Shown here piece by piece: positions 1-64,000 of a stretch of 64,000 bases of DNA; within the stretch, counting starts at the first letter, position 1; the number at the start of each line of letters is the position of its first letter. Position numbers and translations under genes: made by a program. This stretch comes from Lactobacillus sp. ESL0700. Its GTDB lineage: Bacteria; Bacillota; Bacilli; Lactobacillales; Lactobacillaceae. Below the pieces are notes generated by a model, which saw only the letters and a program-made list of their open reading frames with translations, ran no database searches and was not told the DNA's origin. The stretch is from the NCBI RefSeq assembly GCF_029392095.1, contig NZ_CP113930.1:930001-994000 (forward strand). The letters are read 5' to 3'.

Positions 1-179
1 TCTTTATTTCTGCTGGTCGTGATAATCGTTTTGGCCACCCACATCCAGAAACACTAGCGACACTAGAGGCGCAACATATACCGTGGGCTTCAACCCAAGA
101 CTGTGGTATGATTACATGGACTTATGGCAAATTAATCAAGCCCAAATTAACACGTTTTATCCCGGTGAATAACAAATGA
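1..179 (+). CDS. comEC: ComEC/Rec2 DNA uptake protein, C-terminal fragment
   Basis: This is the 3' end of a gene that starts outside the window, read from base 3 to a TGA at 177-179. The visible 58 residues include SAGRDNRFGHPH and end in RFIPVNNK, which fits the metallo-beta-lactamase-like C-terminal domain of ComEC, the membrane channel for single-stranded DNA uptake. The stop overlaps the next start as ATGA, and comEC followed by holA is the usual Firmicutes order. The assignment rests on a short tail plus context, so it is probable rather than certain. Confidence 0.8.
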   Translation, partial: FISAGRDNRFGHPHPETLATLEAQHIPWASTQDCGMITWTYGKLIKPKLTRFIPVNNK

Positions 180-1162
180 CATTACTTTCCTTATTTAAAA
201 ATTCCAATAATAGTAATCCCCAAACATTAATTTTGGGTGAAGATAGCTTTTTAAATGATTATTTGGCTCGTTCTTATACGCACGAAGAGCGGTTTAATGA
301 TCTTGAACGAATCAGTATTGATTGTGAAAGCGATGGTCTTGATGAATTGATTGCGGACCTAACCGAATCAAGTTTATTTAGCCAACAAAAAATTATCACA
401 GTTAAAAATCCGTTTTTCTTAACAGCCAAAGTTCCTAAAAAAATGCAGAAGCAGTTAGAGCAGCTACAGGAAATTTTTGCTAACTTGCAGCAGCTTGATG
501 ACATTGTTGTCCTAGTGGCTTCTTATGAGAAAGTTGACCGCCGTAAAAAATTAACCAAAACGGTCTTGCAGCAGTTCAATGTTATTGAAACCAAAGTGAA
601 AACTTACGAAGTTGGTGCGATAACTAAGGCGTTGATTACTGCAGAAGGTTATCAAATTTCGCGCACGGGATTGCAATTATTGCTGCAGCGCAGTGACCAG
701 GTGCTTGATACCATTTTAGGTAATTATAATAAGCTGAAGATGATTGCTGTTGATGGCAAAATTACTGAACAAGCAATTGAACAAAACGTTGACTTGTCAC
801 TTGCCCAAAATGTTTTTGCTATTTTAGAAGCCGCGCTAAAGCACAACTATCAAGAGGCGATTAGTCGACTGGACAACCAATTGCGTGAAGGTAGCAACCC
901 AATTCAGTTGTTAGCTGTTTTTGAAAATCAGTTGGAATTAATTTTGGCAGCGAAAATTTTACAAAAGCGGGGGAGAAATGAGTCGCAGATTGTTAAGGAA
1001 CTAGGTGTTCATCCTTACCGGGTAAAATTGGCGCTGAGTAATCGGTTAGCGCTTAAAAAATTAATGAACTTACTCGAAGAGGCAATTAAGTTAGACTTTA
1101 ATTATAAAAACGGCCAGTATCGTGAAGATAATTTTCTAAAATTATTTATTTTGAATGTATAA
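176..1162 (+). CDS. holA: DNA polymerase III subunit delta
   Basis: The 328-residue product fits HolA (YqeN), the clamp-loader subunit that opens the beta sliding clamp. The N-terminal part carries the expected ATPase-like fold without a good Walker A, including LILGEDSFLNDYLARS near residue 18. The C-terminal collar has the typical IQLLAVFENQLELIL and LLEEAIKLDFNYKNG segments. The start overlaps the comEC stop by four bases (ATGA), suggesting translational coupling. It lies convergent to rpsT with a shared terminator, the standard yqeN-rpsT arrangement. Length is normal for the family. Confidence 0.93.
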   Translation: MTLLSLFKNSNNSNPQTLILGEDSFLNDYLARSYTHEERFNDLERISIDCESDGLDELIADLTESSLFSQQKIITVKNPFFLTAKVPKKMQKQLEQLQEIFANLQQLDDIVVLVASYEKVDRRKKLTKTVLQQFNVIETKVKTYEVGAITKALITAEGYQISRTGLQLLLQRSDQVLDTILGNYNKLKMIAVDGKITEQAIEQNVDLSLAQNVFAILEAALKHNYQEAISRLDNQLREGSNPIQLLAVFENQLELILAAKILQKRGRNESQIVKELGVHPYRVKLALSNRLALKKLMNLLEEAIKLDFNYKNGQYREDNFLKLFILNV

Positions 1163-1200
1163 AAAAGACAAGAATCATTAAGATTCTTGCCTTTTTAATT
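1163..1200. terminator. Bidirectional terminator between holA and rpsT
   Basis: An 8-bp stem CAAGAATC/GATTCTTG (1169-1176 with 1182-1189) is flanked by A-rich sequence on the left and CTTTTT on the right, so it can end transcription from both convergent genes. Confidence 0.85.
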
Positions 1201-1225
1201 TGTTAGTCAATAAAAATTGGGCTAA

Positions 1226-1477
1226 CTACTTAGCCAATTTAGCCAAACGACTCTTATCACGGCTAGCCTTGTTCTTATGAATAAGACCCTTTGAAGCGGC
1301 CTTGTCCAAAGCACGAGCAGCAGCAATGTGTAATTCGGAGGCGTCTTCAGCACCGGCTGCTTGAGCAGTCTTGAACTTCTTAACAGCAGTTCTTAACTGG
1401 TTCATTTGAGCGGCGTTACGCTTTCTTGCAGCATCTTGAGTTTTAACACGTTTGATAGCTGATTTGATTTGTGGCAT
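1226..1477 (-). CDS. rpsT: 30S ribosomal protein S20
   Basis: The product is an 83-residue, Lys/Ala-rich protein beginning [14 protein letters not shown] and ending in the [14 protein letters not shown] type of tail of S20, which binds 16S rRNA in the small subunit. An in-frame ATG five codons upstream (1492) overlaps the ribosome binding site, so the start at 1477 is preferred: GGAGGTG lies six bases before it. A promoter is visible upstream on the same strand. It is transcribed toward holA and alone. Confidence 0.97.
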
Positions 1478-1514
1478 GAGATTCACCTCCATTGATCGTA
1501 ATTTTACTTAATTG

Positions 1515-1543
1515 ATTATACTGGAGAATAATCTAAGATGCAA
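1515..1543 (-). promoter_or_regulatory. rpsT promoter
   Basis: Read on the minus strand: -35 TTGCAT (1538-1543), 17-bp spacer, -10 TATAAT (1515-1520), about 40 bp before the rpsT start. Confidence 0.8.
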
Positions 1544-1555
1544 GATAATTTATAC

Positions 1556-1584
1556 TTGCTTTTTAAAAAAATAATCTGTATTAT
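1556..1584 (+). promoter_or_regulatory. rpsO promoter
   Basis: -35 TTGCTT (1556-1561), 17-bp spacer, -10 TATTAT (1579-1584). It is back to back with the rpsT promoter, the two -35 boxes being about 12 bp apart. Confidence 0.7.
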
Positions 1585-1589
1585 ACTAT

Positions 1590-1679
1590 TGTTGTGAACC
1601 GTTAACGCTGTTTGCACGCTCACACCTGACGGTTAACGTTGTTAACGGCAATTATTTTAGTGAAAGGTGAAAAAATATT
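1590..1679 (+). promoter_or_regulatory. Structured rpsO leader, possible S15 autoregulatory site
   Basis: The leader carries GTTAAC three times (1601-1606, 1632-1637, 1641-1646). CCGTTAAC at 1599-1606 can pair with GTTAACGG at 1641-1648, or the two 3' copies can pair with each other, giving alternative folds before the ribosome binding site GTGAAAGGTG. S15 represses its own mRNA through leader structures in several bacteria. That this leader does so is inference. Confidence 0.45.
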
Positions 1680-1949
1680 ATGGCAATTTCAAAAGCTGAA
1701 AAAGACGAAATCATTAAGAAGTATGCAACTCACGAAGGCGATACTGGCTCAACTGAGGTTCAAGTTGCTATCTTGACTACAGATATCAACAACTTGACTG
1801 AACACATGAAGAGTCACTCACATGATCACCATTCTTACGTTGGTTTACTGAAGAAGATTGGTCACCGTCGTAACTTACTTCGTTACTTACAAGATAACGA
1901 CATTAATCGTTACCGTGAATTAATCAAGAAGTTAGGTTTACGTCGTTAA
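1680..1949 (+). CDS. rpsO: 30S ribosomal protein S15
   Basis: The 89-residue product is the normal length for S15, a primary 16S rRNA binder in the central domain of the small subunit. Recognisable stretches are [18 protein letters not shown] near residue 16, [20 protein letters not shown] near residue 45, and [13 protein letters not shown] at the end. It has its own promoter, a long structured leader and a terminator, so it is a single-gene unit. Codon use is biased toward highly expressed choices. Confidence 0.98.
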
Positions 1950-1963
1950 TTGCAAATATGATA

Positions 1964-2000
1964 AAAAAGTCAGCTCGTTTAGAACTGGCTTTTTTATTTT
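1964..2000 (+). terminator. rpsO terminator
   Basis: Stem AGTCAG (1968-1973) with CTGGCT (1985-1990), one G-T wobble, followed by TTTTTATTTT. Confidence 0.8.
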
Positions 2001-2027
2001 TGTCATCAATACTTTTTATGCTAAAAT
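2000..2027 (+). promoter_or_regulatory. Promoter of the RNase J gene (extended -10)
   Basis: -35 TTGTCA (2000-2005), 16-bp spacer, TGC immediately before -10 TAAAAT (2022-2027). The -35 overlaps the end of the rpsO terminator. Confidence 0.65.
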
Positions 2028-2104
2028 TAACAAAGATACTTTTTACGTTGTGATCGCAATGATCCATAAAATAACAACTGAATAGCAATAGAAAAGGAAG
2101 TATA

Positions 2105-3874
2105 ATGGCTGATCAAGTTAAAATAATGATTTTGAGCGGCGTACGCGAACAAGGAAAAGACATGTTTGCCGTTCAAGTCAATGATGAAATTTTTGTCCTT
2201 GATGCAGGATTGAAGTATCCTGATAGTTCTTTGTTTGGAATCGATTTGGTTATTCCCGATCTTGATTTCTTTGAACAATATGGCGATCAAGTTGTCGGCA
2301 TCTTTTTGACACACGGACACGCTGACTCTATCGGTGCTTTACCATATATCTTGCGAGATTATGATATCCCGGTATTTGGGTCACAGTTAACAATTGAGCT
2401 AGCTAAAATCAAGGTTAAGCGGGTTAATAAGCGGTGTAAAAACAGCTTATTCCATACAATTGATGCGGAAACCGAAATTGACTTTAAGAACGCTAATATT
2501 TCGTTCTTCCATACAACGCACTCAATCCCGGATTCATTGGGAATTGATGTTCATACACCAGCTGGTGAAGTTGTTTACACGGGGGACTTTAAGTTTGATC
2601 CATCGGCAGCACCAAATTACCGCACTGATATGGATCGACTTGCTGAAATTTCACAAAAGGGAGTTTTAGCACTCTTAAGTGATTCTTCAAATGCAGAAGC
2701 ATCATTTCCAAATAATTCTGAGCAGAGTATTGGTGACTATGTAACCAATGTTTTTCGTAATACCGAAGGGCGCATTATTGTTGCTGCTAAGGCATCGAAT
2801 ATTATTAGAATGCAGGAAGTATTTAATGCCGCTCAGCAAACGGGCAGACGCGTTTTATTAACAGGTCGTGATGTCGCTAAAATTACGCGGACAGCAATGG
2901 AATTAGGCTACTTAAAGGTACCTAAAGGCTTATTAATGCGAGTTAAGGACCTTAAGACAACGCCCGAAAACAAGACGGTAATTTTAGAAACCGGACAGAC
3001 TGGCGAACCACTTAATTCTTTACAAAAAATGGCACAAAACCGTCATAGCATGATTACCATTCATAAGGGCGATTTAGTCTTTATTTCGACAACACCGTCG
3101 CATTCAGTAGAAACGCGGCTTGCCCAAACAAGTGATATGGTTTACCGTGCTGGTGGTACTGTCATTCAATTAGGGCACGCTAAACATACTAGTGGCCATG
3201 CGACTGGACGTGATTTGCAGCTGATGATTGACACATTAAAGCCGCAATTCTTGATTCCTGTTATTGGCGAATACCGTTTGCTTGAAGTGCATAAGGATTT
3301 AGCAACCAAGACTGGCATGAAACCAGAAAATATTTTTGTTACCAAAAATGGTGACTGCTTGAATTATGACTTTAAACAAAAGAAGTTGTACTTAACAGAT
3401 CCAGTACCTGGTGAGGATACGATGATTGACGGTTCAGGTATTGGGGATGTCGGCAATATTGTTCTCCGTGACCGCGAAGTATTGTCTGATGATGGCATTT
3501 TTATTGCTGTCGTAACAATTGATCGTCGCAAGAAGAAGATTATTGCAGAGCCGCAAGTCACTAGCCGCGGGTTTGTTTACATTAAGGCCAACCATAAGCT
3601 GATGCATGATAGTATTGAGTTAATCAAGGAAACCATCAACAATAATTTTGCCCATAAAAAATTTGATTGGACAGAAATTAAACAAGATGTGCGTAATGAT
3701 CTTGAGAAGTTTTTGTACAAGCAGACTAATCGTCGGCCTGTAGTCTTGCCAGTTGTGATGGAAGTCAATCAAAATCGCCACCGTGCAATGCAAAAGCGTA
3801 ACAGTAAAAATGATGCAGAGCCGCAAATGTCACCTAAGCAAAAGTCCAACCAAAAACCTGAACAGAAGGACTAA
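2105..3874 (+). CDS. rnjB: Ribonuclease J2-like protein (metallo-beta-lactamase/beta-CASP)
   Basis: The 589-residue product has the layout of RNase J, which processes and degrades mRNA: beta-lactamase core, beta-CASP insert, the HSIPDSLGI and TGDFKFD segments, then HTSGHATGRDL and a C-terminal domain ending in a charged tail. Key metal ligands differ from the canonical enzyme: HGHxDH reads HGHADS (residues 70-75) and the expected PVHGE reads PVIGE. These changes are typical of the J2 paralogue, which in streptococci is weakly active and partners J1. The start follows AAAGGA at good spacing. A canonical rnjA should lie elsewhere. Confidence 0.9.
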   Translation: MADQVKIMILSGVREQGKDMFAVQVNDEIFVLDAGLKYPDSSLFGIDLVIPDLDFFEQYGDQVVGIFLTHGHADSIGALPYILRDYDIPVFGSQLTIELAKIKVKRVNKRCKNSLFHTIDAETEIDFKNANISFFHTTHSIPDSLGIDVHTPAGEVVYTGDFKFDPSAAPNYRTDMDRLAEISQKGVLALLSDSSNAEASFPNNSEQSIGDYVTNVFRNTEGRIIVAAKASNIIRMQEVFNAAQQTGRRVLLTGRDVAKITRTAMELGYLKVPKGLLMRVKDLKTTPENKTVILETGQTGEPLNSLQKMAQNRHSMITIHKGDLVFISTTPSHSVETRLAQTSDMVYRAGGTVIQLGHAKHTSGHATGRDLQLMIDTLKPQFLIPVIGEYRLLEVHKDLATKTGMKPENIFVTKNGDCLNYDFKQKKLYLTDPVPGEDTMIDGSGIGDVGNIVLRDREVLSDDGIFIAVVTIDRRKKKIIAEPQVTSRGFVYIKANHKLMHDSIELIKETINNNFAHKKFDWTEIKQDVRNDLEKFLYKQTNRRPVVLPVVMEVNQNRHRAMQKRNSKNDAEPQMSPKQKSNQKPEQKD

Positions 3875-3876
3875 AC

Positions 3877-4710
3877 ATGACTTCATTGAGTCAACAAAAT
3901 TTACTTAATTTAGCTCAAAAAAGCGAAGCAAATGGTGATTTTGAACAAGCTATTCAATATTTAGAAGAGGCTTTGCGCAGCGGCCGCACGGCTGAATTAG
4001 TGATTAGACTCTGCGACTTATACTTAAAGAATGGGCAAGAATATGCTGCATTTGCATTGATCAAAGAAGAGCCAGATCTCTTTTCGGAGCAGGACATTTT
4101 TGCTGAATACAGTAAAATTTTGCAGGCCAATCATTTCTTGATTGAAGCACTTGAAGTACAAAATTTAAGTAAAAAAAGTGTGCAGATCGCGGTTTCACCG
4201 ATTCCTTTAGCCAAGCAGCAGGAAGTTATGCGGCAGTTTAGGCAGAAAAATCACGTGACGCAATTTGATTATGAGCAGTTATTTAAGTTAGATTTATCTA
4301 ATTTTGTTAATTTTGCTCAAAGTCTTTTGCTGGATCCAAGCTTAAATTTTGCCGTGCGAATTGCTTTGTGCGAAGATTTAGTTCGTCTTGGCGTTAAAGA
4401 TAAAATACGCGTTTTGGTGTTAGGCCAAAGTGAAGATTTTATCCCTCAAGATACTGAATTATTGGAAAAAGGCACGGTTTACCGTGAAATTATTTCGGCG
4501 ATTGGATCGCGATATTATCACCGTCCAAGTCAATTACCGACAGTTTTAGGTGAAGTAAACTTGATTTTAGGCAGTCTTTATCCTAAACTAGCTAAGTACG
4601 TTGATGAGCCGGACAGTTTTGCCAGTGACCTTGCTTCGTATATTGAAAAACACGATGGACGAGGTCACCACAAGCTGTTTGAGCAAATTTATGCTAATTT
4701 ACCTAAATAA
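3877..4710 (+). CDS. TPR-like protein of unknown function
   Basis: The 277-residue product starts two bases after the RNase J stop, with GAAGGA of the upstream gene's tail as its ribosome binding site, so the two are co-transcribed. Residues 5-70 form helical pairs of tetratricopeptide type (LAQKSEANGDFEQAIQYLEE, then LVIRLCDLYLKNGQEYAA). No signal peptide, membrane segment or catalytic motif is seen. It is probably a cytosolic scaffold. The link with RNase J is positional only. Confidence 0.75.
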   Translation: MTSLSQQNLLNLAQKSEANGDFEQAIQYLEEALRSGRTAELVIRLCDLYLKNGQEYAAFALIKEEPDLFSEQDIFAEYSKILQANHFLIEALEVQNLSKKSVQIAVSPIPLAKQQEVMRQFRQKNHVTQFDYEQLFKLDLSNFVNFAQSLLLDPSLNFAVRIALCEDLVRLGVKDKIRVLVLGQSEDFIPQDTELLEKGTVYREIISAIGSRYYHRPSQLPTVLGEVNLILGSLYPKLAKYVDEPDSFASDLASYIEKHDGRGHHKLFEQIYANLPK

Positions 4711-4726
4711 TTTTGAACAAAAAGAC

Positions 4727-4754
4727 TTTACTTTTTGGAAGTATTTAGTATAAT
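4727..4754 (+). promoter_or_regulatory. tuf promoter
   Basis: -10 TATAAT (4749-4754) with a weaker TTTACT (4727-4732) 16 bp upstream. Confidence 0.6.
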
Positions 4755-4761
4755 AGCAAAG

Positions 4762-4895
4762 GACGTTTTCATTAGGCATGGCTCTATGCATTAAAATACT
4801 AGGCATTTGCCAATGAAAGTAGTACAATATTCAACAGAGAATTATCCGTTACTTACTCAACGGACTTCTTGCAAAATTACAGGAGGGTCATTTTA
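4762..4895 (+). promoter_or_regulatory. Structured tuf leader
   Basis: About 135 bases separate the predicted start of transcription from the tuf ATG. TTTTCATT-A-GGCA (4766-4778) pairs with TGCCAATGAAAG (4808-4819): 12 pairs, one bulge, one wobble. A second hairpin TCCGTT/AACGGA lies at 4845-4864. Neither is followed by a T tract, so they look like stability or translation elements rather than terminators. Confidence 0.5.
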
Positions 4896-6086
4896 ATGGC
4901 AGAAAAAGAACATTACGTTAGAACGAAGCCACACGTAAACATTGGTACTATCGGTCACGTTGACCATGGTAAGACCACTTTAACTGCGGCTATTACTAAA
5001 GTTTTATCAGAAAAAGGCTTAGCAAAGGCTGAAGATTATTCAGAAATCGATGCTGCGCCAGAAGAAAAGGAACGTGGTATTACCATCAATACCGCCCACG
5101 TAGAGTACGAAACTGAAAATCGTCACTACGCTCACATGGACGCTCCAGGCCACGCCGACTACATCAAGAACATGATTACCGGTGCCGCACAAATGGATGG
5201 TGCTATCTTAGTTGTTGCCGCAACTGATGGTCCTATGCCACAAACTCGTGAACACATCTTGCTTGCTCGTCAAGTTGGTGTTAACTACATCGTTGTCTTC
5301 TTAAACAAGACTGACTTAGTTGACGATCCAGAATTGATCGACTTAGTTGAAATGGAAGTTCGTGACTTGTTAACTGAATACGATTACCCAGGTGATGATA
5401 TTCCAGTTATCCGTGGTTCAGCTTTGAAAGCTTTACAAGGTGACAAGGAACAACAAGACGTTATCATGAAGTTAATGGACACTGTTGACGAATACATTCC
5501 AACTCCAGAACGTCAAACTGACAAGCCATTCTTGATGCCAGTTGAAGATGTCTTCACTATTACTGGTCGTGGTACTGTTGCTTCAGGTCGTATTGACCGT
5601 GGTACTGTTAAGATCGGTGACGAAGTAGAAATCGTTGGTTTGGTACCAGAAGTTCTTAAATCAGTTGTTACTGGTTTGGAAATGTTCCACAAGACTTTGG
5701 ACTTAGGTGAAGCCGGCGATAACGTTGGTGTATTGCTTCGTGGTATTGACCGTGACCAAGTTGTTCGTGGACAAGTTTTGGCCGCACCTGGCTCAATTCA
5801 AACCCATAAAGAATTTAAGGGTCAAGTTTATGTTTTGAAGAAGGAAGAAGGAGGACGTCATACTCCATTCTTCTCAGACTACCGTCCACAATTCTATTTC
5901 CACACCACTGATATTACTGGTGAAATCGAATTGCCAGAAGGTACTGAAATGGTTATGCCTGGTGATAACACAGAATTTACTGTTAACTTAATTAAGCCAG
6001 CTGCCGTTGAAAAGGGTACTAAGTTCACTATCCGTGAAGGTGGTCGTACTGTTGGTGCTGGTCAGGTTACTGAAATTCTTGACTAG
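4896..6086 (+). CDS. tuf: Elongation factor Tu
   Basis: The 396-residue GTPase delivers aminoacyl-tRNA to the ribosome. It has the P-loop GHVDHGKT near residue 20, the switch region ERGITIN, DAPGH, LNKTD as guanine specificity motif, and domains 2 and 3 to the end. An ATG nine codons upstream in frame is rejected: AGGAGGG lies about eight bases before the ATG at 4896, and the protein then begins [13 protein letters not shown] as in relatives. Codon use is strongly biased. It stands alone with its own promoter and a strong terminator. Confidence 0.99.
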
Positions 6087-6102
6087 TTTCTAAAGAGACA
6101 GT

Positions 6103-6143
6103 TAAAAAAGATGTACTTCTTCATAGAAGTACATCTTTTTTTG
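6103..6143 (+). terminator. tuf terminator
   Basis: Perfect 12-bp stem AGATGTACTTCT/AGAAGTACATCT (6109-6120 with 6125-6136), TCAT loop, followed by a run of T. Confidence 0.95.
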
Positions 6144-6150
6144 CCTAAAT

Positions 6151-6179
6151 TTGTTTTTTGCGCGCGTTTAATGTAAGAT
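6151..6179 (+). promoter_or_regulatory. tig promoter
   Basis: -35 TTGTTT (6151-6156), 17-bp spacer, -10 TAAGAT (6174-6179). Confidence 0.55.
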
Positions 6180-6234
6180 AACTTAGTACGCAACAAAGCG
6201 ATCGATCGAACTTGACATTGGAGGTATTTAATTA

Positions 6235-7566
6235 ATGTCTGTAAAATGGAATAAGACCGGTAAGACTGCCGGAGAACTTACTTTTGATATTTCTCAAGCT
6301 GAGGTTAAGCGCGGCTTGGATCAAGCCTTTAAGAGAGTAAAGAATAGTTTACGTGTGCCTGGCTTTAGAAAAGGTCACGTTTCTCGTGTTATTTTTGACC
6401 AATATTACGGTGAAGAAGCTTTATACGAGAATGCTTTAAACATTGTTTTGCCTGACGCATACTCAGCTGCTATTAAAGAAGCTGGCATTGCTGCTGTAGG
6501 TCAACCACAAATCCAACCTGTAGCAATGGATGCTGATAAGGACTGGACAATGAAGGCTATTGTTTCAGTTGAACCTGAAGTTGAATTAGGCGACTACAAG
6601 GGTATTGAAGTTCCTAAGCAAAACACACGTGTTTATGCAAAGGATATTGATGCTGAACTTGAAAAAGACCGTGAAAAGAATGCTGAACTTGTTCTTAAGA
6701 AGGGTGCTTCTGAAAAGGGCGATACTGTAACCATTGATTACAAGGGTACTATTGACGGTACTGCCTTTGATGGTGGTTCTGCTGACGATTACTCACTTGA
6801 ACTTGGTTCAAACACATTTATCCCAGGCTTTGAAGATCAACTTATTGGTCATGAAGCTGGCGACGATGTTGATGTAGTAGTTACATTCCCAGAAAATTAC
6901 GGTGCTAAAGATTTAGCTGGTAAAGAAGCTCACTTTGCAACTAAGATTCATGAAATCAAGTCAAAGCAAATGCCTAAGTTAGACGACGAATTTGCTAAGG
7001 ACGTTGATGATTCAGTTGAAACTCTTGATGAATTAAAAGATAAAATCAAGAAGAACTTGAAGGAACAAAAAGAAGCTGCTGCTAAAGATGCTATTGAACA
7101 GGCAGCTATTGAAGGTGCTGTAGCTAATGCTACAATTGATGAAATTCCTGATGCAATGCTTCAAGAAGACATTAACACTCAAATGAACCAATACTTGGGC
7201 AACATGCAACGCCAAGGTATTAGTCCTCAAACTTACTACAAGTTAACTAATACAACTGAAGATCAATTGCGTGCTCAGTTTAGCAAGGATGCTGCAGAAA
7301 GAGTTAAGACTAACTTAGTTCTTGAAGCAATTGTTAAGGCAGAAGACCTTAAGGCTTCAAAAGAAGAAATTGACAAGGAAGTCAAGGATCTTGCTAGTGA
7401 ATACAATATGGATGAGAAGACTGTCCGTAGTACTTTGACAGATGAAATGCTTTCTCACGATATTAATGTTCGCAAAGCCATCGACCTTGTTGCTGACAAC
7501 GCTAAGCAAGTTGCTAAGTCTAAGATTAAAGACGAAAAAGAAGACGACAAGTCTGATAAAAAATAG
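6235..7566 (+). CDS. tig: Trigger factor
   Basis: The 443-residue chaperone binds at the ribosome exit tunnel and folds nascent chains. The N-terminal domain has the ribosome-docking loop [11 protein letters not shown] near residue 40 (usual signature GFRKG). A FKBP-type prolyl isomerase domain spans about residues 160-245 ([28 protein letters not shown]). The helical C-terminal substrate-binding arms follow and end in a lysine-rich tail. TTGGAGG precedes the start. It is a single-gene unit upstream of clpX, a common order in Gram-positives. Confidence 0.98.
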
Positions 7567-7579
7567 AATTTAAATTCTA

Positions 7580-7619
7580 ATAAAAAAGGTGGTTTGAGTT
7601 AAACCGCCTTTTTTATTTT
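7580..7619 (+). terminator. tig terminator
   Basis: Stem AAGGTGGTTT (7586-7595) with AAACCGCCTT (7601-7610), one wobble, followed by TTTTTATTTT. Confidence 0.92.
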
Positions 7620-7692
7620 CTACAAGCAAATAAGTCTGGTACTTTTTTAAATTTATGATACGCTTATTCTTGTAGATTACAGGAGGAATAGT

Positions 7693-8958
7693 ATGGCAAC
7701 ACAGTTTACTGATCAGGAAGAAATTAAATGCTCTTTTTGTGGTAAAACACAAGATCAAGTTAAAAAGATGATTGCTGGTAACGGCGTATATATCTGTAAT
7801 GAGTGTGTTGATTTATCTAAAAAAATCATTGATGAAGAACTGAAGTCTGACTCACTTAAAAAGGCTCATGACTTGCCAAAACCAATGGAAATCAAGGAGC
7901 AACTTGATCAATATGTGATCGGGCAGGAACGGGCTAAGAAAGTCCTGTCAGTGTCTGTTTACAACCATTACAAACGAATCAGTCAAATGGATATTGATTC
8001 GTCCACAGAACTGCAAAAGTCAAATATTGCCTTAATTGGGCCGACTGGTTCAGGTAAGACCTATTTGGCACAGACCTTGGCACGCATTCTGGACGTGCCG
8101 TTTGCAATTGCTGACGCAACTACTCTGACTGAAGCAGGGTATGTTGGTGAAGATGTCGAGAATATTTTGCTCAAGCTCTTGCAAAATGCTGATTATGATA
8201 TTGATCGAGCAGAACGGGGCATTATTTATATTGACGAAATCGATAAAATTTCTAAAAAAGCAGAAAATGTTTCAATTACCCGTGATGTTTCCGGTGAAGG
8301 GGTACAGCAATCATTGCTGAAGATCTTAGAGGGCACCATTGCTTCTGTCCCACCACAAGGCGGTCGTAAGCACCCACAACAGGAAATGATTCAAATTGAT
8401 ACAACTAACATTTTGTTTATTGTTGGCGGTGCTTTTGACGGTATCGAACAGATTGTTAAAAATCGTCTGGGTAAAAAGGTTATCGGCTTTAGTGCTGAAA
8501 ATAACCTTAACCAAGCTCGAGACGATGCTTGGACGCAACATTTAACAACTGGCGATTTAGTTAAGTTTGGTTTGATTCCAGAATTTATAGGTCGAATTCC
8601 AATTATTGCAACCCTTGATAAGCTTAATAATTCTGACCTTGTTCGCATTTTGACGGAACCTAAGAACGCGCTAGTTAAGCAATATACTAAATTGTTGGCA
8701 CTTGACCAAGTAAAATTGAAGTTCACTGATGGTGCTTTAGAAGCAATTGCTGACTTAGCAATTGAACGTAACATGGGTGCCCGTGGCTTACGAACCATTA
8801 TTGAAAATGCAATGATGGGCATTATGTACCAAACGCCAAGTGAGACGGATATTGAAGAAGTAGACGTTACTAAGGACGTTATTTTGCATAATGCTGAGCC
8901 TAAGGTAATTCGGCATGAATCAGACGACGAAATGAAGGCAACCGCGAATGATCATTAG
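7693..8958 (+). CDS. clpX: ATP-dependent Clp protease ATP-binding subunit ClpX
   Basis: The 421-residue AAA+ unfoldase feeds substrates to ClpP. The N-terminal zinc-binding domain has C13, C16, C35 and C38. Walker A GPTGSGKT is at 116-123, Walker B with DEID at 181-184, and the VIGF loop that docks on ClpP lies in the second third ([11 protein letters not shown]). The ARGLR sensor-2 segment is near the end. Ribosome binding site is AGGAGG. Its 3' end overlaps ysxC by 11 bases, so the pair is an operon. Confidence 0.98.
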
Positions 8959-9535
8959 AAGTAGTGACTATGCAATCAGTGCCGTTCGTGAAGATCAATA
9001 TCCCAAAAATGATTTGCCTGAAATTGCACTTGCAGGGCGGTCTAACGTTGGTAAGTCAAGCCTGATTAATTCCTTTTTAAACCGGAAAAACCTCGCTAGA
9101 ACTTCAGCACAACCGGGTAAAACGCAGACTTTGAACTTTTATATTGTCAATGAGGACTTTTACCTAGTCGATGTTCCTGGTTATGGCTATGCCAAGGTTT
9201 CCAAATCGCAACGAGCTAAATTTGGTGAAATGATTCAGGATTATCTCGAAACGCGGGAGAACTTAAGGGGATTAATCATTTTAGTTGATTCGCGCCACGA
9301 GCCAACTAAGGATGATATTGCTATGTATAATTATGCTCAATACTTGAATTTACCGATTTTGGTGGTTTGCACAAAAATTGATAAGGTCAAAAAAAATCAG
9401 GTTAACAAGGTATTGGCTAACCTGAAGAAGACGCTGGATTTGTCTTATGATAACGTTACTGTTCTAACATACAGTTCGGTTAAAAAATTCCATATTCAAG
9501 AATTAGGCAATTGGATTGAACAGCGTTTACAATAA
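8948..9535 (+). CDS. ysxC: Ribosome biogenesis GTPase YsxC/EngB
   Basis: The 195-residue GTPase is needed for 50S subunit assembly. Motifs are G1 GRSNVGKS (30-37), the conserved [12 protein letters not shown] switch, G3 DVPGYGYAK and G4 TKIDK. Overlap with clpX by 11 bases indicates translational coupling, and clpX-ysxC is a widely conserved pair. A strong terminator follows directly. Confidence 0.97.
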
Positions 9536-9549
9536 AGTGGCAAATGTTT

Positions 9550-9595
9550 TAAAGTGGATAAAAGTACGGTGATGCTTTTATCTACTTTTTTATTT
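9550..9595 (+). terminator. ysxC terminator
   Basis: 13-bp stem AAGTGGATAAAAG/CTTTTATCTACTT (9552-9564 with 9575-9587), one wobble, then TTTTTATTTT. Confidence 0.9.
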
Positions 9596-9600
9596 TGATG

Positions 9601-9652
9601 TAAAAAAATATCCTGTTAAAAGCACTACAAGCGGGTGCAATAACAGGATAAA
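9601..9652 (-). terminator. Terminator of the 40-codon minus-strand gene
   Basis: TATCCTGTTA (9609-9618) pairs perfectly with TAACAGGATA (9641-9650), with an inner GCAC/GTGC pair. Read on the minus strand it is followed by TTTTTTTA. Confidence 0.8.
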
Positions 9653-9664
9653 ATTCAATTTAAT

Positions 9665-9787
9665 TTATTTATCTTCAGTTTTCTTTTGATTATCTTTACT
9701 TAGTTTTTTCTTTTTATCTTCTGGAACAGTTGCAAATTTATCAAATAATTTTTCTAATTCGTCTTGTTTTTTAAAAGTTAAGCCCAT
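9665..9787 (-). CDS. Small conserved-type protein, 40 aa, SPJ_0845-like
   Basis: A 40-codon frame reads MGLTFKKQDELEKLFDKF and continues as a lysine-rich hydrophilic tail (ATVPEDKKKKLSKDNQKKTEDK). It has AAAGGA about eight bases before the ATG, a TATAAT at 9812-9817 upstream on the same strand, and its own terminator, so it looks like a real stand-alone gene. The sequence resembles, from memory, the short SPJ_0845 family found in streptococci and lactobacilli. Function is unknown. The protein is highly charged, with no membrane segment. Confidence 0.72.
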   Translation of the reverse strand: MGLTFKKQDELEKLFDKFATVPEDKKKKLSKDNQKKTEDK

Positions 9788-9925
9788 AATTATCTTCCTT
9801 TCGTTATGTCAATTATAATAAAGTTTGGTGCAGAGAGCTAGTATAAATTTTAGCAATTTTAAATAATTAAAATTATGTAAAGCTGACGGTTAATAATTAG
9901 AATAAAATCGATTTCAGTCAAATTA

Positions 9926-9934
9926 TGTTAAAAT
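9926..9934 (+). promoter_or_regulatory. uvrC extended -10
   Basis: TGT followed by TAAAAT (9929-9934), 30 bases before the chosen uvrC start. No convincing -35 is seen. Confidence 0.5.
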
Positions 9935-9963
9935 TAATAGTGCATTTTCGAAGGAGTGATTTT

Positions 9964-11766
9964 TTGGCAACCGAATTAATTGAAAATAAATTAAAATTAT
10001 TACCCGCAAAGCCGGGTTGTTACTTAATGAAGGATATTAATGGGACAGTTATTTATGTTGGCAAGTCAAAAAATCTAAAAAATCGGGTGCGCTCATATTT
10101 TAAAAGTAAGCAAGTGGGCCGCCGTGCTGAATTGGTACAGGAAATTCGTGATTATGACATTATTACGGTATCGACAGATAAAGAAGCATTTTTACTCGAA
10201 ATCACTTTAATTAAGAAGTATCAGCCGTATTATAATGTTCAATTAAAGCAGGGGACGGGTTATCCGTACATTGAAATCACTAACGAGCGTGACCCACAGA
10301 CCAAGCTCACAAGTATTGTTCGCCGTGATGGTGGTTATTACTTTGGGCCGTATCCCAATGTTTATGCTGCGCAAGCAACCCTGAAATTTATTCAAAAGGT
10401 GTTTCCACTTAGGCATTGTCATGGTAAAGAAGGTCGGCCGTGTCTTTACTATCACATGGGGCAATGTTTAGGTGCCTGTTTTAAAACTGTACCTAAAGCA
10501 GTTTACGATGCTCAAATTAAGAAGATTAAAAGTTTCCTTAATGGTGATATTGCTTGGGTCAAGCAGGATTTGAACCAAAAGATGCTGGAGGCATCACAAA
10601 ATCTTGAGTTTGAACGAGCAGCAGATATTCGCGACCAATTGAAATATATTGAAGAAACCGTTGAAAAACAAAAGATTATTTCCAATGATAATAAACAGCG
10701 CGATATTTTTAATTTCTACGTCGACAAGTCCTGGATTTCCATTCAAATTTTCTTCCTGCGACAGGCTAAATTGTTGCGGCGGGAAACGAGAATGTACCCG
10801 TTAACTGATACTAGTGACCCAGAAGATACCTTTGCATCGTTTATTGTGCAATTCTACGGTCAAAAGAACCGGATTTTACCTAAAGAGGTGTTGGTACCCA
10901 AGGGGCTAGATAATGAAGCACTGGCAGAAGTGTTAAAAGTGCCAGTTAGAACGCCGCAGCGTGGGCAAAAACGGGCGTTACTTGATATGGCTAAGGATAA
11001 TGCTAAATTAAAGCTTGACGATAAATTTAGATTGTTAGAATTGGGCAACAGAAAAACTAAGGGCGCCCAAAAAGAAATTTTTGCTTCACTTGGTTTACCA
11101 TATGGTCATGTTATTGAAAGTTTTGACCACTCACATATTCAGGGTGCTGATCCTGTTTCTGCCTTAGTTGTCTTTAAGGACGGTGAGCCAGACAAGAACG
11201 CCTACCGTAAATACAAACTCAAGGGTAAAGTTGAACACCAAAATGGTGGTGATGAAGTCAGAAATACGCGTGAAGTTGTTAGACGGCGCTACGGCAGATT
11301 GCTGCGTGAACACCAAAAGATGCCCGACCTAATCTTAATGGATGGGGGGCAAATCCAAGTCGATGCCTGTGAAGATGTTTTACGCAATGAATTAAACCTT
11401 AATATTCCGGTTGCCGGGATGGTTAAGGATGATAAACACCGGACCAATCACTTGCTGTTTGGGGACCCAATTAACGGTGTGCCCTTGAAACTAATCCCAC
11501 TTGATCCGAAGTCGCAGGGCTTTTACCTAATGACAAGGATCCAGGATGAAGTTCACCGGTTTGCGATTACTTTTCACCGGAAAACGCATGCTAAAAATGC
11601 ATTGTCGAGTAAGCTTGACTCAATTAAGGGGATTGGCCCAAAAAGTAGAAATAAGCTATTGCGCCAATTTGGCTCGCTTAAAAAGATTAAAGAAGCATCA
11701 ATTGATGAATTGCGAGCTGTCGGCTTAACACTGCCGCAAGCACAAACAGTGAAATTAACTCTGTAA
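9964..11766 (+). CDS. uvrC: Excinuclease ABC subunit C
   Basis: The 600-residue nuclease makes both incisions in nucleotide excision repair. It has an N-terminal GIY-YIG domain (GCYLMKDINGTVIYVGKSKN), a UVR motif (FERAADIRDQLKYIEE, near 205), the RNase H-like 3' region (ESFDHSHIQGADPVSALVVF) and C-terminal helix-hairpin-helix repeats (SIKGIGPKSRNKLLRQFG). A TTG start at 9964 is chosen because AAGGAG lies eight bases upstream. An ATG 13 codons earlier has no such site and lies within the probable promoter region. It is monocistronic. Confidence 0.97.
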   Translation: MATELIENKLKLLPAKPGCYLMKDINGTVIYVGKSKNLKNRVRSYFKSKQVGRRAELVQEIRDYDIITVSTDKEAFLLEITLIKKYQPYYNVQLKQGTGYPYIEITNERDPQTKLTSIVRRDGGYYFGPYPNVYAAQATLKFIQKVFPLRHCHGKEGRPCLYYHMGQCLGACFKTVPKAVYDAQIKKIKSFLNGDIAWVKQDLNQKMLEASQNLEFERAADIRDQLKYIEETVEKQKIISNDNKQRDIFNFYVDKSWISIQIFFLRQAKLLRRETRMYPLTDTSDPEDTFASFIVQFYGQKNRILPKEVLVPKGLDNEALAEVLKVPVRTPQRGQKRALLDMAKDNAKLKLDDKFRLLELGNRKTKGAQKEIFASLGLPYGHVIESFDHSHIQGADPVSALVVFKDGEPDKNAYRKYKLKGKVEHQNGGDEVRNTREVVRRRYGRLLREHQKMPDLILMDGGQIQVDACEDVLRNELNLNIPVAGMVKDDKHRTNHLLFGDPINGVPLKLIPLDPKSQGFYLMTRIQDEVHRFAITFHRKTHAKNALSSKLDSIKGIGPKSRNKLLRQFGSLKKIKEASIDELRAVGLTLPQAQTVKLTL

Positions 11767-11800
11767 TTGTGGATTTATCTGATGATAACAGTAATTTTTA

Positions 11801-11809
11801 TGTTATAGT
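11801..11809 (+). promoter_or_regulatory. obgE extended -10
   Basis: TGT followed by TATAGT (11804-11809), about 40 bases before the obgE start. Confidence 0.5.
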
Positions 11810-11847
11810 AATGTATTAGAGTCTAGAAAGACGGAAGGAGAATTGAC

Positions 11848-13152
11848 ATGCCTACATTTGTCGATCAAACTAAGATTGAAGTCCAAGCCGGTAAAGGTGG
11901 CGACGGCATGGTTGCTTTCCGCCATGAAAAGTACGTTCCAAATGGCGGTCCAGCCGGTGGTGACGGCGGTCGTGGCGGCAGTATTATTTTTGTTGCGGAT
12001 AGCGGATTAAGAACCTTGATGGATTTTCGCTATCGGCGAAAATTTAAGGCCGAACCTGGTGAGAATGGGCGCATTAAGTCCCAATATGGCCGTGGTGCAA
12101 AGGACCTTTATTTAAAGGTACCCGTTGGAACAACGGTTTATGATTTTGAAACCAATGAAGAAATTGGTGATTTAACCGAAAATAAGCAGGAGTTAGTTGT
12201 TGCTCATGGCGGTCGCGGTGGTCGCGGCAATATTCACTTTGCCACAAGTGTTAACACTGCGCCTGAAATCGCTGAAAACGGCGAGCCCGGTGAAGACCGT
12301 GTTCTTCGGCTGGAGTTAAAGGTGTTAGCTGATGTTGGATTAGTTGGTTTCCCATCCGTTGGTAAGTCAACTCTATTATCAGTTGTTACTAAGGCCAAGC
12401 CAAAAATTGCGGCCTATTCATTTACCACATTGACACCTAATTTGGGAATGGTTATCTTACCTGATGGCCGTGACTTCTCAATGGCTGACTTGCCCGGATT
12501 AATTGAAGGTGCAAGTCAGGGTGTAGGTCTAGGCATCCAATTTTTACGGCATATTGAGCGCACAAAAGTTATTCTGCACTTGGTTTCAATGGATCCAAAT
12601 AATGGTCGCGATGCACTCACTGATTATCAGGCAATTCGTAAAGAGTTGTTGACTTATGATGACAGTCTTCAAGATAAGCAGGAGTTAATTGTTGCTTCGC
12701 AAATGGACATTCCAGGTTCAGACGAAAAGCTGGCAGAGTTTAAGCAAAACTTGCAAGAAGCAGGGATTAAAGAACCAGTTTATGCAATTTCGAGTGTGGC
12801 ACACAAAGGTGTTGATGTCCTGATGCAAGATACTGCAACAATGGTTGCCGAAGTCGAAAAAAGACAAGCTGAGCAAGCACCTAAACAAGTTGAAGAAACT
12901 AAAGAATACAAGTTTACCGCTCCTAAGAAGAATGAATTTACAATTGAAAAACTTGAAGACCATGTCTTTGAGATTAAGAGTGAAAGTTTGCTTCGGTTAG
13001 TTGAGCGGACCAACATTGATTATCATGATGGGATTATGCGGTTAGCTCGTAAGCTGAAGAATTTAGGCGTTGATGACGCTTTACGCGAAAAAGGAGCCGT
13101 AGACGGCGACGACGTAATAATTGGTACATTCAATTTTGAATTTGTCCAATAG
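11848..13152 (+). CDS. obgE: GTPase ObgE
   Basis: The 434-residue GTPase takes part in late 50S assembly and stress control. It has the glycine-rich Obg fold (residues 1-158, e.g. [13 protein letters not shown]), the G domain with GFPSVGKS at 167-174 and [11 protein letters not shown], and the C-terminal OCT domain after a charged linker near 340. AAGGAG precedes the ATG. It heads a run with the acyltransferase, rnz, SDR and LapA genes, whose gaps are all under 30 bases. Confidence 0.98.
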
Positions 13153-13180
13153 AATCATTAAATAGAAAAAGTTAGACATT

Positions 13181-15100
13181 ATGACAAAAAATCGGTTTAT
13201 TACAGGATACTCTGGACTTAGAGCATTGGCAGTTATTGGTGTGATTTTATATCACCTGAATCCTAATACTTTCGTCGGTGGTTATCTTGGGGTGCCGATC
13301 TTTTTTGTGTTATCGGGATATTTGGTTACTGATCATATGTTTAAGGCATATCGTGAGCAAGGGTATTACGATCAACACAAATTTTATTTTGGCCGCATAA
13401 AAAAATTGTACCCGCCGTTAATTGCTGTTTTATGGTTGTCGGCGGCATATATCTTTTTGTTTCAACGTAATTTACTGGTCAAGTTAGCGCAAATCGTAGT
13501 CGCCAACTTGCTGAATGTTTATAATTTTTGGCAAATTATAAATGGCCAGAGTTATTTTGAGCGGTTTGCTACCAATGAATCACCGTTCACGCATTTATGG
13601 ACAATGTCCATTAACGGTCAATTTTATCTTTTATGGCCAATCGTGATTTATTTGCTGGTTAAATTCGCTAAAAAGCGCAAGACTACCTTTTGGATTTTGT
13701 TTGGTGTGTCTCTTGCATCAGCACTAGAAATGGCGCTTTTGTATCATAGCGGGGTTGACATTAACCGAATTTATTACGGCACAGATACGCGTTTCTTTTC
13801 TTTAGGATTAGGTGCGGCATTAGCTGTAATTTGGCCAATGGAAAAGTTACGGACCGATGTAACCATTACTGATACTTATATTCTTGATGGCGTCGGGCTA
13901 GTGGCATTAGCCGGGTTAATTTGGCTGTTCTTTAGTCCGCAAATGGATCCGGAGCATAGTTTTACTTATAACGGCGGGATGTTATTGTTTACGGTGCTAA
14001 CAGCTATCTTAGTTGGCATTATTGCTCATCCTAGCAGTCACTGGAATAAGTGGCTGACCAATCCGGTGTTTAATTGGATTGGCTCGCGGAGCTATGGGAT
14101 TTATCTTTATCAATTTCCCGTAATGATTTTCTTTGAAGACAAGGTAACGAATGTAGCTGATCATGTTTTCTTATATCCACTGATTGAAATTGCATTGATT
14201 TTGGTCTTAAGCGAGATTTCTTACCGGTTTATTGAACGGCCTCTGGGCAAAATTACATGGGTTAAGCTTAAGAACTATTGTAGTCAGCTGTTTAAGAAAT
14301 CAACAACCAATTATTTTGCTAAGCTACAGGCAATTATTAGTTGTCTAGTGTTTTTAATTGGTACTGCAGCCATCTTAGTTTCACCTACAGTCAAAGCCCG
14401 CGATTTTAATAAGTCGCAATTAGCTACAAGAATTAGAGCTAACCAGGTTCAACAGAAAAAAGATAATCAAGTTTTAATTACTAAATTGCAAAAAGCCAAG
14501 AAAAAAACGCGCCAAAGGACTAAACTAGTTAATGAGGCACATCGTGCAGCCAAAAGCCATCCAGTTAACCAGTCTTTTGAAAAGTATGGTATTTCGCAGG
14601 TAGATTTACAATTAGCGCGAAAAGTGCAACTAACGGCGATTGGGGATTCCGTAATGGCAGGCTCAAGCGACACTCTTAGGCAGCTGATGCCTAAAGCAGT
14701 TATTGATGCCGCAATTTCAAGGCAGTTAAATGCGGCCTTTGGCTTAATCAGTCAATATCAGGCGCAAAAGGCGTTAGATAACAATGTCTTAATTGGATTA
14801 GGAACTAACGGGCCATTTCCAATGACTGACTTAGATCAGTTAATGAAGCAAGTAGGTCCAAAGACGCAAGTCTTTTGGATTAACACGCACGTGCCAAGTA
14901 AACCGTGGCAAAATCAGGTTAATAGTTTGCTAGAAACGGCAGCTAAAAAATATCGCAATTTAATTATTATTGATTGGTATAATTATTCAAAGAAGCATCC
15001 TAGCTGGTTTTATCAGGACAACACACACCCAACTCCAGTAGGATCAAAGTATTATAGTGCTTTGATTGCCAAAACAATTGCTAAGCACGCAAGATTTTAG
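13181..15100 (+). CDS. OatA-like membrane O-acyltransferase with SGNH domain
   Basis: The 639-residue protein joins an acyltransferase-3 membrane domain (about residues 1-400, ten or so hydrophobic segments, starting GYSGLRALAVIGVILYHL) to an extracellular SGNH hydrolase-type domain. The latter shows GDSVMAG near 487 and a catalytic Asp-His pair in DNTHPTP near 615. This is the architecture of OatA, which O-acetylates peptidoglycan muramic acid and gives lysozyme resistance. Acetylation of teichoic acid or polysaccharide is an alternative. It lies 28 bases after obgE. No strong ribosome binding site is visible. Confidence 0.85.
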   Translation: MTKNRFITGYSGLRALAVIGVILYHLNPNTFVGGYLGVPIFFVLSGYLVTDHMFKAYREQGYYDQHKFYFGRIKKLYPPLIAVLWLSAAYIFLFQRNLLVKLAQIVVANLLNVYNFWQIINGQSYFERFATNESPFTHLWTMSINGQFYLLWPIVIYLLVKFAKKRKTTFWILFGVSLASALEMALLYHSGVDINRIYYGTDTRFFSLGLGAALAVIWPMEKLRTDVTITDTYILDGVGLVALAGLIWLFFSPQMDPEHSFTYNGGMLLFTVLTAILVGIIAHPSSHWNKWLTNPVFNWIGSRSYGIYLYQFPVMIFFEDKVTNVADHVFLYPLIEIALILVLSEISYRFIERPLGKITWVKLKNYCSQLFKKSTTNYFAKLQAIISCLVFLIGTAAILVSPTVKARDFNKSQLATRIRANQVQQKKDNQVLITKLQKAKKKTRQRTKLVNEAHRAAKSHPVNQSFEKYGISQVDLQLARKVQLTAIGDSVMAGSSDTLRQLMPKAVIDAAISRQLNAAFGLISQYQAQKALDNNVLIGLGTNGPFPMTDLDQLMKQVGPKTQVFWINTHVPSKPWQNQVNSLLETAAKKYRNLIIIDWYNYSKKHPSWFYQDNTHPTPVGSKYYSALIAKTIAKHARF

Positions 15101-15112
15101 AACAGGAAATAT

Positions 15113-16054
15113 ATGGAACTACAATTTCTAGGTACAGGGGCAGGGCAGCCGTCCAAAAAACGTAATGTATCAAGTATTGCATTAAAGATGCTTGATGAAA
15201 TAAATGAAATATGGTTATTTGATGTTGGAGAAGCTACGCAGCACCAGATATTGCGGACAAATATTCGTTTGCGCAAGGTAACCAAAATTTTTATTTCGCA
15301 TAATCATGGCGACCATATTTTTGGCTTGCCTGGATTACTTGCCACGAGATCATTTCAGGGGGATGTTGGCCCCCTAACAATTTATGGTCCAAGTGGCTTG
15401 GAACAATTTGTCCGGACAGCATTGCGGGTTTCACGAACTAAGGTTACTTATCCGATTAAGTTTGTTGTTTTGGACCAAGGCGGCTTAATTTATCAAGGAC
15501 AAGGATTTAAGGTCTATGCCGAAAAATTGGTTCACCGTGTACCTAGTTTTGGCTATCGGGTAGTTGAGGATTCTCATCAAGGTGAACTTTTGATGGATAA
15601 ATTAGCGCAATATAATGTACCTAATGGACCATTACTTGGTAAACTTAAAAATGGTGAACAAATTTCATTAGCCGATGGTACTGTGTTAGATGGTCATGAC
15701 TTTTTAGGTCCCGATAAACCTGGTAGAATAGTAACAATTATTTATGATACTCGTTCGACACCAACAATTGCCAAATTAGCTAAGAATGCGGATATTCTAG
15801 TTCATGAATCAACGTTTGCTGGCAATGAAGCTGACTTAGCGCATTCATATTATCATTCGACTGCGGTTGAAGCGGCTAAGATTGCGCGCGATAATGGGGT
15901 TAAAAGTTTATACTTAAATCACATTTCGGCTAGATATTTGGGTGCTAAAGCTAAAAATTTAGAAAAACAGGCTCGAAAAGTATTTCCAAATACCAATTTA
16001 GCTAATGATTTTGATCGAGTAGAGATTCCAATGAAAGGTGAAAACAATGAGTGA
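15113..16054 (+). CDS. rnz: Ribonuclease Z
   Basis: The 313-residue zinc endonuclease matures tRNA 3' ends. The metal-binding motif is HNHGDH (H63, H65, D67, H68), the N-terminus is the typical MELQFLGTGAGQPSKKRN, and the late ligands appear in IIYDTRSTP and LVHESTFA, with NHISARY near the end. AGGAAAT precedes the start. Its last codons overlap the next start by eight bases. Confidence 0.97.
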   Translation: MELQFLGTGAGQPSKKRNVSSIALKMLDEINEIWLFDVGEATQHQILRTNIRLRKVTKIFISHNHGDHIFGLPGLLATRSFQGDVGPLTIYGPSGLEQFVRTALRVSRTKVTYPIKFVVLDQGGLIYQGQGFKVYAEKLVHRVPSFGYRVVEDSHQGELLMDKLAQYNVPNGPLLGKLKNGEQISLADGTVLDGHDFLGPDKPGRIVTIIYDTRSTPTIAKLAKNADILVHESTFAGNEADLAHSYYHSTAVEAAKIARDNGVKSLYLNHISARYLGAKAKNLEKQARKVFPNTNLANDFDRVEIPMKGENNE

Positions 16055-16841
16055 TTCGTTAAGAAATAAAGTAGTGGTTGTAACTGGTGCTTCCAGCGGC
16101 ATTGGGCGTTCAATTGCGTTAGAAAGTGCCGGACGTGGGGCAACAGTGATTTTGATTGCTCGCAGTAAGGATAAACTTGAGCGGATTGCGGCCGAAGCAC
16201 GTGAATTATCTGGTGCGGCATCTTATACTTTTCCAACCGATATGGGCGAAAGTGAAGAAATTGACGCTACTTTTAAGGAAATCATTAAGGTAACTAAGCA
16301 CATTGATTATTTAGTTAACTGTGCTGGCTTTGGCAAATTTGAGCAATTTGTTGAAATGAACCGCCGAGAAGTAACCGCGATGTTTCAGGTTAATGTCTTA
16401 GGCTTAATGTATTTCACTCGTTTAATTGGCCGGGTGATGATGGACCAAAAGAGCGGGCAAATTATTAACTTCGGCTCGATTGCCGGCAAGATACCAACAG
16501 TTAAGTCTGCCGCATACAGTGCATCAAAGGCAGCTGTTATCCAATTTTCTAATGTTTTACGGTTGGAATTAAAGTCATTTGGCGTCAAGGTCATGACCGT
16601 TAATCCGGGACCGGTCTACACTAATTTCTTTAATATTGCTGATAAGAGCGGTAATTACGCTCAAAATGTTGAAAGATTTATGCTTGATCCTGATGATGTT
16701 GCTTGGCAAGTTGTCCATTACTTTGGCAGCAATAAGCGCGAGCTTAATTTACCAGTCAGCTTGGCTGTCTTAGCTAAGTTATATGATTTGTTCCCAACTA
16801 TTGGTGATAGTCTATCATTGAAGTACGCTTCAAGAAAGTAG
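16047..16841 (+). CDS. Short-chain dehydrogenase/reductase
   Basis: The 264-residue protein is a classical SDR oxidoreductase: NAD(P)-binding TGASSGIG, structural NCAG, and catalytic YSASK with an upstream Ser in NFGSIAG. Substrate is not predictable. Relatives are often annotated YqjQ- or DltE-like. The ATG at 16047 is preferred over a GTG three codons upstream because AAAGGTG lies six bases before it. It overlaps the rnz stop by eight bases, so it belongs to the same operon. Confidence 0.88.
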   Translation: MSDSLRNKVVVVTGASSGIGRSIALESAGRGATVILIARSKDKLERIAAEARELSGAASYTFPTDMGESEEIDATFKEIIKVTKHIDYLVNCAGFGKFEQFVEMNRREVTAMFQVNVLGLMYFTRLIGRVMMDQKSGQIINFGSIAGKIPTVKSAAYSASKAAVIQFSNVLRLELKSFGVKVMTVNPGPVYTNFFNIADKSGNYAQNVERFMLDPDDVAWQVVHYFGSNKRELNLPVSLAVLAKLYDLFPTIGDSLSLKYASRK

Positions 16842-16849
16842 AGCTTAAT

Positions 16850-17071
16850 ATGAAAGATAAAATGCAACAGGCTAAATTAATTTTCAGTTTAGTTCTAATT
16901 TTATTAGCCGTAATTTTCGTTGTTCTCAATACTAACCAAGTAGCAATCAGTTTTGGCTTCTTTGATGTCAAATTGCCACTAATTATTGTGCTGGTCGTTA
17001 TGATCATTATCGGGGTTCTAATTGGTTGGTTTTGGGGTTCCAACAAGGGCAATCATGATAAGAAAAGCTAA
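16850..17071 (+). CDS. LapA-domain small membrane protein
   Basis: The 73-residue protein has two hydrophobic helices (about residues 8-25 and 38-60) around the segment LNTNQVAISFGFFDVKLP, then a short basic cytosolic tail. This is the DUF1049/LapA pattern. It starts eight bases after the SDR gene and closes the obgE run. Role in Gram-positives is unknown, and a membrane organising function is only a guess from the family name. Confidence 0.8.
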   Translation: MKDKMQQAKLIFSLVLILLAVIFVVLNTNQVAISFGFFDVKLPLIIVLVVMIIIGVLIGWFWGSNKGNHDKKS

Positions 17072-17077
17072 TAAATC

Positions 17078-17106
17078 TTGATTTATTTATCATTCAATAG
17101 TATCAT
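17078..17106 (+). promoter_or_regulatory. rpmF promoter
   Basis: TTGATT (17078-17083), 17-bp spacer, TATCAT (17101-17106). Confidence 0.5.
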
Positions 17107-17123
17107 TAACACACGTGAGGTAA

Positions 17124-17150
17124 TTTAGGCACTTTTATTAGTGTCCTAAA
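17124..17150 (+). promoter_or_regulatory. Hairpin in the rpmF leader
   Basis: TTTAGGCAC pairs with GTG-T-CCTAAA (nine pairs, one bulged base, 8-base loop). Its 3' arm GTGTCC is complementary to GGACAC in the rpmF terminator. Not a terminator, as no T tract follows. Confidence 0.5.
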
Positions 17151-17182
17151 ACTTAAATCTACAATAAAGGAGATCAATTTAA

Positions 17183-17374
17183 ATGGCAGTTCCTAAGAGA
17201 CATACTTCTAAGCAAAAGAAACGTTCACGTCGTGGCCATATCAAGTTAGCTGTTCCAGCAATGCATTACGATGCAACTACTGGTGAATACCGTTTGAGTC
17301 ACCGTGTTTCACCTAAAGGTTATTACAAGGGTCGTCAAGTGGTTAACGAAACTAGCGCTAGCGACAACAACTAA
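17183..17374 (+). CDS. rpmF: 50S ribosomal protein L32 (zinc-free form)
   Basis: The 63-residue product begins [19 protein letters not shown], the L32 signature. The two Cys pairs that bind zinc in many L32 proteins are absent: the region reads [21 protein letters not shown]. It is therefore the C-minus paralogue type, which does not need zinc. AAAGGAG precedes the start. It has its own promoter, leader hairpin and terminator. Confidence 0.97.
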
Positions 17375-17375
17375 T

Positions 17376-17409
17376 TAAAGGACACCGAAATTTTTGGTGT
17401 CTTTTTTTT
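17376..17409 (+). terminator. rpmF terminator
   Basis: GACACC (17381-17386) pairs with GGTGTC (17396-17401), extended inward by A-T pairs, then eight T. Confidence 0.88.
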
Positions 17410-17440
17410 GCCCTAAATTTTTATAGAAAGAAAAAAGATT

Positions 17441-18988
17441 ATGAAATTAGTATTTTTACATTCTAGTGATATTCATGGTTATTTGCTAGCGACGGATTAT
17501 CAGACAAATACGGATTATGATGCTCCTTTTGGGTTAAGTCGAGTTGCTAGTGTCATTAAAGCAGAACAGGCAAAATATGGCGCTGAAAACGTGATTGTTA
17601 CTGATGCGGGTGATTGCCTTCAGGGAGCGCCACTAGCTTCCTACGTCCATAATGCGGGCACAAAAGAGGCACTTAAGCAGTATACAGATGTTTATAATGC
17701 TATTGGCTATGACGCACGAGTCTTAGGCAATCATGATTTTAACTATGGCTTAGATTACCTGAAGTATTATATTGCGCAAAATACGGCGCCAATGTTGAAT
17801 GCTAATATTTTAAATCAAAACACTAATGAGCCAGCGTTCGGTCAGGCTTATCGCATCATTGAAAAGCATGGAGTTAAGGTAGGACTAATTGGAATTACCA
17901 CTCAGTACATTCCGCATTGGGAACCAGCAGACCATGTTGCTGGGTTAAAATTTACTTCCGCCTTTGCCGAGGTTAAGCATTACGCACAAATTTTACGTCC
18001 TCAAGTTGACGTTTTAGGGGTTATTTATCACGGCGGGTTTGAAGATGATCCGCAAACAGGTAGTGAGATTATGCCGCATAATGGCGAAAATGAGGGCGCC
18101 CAAATTTTAGCGCAAATCCCTGAAGTTGATGTCTTTTTAACTGGCCACCAACACCAAAAAATGCAGATGGTGGTTAATCAGACTGCCATTGTCCAACCGG
18201 GTTATCGCGGCGAGGCCGTTGGTAAGGTAGTGCTCGACATTGACGATACAACTAAAAAAATCACGTCAATGTCAACTGAGCTGATTACGACCAAGGATTT
18301 TGCAGCAGATCAGACAGTTAATAAGTTAACCAAAGCGCTGGATCAAAAAACACAAAGTTGGTTAGATCAACCGATTGCCACACTAAGTGAGCCAGCACCG
18401 ATTGGCAATGCCACTAAGGCAAGGCTAGAGGGGGCACCGTTTATTAATTTGCTGCAGGCGATGCAGCTGCACTTTACCGGTGCTGATATTTCTGCGACGG
18501 CGGTAATGAGCGAAACAGCTAAGGGCTTTGACAAGCAGGTGACGATGCGGGATATTTTGCTTAATTATCCGTATTCTAACCAGCTATGCAAAGTAAAATT
18601 AACTGGCCGCGCGTTACGCCATGTGATTGAACATAGTTTGTCATTTTTGACTAAAGATGCTGCGGGCAAAGTAACTTTTTTGCCAGAAAAACGGGCGTTT
18701 CTCTTTAACTTTGATGTTTTTTATCCTGTAAATTATGAAGCAGATATTGCTCGTCCAGTTGGCCAGCGCCTAACTAAATTGGAATTAAACGGCCATCCAA
18801 TTGAAGACGAACACACCTATTACTTGGCCGTTAACAATTATCGGGTAATGGGCGGCGGCTTTTATCCTGAGTACAGCCCAGATAAAATTGAAGAAATTTC
18901 TGATAAGGATTACGTGCAAATGTTTCAGGAATTTTTAACAAGTGGGCAAGTTAAAGTTGACACGCAGGCTAATTATCATTTCTTTTAG
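17441..18988 (+). CDS. Cytosolic metallophosphatase/5'-nucleotidase family protein
   Basis: The 515-residue protein has the calcineurin-like metal site motifs DIHG, DAGDCLQG, GNHDFNYG and GHQHQ in the first half, and the 5'-nucleotidase C-terminal domain from about residue 300 (NYPYSNQLCKVKLTGRAL, NNYRVMGGGFYPE). It probably hydrolyses nucleotides or related phosphoesters. Unlike secreted homologues it has no signal peptide or LPXTG anchor, so it should act inside the cell. It is flanked by terminators and is monocistronic. Confidence 0.88.
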   Translation: MKLVFLHSSDIHGYLLATDYQTNTDYDAPFGLSRVASVIKAEQAKYGAENVIVTDAGDCLQGAPLASYVHNAGTKEALKQYTDVYNAIGYDARVLGNHDFNYGLDYLKYYIAQNTAPMLNANILNQNTNEPAFGQAYRIIEKHGVKVGLIGITTQYIPHWEPADHVAGLKFTSAFAEVKHYAQILRPQVDVLGVIYHGGFEDDPQTGSEIMPHNGENEGAQILAQIPEVDVFLTGHQHQKMQMVVNQTAIVQPGYRGEAVGKVVLDIDDTTKKITSMSTELITTKDFAADQTVNKLTKALDQKTQSWLDQPIATLSEPAPIGNATKARLEGAPFINLLQAMQLHFTGADISATAVMSETAKGFDKQVTMRDILLNYPYSNQLCKVKLTGRALRHVIEHSLSFLTKDAAGKVTFLPEKRAFLFNFDVFYPVNYEADIARPVGQRLTKLELNGHPIEDEHTYYLAVNNYRVMGGGFYPEYSPDKIEEISDKDYVQMFQEFLTSGQVKVDTQANYHFF

Positions 18989-18989
18989 A

Positions 18990-19028
18990 CATAAAAACCG
19001 CTAGCCAAAGCAGCTAGCGGTTTTTAAA
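18990..19028. terminator. Bidirectional terminator
   Basis: Perfect 13-bp stem AAAAACCGCTAGC/GCTAGCGGTTTTT (18993-19005 with 19013-19025) between convergent genes. Confidence 0.93.
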
Positions 19029-19035
19029 TTCAAAA

Positions 19036-19242
19036 TTATTTAAGCTTGGTAAAATTACTTTTATCTTTACTTGAATGAGCGGTAATTGTTGGTATAATTG
19101 CCGCAAACAAAATACCGAAGATTATACCAACAATCACGGCATCTTGTAAATTAAAGACGTTCTGTGTTAACGGTGCAGCGATAAAACCCACGATTAACAT
19201 GTAAACAACGCTCCAACAGATAGTCACTATATAACGACCCAT
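19036..19242 (-). CDS. DUF2929 (YjzD-like) membrane protein
   Basis: The 68-residue protein has two hydrophobic helices (MGRYIVTICWSVVYMLIVGF, then VIVGIIFGILFAAIIPTI) and a charged tail, the DUF2929/YjzD pattern. Function is unknown. The ATG at 19242 is chosen over one 19 codons upstream because GAGGG lies seven bases before it and the upstream part overlaps the promoter. It is transcribed divergently from dnaE. Confidence 0.82.
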   Translation of the reverse strand: MGRYIVTICWSVVYMLIVGFIAAPLTQNVFNLQDAVIVGIIFGILFAAIIPTITAHSSKDKSNFTKLK

Positions 19243-19270
19243 AGTAGTTCCCTCTTTCATACATAGTAGA

Positions 19271-19299
19271 ATTTTAGCAAAATTTATGTGCTTTTTCAA
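19271..19299 (-). promoter_or_regulatory. Promoter of the DUF2929 gene
   Basis: Minus strand: -35 TTGAAA (19294-19299), 17-bp spacer ending in TGC, -10 TAAAAT (19271-19276). Confidence 0.75.
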
Positions 19300-19316
19300 A
19301 CTAAAAAGTTAGTTTT

Positions 19317-19325
19317 TGGTATACT
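19317..19325 (+). promoter_or_regulatory. dnaE extended -10
   Basis: TGG followed by TATACT (19320-19325), about 30 bases before the dnaE start. Confidence 0.6.
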
Positions 19326-19353
19326 GATTTTAGAAGAAAGGTGGAGCTTAAAG

Positions 19354-22300
19354 ATGAAAATCGCCGCATTACAAAATATTAGCTCGTTTACGCTGCTGGC
19401 TAGTCCGATTAAAATTAAGGACTTGCTGCAAGCGGCAAAGGAGCAAGGGTATGAGGCTGTTGCATTAACGGATATTAATTTTACTTACGGATTGGTTAAT
19501 TTTTATGAATTAGCCCAAAAAGTTGGTATTAAGCCGCTATTGGGGATGCAGCTGCGACTTAATGGCTTAATTGATAGTGCCCACCAATATGACTTAATTG
19601 CTCTAGCTAAGTCAGATGCAGGTTACCGTAATCTTTTGCGATTATCTAGTGCGATTAATTTGTTAACTGAGAATGGGACCAATCAAAAGATTTTGACTTT
19701 AACGGAATTAACAAAGTACTTAGGTGAATTAGTGCTGGTTGTCCCGGCTAATGACCGCAGTGAATTGGTCCACTTGCAAGAGCAGCAGGAACAATTAGGG
19801 AATGATTTTGTTCGCCAGTTGCTTAAGTTAGTGCCGCAATCGAGTTCGCTTTATTTAGGCGTATACGCCTCACACCACCAGGAAAATTATCTAGCTTATG
19901 TTCAAGCGCTGGCAAAGCAGTTTTCTCTTCCCGCGGTCGCTGTGGAAGATACACGCTATTTGAAACCAAATGAGCAATTTTTGCGGCGGACACTGCAGGC
20001 AATTAAAGCGGGAACAGTTCTGCAAGATACCGAGGAAATAGCCAAGCAAAAGGGGTCACACTTTTTAGCATCAGCTCAGGAATTAAGTGCTCGCTATCAT
20101 GAAATGGACTTAGACGATGCGCTAGCGAATACTTGGCAAATTGCTCAGGATTGCAACGCTAAAGTGATTTTTCGGACGCCAGTTTTGCCCCAATATAAGC
20201 AGCAAAAATTTCCAACTTCGAAGGAATATTTGAATTATTTAGCGCAAAAAGGCTTGCAGGCAAGGTTTACTAATCGACCAGTTCCGGCTAACTACCAAAA
20301 GCAGCTTGATTATGAGCTAGGTGTCATTGACCAGATGGGCTTTAATGATTATTTCTTGATTGTTTGGGATGTAATCAATTATTGCCATCGCGCAGGAATT
20401 ACTACTGGGCCGGGACGTGGTTCTGCTTGCGGCTCTCTAGTATCGTATTCTTTAAAAATTACCGAAGTTGATCCAATTCAGTACCATTTGTTGTTCGAGC
20501 GTTTTTTAAATCCAGCAAGACACGAAATGCCAGATATTGATTTGGATATTCCAGACAATCGGCGTGATGATGTAATTAAGTATATGTTCCAAAAATACGG
20601 CATGGATCATGCCGCGCAGATTCTAACCTTTGGCACATTAGCTGCTAAGCAGGTTTTACGTGATACGGGGCGCGTATTTGGGTTAAGCGAGGTTGAATTA
20701 ACTAAGTGGTCGAATAGTGTTCCCTTTGCTAAGGGCAAAATTACGCTGCAGGAGGCTTATAAGCAGTCGACAAAGATGCGCCTGTTAGTCGGTGCTAGTG
20801 CCAAAAATAAATTGCTGTTTCAAACAGCTAGTAGACTAGAAGGCTTGCCGCGTCATTATTCAATCCATGCAGCCGGACTGGTAATTAGTGATAATTCCAT
20901 TGCTGGGATTTCTGGCTTACAAACGGGGCAGTTGGGGATTCCAGTTACCCAGCAAACTAAAAAATACGTTGAAGCACTTGGCTTATTAAAGATTGACTTT
21001 TTAGGTTTACGTAATTTAACAATTTTGGGCGATACGCTGGACTTAATTGCCCAGCAGGGTAAAAAAATCGACCCTAATCAGATACCACTAGATGATCCCC
21101 AGACAATGACGGCATTTCAGCAAGGGAATACCGATTTGGTTTTCCAATTTGAATCAGGCGGGATCAGGCAGGTCTTGCGCGAATTACACCCAGATAATTT
21201 TGAGGATTTAGTAGCTGTTAACGCTCTTTACCGTCCGGGTCCAATGCAAAATATTCAAACCTTCATTGCTCGGAAAAAAGGTAAGCAGAAAGTTACTTAT
21301 CCTGACCCAAGTTTGAAGACGATTTTAGCACCGACATACGGCATCTTAGTTTATCAAGAGCAGGTAATGCAGACGGCACAAGTGCTAGCTGGCTTTTCAC
21401 TAGGTGAAGCCGATATTTTGCGCCGAGCAATGTCTAAGAAAAAGCAGGATGTCATTGAACAAGAGCGGGCAAAGTTTATTGCGGGTGCAGTTAAAAAAGG
21501 ACATGCCAAAGAAGTTGCTAGCCGAGTTTACAATTATATTGAACAGTTTGCCAATTATGGTTTTAACCGTTCGCACGCGGTGGCCTATACTAAGATTGCT
21601 TTTTGGCTGGCGTATTTAAAAGTTCATTATCCAGCTGAATTTTACGCAGCAATGCTTAATTCAAATAGCGGCAGCCGCTTGAAGCTAAGTGATTACGTGA
21701 TGCGTGCTCAGGAGGCTGGTACCAAGATTTTGCCGCCCGATATTAACCACAGTACTTTGGATTATCAGGTCATTAATGGCAGGATTTTAGTCAGCCTGAA
21801 GGCAGTCAAGGGTGTGCGGCTGGATTTATTAAAGGAAATTATTCAAGTTAGAACGCAAAAGCCATTTGCTTCACTTGATGACTTCTTGCGGCGAATTGAT
21901 GTTAAGTTTATTAAGGTAAAAGTCATTCAGGCGTTAATTCAGGCCGGGTGTTTTGATCACTTGTATCCTAACCGTAAGGAACTACTGGCAAATAGCCAAG
22001 AAATCATTGAAAATGTTGAACTGACCGGGCAGAACATCGCTCTTTCTGAAAGTTTGGGTGGTGTCCCGATGAAGGAAGTCCCTGAAGCTACTAACGCGGA
22101 AAAGGCAGAAATGGAAAATGAAGTTCTCGGCTTTTCAACCAAGACTTCACCACTAGTTGCCGCGCAAAAATACGCAGAGCAGTTTAATGCTCGCCCGCTG
22201 CGTGATTTTGCAATTAATGAAACGGGGATTGCTGTTGGCAAACTGCTAAATTTAAAATTAATTCGCACCAAAAAAGGTAGCACAATGGCTTTTGCTACTT

Positions 22301-22482
22301 TTACTGACTCAACTGATAGACAAGAAATTGTTATTTTTCCTAATGTTTATGAAAAAGTGCAGGATAATCTAAAAGTTGGCAATGTTTATTTGCTGGGGAT
22401 TAGAATCCAAAATGACCGTTATGATTCAAGTAAAAAGCAGTATATTTTAACTAATTTAAAGACGATTAATTTTAAAGGCTAA
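19354..22482 (+). CDS. dnaE: DNA polymerase III subunit alpha, DnaE type
   Basis: The 1042-residue polymerase is the DnaE replicase, which in Firmicutes works with PolC, mainly extending primers on the lagging strand. The PHP domain is N-terminal (QGYEAVALTDINF). The catalytic segment PDIDLDIPD is near residue 395, and YRPGPMQNIQTFIARK is typical of the palm. A helix-hairpin-helix region and OB fold occupy the C-terminus. GGTGGAG precedes the ATG at 19354, and the 22 codons upstream in frame cover the promoter. It is monocistronic. Confidence 0.97.
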   Translation: MKIAALQNISSFTLLASPIKIKDLLQAAKEQGYEAVALTDINFTYGLVNFYELAQKVGIKPLLGMQLRLNGLIDSAHQYDLIALAKSDAGYRNLLRLSSAINLLTENGTNQKILTLTELTKYLGELVLVVPANDRSELVHLQEQQEQLGNDFVRQLLKLVPQSSSLYLGVYASHHQENYLAYVQALAKQFSLPAVAVEDTRYLKPNEQFLRRTLQAIKAGTVLQDTEEIAKQKGSHFLASAQELSARYHEMDLDDALANTWQIAQDCNAKVIFRTPVLPQYKQQKFPTSKEYLNYLAQKGLQARFTNRPVPANYQKQLDYELGVIDQMGFNDYFLIVWDVINYCHRAGITTGPGRGSACGSLVSYSLKITEVDPIQYHLLFERFLNPARHEMPDIDLDIPDNRRDDVIKYMFQKYGMDHAAQILTFGTLAAKQVLRDTGRVFGLSEVELTKWSNSVPFAKGKITLQEAYKQSTKMRLLVGASAKNKLLFQTASRLEGLPRHYSIHAAGLVISDNSIAGISGLQTGQLGIPVTQQTKKYVEALGLLKIDFLGLRNLTILGDTLDLIAQQGKKIDPNQIPLDDPQTMTAFQQGNTDLVFQFESGGIRQVLRELHPDNFEDLVAVNALYRPGPMQNIQTFIARKKGKQKVTYPDPSLKTILAPTYGILVYQEQVMQTAQVLAGFSLGEADILRRAMSKKKQDVIEQERAKFIAGAVKKGHAKEVASRVYNYIEQFANYGFNRSHAVAYTKIAFWLAYLKVHYPAEFYAAMLNSNSGSRLKLSDYVMRAQEAGTKILPPDINHSTLDYQVINGRILVSLKAVKGVRLDLLKEIIQVRTQKPFASLDDFLRRIDVKFIKVKVIQALIQAGCFDHLYPNRKELLANSQEIIENVELTGQNIALSESLGGVPMKEVPEATNAEKAEMENEVLGFSTKTSPLVAAQKYAEQFNARPLRDFAINETGIAVGKLLNLKLIRTKKGSTMAFATFTDSTDRQEIVIFPNVYEKVQDNLKVGNVYLLGIRIQNDRYDSSKKQYILTNLKTINFKG

Positions 22483-22497
22483 ATATTTTTTTGCTTA

Positions 22498-22526
22498 AGT
22501 GTTAACAAGTAAGCATTGTTAACGCT
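22498..22526 (+). repeat. 11-bp hairpin before pfkA
   Basis: AGTGTTAACAA (22498-22508) pairs with TTGTTAACGCT (22516-22526), one wobble, 7-base loop. There is no T tract, so it is a weak terminator for dnaE at best. It overlaps the cre-like site. Confidence 0.6.
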
Positions 22527-22530
22527 AACA
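22517..22530 (+). promoter_or_regulatory. cre-like CcpA operator upstream of pfkA
   Basis: TGTTAACGCTAACA fits the consensus TGWNANCGNTNWCA at every fixed position and is nearly a perfect palindrome. It is centred about 75 bp upstream of the pfkA -10, a position suited to CcpA activation, as described for the glycolytic las operon of lactococci. Binding here is inferred. Confidence 0.7.
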
Positions 22531-22592
22531 TTCGAAAAGACCGTTAAATCAGGAAAAATAATCGTTTTTTGTGAGATTTTTTACTAAAAAAA

Positions 22593-22601
22593 TGTTAAAA
22601 T
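22593..22601 (+). promoter_or_regulatory. pfkA extended -10
   Basis: TGT followed by TAAAAT (22596-22601), 48 bases before the start codon. Confidence 0.5.
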
Positions 22602-22648
22602 CTAAATGATGTGAGAAATTACACAATAAATCTTGATGAGGTGAATTC

Positions 22649-23608
22649 ATGAAACGAATTGGTATTTTAACCAGTGGCGGGGATGCTCCAGGAATGAACG
22701 CAGCGATTAGGGCTGTTACGAAAACTGCGATTCATCACGGGCTTGGCGTCGTTGGTATTCGTTATGGTTTTGCCGGGTTAGTTGCTGGTGATTTTGTTCC
22801 GCTTACTGCGGAAGATGTTGACCACAAAATAAGTTTAGGTGGCACATTCCTTTATAGTGCTCGCTACCCAGAATTTGCACAAGAAGAAGTGCAAAAAAAG
22901 GGTGTTGAGCAGCTAAAAAAGCATGGCATTGATACTGTTATCGTTATTGGCGGTGACGGTTCATACCATGGTGCATTAGCTTTAACTCGTCTCGGTATTA
23001 ATTCAATTGGTCTTCCGGGAACAATTGATAACGATATTCCGTATACTGATTATACAATCGGTTTAGATACTGCATGTACAACTGCGATGCAAGCAATCGA
23101 TAAGATTCGCGATACTGCAAGCAGCCACCACCGTGTGTTCATTGTTAATGTGATGGGCCGCGGTTGTGGTGATATTGCAATGCGTGTTGGTCTTGCTAGT
23201 GGTGCCGATGCAATTGTTGTTCCTGAACGTGAATATGACGTTCAAGAAATTGCTGAAACACTGAAACGTGGCTTTGCAGACGGTAAAGATCATGGTATTG
23301 TCGTATTAGCCGAGGGTGTGATGGATGCTAATGACTTTAAGACTGAGCTCTTAAAGTATGGCGACTTTGATGCCCGCGCTAATATTTTAGGTCATATGCA
23401 ACGTGGTGGCTCACCGAGCGTTGTTGACCGGATTAATGCCACAAAGATGGGTAATTATGCTGTTAAGTTACTTCTCGATGGTCAAGGCGGTTTAGCTGTC
23501 GGCATGGAGAATAACAAGTTAAGTACGCATGACATCCTTGATTTGTTTGATGAAAAGCACCACAGTGATGAAACACTGCTAGATATAAATGAAGAAATGA
23601 CTAAATAA
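22649..23608 (+). CDS. pfkA: ATP-dependent 6-phosphofructokinase
   Basis: The 319-residue enzyme phosphorylates fructose 6-phosphate, the committed step of glycolysis. Motifs are [15 protein letters not shown] at the N-terminus, GGDGSYHGA for ATP, the catalytic [17 protein letters not shown], and [20 protein letters not shown] precedes the start. It is followed after 31 bases by pyk. The pair, led by a cre-like site, implies carbon-catabolite control of glycolytic flux; obligate or facultative homofermentation would be consistent with this. Confidence 0.98.
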
Positions 23609-23639
23609 TTAGCCGATTTTTTGGGGAGATTTTTACATA

Positions 23640-25409
23640 ATGAAGAAAACTAAAATTGTTAGTACGTTAGGGCCAGCTTCAAATGATATTGAAACAATTA
23701 CTGCTTTAGCAAAAGCTGGTGCAAATGTATTCCGGTTTAACTTCTCGCACGGTGACCATGCAGAACACCTATCACGGATGAAGATGGTGCGCCAAGTTGA
23801 AAAGGAAACTGGTTTAGTTCTGGGAATTGACCTTGATACTAAGGGTGCTGAAATCAGAACTACTGAACAAGAAGGCGGAAAATTTACCATTAATACCGGT
23901 GATGTTATTCGCGTTTCAATGGATGACTCTAAGAAGGGTAACAAGGACAAGATTCATGTTACTTATGAAGGCTTGTTTGACGATACTCACGTTGGCGGTC
24001 ACGTTTTAATCGATGATGGTTTAGTTGACTTATTAATCACAAACAAAGATGACGAAAATCGTGAATTAATCTGTGAAGCACAAAATACTGGTGTGATTGG
24101 TTCTAAGAAGGGTGTTAACGCACCTGGTGTTGAAATTCGCCTCCCAGGAATTACTGAAAAAGATACTGATGACATTAAATTTGGTTTGCAACACGGAATT
24201 AACTTCATCACTGCTTCCTTTGCTCGTAAAGCACAAGATATTCTTGATATTCGGAAGTTGTGTGAAGACGCTAATTGTGATTACGTTAAGATTTATCCTA
24301 AGATTGAATCACAAGAAGGAATCGACAATGCCGATGAAATTTTACAAGTTTCAGACGGTTTAATGGTTGCTCGTGGTGACATGGGTGTTGAAATTCCATT
24401 TATCGATGTTCCATTTGTTCAAAAAGACTTAATTAAACGTGCTAATGCACTTGGCAAACCAGTTATTACTGCTACCCAAATGCTTGACTCAATGCAAGAA
24501 AACCCACGTCCAACTCGTGCCGAAGTATCCGACGTTGCTAATGCCGTTCTTGACGGTACTGACGCTACCATGCTTTCTGGTGAATCCGCTAATGGTCTTT
24601 ACCCAGTTAAAGCTGTTAAGGCAATGGCTGAAATTGACGAAAGAACTGAACGTGAATTGTTGAAGCGTAACACTTTAGCTTTACAACGGTTTGAAGAATA
24701 CAAGGGTTCAAATGTAACTGAAGCAATCGGTGAATCAGTTGTTCGGACTGCTCAAGAATTGGGCGTTAAGACAATTATCACTGCAACTAATTCAGGCTAC
24801 ACTGCAAGAATGATTTCAAAATATCGTCCAAACGCAGATATTTTAGCTTTGACTTTTGATGAAAAAGTTCAACACTCATTAGGTATTACTTGGGGTGTTC
24901 AACCATTATTGACTGAAAAGCCAAAATCAACTGATGATATGTTCGAAGTTGCTGCTAAAGTTGCTAAGGAACAAGGTTACGTTAAAGATGGTGACTTGGT
25001 AATTATTGTTGCTGGTGTTCCAGTTGGTGATTCAGGTACAACTAACTTGATGAAATTGCAAATTATCGGTAGCAAGTTAGCTCAAGGCTTAGGCGTTGGT
25101 AACGGCTCTGTTGTTGGTAAGACAGTTGTTGTTAACAGTGCAGAAGAAGCTAACAGCAAGGTTAAGGAAGGCGACATTCTTGTTTCTAAGACCACTGACC
25201 CAGATTACATGCCTGCAATTAAGAAGGCATCTGGTTTGGTAGTTGAAGCATCTGGCTTAACTTCACATGCTGCTGTTGTTGGCTTGTCACTTGGCATCCC
25301 TGTTGTAGTTGGTGTTACTGGCGCAACTGAAAAGATCGCTAGTGGTACAACTATTACGGTTGATGCTCGTCGTGGTGCAATTTACCAAGGTGAAATTTCT
25401 AACCTGTAA
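23640..25409 (+). CDS. pyk: Pyruvate kinase
   Basis: The 589-residue enzyme makes ATP and pyruvate from phosphoenolpyruvate. The barrel has KIVSTLGPAS, FRFNFSHGDH, the catalytic KIESQEGIDN and MVARGDMGVE segments. It carries the extra C-terminal PEP-utiliser-like domain (about residues 475-589, with the TSHAAVVGLSLGIPVVVG motif) found in Bacillus and lactobacilli. Codon use is that of a highly expressed gene. Operon with pfkA. Confidence 0.98.
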   Translation: MKKTKIVSTLGPASNDIETITALAKAGANVFRFNFSHGDHAEHLSRMKMVRQVEKETGLVLGIDLDTKGAEIRTTEQEGGKFTINTGDVIRVSMDDSKKGNKDKIHVTYEGLFDDTHVGGHVLIDDGLVDLLITNKDDENRELICEAQNTGVIGSKKGVNAPGVEIRLPGITEKDTDDIKFGLQHGINFITASFARKAQDILDIRKLCEDANCDYVKIYPKIESQEGIDNADEILQVSDGLMVARGDMGVEIPFIDVPFVQKDLIKRANALGKPVITATQMLDSMQENPRPTRAEVSDVANAVLDGTDATMLSGESANGLYPVKAVKAMAEIDERTERELLKRNTLALQRFEEYKGSNVTEAIGESVVRTAQELGVKTIITATNSGYTARMISKYRPNADILALTFDEKVQHSLGITWGVQPLLTEKPKSTDDMFEVAAKVAKEQGYVKDGDLVIIVAGVPVGDSGTTNLMKLQIIGSKLAQGLGVGNGSVVGKTVVVNSAEEANSKVKEGDILVSKTTDPDYMPAIKKASGLVVEASGLTSHAAVVGLSLGIPVVVGVTGATEKIASGTTITVDARRGAIYQGEISNL

Positions 25410-25425
25410 TTAACAAGATAATTAA

Positions 25426-25463
25426 ATAAAATAGTCAGCTTAAGTGCTGGCTATTTTATTTTG
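25426..25463 (+). terminator. pfkA-pyk terminator
   Basis: 12-bp stem AAAATAGTCAGC/GCTGGCTATTTT (25428-25439 with 25446-25457), one wobble, then ATTTTG. Confidence 0.88.
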
Positions 25464-25521
25464 CAGCATTTTCTTTTATACTTAATAAAGACAGAATTAT
25501 GTAAAATTAGGAGAAGTGACT

Positions 25522-26409
25522 ATGCTAGGCACGATTGAAACAGGTAAAGTAATTGATCAAAATGAAGACGCATATTATGTGCAAATTGATGGCATTACTT
25601 ATGAATTAAAGCGTAAGGAAATTACTCAAGAAGAAAAGCCCCAAATTGGTGATGAAGTTCGTGGGTTTTTGTATGATGATAAGCAGCACAATCGTGAAAT
25701 GACGCAGTTTTTACCATTTGCCCAACAAGATCAGTATGGCTGGGGGAAAGTTACCGAAGTTAAGTATAACTTGGGTGTTTTTATTGATATTGGCTTGCCT
25801 GATAAAGATGTAGTGTTATCAGTTGACGACTTACCATTTGATAAAGATCGCTGGCCACGTAAAGATGATCAGTTGTTAGTCCACTTGATAACTGATGAAA
25901 AAGATCGTATTTGGGCAAAGTTAGCTGATGAAAATATTTTCGAGCAATTGTCAGCTCATTTTCCTAATGATATGGAAAACAAAAATATTTTTGGCACGGT
26001 TTATGCCAGTCGCGACTTGGGCGCCTTTGTAATTACTAAGGAATATTACTTGGGCTTTGTTCACTCCTCACAGATGGCACGGCCATTGCGTTTAGGTGAA
26101 CAATTTAAGGGACGCGTTGTTGGCATTAGTCAGTATGGCCGGCTTAATTTGAGCAGTTTACCGCGGGCTTTTGAAGAAATTGACGATGATGCGCAGATGG
26201 TATTAATGAGTTTACGCAGAATGAATACAAAAACCCTGCCATTTTACGACAAGTCCGATGCTCAAGAAATCAAGAATTACTTTGGGATCTCTAAGTCTGC
26301 CTTTAAACGTGCATTGGGCCACTTATTAAAGGGTCATTACATCACTGAAGATAAGGTTAGCGGCACAATTAGCCTAGTTAACGATCCAAACGATGACCAA
26401 AATGAGTAA
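25522..26409 (+). CDS. cvfB: CvfB-family S1 RNA-binding protein
   Basis: The 295-residue protein has tandem S1-type OB domains (e.g. GWGKVTEVKYNLGVFIDIGL near 75 and GTVYASRDLGAFVITKEYYL near 155) and a C-terminal winged-helix part (YFGISKSAFKRALGHLLKGH). This is the CvfB/YitL family, which binds RNA and affects virulence-gene expression in staphylococci. The ATG at 25522 is preferred to a GTG two codons upstream because AGGAG lies eight bases before it. It overlaps the xerD start, opening a six-gene run. Confidence 0.88.
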   Translation: MLGTIETGKVIDQNEDAYYVQIDGITYELKRKEITQEEKPQIGDEVRGFLYDDKQHNREMTQFLPFAQQDQYGWGKVTEVKYNLGVFIDIGLPDKDVVLSVDDLPFDKDRWPRKDDQLLVHLITDEKDRIWAKLADENIFEQLSAHFPNDMENKNIFGTVYASRDLGAFVITKEYYLGFVHSSQMARPLRLGEQFKGRVVGISQYGRLNLSSLPRAFEEIDDDAQMVLMSLRRMNTKTLPFYDKSDAQEIKNYFGISKSAFKRALGHLLKGHYITEDKVSGTISLVNDPNDDQNE

Positions 26410-27301
26410 ACTGCAGGAACAAGTTGAGGATTATTTGCGGTACAGTCAGGTTGAACGTGGGTTAAGTGCGAACACAATTACAGCTTACCGCCAAGATTTA
26501 ACCGAGTTTCTCGCATTTTTAACTAACGAAAATCTAACGGCGTGGCCAACTAAGGCCTTAGACATCGACGCCTTTTTAGCTCAGCAGCGTGATTTGAATA
26601 AGGCTACCAGTTCGATTAGCCGGATGATTTCAAGTTTGCGAAAATTTTACCAGTGGCTAGCTAGGCAAAACATTCAAAAGTTAAATCCAATGCTTGAGAT
26701 TGACCCACCTAAAAAGGAGCAGCGGCTGCCGGTTGCTCTGACGGTTGACGAGGTTGAGCGTTTGCTAGCTCAACCTGATGTTCATCAAAAGTTAGGCTTG
26801 CGCGACCGTGCACTACTTGAAACGCTATACGCTACTGGGATTCGAGTTAGCGAATTGATTAATCTAAAATTCGATGATTTGCATGAAGAATTAAAATTGC
26901 TGAAAGTCTTTGGTAAAGGCTCTAAGGAACGACTGATTCCGATTAGTCCAGTGGCCATTTCGTGGATTGAAAGTTATCAGACGAAGGTGCGCGAGCCACT
27001 ACTATTAAAGGTCGGTAAAGCTAGCGATTATATTTTTCTTAATAATCGCGGTGGCTCATTAACCAGGCAAGCAGTTTGGCAGATTATTAAGCGCTATTGT
27101 CGAATGGCCCAGATAACCAAAGATGTGACACCACATACTTTGCGCCACACTTTTGCGACCCACTTATTAGAAAATGGGGCCGATTTGCGTGTTGTGCAGG
27201 AAATCCTGGGTCACTCTGATATTAGCACCACCCAGATTTATACCAATTTATCGCAAAAGCATATTCTTCAGGTTTATGCTAAAGCGCATCCGCGAGCTTA
27301 G
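26402..27301 (+). CDS. xerD: Tyrosine recombinase XerD
   Basis: The roughly 300-residue recombinase acts with XerC at dif to resolve chromosome dimers. It has an N-terminal SAM-like core-binding domain and the catalytic set R (TGIRVSELINL), K (GKGSKER), HTLRH, LGH and Tyr in TTQIYTNL. Start could be the ATG at 26393 or 26402; neither has a clear ribosome binding site, and overlap with the cvfB stop suggests coupling. The partner XerC (45849) and a dif-like site (57972) are in the same window. Confidence 0.95.
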   Translation: MSKLQEQVEDYLRYSQVERGLSANTITAYRQDLTEFLAFLTNENLTAWPTKALDIDAFLAQQRDLNKATSSISRMISSLRKFYQWLARQNIQKLNPMLEIDPPKKEQRLPVALTVDEVERLLAQPDVHQKLGLRDRALLETLYATGIRVSELINLKFDDLHEELKLLKVFGKGSKERLIPISPVAISWIESYQTKVREPLLLKVGKASDYIFLNNRGGSLTRQAVWQIIKRYCRMAQITKDVTPHTLRHTFATHLLENGADLRVVQEILGHSDISTTQIYTNLSQKHILQVYAKAHPRA

Positions 27302-27309
27302 GTGATTAA

Positions 27310-27672
27310 ATGTTAATTGAATGTAAAAGTGATAAGGAAAAGGTCGCCATGGGCCTTTTGTCTTACCTAAAGGATTTTAAAAATCTTGCCAACCTAAAAG
27401 ATGAAATCAACTTGAATAAAACTAGTTCGGAATTTCAGCTTTACTTGTATCGCGAAAATAATGCCAATTTTATTGGGGTCATCGGGACGCAGAATGATGC
27501 GAATTTCATTATTATTCGCTATCTTTCGTTTGCTCCCGATTATCGCAGTCCTAAGTATGAGGCAGCTGCAGTCCGTGAATTGGCAGCTAGCAATCCTAAT
27601 AAACGGGTGACGGCTCTGCCTGACTGGACCCGCCTACTTAAATATTTAACAGAAAATAAAAACCATGAGTGA
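27310..27672 (+). CDS. ribT: RibT-like GNAT-fold protein
   Basis: The 120-residue protein matches the length and N-terminal signature of Bacillus RibT (MLI..K...EK.AMGLLS, seen here as MLIECKSDKEKVAMGLLSYL), a putative acetyltransferase whose gene lies between the riboflavin operon and scpA. Here the riboflavin biosynthesis genes are absent but the scpA link is kept. The usual acetyl-CoA loop (R/Q-x-x-G-x-G/A) is not recognisable: the region reads DYRSPKYEAAAVRE. Catalytic activity is therefore doubtful. It overlaps scpA by eight bases. Confidence 0.75.
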   Translation: MLIECKSDKEKVAMGLLSYLKDFKNLANLKDEINLNKTSSEFQLYLYRENNANFIGVIGTQNDANFIIIRYLSFAPDYRSPKYEAAAVRELAASNPNKRVTALPDWTRLLKYLTENKNHE

Positions 27673-28399
27673 TAATTTAACTTTAGAATTACCTAATTTT
27701 GAGGGCCCGCTAGATTTACTATTGCACCTGATTAAGTCGCAAAAAATTGATATTTATGACATTCCAATTGCACAGATTACTAGTCAGTATTTGGCTTACC
27801 TGCAGCAAATGCAGCAATTAAATTTGCAAATTGCGGGTGAGTATTTTGTAATGTCGTCAACGCTTTTGCGAATTAAATCGCAGTCTTTATTGCCGCAGAA
27901 TGATTTTATCGAAGATGAGGTCGAGGAGGACCCACGAGATGAGTTAGTTCAGCAATTAGTTCAGTATTCAGTCTTTAAAAAGATATCGGCTTATTTTAAA
28001 AAGCGTAATGAAGCAGTGCCAATTACTGCGGCTAAAGAGGAGAGTGTTCCGCAAACTAAAAAGGTGCAGCCCCTTCCAACTGGGCAGATTACGGCAACTG
28101 AACTGGCTAATACTTTTATGGTTGTACTTCAGCGGCTAAAAATCAGACAGCCAGATATTGCATCCGTCGAGGTAAAGGAAACACCAATTACGGAAATGAT
28201 TACTTTCTTAGAAGCAAAAACCGCTGGTGGAAAAAAGGTTAGCTTTTTTGCGTGCAGTGATGAGTTGCATAGTTTGTCCGATGTTATCGGTTTGTTCTTA
28301 GCGTTACTGGAGTTATGCAAGAAGCAGAAAATCAGGGTCAGTCAATCGCGAACGTATGGCGACTTAGAATTAGAAGGAATTGATGTTAATGCCAAGTAA
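27665..28399 (+). CDS. scpA: Segregation and condensation protein A
   Basis: The 244-residue kleisin bridges the SMC heads in the bacterial condensin complex. The N-terminal signature is [20 protein letters not shown], with a helical domain ([10 protein letters not shown]) and a C-terminal winged helix. It overlaps ribT upstream and scpB downstream, the conserved scpAB pair. Confidence 0.96.
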
Positions 28400-28997
28400 A
28401 ATTGCGCAATTAGAGGCTCTACTTTATGTAGCAGGAGACAACGGGATTGTTAGTGATAATTTATGCGAATTATTGCAGGTTGGCCAGCCGGCTTTACGAG
28501 AACTAGCTAAAAATTTGGCCGATAAATTGCAGGAAAATCATGATTCAGGATTGCAACTACTGCATATTAACCATAATTACAAGTTAACGACGCGCCCTGA
28601 AGTTGCTAAGACAGTAGCTAGTTACTTCCAAAAAGATTTAACAAAAACACTCAGTCAGTCAGCTTTGGAAATTTTGGCAATTGTTGCATATCGCCAGCCA
28701 ATCACGCGGGTCGAAATTGATGACATTCGCGGAGTTAACTCATCTGGCGCATTGCAAACATTGATTTGGCGCGGCCTTGTTAAAGTTAACGGCAAAAAAG
28801 ATGCACCGGGGCATCCCAACTTGTATGTTACTAGTGACTACTTCCTGCAGTATTTTGGCTACCAAAGCTTAGCCGATTTGCCGCTAATTGAAGATTTTGA
28901 AGATGACAGTATTAATGCGGAAGGCGAAATAGATTTATTTGCGGCTAAGGGTCAGGCTGATAAGAACTTGGCCAGCATACAAAAAGGAGAAAAATAA
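28389..28997 (+). CDS. scpB: Segregation and condensation protein B
   Basis: The roughly 202-residue winged-helix dimer binds the ScpA linker in condensin. It begins [19 protein letters not shown] and shows the typical [20 protein letters not shown] segment, then [19 protein letters not shown]. An ATG two codons upstream (28383) is also possible; AAGGA at 28374 suits either. It overlaps scpA by 11 bases and shares one base with rluB. Confidence 0.95.
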
Positions 28998-29716
28998 TGG
29001 CGTTACAACGTTTACAAAAAGTAATTGCTGAGGCAGGAATCGCCTCAAGACGCAAGGCCGAAAAGATGATTACGGAAGGTCGCGTCACTGTAGATGGTGA
29101 AATTATCACTAAACTTGGGACTAAAGTAGAAACTTTTAGCAACATTACGGTTGACGGCGAACCAATCGAACGCGAGAGCTTGCACACCTACGTGTTTTAT
29201 AAACCACGGGGAGTTGTTTCTACTGCTAATGATGACAAGGGTAGAAAAACAGTGGTCGATTACTTTAGCGATTTACCATACCGGTTATACCCAGTTGGAC
29301 GCCTTGATTACGATACGTCGGGCTTACTCTTAATGACTAATGATGGTGAGTTAGCCAATTTAATGATGCATCCGCGTAACAAGGTTGCTAAGGTTTATGT
29401 TGCCCGCATTGAAGGCCAATTATTGCCTGAAGAAAGCAAGCAATTAGCGCGCGGAGTTGAATTTGACCACCACAAGAGTTCTCCAGCTAAGGTAAAAATT
29501 ATTCGCACAGATAAAAAGCATAATCGGCAGATTGTCCAATTGACCATTCATGAAGGACATTATCACCAAGTTAAAAAAATGTTTAAGGCTGTTAACCATC
29601 AAGTTGAAAAACTAGCGCGGGAGAAGTATTCTTTCTTGACACTTGATGGTCTTGTGTCTGGTAAATATCGCGAATTGTCTCATGAAGAAGTTGACAGATT
29701 GAAGCATGTAGACTAG
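28997..29716 (+). CDS. rluB: 23S rRNA pseudouridine synthase RluB-type
   Basis: The 239-residue enzyme isomerises uridine in the peptidyl-transferase region of 23S rRNA. An S4 RNA-binding domain (RLQKVIAEAGIASRRKAEKMI) leads, followed by the RsuA/RluB-type catalytic domain with GRLDYDTSGLLLMTNDG, whose Asp is the nucleophile. The stop of scpB and the ATG share one base (TAATG), and AAAGGAG precedes it. Last gene of the cvfB run. A consensus promoter for ribU lies inside its 3' end. Confidence 0.95.
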   Translation: MALQRLQKVIAEAGIASRRKAEKMITEGRVTVDGEIITKLGTKVETFSNITVDGEPIERESLHTYVFYKPRGVVSTANDDKGRKTVVDYFSDLPYRLYPVGRLDYDTSGLLLMTNDGELANLMMHPRNKVAKVYVARIEGQLLPEESKQLARGVEFDHHKSSPAKVKIIRTDKKHNRQIVQLTIHEGHYHQVKKMFKAVNHQVEKLAREKYSFLTLDGLVSGKYRELSHEEVDRLKHVD

Positions 29717-29719
29717 TAT
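29691..29719 (+). promoter_or_regulatory. Promoter for the FMN riboswitch/ribU unit
   Basis: -35 TTGACA (29691-29696), exactly 17 bp, -10 TAGTAT (29714-29719). The -35 lies within the rluB coding end, and transcription would start about 15-20 bases before the riboswitch. Confidence 0.8.
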
Positions 29720-29739
29720 ATTGATAGAAATTAATAAAG

Positions 29740-29862
29740 AGTTTGTTGTCTTCATGGCAGGGTGTAAGTCCCGACCGGCGGTAAGTCCGCGACCCGTGTA
29801 AACGGTGGAACCCCATAGTGGTACCGATAGTTAAAGTCTAGATGAAAGAAGACAGACTAAAC
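29740..29862 (+). ncRNA. FMN riboswitch (RFN element)
   Basis: The conserved RFN blocks are present in order: CAGGGTGTAAGTCCCGACC, GGCGGTAAGTCCGCGACCC, GTGGAACCCC, and ACCGATAGTTAAAGTCTAGA. Closing helix P1 is TGTCTTC (29747-29753) with GAAGACA (29848-29854). FMN binding should stabilise P1 and turn ribU off. Confidence 0.97.
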
Positions 29863-29893
29863 TAAAAGAAAAGTAGATAAAAAGCTTACTTTT

Positions 29894-29934
29894 ATTAGGT
29901 CTGTTGCTAGGAGCAACAGACCTAATATTGTTTT
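29894..29934 (+). terminator. Riboswitch-controlled terminator
   Basis: A 15-bp perfect stem ATTAGGTCTGTTGCT/AGCAACAGACCTAAT (29894-29908 with 29912-29926), AGG loop, then ATTGTTTT, ending just before the ribU ribosome binding site. Bases 29898-29904 can instead pair with 29852-29858 as an antiterminator that competes with P1. Confidence 0.9.
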
Positions 29935-29947
29935 GGAGGTAAGTTTT

Positions 29948-30637
29948 TTGAAGAGTAAGAGTACGAGTAATTTAGCATTATTAATCGCCTGTGCGATGTT
30001 TGGTGCGGTAGCATTTGTCATCATTAAGTTTACGGGGATTCCGATTTTACCGAATGCGAGTTTCTTAAAATTTGATTTTTCTGATGTCATTATTACAATT
30101 GGGATGTTTCTTTTTGGCGCTTGGCCAGGGTTTTTCATTGCGATTATTAGAATGCTGTTAAGTTTGGTTTATAGTGGATTTAGCTTACCAAGTGTTGTTG
30201 GTCAACTAGCAGCATTGTTAGCATCAATTTCCTTTGCATTACCATTTTACTTTGTCACTAGAAATATGAAGCATGATGAAACAAGTGGAATGAAGCGCCA
30301 CGTTAAGCCAATTATTGGTTTGATTTGCGGGACAATTGCCATGGCAGTTGTTTTGGCAACCCTGAATGCCTTGATTTTGACGCCAATGTACGCTGTAACA
30401 ATGATACCAAAATTGCCAGCAATCCACGGTTATTCTGGTTTGCTTGGCTTTACCGAAAAGGTATACTTAGGTCAGATGTTACATATTCCATCAATGGGAG
30501 CATATATTTTCGGAATAATTGTTCCGTTCAATCTCGTAAAGGGATTAATCAACAGTGTTGTTGTTTACCTATTGTTTGAAGCAGTTTTACGTAACTTGAA
30601 ACCTTTTGTTCAAAAGAATTTCAATTTAAAGAGATAA
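29948..30637 (+). CDS. ribU: Riboflavin ECF transporter S component RibU
   Basis: The 229-residue integral membrane protein binds riboflavin and docks on the shared energy-coupling module (EcfA/A'/T). It shows about six hydrophobic segments and family stretches LIACAMFGAVAFVIIKF, LKFDFSDVIITIGMFLFG and GPW-like AWPGFFIAIIRMLL. A TTG at 29948 is chosen since GGAGGT ends seven bases before it; a TTG five codons earlier would overlap that site. Control by an FMN riboswitch confirms the substrate. Confidence 0.95.
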   Translation: MKSKSTSNLALLIACAMFGAVAFVIIKFTGIPILPNASFLKFDFSDVIITIGMFLFGAWPGFFIAIIRMLLSLVYSGFSLPSVVGQLAALLASISFALPFYFVTRNMKHDETSGMKRHVKPIIGLICGTIAMAVVLATLNALILTPMYAVTMIPKLPAIHGYSGLLGFTEKVYLGQMLHIPSMGAYIFGIIVPFNLVKGLINSVVVYLLFEAVLRNLKPFVQKNFNLKR

Positions 30638-30644
30638 TTTAACT

Positions 30645-30676
30645 TAAGTCGGTCATTCAAATGGCCGATTTTTTTA
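30645..30676 (+). terminator. ribU terminator
   Basis: TCGGTCAT (30649-30656) pairs with ATGGCCGA (30661-30668), one wobble, then seven T. Confidence 0.88.
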
Positions 30677-30696
30677 TCCAAAAACGCCGGTAAATA

Positions 30697-30705
30697 TGCT
30701 AAAAT
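30697..30705 (+). promoter_or_regulatory. Extended -10 of the LysM gene
   Basis: TGC followed by TAAAAT (30700-30705), 30 bases before the start; the context is nearly identical to the RNase J promoter at 2017-2030. Confidence 0.55.
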
Positions 30706-30735
30706 TAAACAAGTTAGGTGAATCGAGGTATTTTG

Positions 30736-31254
30736 ATGAATCAGAAACAGGAAAAATCATATAAACATTACGCACGTCCAAATGAGCCCAGAGCCGTGAT
30801 TAACAGGCCACATTATAAAGGCTGGCTAGTCACGATGGCAATTTTGGTCGTTGTGATTATTGCTCTTATTCCTGTTGTTCATCACTTAGCTTCAAGTGAT
30901 CAGGTCAAGGAGCAGGCTGTTGAATTGCAAAAAACAACCAAAAAGTCGCCTAAAAAACCTGCTAAGCATGTGAAGCAAGAAAAACAAGCGGCTAAAAGCA
31001 AACCAAAAAAGGCAAAGGTTGCAGCTAAAAAGCAGCAGGCACCTAAAGTTAAAAAAGCCAAAGCTAAGAAATCCTTGGCTAAAAAGGCGCAAGCCAAAAA
31101 GCAGCAGGTGCCAAGTCAATATGTTGTTCAAGTTGGTGATACTTTAACTAGCATTGCCCAAAAGAATAACGTCTTGCCGCAAGAATTAATCCGCCTTAAT
31201 GGCCTTAGCGCTGACGGCCAAGTATATGCCGGACAAACACTTAAATTGAGATAA
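30736..31254 (+). CDS. Membrane-anchored LysM protein
   Basis: The 172-residue protein has a short cytosolic N-terminus, one membrane helix (about residues 30-50, WLVTMAILVVVIIALIPVV), a long Lys/Ala-rich linker (about 60-130) and a C-terminal LysM domain (YVVQVGDTLTSIAQKNN, then LNGLSADGQVYAGQTLKL) that should bind peptidoglycan outside the membrane. It resembles the SAG1386/EF1546 surface-protein family, which also sits before cmk. The ATG at 30736 follows GAGGT; a GTG six codons upstream is less likely. Confidence 0.85.
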   Translation: MNQKQEKSYKHYARPNEPRAVINRPHYKGWLVTMAILVVVIIALIPVVHHLASSDQVKEQAVELQKTTKKSPKKPAKHVKQEKQAAKSKPKKAKVAAKKQQAPKVKKAKAKKSLAKKAQAKKQQVPSQYVVQVGDTLTSIAQKNNVLPQELIRLNGLSADGQVYAGQTLKLR

Positions 31255-31268
31255 TTATTAAGAAAGGA

Positions 31269-31291
31269 TAGGGACTATGCGTCCCTTTTTG
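31269..31291 (+). terminator. Terminator-like hairpin between the LysM gene and cmk
   Basis: AGGGAC/GTCCCT (31270-31275 with 31281-31286) with a TATGC loop and a run of T, ending only six bases before the cmk ATG. It probably lets only part of the transcripts through. Confidence 0.7.
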
Positions 31292-31306
31292 ATTGAATGC
31301 AAGTAG
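31277..31306 (+). CDS. Possible leader mini-gene overlapping cmk start
   Basis: A nine-codon frame MRPFLIECK begins in the hairpin loop, has AAAGGA nine bases upstream, and stops at a TAG ten bases inside cmk. cmk itself has no visible ribosome binding site, so translation of this frame could deliver ribosomes to the cmk ATG and also melt the hairpin. No homology can be judged at this size. Confidence 0.4.
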   Translation: MRPFLIECK

Positions 31307-31971
31307 CAATTGATGGACCAGCTTCAGCTGGTAAAAGTACAGTCGCAAAAATTATTGCGCAAAAGTTAGATTTTATTTACATTGACACTGGAGCAATGTA
31401 CCGTGCATGTACGGTAATTGCTCGGTCGCATCACCTTGATTATGGTGATGAAGCTGGAATTTTAAAAGCAATCGACCAGGATGGCATTGAACTTAAAGCT
31501 GTTAATGGTGAACAAAAAGTCTTTGCGGGTACGAAAGATATTTCTCGTGAGATTCGGACACCAGAAATTTCTGCCAATGTCTCACAGGTATCTGCTTTGG
31601 CTGGTGTACGAGCTAAGATGGTTGTTTTGCAGCGGCAAATGGCCGGAAAAGTAAATGTTATAATGGACGGCCGTGATATTGGGACAACTGTTTTACCTGA
31701 TGCTGAAGTTAAAATCTTTTTAGTCGCATCACCAAGATCGCGGGCAGAAAGACGGCTGCTCGACTTGCAGGAGCGCGGGATTAAGTCCGATAAAACGGTC
31801 GCTGAAATTGAGCAGGACATTGCAGCTCGCGACTATAAAGATTCCCATCGGGAAATTTCGCCGCTGAAAAAGGCATCAGATGCGATTGAAATCGATACAA
31901 CGACCATGTCAATTGACCAAGTTGTGGCCGCAATTTTGGCTGAAATTAAAAAAAGTCAAAAAAAACTATAA
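31297..31971 (+). CDS. cmk: Cytidylate kinase
   Basis: The 224-residue enzyme phosphorylates CMP and dCMP. The P-loop is GPASAGKST at residues 6-14, followed by YIDTGAMYRA, the substrate loop VMDGRDIGTTVLP, and the lid segment SPRSRAERR. The ATG at 31297 is fixed because an in-frame TGA precedes it directly. No ribosome binding site is seen, and a mini-gene and hairpin overlap the start (see those entries). Next comes rpsA, the standard cmk-rpsA order. Confidence 0.97.
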   Translation: MQVAIDGPASAGKSTVAKIIAQKLDFIYIDTGAMYRACTVIARSHHLDYGDEAGILKAIDQDGIELKAVNGEQKVFAGTKDISREIRTPEISANVSQVSALAGVRAKMVVLQRQMAGKVNVIMDGRDIGTTVLPDAEVKIFLVASPRSRAERRLLDLQERGIKSDKTVAEIEQDIAARDYKDSHREISPLKKASDAIEIDTTTMSIDQVVAAILAEIKKSQKKL

Positions 31972-32043
31972 AAAAGGGGTTAAAACAGTAGAAAAATATC
32001 TAACTTTCATTTAGAATTAGATTATGATATTGGGAGGTAAATA

Positions 32044-33252
32044 ATGTCAGAAAACAGTAATCAATTTTTAGATGCATTGAAACAAATGCAAGGGGTTGAG
32101 GTCGGAGATATCGTCGATGTAGAAGTATTAGACGTTGAAGACGGCCAAATCGATGTTGGTGTTGAAAATGCCGGTGTCGAAGGTGTAATCCCACGTCGTG
32201 AATTCACTTCAGACCGCAACGCCGATTTACGTGACCTTGTTAAACCAGGTGACAAGCTTAAGGCTTTAGTTTTAAGAAAAGCCGGTGGCGACAAGGAAAA
32301 CGGTGAGTTCTTCTTCTCAGTAACTCGTCTTAAGGAAAGAGAAGCTTATGACGAATTACAAAAGGACTTTGAAGCAGGTAAGACAATCGAAGGTACTGTC
32401 ACAGCTTCTGTTCGTGGTGGTTTATTAGTTGACGTTGGTACTAGAGGATTTTTACCAGCTTCACTTATTTCTAACCGTTACGTTTCCGATCTTAAGCCAT
32501 ACATTGGTAAGACCATGAAACTTAAGATTACCGAAATTGATCCAAGTAAGAATCGTCTGATTCTTTCACACAAGGACTTAATTGAAGAAGAACGTGAAGA
32601 AGCCTTTGATAAAGTAGCATCACAATTAGTTGTTGGTGATGTTGTTGAAGGTAAAGTTTCTCGTTTGACTAACTTTGGTGCCTTTGTTGATGTTGGTGGT
32701 GTTGACGGTTTAGTTCACATCTCAGAAATTTCATACAAGCACGTTGATAAGCCTAGCGATGTATTAAAGGCTGGTCAAGATGTTAAGGTCAAAGTTATCG
32801 GTATTGATGATGACAGACATCGCATCTCCCTTTCAATCAAGCAAACTGAACCTTCTCCATTTGAACAAGCTACTTCAGACTTACACGAAGGCGACATTTT
32901 TGAAGGTGAAGTTAAGTCATTGACTAACTTTGGTGCTTTCGTTGAAGTTGCTGACGGTATTCAAGGCTTAGTTCACGTTTCAGAAATTTCATACAAGCAC
33001 GTGGACAAACCTAGTGATGTTTTGGAAGTTGGCCAAACTGTTAAGGTTAAGGTTTTGAACATTGACCCAAGTGAACGTCGGATTTCACTTTCAATGAAGG
33101 CAGCTGATTCTAAAGGCTCTGACAATGAAGGTTCTCGTTCACACAGTTCATACAACAATAACAGAAACTCTGTTAAGAAGTACATGAACAACGAAGACAG
33201 CGGTTTCGCTTTAGGTGACATTATTGGTGACCAATTAAAGGACCGTCGTTAA
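32044..33252 (+). CDS. rpsA: 30S ribosomal protein S1 homologue
   Basis: The 402-residue protein has four S1 RNA-binding repeats (about residues 17-90, 107-172, 193-262, 278-347). The last two contain the near-identical GLVHISEISYKHVDKPSDVL and GLVHVSEISYKHVDKPSDVL, pointing to internal duplication. The tail is Ser/Asn-rich. Gram-positive S1 homologues of this size bind mRNA on the ribosome but are less strictly required than the six-domain form. GGGAGGT precedes the start. Confidence 0.95.
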   Translation: MSENSNQFLDALKQMQGVEVGDIVDVEVLDVEDGQIDVGVENAGVEGVIPRREFTSDRNADLRDLVKPGDKLKALVLRKAGGDKENGEFFFSVTRLKEREAYDELQKDFEAGKTIEGTVTASVRGGLLVDVGTRGFLPASLISNRYVSDLKPYIGKTMKLKITEIDPSKNRLILSHKDLIEEEREEAFDKVASQLVVGDVVEGKVSRLTNFGAFVDVGGVDGLVHISEISYKHVDKPSDVLKAGQDVKVKVIGIDDDRHRISLSIKQTEPSPFEQATSDLHEGDIFEGEVKSLTNFGAFVEVADGIQGLVHVSEISYKHVDKPSDVLEVGQTVKVKVLNIDPSERRISLSMKAADSKGSDNEGSRSHSSYNNNRNSVKKYMNNEDSGFALGDIIGDQLKDRR

Positions 33253-33259
33253 TCATAAT

Positions 33260-33294
33260 AAAAAAGCCGACTGTATAGCCGGCTTTTTTTATTT
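33260..33294 (+). terminator. rpsA terminator
   Basis: AGCCGACT (33265-33272) with AGCCGGCT (33277-33284), one mismatch, then seven T. Confidence 0.85.
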
Positions 33295-33312
33295 TATAAA
33301 GGAGGCTGAAAG

Positions 33313-34623
33313 ATGGTTTTACCAGTAGTTGCAATTGTTGGCCAACCAAATGTTGGTAAATCAACGCTTTTCAACCGGATTATTAATGAGCGTTTAGCAA
33401 TTGTTGAAGATAAGCCCGGTGTCACTCGTGACCGTAACTATGCCAAGGCTGAATGGATGGGGCAGAAGTTTGACCTAATTGATACAGGTGGTATCACGTG
33501 GGAAAATGGCCGCATTGAAGATGAAATTCGGGCGCAAGCAGAAATTGCGATTGATGAAGCTGATGTTATCGTGATTTTGACCAGCGTAACTAACCACCTG
33601 ACGGACTTAGATGAGCGAATTGCTCATTTACTCTATCGCACCGAAAAACCGGTTATTTTGGCTGTAAACAAGGCTGATAACCCTGAGCAGCGGGCCGATA
33701 TTTATGATTTTTACAGCTTAGGCTTTGGCGATCCAATCCCCGTATCAAGTGTTCACGGAACAGGAATTGGTGATTTACTTGATCGGATTGTTAGCGAGCT
33801 GCCAAAAGACTTAGCTAAAAAAGACGACGACCAAATTTCCTTTAGTGTTATTGGTCGACCAAATGTTGGTAAATCATCGATTGTTAATCAATTAGTCGGT
33901 GAGAAGCGCGTTATCGTCAACAATGAAGAAGGCACTACCAGGGACGCTGTTGATAGTCCATTTGTTGGTGAAGATGGCACTAAATTTAGGATTGTCGACA
34001 CCGCTGGTATCAGACGTCGGGGCAAGGTCTACGAAAAGACGGAGAAGTACTCTGTAATGCGTGCAATGGGGGCAATTGAGCACTCAGACGTTGTTTGTCT
34101 TGTCTTAGATGCAAGTACAGGCATTCGCGAGCAAGACAAGCACGTTGCTGGCTATGCCCATGACGCGGGCCGCGGAATTATCATTATTGTTAACAAGTGG
34201 GATTTACCAAAGAAGAGCAGCACCAGTGCTAAGGAATTTGAGCAGACAATTCGGCAAGAATTCCAGTATCTTGATTACGCACCGATTTTGTTTGTTTCTG
34301 CTAAAACCGGTCAGCGACTTGACCAAATTCCGAAGATGGTTAAGCAGGTTTACCAAAACCAAAATCAACGGATTAAGTCTAGTGTACTCAATGACTTACT
34401 GCTAGAAGCAAGTAAATTAGTGCCGACGCCAATGATTAAGGGGAAACGTTTAAGAGTTTACTATATGACCCAAGTGTCAACTAATCCGCCGACATTTGTA
34501 GTCTTTGTTAATGATGCAGAATTAATGCACTTTTCTTATCAACGCTTTTTAGTAAATCAATTGCGGGAGAACTTTGATTTTACAGGGACACCAATTAAAA
34601 TAATAGCGCGTAAGAGAAAGTGA
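33313..34623 (+). CDS. der: GTPase Der (EngA)
   Basis: The 436-residue protein has two G domains in tandem, each with a P-loop (GQPNVGKST at 10-18 and GRPNVGKSS near 185), plus DTGG and DTAG switch-2 motifs and NKAD and NKWD specificity motifs. A KH-like C-terminal domain follows. It acts in 50S assembly. GGAGG precedes the ATG. cmk-rpsA-der is a standard order; the rpsA terminator just upstream suggests partial readthrough or a separate start. Confidence 0.98.
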
Positions 34624-34670
34624 TTTGTATATTACAAATATACAAAAAATAATATTTTTAGTAAAAAAGC

Positions 34671-34699
34671 TTGTTGTAGTAAGGCTTTTGTGCTATTTT
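34671..34699 (+). promoter_or_regulatory. hup promoter
   Basis: -35 TTGTTG (34671-34676), 17-bp spacer ending in TGC, -10 TATTTT (34694-34699). Confidence 0.65.
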
Positions 34700-34705
34700 G
34701 AGTGC

Positions 34706-34800
34706 ATGGAAACAATGATTAAATTGTAATCATTATTTCTTATTCTTCAGTTGAAGAATAAGCTTTGAGTCCAGTTAGGGGGACTCAAATTTTGGGAGGT
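34706..34800 (+). promoter_or_regulatory. hup leader with successive hairpins
   Basis: CTTATTCTTC/GAAGAATAAG (34739-34748 with 34753-34762) and TTTGAGTCC/GGACTCAAA (34764-34772 with 34781-34789) are perfect and adjacent. The second is followed by TTTT and then the GGGAGG ribosome binding site. AATGATT/AATCATT lies further upstream. The arrangement could act as attenuator or mRNA stabiliser. Confidence 0.55.
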
Positions 34801-34809
34801 GAAGTCCAG

Positions 34810-35085
34810 ATGGCAAATAAAGCAGAATTAGTTTCAGAAGTAGCTTCAAGAACTAAATTAACTAAGAAGGACGCAGCTACTGCTGTTGATGTAATTTTTA
34901 GCGCAATCCAAGATGATCTTGCAAAAGGTAACAAGGTTCAATTAATCGGCTTTGGTACTTTTGAAGTTCGTGAACGTGCAGCCCGCAAGGGTCGTAACCC
35001 ACAAACTGGTGATGAAATTGAAATCCCAGCAAGTAAGGTTCCTGCATTTAGACCTGGTAAGGCTCTTAAAGAAGCTGTTAAATAA
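34810..35085 (+). CDS. hup: DNA-binding protein HU
   Basis: The 91-residue nucleoid protein starts [20 protein letters not shown] and has the family signature [21 protein letters not shown] before the minor-groove arm. GGGAGGTG lies about eight bases before the ATG at 34810; an ATG 15 codons upstream falls inside the leader hairpins and is rejected. It is monocistronic with a long structured leader and a strong terminator. Confidence 0.98.
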
Positions 35086-35099
35086 TTTAATAGTTTTAT

Positions 35100-35138
35100 C
35101 TTAAAAGACGGTGATGTGATGGTCACCGTCTTTTTTGT
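35100..35138 (+). terminator. hup terminator
   Basis: Perfect 12-bp stem AAAAGACGGTGA/TCACCGTCTTTT (35103-35114 with 35123-35134), then TTTT. Confidence 0.93.
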
Positions 35139-35161
35139 TGGGCATAAATAATTCAGGATGT

Positions 35162-35190
35162 TTCTTGTTAAGCTGATTTTATGTCATAAT
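35162..35190 (+). promoter_or_regulatory. Promoter of the TPR gene
   Basis: TTCTTG (35162-35167), 17 bp ending in TGT, CATAAT (35185-35190). Confidence 0.45.
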
Positions 35191-35210
35191 TAAGGTAATG
35201 GAGGGACTAA

Positions 35211-36464
35211 ATGTATTCTGAACAATTACTTGATTCAATTGAAAAACAAGATTTTTCGCAGGAAAAAGTCTTACTAAAAAAGGCCTTGGATAATGATGAA
35301 CCAGAAGTATTGGCATCTTTAGCTGAAAATTTAACTGGGCTAGGTTTTACTAACTTATCAAAAGAAGTTTATCGCAGCCTGATTGCCCAATTTCCTAAAG
35401 AAGACTTATTCAAGGTTTACTTAGCAGAAATTTTACTGAATGATGGCGAAGACGATGATGGCCTGTCACTGCTGTATAACATTAAAGAGGATTCTTCAGC
35501 CTATCTTGACAGTCTGTTAGTTCAAGCTGATTACTATCAAACTAACGGCTTGCTCGAGACGGCCCATAGCAAGCTGATGAAGGCTGCTAAATTGGCACCT
35601 GATGAAGATATCGTTAAGTTTGGTTTAGCTGAGTTAGACTACTTGAGTGGTCATAATGAGCAAGCTCTAGCTTTGTATCAGGATTTATTAACGCGTCACA
35701 AAAACTTTAGTGAGGTCAACCTGATTGATCGCTTGTACCAGACACTGGCAAAATTAGGCCGTTATGAAGAAGCTAGCAAGGTAATCGAAGATCATAGCGG
35801 TGATATTTTAGATATTGATAGTAAATATCAGGCTGCCCTGATTATGCTCAATGTTAATAAGGACGACCAGGCAATTACGTATTTGAATGACGTTATCAAT
35901 CAAAGTCCGGACTATGTGAATGCCTACCCGCTTCTAGCTACAGCTTATGAGCACAAAAATGATAACGAGCAGGTTTTGCGTTCAAGCCAAGCAGGACTGG
36001 CCTATAATGAGCTTGATCCAGTATTATACTCTAAGGGTGCACGTGCAGCTGCTAAATTGAACGATTTAAAAACAGCTGAGGATTTACTGACCCGCGGCCT
36101 CAAGGTTGAGCCAGAAAATAACGATTTACGGTTGCAATTGTCCAATCTTTATTTACATGAGGGTAAAAATGAGGCCAACCTGCAATTGTTTGCCAAACTC
36201 GATGAAAGTGATTTGGAACCACAAGCCCACTGGAATATGGCATTATCTTATGAAAATTTGGATAATAGTGACAAAGCTAAGAGTGAGTTTTTGCTGGCAT
36301 ATCCAGAATTTCAAAGTAATCCCGCTTTTTTGAAGCAAATGATTCGTTTCTTCAACACTGAGGCTAATGCTACCGAAATTGTTTTGCAGCTCTTAGAACG
36401 CTATCTAAAGCTGGAACCAGAAGATGGCGAAATGCAGGAATTGTATAACCAATTGGCTGATTAA
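35211..36464 (+). CDS. Tetratricopeptide repeat protein, YpiA-like
   Basis: The 417-residue protein is built almost wholly of TPR helical pairs, for instance KVYLAEILLNDGEDDDGLSL, VKFGLAELDYLSGHNEQALA and LRLQLSNLYLHEGKNEANLQ, with an acidic overall composition. Length and location (after hup) fit the YpiA family of Firmicutes, whose exact role is not settled. No signal peptide or membrane segment. AATGGAGGG precedes the ATG. Confidence 0.85.
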   Translation: MYSEQLLDSIEKQDFSQEKVLLKKALDNDEPEVLASLAENLTGLGFTNLSKEVYRSLIAQFPKEDLFKVYLAEILLNDGEDDDGLSLLYNIKEDSSAYLDSLLVQADYYQTNGLLETAHSKLMKAAKLAPDEDIVKFGLAELDYLSGHNEQALALYQDLLTRHKNFSEVNLIDRLYQTLAKLGRYEEASKVIEDHSGDILDIDSKYQAALIMLNVNKDDQAITYLNDVINQSPDYVNAYPLLATAYEHKNDNEQVLRSSQAGLAYNELDPVLYSKGARAAAKLNDLKTAEDLLTRGLKVEPENNDLRLQLSNLYLHEGKNEANLQLFAKLDESDLEPQAHWNMALSYENLDNSDKAKSEFLLAYPEFQSNPAFLKQMIRFFNTEANATEIVLQLLERYLKLEPEDGEMQELYNQLAD

Positions 36465-36474
36465 TTAAATTTTT

Positions 36475-36510
36475 TGGCAAAAAAGACCATGATGTGGCCT
36501 TTTTTCTTTG
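36475..36510 (+). terminator. Terminator after the TPR gene
   Basis: AAAAAAGACCA pairs with TGGCCTTTTTT (about 36478-36489 with 36494-36505), one mismatch. Confidence 0.8.
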
Positions 36511-36527
36511 GCGATTTTTCAAGATAA

Positions 36528-36567
36528 TACAAGTGGGTTCGTGTTCTACTTGTAAATAGGCTATAAT
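36528..36567 (+). promoter_or_regulatory. cca promoter region with dyad
   Basis: -10 TATAAT at 36562-36567 with a weak TTCGTG (36538-36543) 18 bp upstream. TACAAGT (36528-36534) and ACTTGTA (36548-36554) form a 7-bp dyad across the -35 area, a possible operator. Confidence 0.4.
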
Positions 36568-36656
36568 AAGACATAGCTGCTATTTGAAAATTAATTAAAA
36601 TAATAGTGCTAATTTACTAACAAAAATTAAAAATAAATAGATGAGTTGATTAATTA

Positions 36657-37853
36657 ATGATGAAAATAAATGAATTACCCGCGATTTTTACCGCGGCGCT
36701 TCCTGTCCTTAAGACACTGGAACAAGCAGGCTTTGAGGCATACTTTGTTGGTGGCTCGGTCCGTGACTTGTTACTGGGCCGGCATATCCATGACATTGAT
36801 ATTGCCACTAGTGCTTATCCAGAGGAAGTTAAAGAACTATTTAGTCGATCGATTGATACTGGGATTAAACACGGAACCGTGACCGTCTTATACAATGGCG
36901 GCAGTTATGAAATTACAACCTTTAGAACGGAGTCTGGTTACCAAGATTATCGCCGTCCCGATCATGTAACTTTTGTGCAGAATTTAAGTGAAGATCTTAA
37001 ACGCCGTGACTTTACAATAAATGCACTGGCGATGAACACAAGCGGTGAAATCATTGATTTGTTTGATGGTCTCGGCGATTTGCAAAAGCATGTTATTCGG
37101 GCTGTTGGTGATCCGGAAAAGCGTTTTAACGAAGATGCTTTACGCATGATGCGTGCAGTCCGCTTTATGAGTCAATTGCAATTTAGTTTGGAAACAAAAA
37201 CAGAGCAGGCGGTTAAGGATAACCACCAGCTCTTGCAAAAGATTTCGGTAGAACGGATTCGTGATGAATTTGTTAAGATGGGGATTGGCCCGCATTCACG
37301 GCAGGCTTTTCAGGTCTTTTTAGATACGCAATTAAGCGAAGACGTACCGGATTTTGGCGGTAAAAGCGAATTATTGACAATTTACCCAAGCCTAAAGTTT
37401 AATCCAGATATCGAAACTAGCTTGTGGGCCATTATTATTATTTTGCTTAAAATCCCTAACGAGCAAATTGCTAAATTTATGCGTGATTGGAAAAATTCAA
37501 ACGCTATGACAAGCGAAGTTGAAAAAGTGGTTGCGGTCTTTGATTTGCTTTCAGAGCGGACACCAACTGATTTTGAACTTTTTGAAGCAGGAAAAGATAT
37601 TTTGCTAAACGCAATTGATGTCGCTCATATCTTGGGCCAGCCAGTTAATTCCGAGGCCTTAGTTGACCGCTATGTTGCTCTGCCGATTAAGTCGACAGCT
37701 GAACTGGCAATTGACGGCCGGTTTTTAATTAATGCTGGAATTGCTCCGGGACCTCAACTAGGTAATTTATTGACCGAAATTAAGCAAAAAATCATTGCTG
37801 GCGAGCTTGAAAACACGACGGATGCAGTTACTGCCTTTTTGGCAAATAATTAG
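36657..37853 (+). CDS. cca: CCA tRNA nucleotidyltransferase
   Basis: The 398-residue enzyme adds or repairs the CCA end of tRNAs. The nucleotidyltransferase head has [20 protein letters not shown], with the DxD metal pair, then [11 protein letters not shown] and [12 protein letters not shown]. Start is either of two adjacent ATGs (36657 or 36660), and no strong ribosome binding site is visible. Its stop overlaps the convergent trhA-like gene by four bases, so no terminator separates them. Confidence 0.96.
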
Positions 37854-38515
37854 ACGTATAACAGGACTGAAAAGTACATTAAGCCCGATCCCAGCATCAC
37901 AAATAAGTGCCAAATGACATGGATGAAGGGAATACCGCGCATGGTATACAGTAAGGCGCCGACGGTGTAGGCAACACCGCCACCAACAAGTAGCCAAAAG
38001 CCGACCGGACTGAGGCGAACATAAAGTGACTGCCCCGAAAAAATCACGAGCCAACCCATGACAACGTACAAAACGGTGTCAAGGATTGTGTGCTTACCAC
38101 GGTTAAAGATATAGTAAATAATGCCAAAAATGGTCAATGTCCAGATTAGGCTAAATAAAATCCAGCCCCGAATGCCGCCGATAGCTACAAGCGAATACGG
38201 CGTGTACGATCCAGCAATTAATAGAAAGATTGATGTGTGATCAAAAATTTGAAAGACATTGCGTGCACGGGTAAAGATTAGGCTATGAAATAGCGTTGAA
38301 AATAGGTATAAAAAGACCAAACAAGCACCATAAATACTAAAGGTAACAATACGTAAGGCATTCCCAGTAGCTGCAGCTTTAACGATTAGCAATACTAGAC
38401 CAGCAACGGCTAGGCCAAAGCCAATTCCGTGAGTAATGGCACTAAAAGTATTGTCTAAAATGTAATATGTTTTTGATCTTGTAGTTGGTTCTTGCCAAAG
38501 TTTTTTAAATTTCAT
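37850..38515 (-). CDS. Hemolysin III/TrhA family membrane protein
   Basis: The 221-residue protein has seven hydrophobic segments and the family's conserved His/Asp/Ser positions in [33 protein letters not shown] and [13 protein letters not shown]. This is the PAQR/hemolysin III family, linked to membrane-energy homeostasis rather than true hemolysis. The ATG at 38515 gives a protein starting [10 protein letters not shown]; a TTG two codons upstream is possible. Divergent from degV. Confidence 0.88.
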
Positions 38516-38557
38516 TATCAAAATAGTCCAATCCTTTTCTTCTGCACTAAGGTTTTT

Positions 38558-38604
38558 TGCTATAATGCATGTATTGATATTGTTCACATTTTATCATAAA
38601 ATGT
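38558..38604 (+). promoter_or_regulatory. degV promoter with dyad
   Basis: Extended -10: TGC then TATAAT (38561-38566). About 20 bp downstream ACATTTTA-TCA-TAAAATGT (38586-38604) is a perfect 8-bp dyad that could be an operator or a leader hairpin. Confidence 0.55.
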
Positions 38605-38633
38605 AACGCGAATTAGAATTGAGGGCAAATACG

Positions 38634-39494
38634 TTGTCAGAGATAAAAATCATGACGGATTCTTCGGCGCAATTAACGCCAGAAGAAATCGAGAAATATC
38701 ATATCACAGTTGTCCCACTACTGGTGACGATTGATGATCAAACATATGTTGATGGCGTGGACATTACACGGCAAGAATTTGTCGAAAAAATGACGACATC
38801 AAAAGAATTACCTAAGACGAGTCAGCCGCCAATTGGCCGGTTAGTTGATACAATCAATGAGCTAACCGCTGACGGTAGTAGCGTTATCGGGATCTTTTTA
38901 GGTAAAGGCTTGAGCGGCACAGTTGATGCGGCAAGACAGGCTGTTAAAATTGCGGGTAAAGCCGATCAAGTAAGTATCGTGGATTCTCAATTGACTGATC
39001 GAGCTGAAGGACTGCAAGTTTTAGAAGCCGCTCGCGGTGCTCTTCAGGGACAAAGTGTTCAAGAAATCTTGGCGCACCTGGAGCAAATTAAAAAGACGCA
39101 GCGCTTGCGCATGATGATTGTTAATTTGGAAAATATCATTAAGGGTGGACGACTAGGAGCTGTTTCTGGTAAAATTGCTACTTTACTGAACATTCGCATT
39201 GAGCTGCAAATGCCTGGTGGCCATTTAAAAGTGGCTAAAAAAGGTCGCGGCAAGAAGTTCTCGCTAGCTTTTGATAATCGGGTGTTAGCCGATATTGAGG
39301 CAAACAAGGATAAAATCAAGGAAGTTGGTATTTCTTACGTTTCACTCGATGGTGTGCCGCAGGAATTAAAGGATTTTGCACAAAAAATCAAAGAAATTAA
39401 TTCTAAAATTGATGTGCTAGTGCGCGAGACCAGCCCAGTAATTGCAACACATGCTGGACTTGGTGCTTATGCAATTTTGTACTATACGGAGTAA
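38634..39494 (+). CDS. DegV family fatty-acid-binding protein
   Basis: The 286-residue protein has the DegV fold: MTDSSAQL at the N-terminus, [14 protein letters not shown] and [10 protein letters not shown]. DegV proteins are FakB-type carriers that present a fatty acid to the kinase FakA. The TTG at 38634 is preferred because GAGGG lies eight bases before it. It is the first of two DegV paralogues in the window (other at 60541) and leads a long same-strand run. Confidence 0.9.
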
Positions 39495-39496
39495 TA

Positions 39497-39727
39497 ATGG
39501 CTTATCGAGAAAGTTTTTATCGTTATTTGATGACGCAGCGTGACAGTGATTCAAATGATGAAGTCGCACAGTTTGCAAATAATGCTCAGAATGATCAGAC
39601 TTTTCCTAAGCAGGAACAAAATTACGAAAAGCTATCTGATTACCTAGAACTAAATGCGGGTTATTTACCTAGTATGAGTATTTTTGATCAGGCTTATGAG
39701 ATGTATCGGGAAAAGATGGCGTATTAA
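39497..39727 (+). CDS. UPF0346 (YozE-like) protein
   Basis: The 76-residue protein matches the YozE SAM-like family throughout: [51 protein letters not shown]. It is a small helical cytosolic protein of unknown function. It starts two bases after the degV stop, so the two are co-translated. Confidence 0.93.
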
Positions 39728-39758
39728 GCAAGCTCCTCATTATTTGGGGCTTTTTTAG
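39728..39758 (+). terminator. Internal terminator after the YozE gene
   Basis: AAGCTCC (39730-39736) pairs with GGGGCTT (39746-39752), one wobble, then TTTT. rbgA begins 20 bases later, so it may be a partial terminator inside the run. Confidence 0.75.
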
Positions 39759-39777
39759 TGTTAAAGAGGGCAAAAAA

Positions 39778-40617
39778 ATGGCGACAATTCAATGGTATCC
39801 GGGACATATGAACAAGGCGCGCAACCAGCTTGAAGACAAGATGGGCTTAATTGACGTCTTAGTTGAAGTTTTAGATGCGCGCATCCCGCAATCATCAAGA
39901 AATCCGATGATTGAGGAATTAGTAGGCAATAAACCACACTTAATCATTTTGAATAAGGCGGATTTGGCAGATCCAGTGCTAACTAAGATTTGGCAAAAAA
40001 AGCTTACGCAAAAGGGTAAATTCGTCATGGCGATGGACTCACTGCATAATACCAACATGCAGGTGCTAGTCCGGATGATTAAAAAGGCGGCGGCTGATAA
40101 AGTTGCTAAATTGGAGGCCAAGGGTGCTTCTAATCCGGTGATTAGAATTGCCCTTGCCGGTATCCCTAACTGTGGTAAGTCAACGATTATTAACCGGTTA
40201 GTAGGCCGAAATGTGACTGCTGTTGGAAATAAGCCAGGGGTAACCAAAGGTCAAACTTGGCTTAAGACGCAAAGTAATATTCAAATTTTGGATACCCCGG
40301 GAATTTTATGGCCTAAATTTGATGATCAAGAAGTCGGCTATAAATTAGCTGCTTTTGGTGCAATTAAGGACAGCATTTTTCACGCTGATGATGTGGCGCT
40401 GTTTTTACTGAAGAATTTGCGCAAATATTATTTGGCCGATTTAGCTAAATTTGCCCGAACAACTAAGGATCAAATTACGCAAATTAACGACACTGACTTA
40501 TTGCTAGCGATGACTGAAGTTTACGGGATGCGGGACGATTACGACCGCTTCTCGTTATACTTATTGCAGCGTCTGCGTAAGGGTAAGGTTGGTAGAATTA
40601 CGCTGGACCGCCCATGA
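39778..40617 (+). CDS. rbgA: Ribosome biogenesis GTPase RbgA (YlqF)
   Basis: The 279-residue GTPase is circularly permuted: NKAD (59-62) comes before the P-loop GIPNCGKST (128-136) and DTPG (172-175). It acts late in 50S assembly. N-terminus [15 protein letters not shown] is typical. GAGGG precedes the ATG. The stop overlaps rnhB by four bases (ATGA), the conserved ylqF-rnhB pair. Confidence 0.98.
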
Positions 40618-41372
40618 CAATTAAAGAAATAAAACAGCTGCTTTCAGATAAAGTTAGTGAAGCAGAATTAGCTACTCTAAAGGCTGACCCACGTGCAGGT
40701 GTTCAAAAGTTATTGGCCAGTTACTATCGCCGCCAAGAAAAGTTAGCACAAAAACAGGCTGCTTTTTTAACCAGAATGCAATATGAACAGCAGTTTTGGG
40801 CTAAGGGGCAAATTGTGGCTGGTGTAGATGAAGTTGGCCGCGGACCATTAGCTGGGCCAGTCGTCACGGCCGCAGTGATTATTGATGCCAATTTTGACTT
40901 GCTGGATGTGAACGACTCTAAGAAGCTAAGTCCGCAAAAGCGACAGGAACTATACCCGAAGATTTTGCAAGAAGCAGTAAGTGTTGCTGTGGGTGTTAAA
41001 AGCGCCCAAGTAATCGATGAAATTAATATTTATGAGGCGGACCGTTTGGCAATGGCGCAAGCTGTTACGGCGCTTGACTGCAAGCCTGATGCATTATTAG
41101 TCGATGCGATGAATGTCCCCGTTGATTTGCCGCAAGTGCGCCTAATCAAGGGGGATGCTAAGTCGAATTCAATTGCGGCAGCCTCGATTGTAGCGAAGGT
41201 CTTCCGTGATCGTTTGATGACCGATTACGGTAAAATTTACCTGCAATATCAATTTGCACATAATGTCGGTTACGGCACCAGTGCCCATCTTACTGCTTTA
41301 GAAAAGTATGGGCCAACACCAATTCACCGCAAGACCTTTGCACCAGTTAGTGACTTTTTTAAAACAAAATAG
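40614..41372 (+). CDS. rnhB: Ribonuclease HII
   Basis: The 252-residue endonuclease removes ribonucleotides from DNA. The signature [14 protein letters not shown] supplies the catalytic D72 and E73; further acidic positions lie in LLVDAMNV and the [10 protein letters not shown] segment follows. An N-terminal helical extension of about 65 residues is normal for Gram-positive RNase HII. It overlaps rbgA by four bases. Confidence 0.97.
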
Positions 41373-41377
41373 AATAT

Positions 41378-41418
41378 ATCCTCCTTTTTTACGTATTTGT
41401 AATTAGGAGGCTTTTTTA
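41378..41418 (+). terminator. Terminator-like hairpin containing the dprA ribosome binding site
   Basis: CCTCCT (41380-41385) pairs with AGGAGG (41405-41410), with an inner TTAC/GTAA pair, then CTTTTTT and the dprA ATG. The AGGAGG arm is the dprA ribosome binding site itself. Confidence 0.75.
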
Positions 41419-42267
41419 ATGGAAAAAACAAATTTTTTGTTACGCCTGAAATTACAAAAGGGACTTGGTTATGTTAAGATGCTGCAGATTGCTAGCCAAC
41501 TAGATGATGAGCAGGTCACCGTACAAACAATCAAGCAGATGACGCTACCTGCAGCTGTCAAAGAAGCTAGCTTGGCTGCATATAAGCTCGAAAAGTATGG
41601 CAAGGTGATTAAGCGAATTAAAAAGCAGTGTCAGGTAATCAGTTTCTTTGATGATAATTATCCCGAGCAATTGCGGCAGATATATCAGCCGCCCCTAATT
41701 TTGTTTGCGCGCGGCGATATTACCTTACTACAAAAAAGAATTGTGACAATTGTTGGCTCGCGGCAAGCAACGGCGTATAGTCAGCAAGTTTTGGCGCAAC
41801 TTGTACCAAATTTAGTTAATAATCATGTGGTAATTGCCAGTGGCCTGGCTAAAGGCGTCGATGTCTTGGCGCATCAAGCCACTTTGCAAAATCATGGCAA
41901 AACCATTGCTGTTGTCGGCAACGGACTAAATCATTATTATCCAATGGTTAACCACCAGGTGCAGGAGCAAATCATGCAAAAGGGGCTAATTTTAAGTGAA
42001 TATTTACCAGATACACCGCCGCGCCCATTTCGTTTTCCTGAGCGCAACCGTATTCTAGCGGGACTTGCGGAAAGCGTTGTGGTAACGGAAGCTAAGGAAA
42101 AGTCAGGCTCCTTAATCACGGCCAACTTGGCACTGCAGGAAAATCGTAATGTCTATGCCGTCCCCGGGCCAATTACTAGCCCATTATCGGCGGGACCAAA
42201 TAAGTTGATTGCAGTGGGTGCTAACCCGATAACGGATTTTAAATTAAATGAAAGATTTGACAACTAG
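41419..42267 (+). CDS. dprA: DNA-processing protein DprA
   Basis: The 282-residue Rossmann-fold protein loads RecA on incoming single-stranded DNA during transformation. It shows [29 protein letters not shown], and [20 protein letters not shown], the DprA/Smf core. Together with the comEC tail at the window start, it shows competence genes are kept. Its ribosome binding site is inside a hairpin, implying control of expression. Confidence 0.96.
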
Positions 42268-42332
42268 CCATTAAATATTCTATTCTCAGATTAGTATTTT
42301 TAAAAAATAGAATTTTAATGAGGAGGCATTTG

Positions 42333-44444
42333 ATGCCTACTAAGTCAAAGCCAAAAAAACGTAAAAAAACATTAGTAATTGTAGAATCGCCGGCAAAAGC
42401 CAAGACGATTGAAAAATATTTGGGCCGTAATTATCGGGTAATTGCTTCTAAGGGGCATATTCGCGATTTGCCAAAATCACAAATGGGAATTGATTTTGAT
42501 AATAATTACAAGCCAAAATATATTTCCATTCGGGGCAAGGGCGATACGATTAAGGAATTAAAGTCGGAAGCTAAAAAAGCCAAAGATGTCTATCTGGCAT
42601 CCGACCCCGACCGTGAAGGAGAAGCAATTGCTTGGCACGTAGCTCATGCGTTAAATCTTGACGATACAGCTAAGAACCGGGTAACCTTCAATGAGGTTAC
42701 CAAAGATGCCGTTAAGGAGAGCTTCAAGCATCCCCGTGCAATTGATATGGACACGGTTAATGCTCAGCAGGCACGGCGCATTTTAGACCGGATTGTTGGT
42801 TATTCACTGTCACCAATTTTATGGGATAAGGTTAAAAAGGGCTTGAGTGCTGGTCGTGTTCAGTCAGTTGCCTTAAAGCTGGTAATTGACCGGGAAAAAG
42901 AGATCAAGAATTTCAAGCCGGAAGAATACTGGACAATTGATGCTGAATTTAAAAAGAACAGTAAAGCATTTAAATCACAATTTTGGGGTGTTGATGGCAA
43001 AAAGGAGGAACTGCCAAATAACGATGCTGTTAAGGAAGTTTTAGCTAAAATCGACAAGAAAAAGGCGTTTACTGTCAGCAAAGTTATTGCTCGTGAGCGT
43101 CGCCGGCAACCAGCTGCACCTTTTACGACTTCCACAATGCAACAGGAAGCTAACAAACGGCTTAATTACCGCACTCGGCGGACAATGAGTATTGCCCAAC
43201 AGCTTTATGAAGGAATTAGCCTTGGTAAATCGGGCACAGTCGGCTTAATTACTTATATGAGAACCGACTCTAAGCGGACATCGCCGATTGCTCAAGCTGA
43301 AGCCTCGAAGTTTTTAAATGAAAAATATGGCAAAGAATATGCAGCTAAGGGTCAGCGGCACTTTAAGAATGCTCAAGATGCTCAGGATGCCCATGAAGCA
43401 ATTAGACCGACTAGCATTTATCGGACGCCGGAATCACTCAAGTCAGTTTTAACGACTGAACAATATCGATTGTACAAGCTAATTTGGTCCAGATTTTTAG
43501 CTAGTGAAATGACCCCGGCTGTGTATGATACGGTTAGAGCTGATATTGAACAAAATGGGGTTATTTTTAGAACAACTGGCTCAAAGATGAAGTTTGCCGG
43601 ATTTACTAAGGTTTACGATAATCAACAGGAAAAGAATATCGAATTACCAGATTTAAACGAAGGCGACCAGGTTAAATTAACTAAGTCGGATAACAAGCAG
43701 CACTTTACTTTGCCGCCGGCAAGATATACCGAAGCCAGCCTGGTACATTCACTTGAAGAAAACGGCGTTGGCCGTCCTTCGACCTATGCACCAACTATTG
43801 ATACCATTCAACGGCGCTACTACGTTAAGCTTGAAGGTAAGGCGATTGTGCCGACGGAATTAGGCGAAATCGTTGATAATTTAATCGAAAAGTTCTTCCC
43901 TGATATTGTTAACGTTGACTTTACCGCCCAATTAGAAAACGACCTCGACAGCGTTGAGGAAGGCAAGAAAAATTGGGTCAAGGTCATTGACGAATATTAT
44001 CATCCCTTCAAAAAGGAACTTGATAAGGCAGACGCCGACATCAAGAAGGTCCAGATTAAGGACGAGCCCGCTGGCTTTAATTGTGACATCTGCGGTGCAC
44101 CAATGGTCATTAAAATGGGCCGTTATGGTAAGTTCTATGCTTGCTCACGCTTCCCTGATTGTCGTAACACTAAGGCAATTGTCAAGAAGATTGGTGTAAC
44201 TTGCCCTAAATGTGGCAAGGGGGATGTTGTTGAAAAGAAATCCAAGCGTAACCGTAAGTTCTTTGGTTGCTCGCGTTATCCAGAATGCGACTTTGTCTCA
44301 TGGGATAAACCGATTGGTCGCAACTGCCCTAATGATGGTCACTTTTTGGTTGAAAAGAAAAACAAGAAGGGCTTGGTTGTTCTGTGTCCTAACGGTGACT
44401 ATAAAGAGGAGCCTAAGGATGAAGGCGCTGTAAAAGAAAGTTAA
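42333..44444 (+). CDS. topA: DNA topoisomerase I
   Basis: The 703-residue type IA enzyme relaxes negative supercoils. The Toprim domain has [17 protein letters not shown] and the acidic [14 protein letters not shown]; the active-site Tyr is Y308 in ITYMRTDS. The C-terminus has three zinc-ribbon-like units, two with full CxxC...C sets ([16 protein letters not shown]) and a third reduced one (CPNDGHF). The ATG at 42333 follows GAGGAGG; one five codons upstream overlaps that site. dprA-topA-trmFO-xerC is a conserved Firmicutes order. Confidence 0.98.
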
Positions 44445-44451
44445 ATTTAAG

Positions 44452-44499
44452 TTAATATCATCAAGTCAGGTATGGTTTGATGATATTCTTGTATTTAGA
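44452..44499 (+). terminator. Possible terminator after topA
   Basis: Perfect 11-bp stem AATATCATCAA/TTGATGATATT (44454-44464 with 44477-44487), followed by CTTGTATTT, a weak T tract. Confidence 0.65.
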
Positions 44500-44531
44500 A
44501 GAAATATTTTTTAGAAAAGGAATATCTTAAG

Positions 44532-45848
44532 ATGCCTAAAAATGTAACAGTAATTGGTGGTGGACTTGCCGGTAGTGAGGCAACGTGGCAATTGGCCAAG
44601 CGTGGAATCCAAGTTGATTTATACGAGATGCGCCCCACGAAGTTAACGCCAGCGCACAAGACTGGTAATTTTGCCGAGTTAGTCTGCACCAACTCAATGC
44701 GGTCCAACCAGTTGTCAAACGCCGTTGGCCTATTAAAAGAAGAAATGCGGCAACTAGATTCACTTATTTTAGAGGCGGCTGACAAAACTCAGGTTCCAGC
44801 CGGTGGTGCCTTAGCAGTTGATCGAGATAAGTTTAGTGAGTATGTCACCCAGAAGCTGCATTCACTCCCTAATGTGACCTTCCATGATGAAGAAATCACG
44901 TCAATCCCGCAAGATGGAATTACGGTAATTGCGACTGGCCCTTTGACTAGTGATGCCTTGGCTGACAAAATTCAACAATTTTCTGGAACCGATAGTCTGC
45001 ACTTCTTTGATGCAGCAGCACCAATTGTGGCGGCCGATTCAATTGATCAGGAGATTGTTTATAAAAAGTCCCGCTATGACCGCGGTGAGGCAGCTTATTT
45101 AAACTGTCCGATGACTAAAGAAGAATATGATCATTTTGCTCAAGAGCTAGTTAATGCCGAAACAGCTGAAATGCACGGCTTTGAAAATAGTGAAGTTTTT
45201 GAAGGTTGTATGCCAATTGAGGTAATGGCCGCACGGGGAAGTAAAACAATGCTGTTTGGTCCCCTGAAGCCAGTTGGCTTGGAAGATCCCCACACGGGCA
45301 AGACGCCGTATGCCGTTGTTCAATTGCGCCAGGATAATGCGGCTGCCTCAATGTACAATATTGTCGGCTTCCAAACGCATCTGAAATACGGTGAGCAAAA
45401 ACGGGTCTTCTCAATGATTCCCGGTTTAGCCAATGCCCGCTTTGTCCGTTACGGTAAAATGCACCGCAATACCTACATGGCTTCACCAGAAGTCTTAACT
45501 GCTAGTTATGAAGCTAAAAAGCAACCTGGTTTGTTCTTTGCCGGACAAATGACTGGCGTTGAAGGTTACGTGGAAAGTGCCGGCAGTGGTTTAGTTGCCG
45601 GAATTAATGCAGCTAGAAGAGCGCTGGCAGAAGAACCGGTTGCTTTTCCGAAAGTGACAGCTCTTGGTTCAATGGCTAATTATGTAACTACCACTAGTGC
45701 TAAACACTTCCAACCAATGAATGCCAGCTTTGCTTTGATTCCAGGGCTTGAAGGTAAAAAGGTGCGGAATAAGCGTGAGCGCCACGAAAAAATTAGTGAA
45801 CGCGGCTTAGCCAGTTTAGCTAAATTTAAAGAGGAAGTCTTGGGTTAA
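44532..45848 (+). CDS. trmFO: Methylenetetrahydrofolate-tRNA uracil-5-methyltransferase TrmFO
   Basis: The 438-residue flavoprotein makes 5-methyluridine 54 in tRNA using folate. The FAD-binding motif [19 protein letters not shown] is N-terminal, followed by YEMRP and [20 protein letters not shown], both family hallmarks. [17 protein letters not shown] lies near the C-terminus. AAAAGGAA precedes the ATG. Stop and the xerC start are adjacent (TAAATG). Confidence 0.98.
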
Positions 45849-46772
45849 ATGACAACGCAAGATCAAGAGTTGCAAAGCTTTATTTCTTATTTGCAAAATG
45901 AGCGGCATTATAGTTCAAAGACGATCCAGTCTTACCAAACTGATTTGCTTGAGGCAAAGGCATTTTGGCAGGTTAATGGCGGGTTTGTGTCTTGGCAAAA
46001 AATTACTGAACGCGATGTTGAGATTTTTTTACAAAATCTTGCAGAGCGGAAATTAGCTAGAACAACGCAAGCTCGTAAGATGTCCAGTTTACGGTCATTT
46101 TATCGCTTTTTAACTCGGCGCAAGGTAGTTAAGACTAACCCAACGCAAACAATTGTGCTCCGCAAAAAGACGCGCAAATTGCCCCAATTTTTCTATGCAC
46201 CGGAAATGAAGCAGGTCTTTGCGACATTGACGGCTAGTGATCCACTAACGGTGCGTAACCTCGCGATGTTTGAGTTGTTTTATACAACTGGGATGCGGGT
46301 CAGTGAAGTTAGTGGGTTAAAATTGCCGCAGCTGGACTTAGATTTAAAAGTAATTTTAGTTCACGGTAAAGGCAATAAGGATCGTTATGTCGCTTTTGAT
46401 GAGCAAACTGAAAAAGCATTAAAGCAGTATTTAACCGACTCCCGGCCGCAACTTCTTGGTCAGCAAACTGATCCGCAAACAGTCTTTTTAAATAATCAAG
46501 GTAAGCCAATTACATCACGCGGAATTGAATATGTGATGCAAAAAGTATTTAATAAGGCTGGGGTCAGCGGCAAGGTGCATCCCCATGAACTGCGCCACTC
46601 CTTTGCGACGGCAATGCTTAACAACGGTGCCGATCTACGCAGTGTGCAGGAATTACTGGGACATGCGAACTTGTCAACAACGCAAATTTATACCCACGTT
46701 ACAATGAGCCACTTACAGGCTAATTACGAGCAATTTTTCACTCGTAATAATCAGAAAGATGAGGCAAAATAA
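45849..46772 (+). CDS. xerC: Tyrosine recombinase XerC
   Basis: The 307-residue partner of XerD acts at dif. Catalytic set: R in TGMRVSEVSGL, K in GKGNKDR, HELRH, LGH and Tyr in TTQIYTHV, all intact. It directly follows trmFO and shares one base with hslV (TAATG). The xerC-hslV-hslU (codV-clpQ-clpY) order is classical for Firmicutes. Confidence 0.95.
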   Translation: MTTQDQELQSFISYLQNERHYSSKTIQSYQTDLLEAKAFWQVNGGFVSWQKITERDVEIFLQNLAERKLARTTQARKMSSLRSFYRFLTRRKVVKTNPTQTIVLRKKTRKLPQFFYAPEMKQVFATLTASDPLTVRNLAMFELFYTTGMRVSEVSGLKLPQLDLDLKVILVHGKGNKDRYVAFDEQTEKALKQYLTDSRPQLLGQQTDPQTVFLNNQGKPITSRGIEYVMQKVFNKAGVSGKVHPHELRHSFATAMLNNGADLRSVQELLGHANLSTTQIYTHVTMSHLQANYEQFFTRNNQKDEAK

Positions 46773-47296
46773 TGACAACAATTTGTTCAGTGAAATTTAA
46801 TGGTAAAACAGCAATTGCTGGTGACGGTCAAGTTACATTAGGCGAAAAGGTAATCGCCAAAGCAACAGCTAAAAAGATCCGGCGGATCTATCATGACCGC
46901 GTTGTGATTGGCTTTGCCGGCGGTGTTGCGGATGCAGTTAGCTTGCAGGATATGCTGGAAGGCAAACTAGAAGCCTTTGGCGGCGACTTACGTCGTGCTG
47001 CCGTTGAGATGGCGCAATCATGGCGCAAAGACCCTACTTTGCAAAAGCTGGAGGCAATGCTGATTGCATTTGATGAAAAGGATTTGTTACTGATTTCTGG
47101 AAATGGTGAAGTGCTGGAACCAGACGAAAACGTTGTCGCAATTGGTTCTGGTGGTAACTTTGCTCAGGCTGCCGCAATTGCTTTGACAAGACATTCAACA
47201 GGAATGTCGGCTGAAGAAATTGCACATGAAGCAGTGGAAATTGCTTCAGGAATTGATATTTTTACTGATAATCAAATTATCACGGACGAACTCTAA
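46772..47296 (+). CDS. hslV: ATP-dependent protease proteolytic subunit HslV
   Basis: The 174-residue proteasome-like peptidase begins MTTICSVKFNGKTAIAGDGQ, leaving Thr2 as N-terminal nucleophile after Met removal. AGGVADAVSLQDMLEGKLE and VVAIGSGGNFAQAAA are family segments. It assembles as a double hexamer with HslU. Coupled to xerC by a TAATG overlap. Confidence 0.98.
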   Translation: MTTICSVKFNGKTAIAGDGQVTLGEKVIAKATAKKIRRIYHDRVVIGFAGGVADAVSLQDMLEGKLEAFGGDLRRAAVEMAQSWRKDPTLQKLEAMLIAFDEKDLLLISGNGEVLEPDENVVAIGSGGNFAQAAAIALTRHSTGMSAEEIAHEAVEIASGIDIFTDNQIITDEL

Positions 47297-47311
47297 TTAG
47301 GAGAAAAATTC

Positions 47312-48715
47312 ATGGAAACAAAAACGCCAAAACAAATTGTTAATTTGCTAAATGAGTACATTATTGGGCAAGATGAAGCAAAAAAGGCGGTGGCGATTGC
47401 CCTTTATAACCGCTATCGCCGCATGCAATTGCCAAAGAAAATGCAGGAGGACATCACACCTAAGAACTTGCTGATGGCTGGTCCTACCGGTGTTGGTAAA
47501 ACGGAAATTGCTCGGCGGCTTGCTGCAATTGTTCAGGCTCCTTTTGTTAAGGTTGAGGCAACTAAGTTTACCGAAGTTGGTTATGTCGGCCGCGATGTTG
47601 AGTCAATGGTGCGCGATTTAGTCAATGAAGCTGTTCGCATGGAAGAAAAGGACCAATTTGACCGTGTCCGTGCTCAAGCGGCTAAGGAAGCCAATAAGAT
47701 TTTGGTTCGGTTATTGGTTCCCGGAATTAAGCACGAAAAGCGCCAAAATCAGATGCAGGAAATGCAAGATATGATGTCAATGCTAATGGGCGGCAGTCAA
47801 ACTGATAAGCAACCTGCTGACCAAGAAGAAGTCACCGATGATATTCGCAATCAGCGGTTGACGGTTTCCGAGCAGCTGAATAAGGGTTTGTTAGAAAATC
47901 GTGAAGTGACGATTGAGGTTGAGCAGGCACCAAAGGTTAATCCAATGGGCGACATGATGGGCCAAATGGGACTTGATATGAGCTCAATGCTGAGTGATTT
48001 GGTTCCTAAAAAGAAGGTTAAGCGGACTTTACCGGTTAAGGATGCACGCGAAGTCTTAATTCAAGAAGAATCGCACAAGCTGATTGATTACGATACCCTT
48101 TACCAAAAGGCAATTGAGCGCACAACTAACAACGGAATTATTTTTATTGATGAAATTGATAAAATTACTTCAGGCAATAAGAAAAACTCCGGCGAGGTTT
48201 CTCGTGAAGGTGTGCAACGTGATATTTTGCCAATCGTCGAAGGCTCAACTGTGCAGACCAAATACGGTCCAGTTTCTACCGACCATATTCTGTTTATTGC
48301 TGCAGGGGCATTCGCAGAAACTAAGCCAAGTGACCTGATTCCTGAATTACAAGGACGTTTTCCAATTAGAGTTGAATTAAATGCCCTGTCTAAAGATGAC
48401 TTCGTTAAGATTTTAAAAGATCCAGCAGACTCATTATTAGAGCAATATGTTGCCTTGCTGCATGCAGACGGTGTCAAATTAATCTTTACACAAGAAGCCA
48501 TTGATCGCATCGCACAAATTGCCTACGACGTTAACCAAGGAACAGACAATATCGGGGCAAGAAGACTGGCAACTATCCTTGAAAAATTGCTCGAAGATGT
48601 GCTGTATGAAGGCCCAGACATGGAAATGGGAGAAATTACTGTGACCGAAGCATATGTTAATGAAAAACTTAGTGATATAATAACAAATAAAGATTTGACT
48701 AAGTTTATTCTTTAA
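47312..48715 (+). CDS. hslU: ATP-dependent protease ATPase subunit HslU
   Basis: The 467-residue AAA+ unfoldase of the HslUV protease has Walker A GPTGVGKT (57-64), the inserted I domain (about residues 105-235, Met/Gln-rich), Walker [11 protein letters not shown], and sensor-2 [21 protein letters not shown] lies eight bases before the ATG. Confidence 0.98.
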
Positions 48716-48733
48716 CAAAGGATGATGAGTAAG

Positions 48734-49621
48734 ATGGACTACATTATCAAAAATACAATTTTACAAGTTGTTATTTCAAGCAAGGGTGCCGAATTGCAAA
48801 GCATTAAAAGTCAGCACAGCGGTTACGAATATCTCTGGCAGGCAGACCCCAATGTGTGGGGACGTCATGCGCCGGTGTTATTTCCAATTGTTGGTCGGCT
48901 TAAAAATGATGAATACACTTATCAGGGTAAGACCTATCACATTACGCAACATGGCTTTGCTCGTGATATGGAATTTAGTGTTGAGCAGCAGACTGCTGAG
49001 AGTATTACCTTTTTGCTAAAAGACACTCCAGAAACAAGGAAGATTTATCCGTTTAAGTTTGAATTGCGGGTTAATTATAATTTGTTGAATAATTTGCTTG
49101 AAGAAAACTTCAGTGTGACGAATAAGTCCGCTGGTGAAATGATTTTTGGTATTGGTGGTCATCCAGGATTTAATATTCCAACAACTAATTCGATTAGTAA
49201 GGAAGATTATTACTTTAGTACGAAGCCTTCGGTTGCTAGAGTGCAAATTCCATTAAAGGGTTCATATCTTGACTGGGATAATCGCTCTCTTGCTTCTACC
49301 AACAGCCTAATTACGTTAAGCGATCATTTATTTAAGAATGATGCTCTGATTTTTCAAATGAGCGGTCATGATAATAAGGTGTCCCTTAAAACAGAGACGA
49401 GTGCTTTTCACGTTAATGTTTGGCTGCGGGATGCACCATTTGTTGGTGTTTGGTCGCAGTACCCGCAAACAGCCGATTATGTATGTATCGAGCCGTGGTG
49501 GGGAATTGCTGACAGAAGTGATACTAACGGTAAGTTAGAAGATAAATATGGGATGAACCATTTAGCTCATGATGCTACTTTTACGGCTGGTTTTGGCATG
49601 GCTTTTCATGATCAAGATTAA
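48734..49621 (+). CDS. lacX: Aldose 1-epimerase family protein, LacX-like
   Basis: The roughly 295-residue protein has the galactose-mutarotase-like fold: ISSKGAELQSIKS, VLFPIVGRLKNDEYTY, HGFARDMEF, and FGIGGHPGFN, with the conserved His positions. LacX-type proteins probably interconvert sugar anomers, but the substrate is not known. Three in-frame ATGs (48722, 48725, 48734) are possible; the last gives the usual N-terminus MDYIIKN. It follows hslU with no terminator, in the place codY takes in bacilli. Confidence 0.85.
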   Translation: MDYIIKNTILQVVISSKGAELQSIKSQHSGYEYLWQADPNVWGRHAPVLFPIVGRLKNDEYTYQGKTYHITQHGFARDMEFSVEQQTAESITFLLKDTPETRKIYPFKFELRVNYNLLNNLLEENFSVTNKSAGEMIFGIGGHPGFNIPTTNSISKEDYYFSTKPSVARVQIPLKGSYLDWDNRSLASTNSLITLSDHLFKNDALIFQMSGHDNKVSLKTETSAFHVNVWLRDAPFVGVWSQYPQTADYVCIEPWWGIADRSDTNGKLEDKYGMNHLAHDATFTAGFGMAFHDQD

Positions 49622-49622
49622 G

Positions 49623-49654
49623 CAAAAAAGAGACACTAACGTGTCTCTTTTTAA
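49623..49654. terminator. Terminator after lacX
   Basis: Perfect 12-bp stem AAAAAGAGACAC/GTGTCTCTTTTT (49625-49636 with 49641-49652), TAAC loop. Confidence 0.95.
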
Positions 49655-49667
49655 TTATAATTAACAC

Positions 49668-49696
49668 TTGCGAACAATTGTTCGAATAGATATAAT
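49668..49696 (+). promoter_or_regulatory. Promoter with LexA box, no gene downstream
   Basis: -35 TTGCGA (49668-49673), exactly 17 bp, -10 TATAAT (49691-49696). The perfect palindrome CGAACAATTGTTCG (49671-49684) overlaps the -35 and fits the Gram-positive LexA box core GAAC-N4-GTTC. The predicted start runs straight into the plsY terminator hairpin, and no plus-strand gene follows before parE. Confidence 0.75.
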
Positions 49697-49699
49697 ATA

Positions 49700-49736
49700 A
49701 AAGCCAGTAAACTAAGGTTTAGCTGGCTGTATTTAT
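49700..49736 (-). terminator. plsY terminator, also at the start of the LexA-promoter transcript
   Basis: AGCCAG-TAAAC (49702-49712) pairs with GTTTA-G-CTGGCT, one bulged base. On the minus strand it is followed by TTTTATATT. On the plus strand it is followed by a poorer GTATTTATTTCT. Confidence 0.8.
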
Positions 49737-49743
49737 TTCTAGT

Positions 49744-50379
49744 TTATAACTTGTGGTGGCTTTTTTTATACCAATAAAGCAAGCCAAAGGGAATAATATT
49801 CTCGTTGTGGTGCTCAAGGCGCTTAATGTTATCTCGATGTCTTGTAAAAAGAATAATGAGCATGACGCCCGCGATTACGGTTAAGAAAATATCGTGAAAG
49901 AAAAACGTCGCGATAAAAATTGCGGTAATCGAAATTAGGCTTGATAGGCTGACATACGATGTAATAAAGACTAACGGTAAGAAGATTACCGCACAAACGC
50001 CAAAGAATTGGAGATTGTAGCCTAAAAAGACACCGGCGCTAGTCGCAACTGCCTTGCCTCCCTTAAATTTAAGGAAGATTGAAAAGGTATGTCCTAAAAC
50101 GGCTAGCCCGCCACAAATTAATAAGACATACTTAGGTGTCCCCAGATGCAAGAGCCGCGGCAAGCAAGTTGCAAGCGTCCCCTTAAGGACATCGACGACG
50201 AGCACAAAGCTGCCGGCAAGTGGTCCCAGAACCCGAAATGAGTTGGTGGTACCGATGTTTCCCGAGCCATAATTACGGATGTCTTCATGGAAAAATAGTT
50301 TGCCAATGATTACCCCCGTCGGGAAGGATCCAATTAAGTATGCTAGAATAAATACCAGTAATAATTTCAAATTTATCAT
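49744..50379 (-). CDS. plsY: Acyl-phosphate:glycerol-3-phosphate acyltransferase PlsY
   Basis: The 211-residue membrane enzyme makes lysophosphatidic acid, the first step of phospholipid synthesis. It has about five hydrophobic segments and the family motifs GSFPTGVIIGKLFF, GSGNIGTTNSFRVLG and FKGGKAVATSAGV. Divergent from parE, whose start lies about 100 bp away, an arrangement common in Gram-positives. Confidence 0.96.
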   Translation of the reverse strand: MINLKLLLVFILAYLIGSFPTGVIIGKLFFHEDIRNYGSGNIGTTNSFRVLGPLAGSFVLVVDVLKGTLATCLPRLLHLGTPKYVLLICGGLAVLGHTFSIFLKFKGGKAVATSAGVFLGYNLQFFGVCAVIFLPLVFITSYVSLSSLISITAIFIATFFFHDIFLTVIAGVMLIILFTRHRDNIKRLEHHNENIIPFGLLYWYKKSHHKL

Positions 50380-50410
50380 TTAAATCCCGCTCTCTTAGTG
50401 TCTTAAAGCT

Positions 50411-50419
50411 ATTTTAGCA
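50411..50419 (-). promoter_or_regulatory. plsY extended -10
   Basis: Minus strand TGC followed by TAAAAT (50411-50416), about 32 bases before the plsY start. Confidence 0.5.
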
Positions 50420-50475
50420 AAGATTAAGCAATATGCGGTGACTTTTTAGATGATTTAATAACTGGAGGAGTTTAT

Positions 50476-52434
50476 TTGGCTAAAATAAATAAAAAAACAA
50501 ATTCTTACGATGACTCGTCAATTCAGATTCTTCACGGTTTAGAAGCGGTTCGGAAGCGGCCCGGAATGTATATTGGGTCAACTGATATTCATGGCTTGAA
50601 TCAATTGGTTTATGAAATTGTCGATAATTCAGTTGATGAAGCGATGGCCGGTTATGGTAAAGAAATTGACGTGACCATTCATCAGGATAATAGCGTAACT
50701 GTGCGCGATTTTGGTCGGGGGATGCCGACGGGGATGCACAAGTCAGGAAAACCAACGATTGAAGTTATCCTGACTGTTTTGCATGCCGGTGGTAAGTTTA
50801 CCGAACAAAACTATAAGACATCAGGTGGTCTGCATGGTGTTGGGTCTTCAGTTGTCAACGCTCTGTCCAGTTATCTAAAAGTTAGAGTTGTGCGTGATGG
50901 CAAAGCTTATGAGGAAGAATTTGCTAATGGTGGTCATCCAGTAGGAACTTTAAAGTCGCTGGGTAAAACCAAAGAAAAAGACGGCACAACTATTACTTTT
51001 AAGCCTGATGAGACCATCTTTTCAACTACTAAGTATAAATACGAGACTATCCAAGAGCGGATTCGTGAGTCTGCCTTCTTGTTAAAGGGTGTGCGTTTTA
51101 TCTTAAATGATGAACGTGAGCCGGAGCATCACGACGATTTCAAGTATGACGATGGGATTAAGTCCTTTGTGTCCTACTTGAATGAGGGCAAAGACACCCT
51201 GAACGATGTGTTTTATTTTGAAGGCAAACAGGACGGGATGGAAGTTGAGTTTAGCGGTCAATACAGCGACAGCTATTCAGAAAACTTGGTTTCCTTTGTT
51301 AATAATGTCAGAACCTCTGACGGTGGTACTCATGAAGTTGGTGCCCGCAGTGGTTTCACTCGTGCCTTTAACGATTATGCCAAAAAACAAGGCTTGCTTG
51401 GTAAAAAAGATAAAAATATTGATGGCTCAGATTACCGTGAAGGCCTCAGTGCTGTCCTTTCAGTCAAAATTCCAGAAGAACTACTTGAGTTTGAAGGTCA
51501 GACTAAGGGTAAATTAGGAACACCACAAGCTCGTTCGGTAGTTGATACGCTTGTTTACGAGCAGATGTCGTACTATTTAATGGAAAACGGTGAGTTAGCC
51601 CAAGACCTCGTTAAAAAGGCTCAGCGAGCACGAGACGCCCGTGAAGCAGCTAAAAAAGCTCGTAACGAGAGTCGCAATGGTAAAAAACGCCGCAAGAAAG
51701 AAGTATTGTCCGGTAAGTTAACCCCAGCTCAATCACGTAATCCCAAAAAGAACGAATTATTTTTGGTCGAGGGTGATTCTGCCGGTGGTTCTGCTAAACA
51801 AGGCCGAGACCGCAGATTTCAGGCAATTTTGCCGCTGCGAGGCAAGGTTTTAAACACCCAAAAAGCTAAATTACAAGACATTTTTAAAAATGAAGAAATT
51901 AACACCATGATTTATACCATTGGTGCTGGTGTTGGTGCCGAATTCAAGGCCGAAGACTCTAATTACGACAAAGTAATTATCATGACGGACGCCGATGATG
52001 ATGGTGCACATATTCAAATTCTGCTGCTGACATTTTTCTACCGGTACATGCGACCAATGATTGAGCAAGGTAAGGTCTATATTGCTTTGCCACCTCTTTA
52101 TCGTCTGCAAAAAGGCCGCGGTAAAAAGGCACAGGTCAAGTATTCTTGGACTGATGAGGAATTAGCAACCGACGAGAAAAATATGGGTCGTGGCTATGCT
52201 TTGCAAAGATTCAAAGGTTTAGGTGAAATGAATGCCGAGCAATTGTGGCAAACAACCATGAACCCAGAATCCAGAATGTTAATTCGGGTGAAGATTGATG
52301 ATGCGGCTCTTGCTGAACGCCGAGTTACGACTTTGATGGGTGATAAGGTTGCTGCTAGACGGAAATGGATTGAACAGAACGTTAAGTTTAGAATGGGCGA
52401 GAACGCGTCAATCTTAGAAGAAGAAAATGAGTAA
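50476..52434 (+). CDS. parE: DNA topoisomerase IV subunit B
   Basis: The 652-residue ATPase subunit decatenates daughter chromosomes with ParC. GHKL ATPase motifs: RKRPGMYIG, IVDNSVDEAMAG, DFGRGMPTG and GGLHGVGSSVVNAL. The Toprim part has LVEGDSAGGSAKQGRDRRFQ and ADDDGAHIQ. Start is TTG at 50476, set by GGAGGAG seven bases upstream. Context (plsY upstream, parC downstream) separates it from gyrB. It lies 7.5 kb from the dif site. Confidence 0.97.
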   Translation: MAKINKKTNSYDDSSIQILHGLEAVRKRPGMYIGSTDIHGLNQLVYEIVDNSVDEAMAGYGKEIDVTIHQDNSVTVRDFGRGMPTGMHKSGKPTIEVILTVLHAGGKFTEQNYKTSGGLHGVGSSVVNALSSYLKVRVVRDGKAYEEEFANGGHPVGTLKSLGKTKEKDGTTITFKPDETIFSTTKYKYETIQERIRESAFLLKGVRFILNDEREPEHHDDFKYDDGIKSFVSYLNEGKDTLNDVFYFEGKQDGMEVEFSGQYSDSYSENLVSFVNNVRTSDGGTHEVGARSGFTRAFNDYAKKQGLLGKKDKNIDGSDYREGLSAVLSVKIPEELLEFEGQTKGKLGTPQARSVVDTLVYEQMSYYLMENGELAQDLVKKAQRARDAREAAKKARNESRNGKKRRKKEVLSGKLTPAQSRNPKKNELFLVEGDSAGGSAKQGRDRRFQAILPLRGKVLNTQKAKLQDIFKNEEINTMIYTIGAGVGAEFKAEDSNYDKVIIMTDADDDGAHIQILLLTFFYRYMRPMIEQGKVYIALPPLYRLQKGRGKKAQVKYSWTDEELATDEKNMGRGYALQRFKGLGEMNAEQLWQTTMNPESRMLIRVKIDDAALAERRVTTLMGDKVAARRKWIEQNVKFRMGENASILEEENE

Positions 52435-52449
52435 AGAGGTTTTTAATTA

Positions 52450-54900
52450 ATGGCGATAAAAGAACGAATTCGTGAAATGCCGCTTGAGCAGGTCATGGGT
52501 GAACGATTTGGACGGTATTCCAAATACATCATTCAGGAACGGGCTCTTCCGGATATTCGTGATGGCTTAAAGCCAGTGCAAAGAAGAATCCTTTACGCAA
52601 TGTATCAGGATAACAATACGTACGACAAGCCGTTTAAGAAAGCAGCCAAGGCTGTAGGAAACATCATGGGTAATTTCCACCCCCACGGCGACAGTTCCAT
52701 ATATGGTGCGCTAGTCCACTTATCACAAGACTGGAAAATGCGTGAGCCGTTAGTTGAAATGCACGGTAACAATGGTTCAATGGACGGTGATGGTCCGGCT
52801 GCCATGCGTTATACGGAATCACGGCTAAACAAGATTTCCAATATGCTATTGCAGGACATTGACAAGGAAACCGTCAACATGGTGCTTAATTTCGATGATA
52901 CGGAATATGAGCCGACGGTTTTACCGGCCAGATTTCCTAACCTGCTGGTGAACGGTTCAACGGGGATTTCTTCAGGTTATGCCACAGATATTCCGCCACA
53001 CAATCTGTCAGAAGTGATTGATGCCACGATATATTTGTTAAAGCACCCAGATGCTACGCTAGACGACTTAATGAAGTATGTTCAGGGGCCAGATTTCCCT
53101 ACTGGTGCAATTGTTATGGGCCAAAAGGGATTGCGTGAAGCTTATGAGACGGGGCGCGGCCGCATTCAGGTGCGGGCTAAGACGTCAATTCAAGAAATTC
53201 GTGGCCACCGGCAAGAAATTGTAATTACCGAAATTCCATTTGCCGTCAATAAGGCTTTGATGGTTAAGAAGATGGATGAAATTCGTCTTAATAAGGAGAT
53301 TGACGGGATTGCGGAAGTTCGTGATGAGACAGACCGGCATGGTTTATCAATCGTTGTTGAGCTTAAAAAGGACGCTGACGCGCAAAACATTTTAAACTAT
53401 CTGTTCAAGAACACCGAGCTGCAGGTTTCTTATAACTTTAACATGGTTGCAATTGATAATATGACGCCTGTTCAAGTTGGTTTAAAGCACATTTTGGCTT
53501 CCTACCTTGACCATGAAAAGGACGTTGTGATTAAGCGAACCAAGTTTGATTTAAATAAGGCACAAAACCGTTTAGAAATCATTCAGGGCCTAATTCACGC
53601 AATGGACATCTTGGATCAAGTGATTAAGGTTATTCGGGCATCCAAGAATAAGGCTGATGCTAAGAAAAATTTGACGGCTGAATTTGATTTTACGCCAAGA
53701 CAGGCAGAAGCCATTGTATCCTTGCAGTTGTATCGTTTAACCAATACCGATGTTGATGCTTTAATTGCTGAACAAACTGATTTAAACAAAAAGGTTGAGC
53801 AGTATCAGCAATTGTTATCTGACAAGAAGGTTTTAGAAAAAGAAATTATTCGTGAGTTATCAGCTGTTAAACGGGAATTTGGTAATCCGCGGCGAACAGA
53901 AATTTCTACTGCCACTGCCAAAATTCAAATTGATGAAAAAGCATTGGTTGCTGACGAACAAGTTCGGGTTTTAATTAGTCATGATGGCTATTTAAAGCGC
54001 TCGTCCTTACGTTCGTGGCAATCAAGCGATGATGCAGAAAACGGTTTGCCTGATGGTGATGACGTTGTCTTTGAAAAGACAATTTCAACTTTAGCTAACC
54101 TGTATCTGTTTACTAATCGCGGGAATGTCATTTATCGGCCGGTTCACGAGCTAGTTGAAACAAAATGGAAAGAAACTGGGCAGCACCTGTCGCAAGAAAT
54201 CGGCTTACCAAGTGAAGAACAGATAATTCGCGTCTTTGCGTTTGACAAATTGGACAAGAATATTAACTTCTTGCTAGCTACCAATGATGGCTATATCAAG
54301 CAGCTGGAACTGGCTAATTTGCAACCGACCAGGACTTATCGTTCTAGAGCAATGGGCGCTATGAAGATGAAGTCACAAGCAAGTCAAGTGGTGCGCGTTG
54401 ATGTTGTTCAACCTGATACAAAGGCAGAAATCATCTTGTTCACGCATGATGCTTATGCTGTTCGCTATGACGTAAGTGAAATACCGACATCTGGAGCTAA
54501 AGCTGTCGGAGTTAAATCCGTTAATTTGAAGGATGATGATTTTATCGTGTCCTACATCTTAGTTGATCCTGAATATCTTGACCTAATTAAAGTTGGTTTG
54601 ATTACACAACGAGGTGCTTTCAAGCAATTCAAAGTTAAGCTGATTAATAAGGTTTCGCGTGCTAAACGCGGCGTGCTTGTTTTACGTGAGTTAAAGACAA
54701 AGCCGCATCGAATTTCAGCATTAGTATCTTATGGTCAAAATCATACTTTAATAATTGTTTCTAGTAGTAAAAGAAAAGTAACATTGCAAACTAGTGATTA
54801 TCCATTGGGAGATCGTTACTCAAATGGATCGTTTGTAATTGACACAGTAAGCGATGGCCAACCTGTTGACTTGATTTTGGGACAACCACTAAGTTGTTAA
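52450..54900 (+). CDS. parC: DNA topoisomerase IV subunit A
   Basis: The 816-residue cleavage subunit has active-site Y121 in AAMRYTES and a C-terminal beta-propeller. The quinolone-determining region reads NFHPHGDSSIYGALVHLSQ: the serine is kept (S82), but the acidic residue usual four positions later is Gly86. It begins 15 bases after parE, so the two subunits are made from one mRNA. Confidence 0.97.
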   Translation: MAIKERIREMPLEQVMGERFGRYSKYIIQERALPDIRDGLKPVQRRILYAMYQDNNTYDKPFKKAAKAVGNIMGNFHPHGDSSIYGALVHLSQDWKMREPLVEMHGNNGSMDGDGPAAMRYTESRLNKISNMLLQDIDKETVNMVLNFDDTEYEPTVLPARFPNLLVNGSTGISSGYATDIPPHNLSEVIDATIYLLKHPDATLDDLMKYVQGPDFPTGAIVMGQKGLREAYETGRGRIQVRAKTSIQEIRGHRQEIVITEIPFAVNKALMVKKMDEIRLNKEIDGIAEVRDETDRHGLSIVVELKKDADAQNILNYLFKNTELQVSYNFNMVAIDNMTPVQVGLKHILASYLDHEKDVVIKRTKFDLNKAQNRLEIIQGLIHAMDILDQVIKVIRASKNKADAKKNLTAEFDFTPRQAEAIVSLQLYRLTNTDVDALIAEQTDLNKKVEQYQQLLSDKKVLEKEIIRELSAVKREFGNPRRTEISTATAKIQIDEKALVADEQVRVLISHDGYLKRSSLRSWQSSDDAENGLPDGDDVVFEKTISTLANLYLFTNRGNVIYRPVHELVETKWKETGQHLSQEIGLPSEEQIIRVFAFDKLDKNINFLLATNDGYIKQLELANLQPTRTYRSRAMGAMKMKSQASQVVRVDVVQPDTKAEIILFTHDAYAVRYDVSEIPTSGAKAVGVKSVNLKDDDFIVSYILVDPEYLDLIKVGLITQRGAFKQFKVKLINKVSRAKRGVLVLRELKTKPHRISALVSYGQNHTLIIVSSSKRKVTLQTSDYPLGDRYSNGSFVIDTVSDGQPVDLILGQPLSC

Positions 54901-55048
54901 TAATTGAAGGGCTTACAATTTTTAAATCAAAATTTTAAAAATCGTTTATAAATTTGTAAAATATTTTAAATTATACTTTGACATGAGCCCGATTTTATTT
55001 GATAATACATGTAAATATATTCTTACTAAGATAGAGGAAGTTTTTTAC

Positions 55049-55984
55049 ATGCCTAAAACAGATACAATACTTTCAACAAAGTCCTTACATTATTTTTTAC
55101 AACTAATCGATACGATGAATTATACGCAGGCTGCTCAAATATTGGGTATTACACAGCCAGCGCTGACGCAGCAAATTAAAAAGATTGAGCATGCGATTGG
55201 AACACCGCTGTTTGGTCAAATGGGGAAGAAGCTCTATTTAACTGAAGCTGGTAAAGAACTGCAGACTGGTGCCATTAAGCTATTAAATACAATTAATTCA
55301 GTTGTAAGCGGCATTCAAGAGTTTACTCAAGCTGATAAAGGTCAAATCTCAATTGGTATTTTGGATAGCATTAATTCAGAAATATTGCGGAAGTTCTTGG
55401 TTGGCTTCAACCAAAAGAATCCTGATATTGTTCTTAATGTGACTTATTATGACCGCAAAAATTTGTGGTACAGCTTAGACAATAACTTAATTGATATGGC
55501 AGTTATGTTCTGGCCTGACAGTACTAAGAAGAGCCAGGCTGAATTGCAGAATCAATATGAGCACGCAACTGTTTATGAAGATCAATTAACGGTCTTAACA
55601 CATAAGGATACAGTTGAGGCAGGGAAGTCATATCCGATTTCTCGCTTTGCTCATCGTGAATGGGTCGCTTATCCAGATGGCTTTTACTTAACTCAGTTAA
55701 TGAAGAAAAAGCTGGGTAATAAGACTAATATCAAGGATTGCTTAACTGTTCCAATCAGCTTGTCATCAACAGAGCAATTAATTAAGACCGCTCAAGAAAC
55801 TGATTATGACACGTTTGTCAGTGATGCATATTACCAAGCTCATAAAGATGAGATCAAGCTGACACCAATTCATTTAAAAGAAGTTGAACCATTTGCTGTT
55901 TCATTAGTTTATCGTAAAGGTAAAAAGGCTGTTCCTCGGATCAATAATATTTTGACCGAATTCAAAAATTTCTTGGATAAATAA
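55049..55984 (+). CDS. LysR family transcriptional regulator
   Basis: The 311-residue protein has an N-terminal winged HTH (FLQLIDTMNYTQAAQILGIT, then QPALTQQIKKIEHAIGTPLF) and a C-terminal periplasmic-binding-like effector domain. Effector and targets are unknown. The ATG at 55049 follows AGAGGAAG; one 22 codons upstream lies in AT-rich leader and is rejected. The ppaC promoter overlaps its 3' end. Confidence 0.92.
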   Translation: MPKTDTILSTKSLHYFLQLIDTMNYTQAAQILGITQPALTQQIKKIEHAIGTPLFGQMGKKLYLTEAGKELQTGAIKLLNTINSVVSGIQEFTQADKGQISIGILDSINSEILRKFLVGFNQKNPDIVLNVTYYDRKNLWYSLDNNLIDMAVMFWPDSTKKSQAELQNQYEHATVYEDQLTVLTHKDTVEAGKSYPISRFAHREWVAYPDGFYLTQLMKKKLGNKTNIKDCLTVPISLSSTEQLIKTAQETDYDTFVSDAYYQAHKDEIKLTPIHLKEVEPFAVSLVYRKGKKAVPRINNILTEFKNFLDK

Positions 55985-56001
55985 CGTCTATTAGCTAAAA
56001 T
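55973..56001 (+). promoter_or_regulatory. ppaC promoter
   Basis: TTGGAT (55973-55978), 17-bp spacer, TAAAAT (55996-56001). The -35 is inside the last codons of the LysR gene. Confidence 0.6.
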
Positions 56002-56045
56002 AGAATAGAACGATAAATTTTATAAAAGAAGAAAGAGGAAGATTA

Positions 56046-56975
56046 ATGGAAAAAGAGTTAGTTTTTGGTCACCAAAATCCTGATACTGATGCGATTGGGA
56101 CCGCGATAGCTTACTCATACTTGCAAAACAAGTTGGGTTTTAACACTGAAGCTGTTGCACTTGGCGAACCTAATGATGAAACTGCCTATGCTTTAAAGAA
56201 GTTTGGTTTTGAAGCACCACGGGTAATTAAGACTGCTGCCAATGAGGTTGACAAGGTAATGCTGGTTGACCACAATGAGCCGCAACAGAGTGTATCTGAC
56301 ATTGATCAGGTGACAGTAACCCACGTTGTTGACCACCACCGGATTATGAACTTTGATACTAGTGCACCATTGTTTTATTTAGCAGAGCCTGTTGGTTGTA
56401 CAAGTACAATTATGTGGAAGTTGTACAAACACTTTGGTGTAGAAATTCCGCAAAACATTGCTGGAATTATGTTGTCAGCAATTATTTCCGATACTTTGCT
56501 GCTCAAGTCACCAACTACTACTGATGACGACCACGAAGCTGTTGAAGCTTTAGCTAAGATCGCCGGTGTTGATTACAAGACTTATGGTCTTGACGAATTA
56601 AAGGCTGGTACTAACATTGCATCTAAGTCAGAAGAAGACTTAATTGATTTAGATGCCAAGAGCTTTGCCCTTAACGGCAAGAATGTTCGGGTTGCTCAAA
56701 TTAACGTTGTTGACTTGCCAGAAGCAATGGAACGCAAAGATGCTTTCTTAAAAGCAATGCAAGCAGCATCAGATGCTAACAACTACGACATGTTTATGCT
56801 GTTAATTACCAATGTCCTTGATTCTGATTCAACTGCTCTTGTAGTAGGCTCAGATGAAGCTCAAGCAGCATTTGAAAAGGCCTTTGGTAAGGTTACTGAC
56901 TCAGAAATTAGCTTACCAGGAGTTGTTTCGCGTAAGAAGCAAGTTGTCCCGCCGCTAACTGAAGCCTTTAACTAA
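56046..56975 (+). CDS. ppaC: Manganese-dependent inorganic pyrophosphatase
   Basis: The 309-residue family II pyrophosphatase hydrolyses PPi. DHH-family motifs: [14 protein letters not shown] at the N-terminus, VDHNEP, the DHH in VVDHHRI, and the C-terminal DHHA2 substrate part with [18 protein letters not shown] precedes the ATG. Single gene with strong bidirectional terminator. Confidence 0.98.
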
Positions 56976-56984
56976 AATTGAATA

Positions 56985-57030
56985 ACAAAAAAGACGAAGT
57001 AGGGAATTGATCCTACTTCGTCTTTTTTGA
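56985..57030. terminator. Bidirectional terminator between ppaC and the XRE gene
   Basis: Perfect 17-bp stem with arms at 56987-57003 and 57012-57028 (core GACGAAGTAGG/CCTACTTCGTC), T run on both strands. Confidence 0.95.
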
Positions 57031-57040
57031 TTTTTGAAAA

Positions 57041-57400
57041 TTAATCTTTGTTAATTTCTTTGGCTAAGATAATGAAAGACTTGCATACGCGTTCAGCCTT
57101 TTCAGGAGCCATTTTTCTTAATTCGTTAAGAACCTTCTTAATGAAAACTGGAGTATTATCTTGATGATTTTCTACCTTAACTTCTTTGAAGCGGTAAGCG
57201 TTCATGATAATATCTGGTGTTGTTGTATTTAAAGCTCTGGCGATTGAATCAAGCTTTTGAATACTAATGTTTTGGTTCTTAGTACGTTCAAGACGTGAGA
57301 TAAAGTTAACTGACAAATCACTTAATTCAGCGAGATCCTCCTGTGTCAGTTTTTGTTCACGTCGTCGACGGCATATTTCTTTTCCTAAATTTATACTCAT
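57041..57400 (-). CDS. XRE-family transcriptional regulator
   Basis: The 119-residue protein starts with a Cro/CI-type HTH (residues 5-60: ICRRRREQKLTQEDLAELSD, LSVNFISRLERTKNQ, LDSIARALN) and ends in a helical, charged C-terminal part of unknown role. The ATG at 57400 follows AAAGGG; an upstream TTG seven codons earlier overlaps that site. It is next to the gene-free terminus stretch and faces away from dif. A phage-like regulator origin is possible but no other phage gene is near. Confidence 0.88.
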   Translation of the reverse strand: MSINLGKEICRRRREQKLTQEDLAELSDLSVNFISRLERTKNQNISIQKLDSIARALNTTTPDIIMNAYRFKEVKVENHQDNTPVFIKKVLNELRKMAPEKAERVCKSFIILAKEINKD

Positions 57401-57478
57401 GGAATAAATCAACCCTTTCAAAAAAATAATCTCTATTCAAGATTATAAAATAAAATGTTAAGAATAATAAGTATAATC

Positions 57479-57509
57479 TTTAATTTCAAGTAACCGAATT
57501 GAAATTAAA
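57479..57509. repeat. 31-bp perfect dyad upstream of the XRE gene
   Basis: TTTAATTTCAA (57479-57489) and TTGAAATTAAA (57499-57509) are exact inverted copies around GTAACCGAA. It lies about 80 bp before the XRE start, so an autoregulatory operator is the simplest reading. A recombinase or nucleoid-protein site is an alternative. Confidence 0.7.
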
Positions 57510-57971
57510 AATTATTTTTAAAAACCCCAGATAGTATTGTAGGACATTTTGCTAAAAATTTAAATAAAAATGCACCTAGAAAAATTCAACTTAAAATAAA
57601 AAAGGGAAAAAGTGGCAAATATTATCTTAAATGGCGTAATTGCTTGTCACATGGGAAAGGTAAACAAAAAGATTAAAGTATAGTTAATTATTAAATGCAA
57701 TGTATTTAATTTTTGCCTAGTAATCGCTTAAATTTTATAATTTTTAAAATATAGGATCCTTAAATGACTTTCAAATTAAATATTTACTTGGTTTAAGTAA
57801 GTAATTATTAATTTTAATCTGGTGAGTTTAGCGTGTCAGCAACTTGTTTTGGCAAATTTATCCAGTTATATCAACGATTAAGTAGCTATTATCTTTGCAA
57901 GAAAAAATTACGGGGTAGCAAGTTAAGAAGAGGAATATAAAAGAGTAAATGCTAAAATTATTCTTGATGTT

Positions 57972-57999
57972 ACTTCGTATAATATATATTATGTAAAGT
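57972..57999 (+). other. dif: Chromosome dimer resolution site dif (XerCD)
   Basis: The 28-bp site has XerC arm ACTTCGTATAA, centre TATATA, and XerD arm TTATGTAAAGT. Compared from memory with the Bacillus subtilis dif site it differs at only three positions, with the centre identical and the XerD arm 10 of 11. Location in a gene-free stretch, presence of xerC and xerD nearby, and the change of gene orientation here all support a real dif. Confidence 0.88.
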
Positions 58000-58359
58000 T
58001 ATTTAGAAAAATAATTATTATTCAGAAGAGTCATCACTGACTGACTTTAAATTATGGTTTATTGTAAATAATCAGATCATGCAACGGTATTTGAATAAAA
58101 AAACTCAATTTGAGTTCATACAGAATTTATTTAACTGCTGAGATTGCAATTCTACGGCCAAATAAAATTATTTTGGCTGATAACTGATAACCTGTTAATC
58201 CAGTTAGTTTGAATTTGCTAGTTGTTAGTAATAATTAAAGTGTAAAGTAGTAATGACTGAATTTTTTAATGCAAGGATTTTATTTTGTATTATATATAGA
58301 AGAAATGAGTCATTAGTTTTATTGCGGACGTGGCCGTTATTATAAGTATTTTTTGGCTG

Positions 58360-58389
58360 CTATCATTAAAACTATAATTTTAATGATAG
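58360..58389. repeat. 30-bp perfect palindrome upstream of the XerS-like gene
   Basis: CTATCATTAAAA (58360-58371) and TTTTAATGATAG (58378-58389) are exact inverted copies around CTATAA. Arm length and 6-bp centre are those of a Xer recombination site, and the core AAAACTATAATTTT resembles, from memory, the dif-SL site used by XerS in lactococci and streptococci. It could also form an RNA hairpin. Confidence 0.75.
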
Positions 58390-58660
58390 GTATAAAGAGC
58401 TGTCTTACAAGGTTTTAGCTAAATTAATTTAACTGACAATCAATAATTAATAATTTTTTAGCCAATTAAAAAATCAATCAGTATTTAAATTTTAAAACTT
58501 GGGAGCAAACACAAATGCTGAAAAAATAATTTTGTCTCAAAAGATGAAATTGCATGCCAGGAAATAATTTGTCGACTTAATAACTTAATAACGGCAATAC
58601 CACGAATCCTACTTTTCTCCCTCCTCTTCTCTTTTATATCATTTTTCATAGTCAAAAATT

Positions 58661-58690
58661 CGAACATACATTCTACTTTTGCTTTATAAT
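58661..58690 (+). promoter_or_regulatory. Promoter region of the XerS-like gene with LexA-like element
   Basis: -10 TATAAT at 58685-58690, 36 bp before the GTG. CGAACATACATTCT (58661-58674), where a -35 would be, matches the LexA box except for GTTC reading ATTC and the last base. No good -35 is seen. Confidence 0.4.
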
Positions 58691-58726
58691 TATTAATGAC
58701 AATAAACTATCAAGGAGAACATATTT

Positions 58727-59797
58727 GTGGAAACCAAAAAGTATTTAGACTTAATTGAAGCTGAGCTTACAGGCATGCCGGATTTTGTTAAGGAATATAA
58801 TTTCGGCACCAACCATTCATTAACAACCACTTACCAATATTTAACAGAAATACGACGCTTTTTTGATTGGCTGCGCCAAGAAGGAATTTCCTCTGCAGCG
58901 GATAATCGGGATATTGACATTACTACACTAGCAAATTTGCGACGCAATGACATTATGTTGTACATTAATTATTTAGGCCACGTTAAAAATCAGCAAGGAC
59001 ATTTAAATTCACCGACAACGATTAATCGCTCAATTAATGCCTTACGTTCCCTATTTAAATTTTTAACGATTACTGCTGACAATAATGATGGTCAGCCTTA
59101 TTTTGAGCGTAACGTGATGCTCAAAATCGACTCACTTAACAACACAAAGACGTTAAACTATCGAGCACATATCCTTGAGTCGCATATGTACATTGGAAAG
59201 TTAAAGTATCAGTTTCTTGATTTTATTGAAAATGAATATGAACAACATTGCAATAAGCAGGCCTTGCCGAGTTTTAAAATAAATAAAGAACGCGATATGG
59301 CAATTATTGCTTTAATTTTGGGAACTGGAATTCGAGTTTCTGAATGTGCCGGCGTTAACTTGTCAGATTTAAATTTGAAAAAGGCTACGCTCGATGTTAC
59401 GCGTAAAGGTGGCCAGCGCGACAGTGTGCCGATTGCTGAATGGACTTTGGATTATATTACTGAATATCAGAAAGTTAGACGTGAGCGCTATTTAGCCACT
59501 AAAAAGGAAACTGCGTTTTTCTTAACTCGGTGGCATCAAAAGACAAAAAGAATGACAACTAATGCAATTGAAAAAATGGTTAACAAGTATTCCGCTAGCT
59601 TTGGTCACCCACTGACACCACATAAGTTGCGCCATACCCTTGCTTCTGAGCTCTATGGCGTGACTAAGGACCAGGTGCTTGTAGCACAGCAGCTTGGACA
59701 AAAAGGCACCTCAGCCACGGATTTATACACTCACGTCGATCAGAAAAAACAGCGTGATGCCTTAAATGAAATTTCTGAAACGGAAAATAAAGATTAA
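58727..59797 (+). CDS. xerS: XerS-like tyrosine recombinase
   Basis: The 356-residue protein matches XerS of streptococci and lactococci in length and in stretches such as SPTTINRSINALRSLFKFL, GQPYFERNV and INKERDMAIIALILGTGIRV. Catalytic positions: R203, K227 (TRKGGQRDSV), H299 and R302 (PHKLRH), Y334 (TDLYTHV). The position normally His in LGH is Q325 (QQLGQKG). GTG start is set by AAGGAG nine bases upstream. It is a third Xer-type enzyme in addition to intact XerC and XerD and sits 730 bp from dif. Confidence 0.85.
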   Translation: METKKYLDLIEAELTGMPDFVKEYNFGTNHSLTTTYQYLTEIRRFFDWLRQEGISSAADNRDIDITTLANLRRNDIMLYINYLGHVKNQQGHLNSPTTINRSINALRSLFKFLTITADNNDGQPYFERNVMLKIDSLNNTKTLNYRAHILESHMYIGKLKYQFLDFIENEYEQHCNKQALPSFKINKERDMAIIALILGTGIRVSECAGVNLSDLNLKKATLDVTRKGGQRDSVPIAEWTLDYITEYQKVRRERYLATKKETAFFLTRWHQKTKRMTTNAIEKMVNKYSASFGHPLTPHKLRHTLASELYGVTKDQVLVAQQLGQKGTSATDLYTHVDQKKQRDALNEISETENKD

Positions 59798-59853
59798 ATA
59801 AAAAGTACCAATAACTGCTAATTTGCTGCGTAACAGTTATTGGTACTTTTTTA
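59798..59853. terminator. Bidirectional terminator between xerS-like and nudix genes
   Basis: Perfect 17-bp stem with arms at 59801-59817 and 59834-59850 (core GTACCAATAACTG), T run on both strands. Confidence 0.93.
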
Positions 59854-59867
59854 TAGTTACATGAATT

Positions 59868-60491
59868 TTATTCAAAAGTCGTTTGCCAGTTCGGATCATG
59901 ATATGCATCAAAGCAAGCTTTAATTTCTGCTTTACTGTTGCGCTCAGCTGATAACTCAGGTAGATCTTCAAGACTGAAATAGCGACAGTCAGTTGTTTCC
60001 GTGTTTTTGACAAACTCGCCGCCAACTTCACGACATAGGAAGAAAACATCAATGACATTAATTGCTCGCTCGCCGCGAATCGTATGTATGTGGTTGCGAA
60101 TTGTAATTACTCGTTCGGCAACAACGTCACGACCTGACTCCTCTTTGGCTTCTTTAATGCAATTCTCTTTAACGGATACATTAGGCTCGCACCAGCCACC
60201 AGGCATTGACCAAGCACCATCTGTGGTTTCTCGCACTAGCAAAATTTGATCATCTTTAAAAATCGCTGCACGAGTGCCCAGTTTAGGCGTCTGGTAACCG
60301 TCATCACTGCTGAATAATGACTTAACCTGCTTGAGTGGCAAACCAGTTTTAGCGGCCATCATTTCTGTAGCAATAGCTCTAATTCGTTCGTAGCGCTCTA
60401 AGTCAAATTTGTCGTGACCATACTCCAAGCCATCTTGAGCTAAGCTTTGTAATTCAATTGCCCAATCAGTAAACTGATCTTTTTTATCCAT
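59868..60491 (-). CDS. NUDIX hydrolase with N-terminal extension
   Basis: The 207-residue protein has a helical N-terminal domain (about residues 1-65) as in the YjhB-like NUDIX group, then the hydrolase fold (TRAAIFKDDQILLVRETTDG). The Nudix box is altered: GGWCEPNVSVKENCIKEAKE continues ESG, so the first Glu of the pattern is Val and Arg is Lys, though the EAKEE metal-binding Glu residues remain. Substrate is unknown, an ADP-sugar or dinucleotide being possible. Last gene of a minus-strand unit behind degV. Confidence 0.88.
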   Translation of the reverse strand: MDKKDQFTDWAIELQSLAQDGLEYGHDKFDLERYERIRAIATEMMAAKTGLPLKQVKSLFSSDDGYQTPKLGTRAAIFKDDQILLVRETTDGAWSMPGGWCEPNVSVKENCIKEAKEESGRDVVAERVITIRNHIHTIRGERAINVIDVFFLCREVGGEFVKNTETTDCRYFSLEDLPELSAERNSKAEIKACFDAYHDPNWQTTFE

Positions 60492-60540
60492 GTTTTCTCC
60501 TTTAAATATTACAGAAAAAAGCAGCTATAAAAGCTGCTAA

Positions 60541-61419
60541 TTATTTTGTTAAATCAATTTTGTCAATGTCGATCATCCAGCCAATGGCAAGTGATTTTTC
60601 ACCTAAGTGAGTCGCAATGCCGGGGCTAAATCTGGTGATTGAAATTGTCTTATCTGGGAATTCTTTTAATAAAAATTCGTTTGCTTCCTTAACCTGACTT
60701 TCATCATTTGAGTCAATAATGAATAACTTGATTTTATTCTTGTATGGCAATTGGTTGATTTTCTCAACTGTCAAACTCTCCATTTTGATGAAAGCTCGCT
60801 TCATTGAGCGGATTTTGTCAAAAGCAACAATTTCTCCGTCTTTAAAGGTTAATAACGGCTTAATATTAAGCATTGAACCAATAAAGGCACCAGCATTACT
60901 TAAACGGCCACCACGGCTGAGGTTTTTCAGGTCATTAACGACAAATACCTCATCAATTGTTGCTCTGATTTTTTCTAAGTGATCAAGAATAGTTGTTAAA
61001 TCTAAGCCATTTTTGATCATTTTTGCAGCAGCCAAGACCAAATTACCCTGCAAACGCACAGTCATCTTGGTATCAACTGGATGAAGATTGTATGCTGGGT
61101 GACTCTGGGCAATATTACATAAATTTTGATAGAAACTTGAAATGCCACTAGAAAGTGTAATCGCGATAATTGCTTCATATCCTTCTTCATGTAGCTTGTC
61201 AAAAAGGCTAGTCATACTACCCATACTTGGCTGTGAGGTTTTAGGAAAATCAGCACCCTCCCGCTGCAGCTCAAAAAGCTTGTCGGAAGTAATATTGACA
61301 CCTTCTAAATATTCTTCATTACCAATAATAATTGGAATTGGCACAACAATAATATTATTGTCTTCAGCTTCTTGTTTAGTTATAACGCTAGTACTATCGG
61401 TAACTAATGCAATTTTCAT
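60541..61419 (-). CDS. DegV family fatty-acid-binding protein
   Basis: The 292-residue DegV/FakB-type protein shows VTDSTSVI, KTSQPSMGS, SSGISSFYQ, SRGGRLSNAGAFIG, and HLGEKSLAIGW. It should carry an exogenous fatty acid for FakA-dependent phosphorylation. It is distinct from the paralogue at 38634. Neighbours are a MarR regulator upstream and a NUDIX gene downstream on the same strand, so the three probably form one unit. Confidence 0.92.
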   Translation of the reverse strand: MKIALVTDSTSVITKQEAEDNNIIVVPIPIIIGNEEYLEGVNITSDKLFELQREGADFPKTSQPSMGSMTSLFDKLHEEGYEAIIAITLSSGISSFYQNLCNIAQSHPAYNLHPVDTKMTVRLQGNLVLAAAKMIKNGLDLTTILDHLEKIRATIDEVFVVNDLKNLSRGGRLSNAGAFIGSMLNIKPLLTFKDGEIVAFDKIRSMKRAFIKMESLTVEKINQLPYKNKIKLFIIDSNDESQVKEANEFLLKEFPDKTISITRFSPGIATHLGEKSLAIGWMIDIDKIDLTK

Positions 61420-61497
61420 CTAATTAACCTTTCGCTTATTAATATGTGATACAAGAGAAATTATAGCATAAAAATAGGCGGGCATTCTACTATCTAT

Positions 61498-61911
61498 CTA
61501 AAGAGACTTTACTGTTTCTAATTTAGTAGCCAATTGGTTAATTGTGGTGCTCAACTGCGCAAGATCGTTTGGTGAAAAATCTTTGAAGAGCACATCTTCA
61601 ATTTGCTTTAAGGCAGCTTTTAACTCGGTAGCTTTTTGAGTACCAGCCTCGTTTAAGACGACCGATTTACTGGAATTACTCTCCGACCGGGTAATTTCAA
61701 CTAAAGCCAAAGTTTTTTTCTGTTGTAATTGTCTACTTAAGGTTGATAAAGATATATTTAAGTTTTTTGCTAAACTTCCCATTTTTAGCGGTTGATTACC
61801 ACTTTTATCGAAGTATAGTAAAATTCTTGTTTGCGATAAGTTTAACCCACATTTACGACTGATTTCATTTTTTATTTGCGCGGCAAGCGTGCTAAAACAT
61901 AAAATATCCAT
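61498..61911 (-). CDS. MarR family transcriptional regulator
   Basis: The 137-residue winged-helix protein shows the MarR layout: N-terminal dimerisation helix, LSQTRILLYFDKSGNQPLKM, recognition helix in LAKNLNISLSTLSRQLQQ, wing ALVEITRSESNSSKSVVLNE, and a long C-terminal helix. It lies 78 bases upstream of degV on the same strand; control of fatty-acid uptake (FabT-like logic) is possible but not shown by the sequence. Confidence 0.88.
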   Translation of the reverse strand: MDILCFSTLAAQIKNEISRKCGLNLSQTRILLYFDKSGNQPLKMGSLAKNLNISLSTLSRQLQQKKTLALVEITRSESNSSKSVVLNEAGTQKATELKAALKQIEDVLFKDFSPNDLAQLSTTINQLATKLETVKSL

Positions 61912-62288
61912 TCAACTAACCCTTTTCCTCTGACTAACTAAAAGATAAAATTATTTTCAATACTATAAATTTTTGCGATAAAAAAGCTGAAAATCATTGT
62001 TAAATAAGCGTTTATTAGATTAATTAAAGCGTGAAACAATAGTATTTAGTGTGCAAATAATTTTATTGTGAAACATTTTGACATTAATTTTAACTTATAA
62101 AGAATAAATACTGATATTCATTAATATATATTACCAGTATAGCATCTTTTTGCAATGATTTGTTTAGCTAATATTAAATTTGTTAATATATTGTTATTGT
62201 ACGTTATTTTAAGAAAGTCGGTATCATGATACTTATACTTATTGTCAAATAATTGGTATAATAGAGTTCGTATTTTGAGGTGATCTTT
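61912..62288. other. AT-rich divergent intergenic region
   Basis: About 375 bp between the divergent marR and rqcH genes. Apart from the rqcH promoter and its palindrome near the right end, only AT-rich sequence is seen; no small gene with a ribosome binding site was found. Confidence 0.6.
62221..62262 (+). promoter_or_regulatory. rqcH promoter with operator-like palindrome
   Basis: Extended -10: TGG then TATAAT (62257-62262). The perfect 12-bp palindrome GTATCATGATAC (62221-62232) lies just upstream of where the -35 should be. Confidence 0.6.
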
Positions 62289-63977
62289 ATGGCATTTGAC
62301 GGCTTATTCATTCATAGCCTATTAAACAGTGTGGCTCCAGCTCTTGTTGGTGGCCGCTTATCAAAAATTTACCAGCCTTTTAACCAGGATTTGATTTTAA
62401 CTTTTAGAAAAGAACGCAAAAATCAGCAATTATTGATTTCTGCAAATGCGCAATATCCGCGGTTTTACTTAACCAAACAAGCAATTAGTAATCCGGATAA
62501 GGCGCCTACTTTTGTAATGGTTCTACGAAAATATCTTGAAGGCTCGGTTTTACAGTCTATTAATCAGGTTGGAGTTGACCGGATTATTAACTTTTGTTTC
62601 AGTAATCGTAATGAGCTTGGCGATCAGGTACAACTTGTTTTATCAGTTGAATTGATGGGTCGCCACAGTAATGTGATTTTATATGACCAAACAAGCGGTC
62701 ATATAATTGATCTATTAAAGCGAATTAATCCTGATGAAAACCGGGCACGAATTCTACTACCTAAGGCAAAATATGAATTGCCGCCCCTTAATCCGGGTTT
62801 AAATGGCTTTGAGTTAACGGAGAATGACTTTAATCAGGAAATTGCTGGCTGCGAGCCAGCGGCTTTTGCTAAAAAAGTTGGCGGCTTAGACCGTGATGAT
62901 CGAGATGAATTAACCGGCTATTTGGAAGATGATAATACTTACTCAACTTTCACAATTTTTATGCAGCAATTTAATAAGTCTGGCGCGTTTGTTTTAAAAA
63001 CACCTAATAACAAGCGAAAAATCTTCCCTTACCTCCCCTATCACCTAGATTTAGTCCAAGAGAGCACAGATCCAGATTTAAACCATGCTCTTGATGAATT
63101 TTATCAATATCAGGCTAATCGTGATTGGGTTAAGCAAAAGGCAAGTCAAGTTGAGCGCATTGTTAAAAATGAGCAAAAAAAGTTAAGTAAAAAAATTGTC
63201 AAACTTAATAAGCAGCTTAATCAAGCAGAAAATTCCGAAGGGTATCGCATTCGGGGTGAAATTTTAAATGCAAATTTGAGGCAAGTTAAACCTGGGATGA
63301 CCAAGATTTCTTTGCCGAATTATTATGATAATAATCAACCAATTGAGATTAAACTTGATGCTGCATTGTCTCCAGCGCGCAATGGTCAAAAATATTTTAC
63401 CCGTTATAAAAAGCTGCGAGATTCGATTAAGCACGTTAAGCAGCAAATTGATATAGCACAGAGTAATTTAACTTACTTTGATTCCATTCAAACTGCGATT
63501 GATAACGCTGAGCCACAAGATATTGACCAAATTACTGATGAATTAATCAGCCAAGGTTATATTCGCCGCCCGCAGAAGCAAAAACGCCGGAAAAAAATTA
63601 CGGAACATAATTTAAACAAGTTTAAGCTTACCTCTGGTAAAACAGTGCTGGTTGGTAAAAATAATTACCAAAATGACTGGTTAACGCTTAAAAAGGCAAA
63701 CAAAACTGATTTTTGGTTCCATGTTAAGAATATCCCCGGCTCACATGTTATTTTGCAAGATGACCAGCCTACCGATGAAGATATTGCGGAAGCTGCTGAA
63801 ATTGCGGCCTACTTTTCTAAAGCTAAAGATTCAGCGCATGTGCAAGTTGATTATGTTCAAGATAAGCGTGTTAAGAAGCCAAACGGTGCTAAACCTGGAT
63901 TTGTTATTTATACCGGACAGAACTCGATTGAAGTTACTCCAGAAAAAGATCGTGTTTTAAGTAAACGAATAGATTAA
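62289..63977 (+). CDS. rqcH: Rqc2/NEMF homologue RqcH (NFACT protein)
   Basis: The 562-residue protein is the ribosome quality control factor that binds obstructed 50S subunits and adds C-terminal alanine tails. The NFACT-N domain has GGRLSKIYQP, the functional D97-R98 pair (VGVDRII), and VELMGRHSNVIL. A coiled coil (about 275-320) and the NFACT-R domain (WLTLKKANKTDFWFHVKNIPG) follow. Some homologues are annotated fibronectin-binding protein. The ATG at 62289 follows GAGGTGAT. It is complete within the window. Confidence 0.96.
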   Translation: MAFDGLFIHSLLNSVAPALVGGRLSKIYQPFNQDLILTFRKERKNQQLLISANAQYPRFYLTKQAISNPDKAPTFVMVLRKYLEGSVLQSINQVGVDRIINFCFSNRNELGDQVQLVLSVELMGRHSNVILYDQTSGHIIDLLKRINPDENRARILLPKAKYELPPLNPGLNGFELTENDFNQEIAGCEPAAFAKKVGGLDRDDRDELTGYLEDDNTYSTFTIFMQQFNKSGAFVLKTPNNKRKIFPYLPYHLDLVQESTDPDLNHALDEFYQYQANRDWVKQKASQVERIVKNEQKKLSKKIVKLNKQLNQAENSEGYRIRGEILNANLRQVKPGMTKISLPNYYDNNQPIEIKLDAALSPARNGQKYFTRYKKLRDSIKHVKQQIDIAQSNLTYFDSIQTAIDNAEPQDIDQITDELISQGYIRRPQKQKRRKKITEHNLNKFKLTSGKTVLVGKNNYQNDWLTLKKANKTDFWFHVKNIPGSHVILQDDQPTDEDIAEAAEIAAYFSKAKDSAHVQVDYVQDKRVKKPNGAKPGFVIYTGQNSIEVTPEKDRVLSKRID

Positions 63978-64000
63978 AAAAACCGAGAATGCATTGCATT

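Follow-up and report, generated by a model that had tools for sequence, protein, structure and literature searches.

Why would a chromosome that encodes intact XerC and XerD and carries their dif site also keep a XerS-type recombinase with a palindromic site of its own? The question is raised by a 64,000-nucleotide stretch (G000:C1:930001-994000, hereafter the window) of a 2.04 Mb Lactobacillus genome. In streptococci and lactococci, XerS is described as taking the place of XerCD, with a site that has unequal arms and an 11-bp central region, and the passages available from this source make no mention of lactobacilli (PMC5357621). According to the accessible passages of Kono 2011 (PMC3025954), L. 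helveticus DPC 4571 has the same gene set as the window, XerS beside XerC and XerD, which the authors considered a possible intermediate stage in evolution following gene transfer; in that one strain they found no dif and no site for XerS. The features of the window are as follows.

26393 to 27301, + strand: xerD, upstream of scpA/scpB, scoring over its family cut-off.
45849 to 46772, + strand: xerC, in the gene order trmFO-xerC-hslV-hslU, scoring over its family cut-off (neighbors named by eye from translations).
57972 to 57999, + strand: XerCD dif site, ACTTCGTATAATATATATTATGTAAAGT, recognized by its match to B. subtilis dif and its conservation.
58360 to 58389, no strand: candidate XerS recombination site, difSL-like, CTATCATTAAAA-CTATAA-TTTTAATGATAG, a 12-6-12 palindrome recognized by sequence, conservation and shared core.
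58661 to 58674, no strand: LexA-box-like element CGAACATACATTCT in the promoter region of xerS, with two mismatches to the consensus CGAACRNRYGTTYG and family-wide support.
58685 to 58690, + strand: candidate -10 hexamer of xerS, TATAAT, read by eye and not listed by the consensus promoter scan.
58727 to 59797, + strand: xerS, a single tyrosine recombinase of 356 aa with a GTG start, recognized by profile score and by R203, K227, H299, R302 and Y334.

The preliminary description of this DNA had proposed a recombinase of the XerS type and a palindromic site belonging to it, and both halves of the proposal hold. The protein scores 483 bits against the NCBIfam XerS model NF003462 (cut-off 267), which places it within the equivalog family, and falls far short of the cut-off in both the XerC and the XerD model. 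The catalytic R, K, H, R and Y of tyrosine recombinases are invariant in 123 of 123 aligned XerS proteins. By XerS, the records closest to the window are those of Lactobacillus sp. ESL0679 (97%) and ESL0701 (95%). The histidine of the LGH motif (residue 325, window 59699-59701) is Q in 110 of the 123 aligned proteins, including that of the window, and the same position is H in two XerS sequences inspected from family f4 (genus and family codes, g and f, follow the survey numbering). No sequence-matched PDB chain is named XerS; the Xer-named matches are XerC-like, XerD, XerA and XerH. Like XerH/difH of epsilonproteobacteria, as outlined in the passages at hand (PMC5357621, PMC2731167), XerS is a single, site-linked recombinase of similar size, but the sequence match to XerH is weak (PDB 5jjv, E 4e-9).

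The palindrome is likewise perfect as first reported: its arms pair at 12 of 12 positions around CTATAA. On the + strand the order is dif, palindrome, xerS, with 360 bp between dif and the palindrome and 337 bp between the palindrome and xerS, so that a dedicated site lies next to the gene. Matches to the 20-mer core with up to three mismatches are expected only 0.07 times by chance in the window. The exact match occurs at the palindrome alone (the same place also matches on the opposite strand with two mismatches), and a three-mismatch match is found at one other place. Many genomic copies had been named in advance as an argument against a dedicated site; the inner 14-mer AAAACTATAATTTT has a single copy in the 2.04 Mb genome, and its reversed control has none.

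Comparison with relatives reveals that the site is conserved. A contig scan gave 44 loci, three distant ones of which were set aside. The 30-mer is present at up to six mismatches in 35 of the remaining 41 Lactobacillaceae loci, with flanks of up to 5.5 kb from xerS, and dif at up to two mismatches in 25; at the six-mismatch threshold the site was not found in L026, L031, L036, L040, L041 and L044. Locus L023 carries a 30-mer identical to that of the window. When the window was aligned with 21 of the 41 relatives, picked for a dif within ~1.3 kb of xerS, identity to the window reached 0.92 for the palindrome and 0.97 for dif, against 0.39 for the other intergenic positions. The compensatory arm changes that were expected between relatives are seen across lineages, as the pairs CTATCATT/AATGATAG, CTTTCATT/AATGAAAG and TGTCATT/AATGACA. 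The right arms of g16 sites are asymmetric.

Two pairs of close relatives differ by an inverted 6-bp core between collinear flanks: L021 and L022, whose xerS are 99.3% identical, and L029 and L030 (98.7%), in which CAATAA becomes TTATTG with four differences. Such an inversion fits XerS exchange between wrongly aligned sites, but a perfect inverted repeat may also undergo template switching, and the inversion is no proof of activity. Three loci, L008 (5470), L011 (5136) and L016 (5121), possess a second, more difSL-like element around AAAACTATAATTTT on the opposite strand upstream of xerS, the L016 copy with one mismatch.

The likeness to dif-SL, which the preliminary description had put forward, is borne out by family f4, taken to be the streptococci because its site is difSL-like and lexA is absent from both f4 genomes tested. 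All 15 f4 xerS loci (order search) carry CTTTCYGAAAAA-CTRTAA-TTTTCTTGAAAM at -77 to -83. Their inner core is AAAA-CTATAA-TTTT in 13, identical to the window's, and AAAA-CTGTAA-TTTT in 2. As in the XerS/difSL system of streptococci and lactococci (PMC5357621, in the passages available), a XerS-family protein of ~356 aa is paired with a terminus site next to its gene, and the inner core is the same. The arms differ: those of the window are perfectly symmetric, whereas those of difSL are imperfect and unequal. Unlike the known system, moreover, XerC, XerD and dif coexist with XerS in the window instead of being replaced by it, xerS in the family often carries a LexA box, and the LGH motif mostly has Q in place of H.

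Outside these two groups, XerS over the cut-off was also observed in the Lactobacillales families f9, f3 and f2. Nine loci of genus g51 in f9 were read: six have another 12-6-12 palindrome, CTTTCTTGAAAG-N6-CTTTCAAGAAAG or near, at -130 to -152, eight have LexA boxes (≤2 mismatches) and six a dif-like site.

The claimed coexistence with XerC and XerD also stands: both genes are complete in the window and score above their family cut-offs, and dif has three mismatches to the B. subtilis dif sequence. As in B. subtilis-type XerCD/dif, the palindrome would be a dimer-resolution site at the terminus, and XerCD/dif itself is present close by; unlike XerS, that system relies on a pair of recombinases, and the two arms of its 28-bp site differ. 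A terminus location, as for difSL, is indicated by the neighboring dif and by the GC skew, which is ~+0.1 over most of the window, +0.015 at 58-60 kb, and -0.04 and -0.08 at 59-62 kb. Because the skew is weakly positive again at 61-64 kb, it is by itself a soft terminus marker, and a pattern positive on the left and negative on the right of the site holds at only 39 of 58 loci. The preliminary description had regarded two systems at one terminus as unusual. They are indeed both present here, but the situation is not peculiar to one genome: XerS scores over its cut-off in all 16 genomes sampled from the genus Lactobacillus and in 99 of 301 from the Lactobacillaceae. Within the genus sample, XerC, XerD and XerS matches are open and full-length in 16 of 16 genomes, and dif is found in 13.

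To place the site in the family, 98 xerS loci were fetched (the window's own excluded), of which 96 were readable after two with xerS cut by a contig end were dropped. A site was called when a palindrome with A4-N6-T4 inside paired at 9 or more of its 12 arm positions and lay no more than 7 kb upstream, or 3 kb downstream, of xerS. By this definition 72 of the 96 loci have one, or 71 without L130, whose palindrome is probably a terminator and was dropped from the count. Ten further sites, farther off or with one mismatch (six in g6, three in g20, one in g16), were sought where a pattern match or a known dif pointed to them and bring the total to 81 of 96; the other 15 XerS-positive loci gave no site, the search beyond 7 kb covering ten genomes only. 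A dif (≤3 mismatches) occurs in the fetched stretch of 61 loci, together with the palindrome in 56. Over about equal lengths, A4-N6-T4 palindromes number 75 upstream of xerS and 4 downstream, a rate at which ~4 of the 71 sites within 7 kb would be due to chance. The free-core pattern CATTAAAAN6TTTTAATG is likewise linked to the gene, being present in 30 of 99 XerS-positive and 2 of 202 XerS-negative genomes (reversed control, 2 of 301), although four of the genomes that have it contain a second, unlinked match.

In most loci outside g6, which is taken to be Limosilactobacillus, the palindrome lies 77-651 bp upstream of xerS. Such a position would suit an operator or another regulatory element of xerS with no role in recombination, but this reading is highly improbable. 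The g6 site lies 1.5 to 17.7 kb from xerS. In three g20 genomes and one g16 genome, xerS is ~7, 8, 15 and 16 kb away, yet the palindrome remains 0.5-1 kb from dif; that the sites of these four genomes keep to dif, away from xerS, disfavors an operator. The core of the palindrome also matches the streptococcal site, and cores vary among lineages while the inner arms read TAAAA/TTTTA in every one of 49 distinct sites (the search itself required A4 and T4). The forecast that the palindrome would stay with xerS is borne out at most loci outside g6; in these four genomes it is dif and the terminus that the site stays with. The possibility of a terminator was set aside, there being no terminator-like site in 57900-58740. 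A promoter scan of that interval listed 7 promoter-like sites against 5.2 expected, none of them at the -10 of xerS read by eye, and 57400-60600 contains no Rfam match (RNA element).

The fate of XerCD in the family bears on the role of XerS. Eighty genomes were searched for XerC, XerD and dif: 74 of the 99 XerS-positive genomes and six XerS-negative ones. The dual state, defined as two or more Xer proteins with the better one above the XerD cut-off, was found in 54 of the 74, and all six XerS-negative genomes likewise have two or more Xer proteins, the better one above that cut-off. The remaining 20 of the 74 are deficient, with XerC or both XerC and XerD gone, and 13 of these belong to g6. 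All 13 g6 genomes encode one diverged Xer of 219-309 bits against the XerD model, under its cut-off; it is identified as XerD because it lies between cvfB and scpA in three genomes inspected. Neither XerC nor XerD is present in four g22 genomes, G075, G030 and G082, the exception being a 148-bit XerC-model match in G111. Altogether, XerC or both proteins, along with dif, are gone in XerS-positive members of five genera (g6, g22, g9, g31 and g18), and dif (≤1 mismatch) is found in 48 of 54 dual versus 1 of 20 deficient genomes. The XerS-negative members tested of g6 (G238, G291) and g22 (G057, G086, G135, G158) retain XerC, XerD and dif, the last in G086 as one-mismatch matches only.

For comparison, the XerD model was run on 80 of the 202 XerS-negative genomes, a sample that deliberately included four with weak or no Xer matches. 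At least two matches were obtained in 76, and none in G033, G126, G150 and G170. XerC/XerD loss thus affects 20 of 74 XerS-positive and 4 of 80 XerS-negative genomes tested, counts that ignore shared ancestry and uneven sampling. XerC/XerD deficiency associates with XerS, with exceptions; since these four XerS-negative genomes are also without XerC and XerD, no known Xer is indispensable in Lactobacillaceae. The four are at least 94% complete and have neither a XerD-model match nor a XerS over the cut-off. In genus g9, dual, XerS-only and Xer-less members occur together. Several lineages look like completed replacements of XerCD by XerS.

The loss of XerCD in XerS-positive members of several genera might also mean that the dual state is transient, as published for L. 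helveticus: XerS would have been gained horizontally and either it or XerCD would no longer function. Such a reading is compatible with the XerS module itself. Drift of both sites in G201 (L024) and G275 (L289) would agree with it: there the left arm of the XerS site is degraded and the dif center altered, the two sites still lying within ~0.8 kb of each other. This reading is nevertheless unlikely. The palindrome and dif are both conserved islands across the 22 aligned loci and all three genes are intact in 16 of 16 members of the genus, so that both systems look to be under selection. The changes in G201 and G275, which belong to the same genus, may explain why the site search in L. helveticus failed; in G300 the XerS site was not found.

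The promoter of xerS suggests a link with the SOS response in part of the family. Scoring used the LexA-box consensus CGAACRNRYGTTYG. A box with up to two mismatches lies within 120 bp of xerS at 46 of 96 loci, whereas the 1071 starts of other ORFs at these loci have 11; at one mismatch or fewer the numbers are 32 of 96 and 2 of 1071. In the promoters inspected by eye, boxes either follow the -10 directly or abut the ribosome-binding site. The regulator itself is widespread: of 80 genomes searched, 78 have lexA and two, both f4, do not, and all 20 lexA promoters fetched contain a box at up to two mismatches. By genus, the two-mismatch box of xerS is found in g16 (15/15), g12 (4/4), g4 (4/4), g1 (13/15) and g20 (8/12), and the one-mismatch box in g16, g4, g12 and part of g1. 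The two-mismatch box is rare in g14 (1/13) and in g22 (1/5, the one that retains XerCD), and it was not found in g6 (0/13), g25 (0/6), g9 (0/3), g3 (0/3) or g24, g31 and g18 (0/1 each). The box thus occurs in 35 of 54 dual genomes, the window included, versus 0 of 20 deficient ones, although several genera with the dual state have few boxes (g14) or none (g25 and g3). Judged from these promoter sequences, xerS is probably SOS-inducible in several lineages.

As regards the window, the SOS reading is no more than suggestive. Its element CGAACATACATTCT lies upstream of the -10 and has two mismatches, a level that ~2% of random windows reach; of the 22 aligned loci, 15 keep AAACATACATTC and another two have it with one change each. 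LexA consensus matches in the window are no commoner than chance (11 against 13.25 expected), and CGAACNNNNGTTYG is rarer genome-wide than its reversed control (3 and 4 versus 13 and 14), so the case for LexA rests on the family comparison. A second candidate, CGAACAATTGTTCG at window 49671-49684, was rejected as the lexA operator: lexA lies at G000:C1:1198248, and this site is between convergent genes.

As to the origin of the gene, in a FastTree tree of 123 XerS proteins, the family's XerS is split over several separate clades, and a clade of g3, most of g22, g6 and g1 falls inside plasmid XerS lineages, with node support of 0.995 together with the nearer plasmid group and 0.475 with the farther one. 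The idea of a domesticated recombinase is plausible, if tentative, on this nesting of a chromosomal clade among plasmid XerS, a topology that leaves the direction of transfer unfixed. Tyrosine recombinases like the window XerS are found in 1129 plasmid records at E ≤1e-5; most of these need not be XerS, since 1125 of them are below 60% identity. XerS homologues are annotated on large lactobacillus plasmids. Eight of 15 plasmid loci, all annotated xerS, were inspected, and an A4-N6-T4 palindrome is present in two of the eight, around the core CGGTAA in one and TTTTTG in the other. The differing cores should prevent recombination between plasmid and chromosome. The 252 kb 'plasmid' of L. fermentum DR9 (L050) encodes a XerS at near-zero distance from that of g6 genome G149; this record may be a piece of chromosome. 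A phage origin of XerS was rejected, the best phage match being only 40% identical, in a Listeria phage record.

Plasmid homologues with palindromes of their own and a chromosomal clade nested among them would also suit a different task, such as multimer resolution or capture of plasmids or mobile elements, or decatenation, for which XerS and its site would be functional while XerCD handles chromosome dimers. XerC and XerD are, after all, retained throughout the genus, and dif in most members. Such a task is improbable, given that the site is a single chromosomal copy adjoining dif and that XerS-positive members of the five genera named above have dispensed with XerC or both proteins and with dif. 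Use of the site by mobile elements likewise found no candidate: among viral contigs, CATTAAAACWATAATTTTAATG matches a single one, which by eye is a bacterial terminus with the start of xerS and a dif-like sequence, and CTTTCATTAAAA-N6-TTTTAATGAAAG has no match in those scanned.

Taken together, xerS and the palindrome likely constitute a complete single-recombinase dimer-resolution module beside XerCD/dif, one that is probably raised by the SOS response in many dual lineages and is apparently the sole system after XerCD/dif loss. We infer its function from conservation and the loss pattern. The proposed course of events, from binding and cutting to the resolution of dimers, with a dependence on FtsK and induction by SOS, is as follows. 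XerS monomers would bind the two identical arms of the palindrome, and the two copies of the site in a dimeric chromosome, one on each sister half, would meet at the closing septum, presumably through FtsK, by analogy with streptococci. XerS would then cut on either side of the 6-bp core and swap strands, giving monomers. In dual lineages with a LexA operator at xerS, this second system would be raised under SOS conditions, in which repair by RecA increases the number of dimers; it is the operator that makes SOS control probable in many of them. In lineages without XerC/XerD and dif, where the LexA box was not found, XerS would be the sole system. A fuller scenario may apply but is advanced tentatively: XerCD/dif would do the housekeeping, a LexA-controlled, plasmid-derived XerS/palindrome pair would be kept for DNA damage, and repeated loss of XerCD/dif along with the absence of the box would mark promotion of XerS to the housekeeping role.

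In pneumococcus, XerS is needed for dimers arising in transformation, according to the portion of the report available (PMC5696345). The LexA-controlled integron integrases, in the sections accessible (PMC3108266), are tyrosine recombinases under SOS control, as proposed here for XerS; they act on gene cassettes, unlike XerS, for which a single terminus site is proposed. No earlier report of the palindromic site or of SOS control of xerS was found in the literature searched, which in full text comprised open-licence articles only. The second Xer module beside dif is real and conserved. Its type, XerS/difSL, is known, and what is new is the setting: coexistence with XerCD/dif, symmetric arms, a LexA box in several lineages and an apparent ability to replace XerCD.

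A third of the Lactobacillaceae sampled have XerS (99/301), and most of those tested keep both systems (54/74). Because dual and apparently replaced lineages coexist in the family, the swap of one segregation system for another becomes directly testable, and this in harmless organisms. If the reading is true, a LexA-controlled dimer-resolution recombinase would tie SOS repair to chromosome segregation, and the family would show how a state with XerS alone, as in streptococci, can arise naturally.
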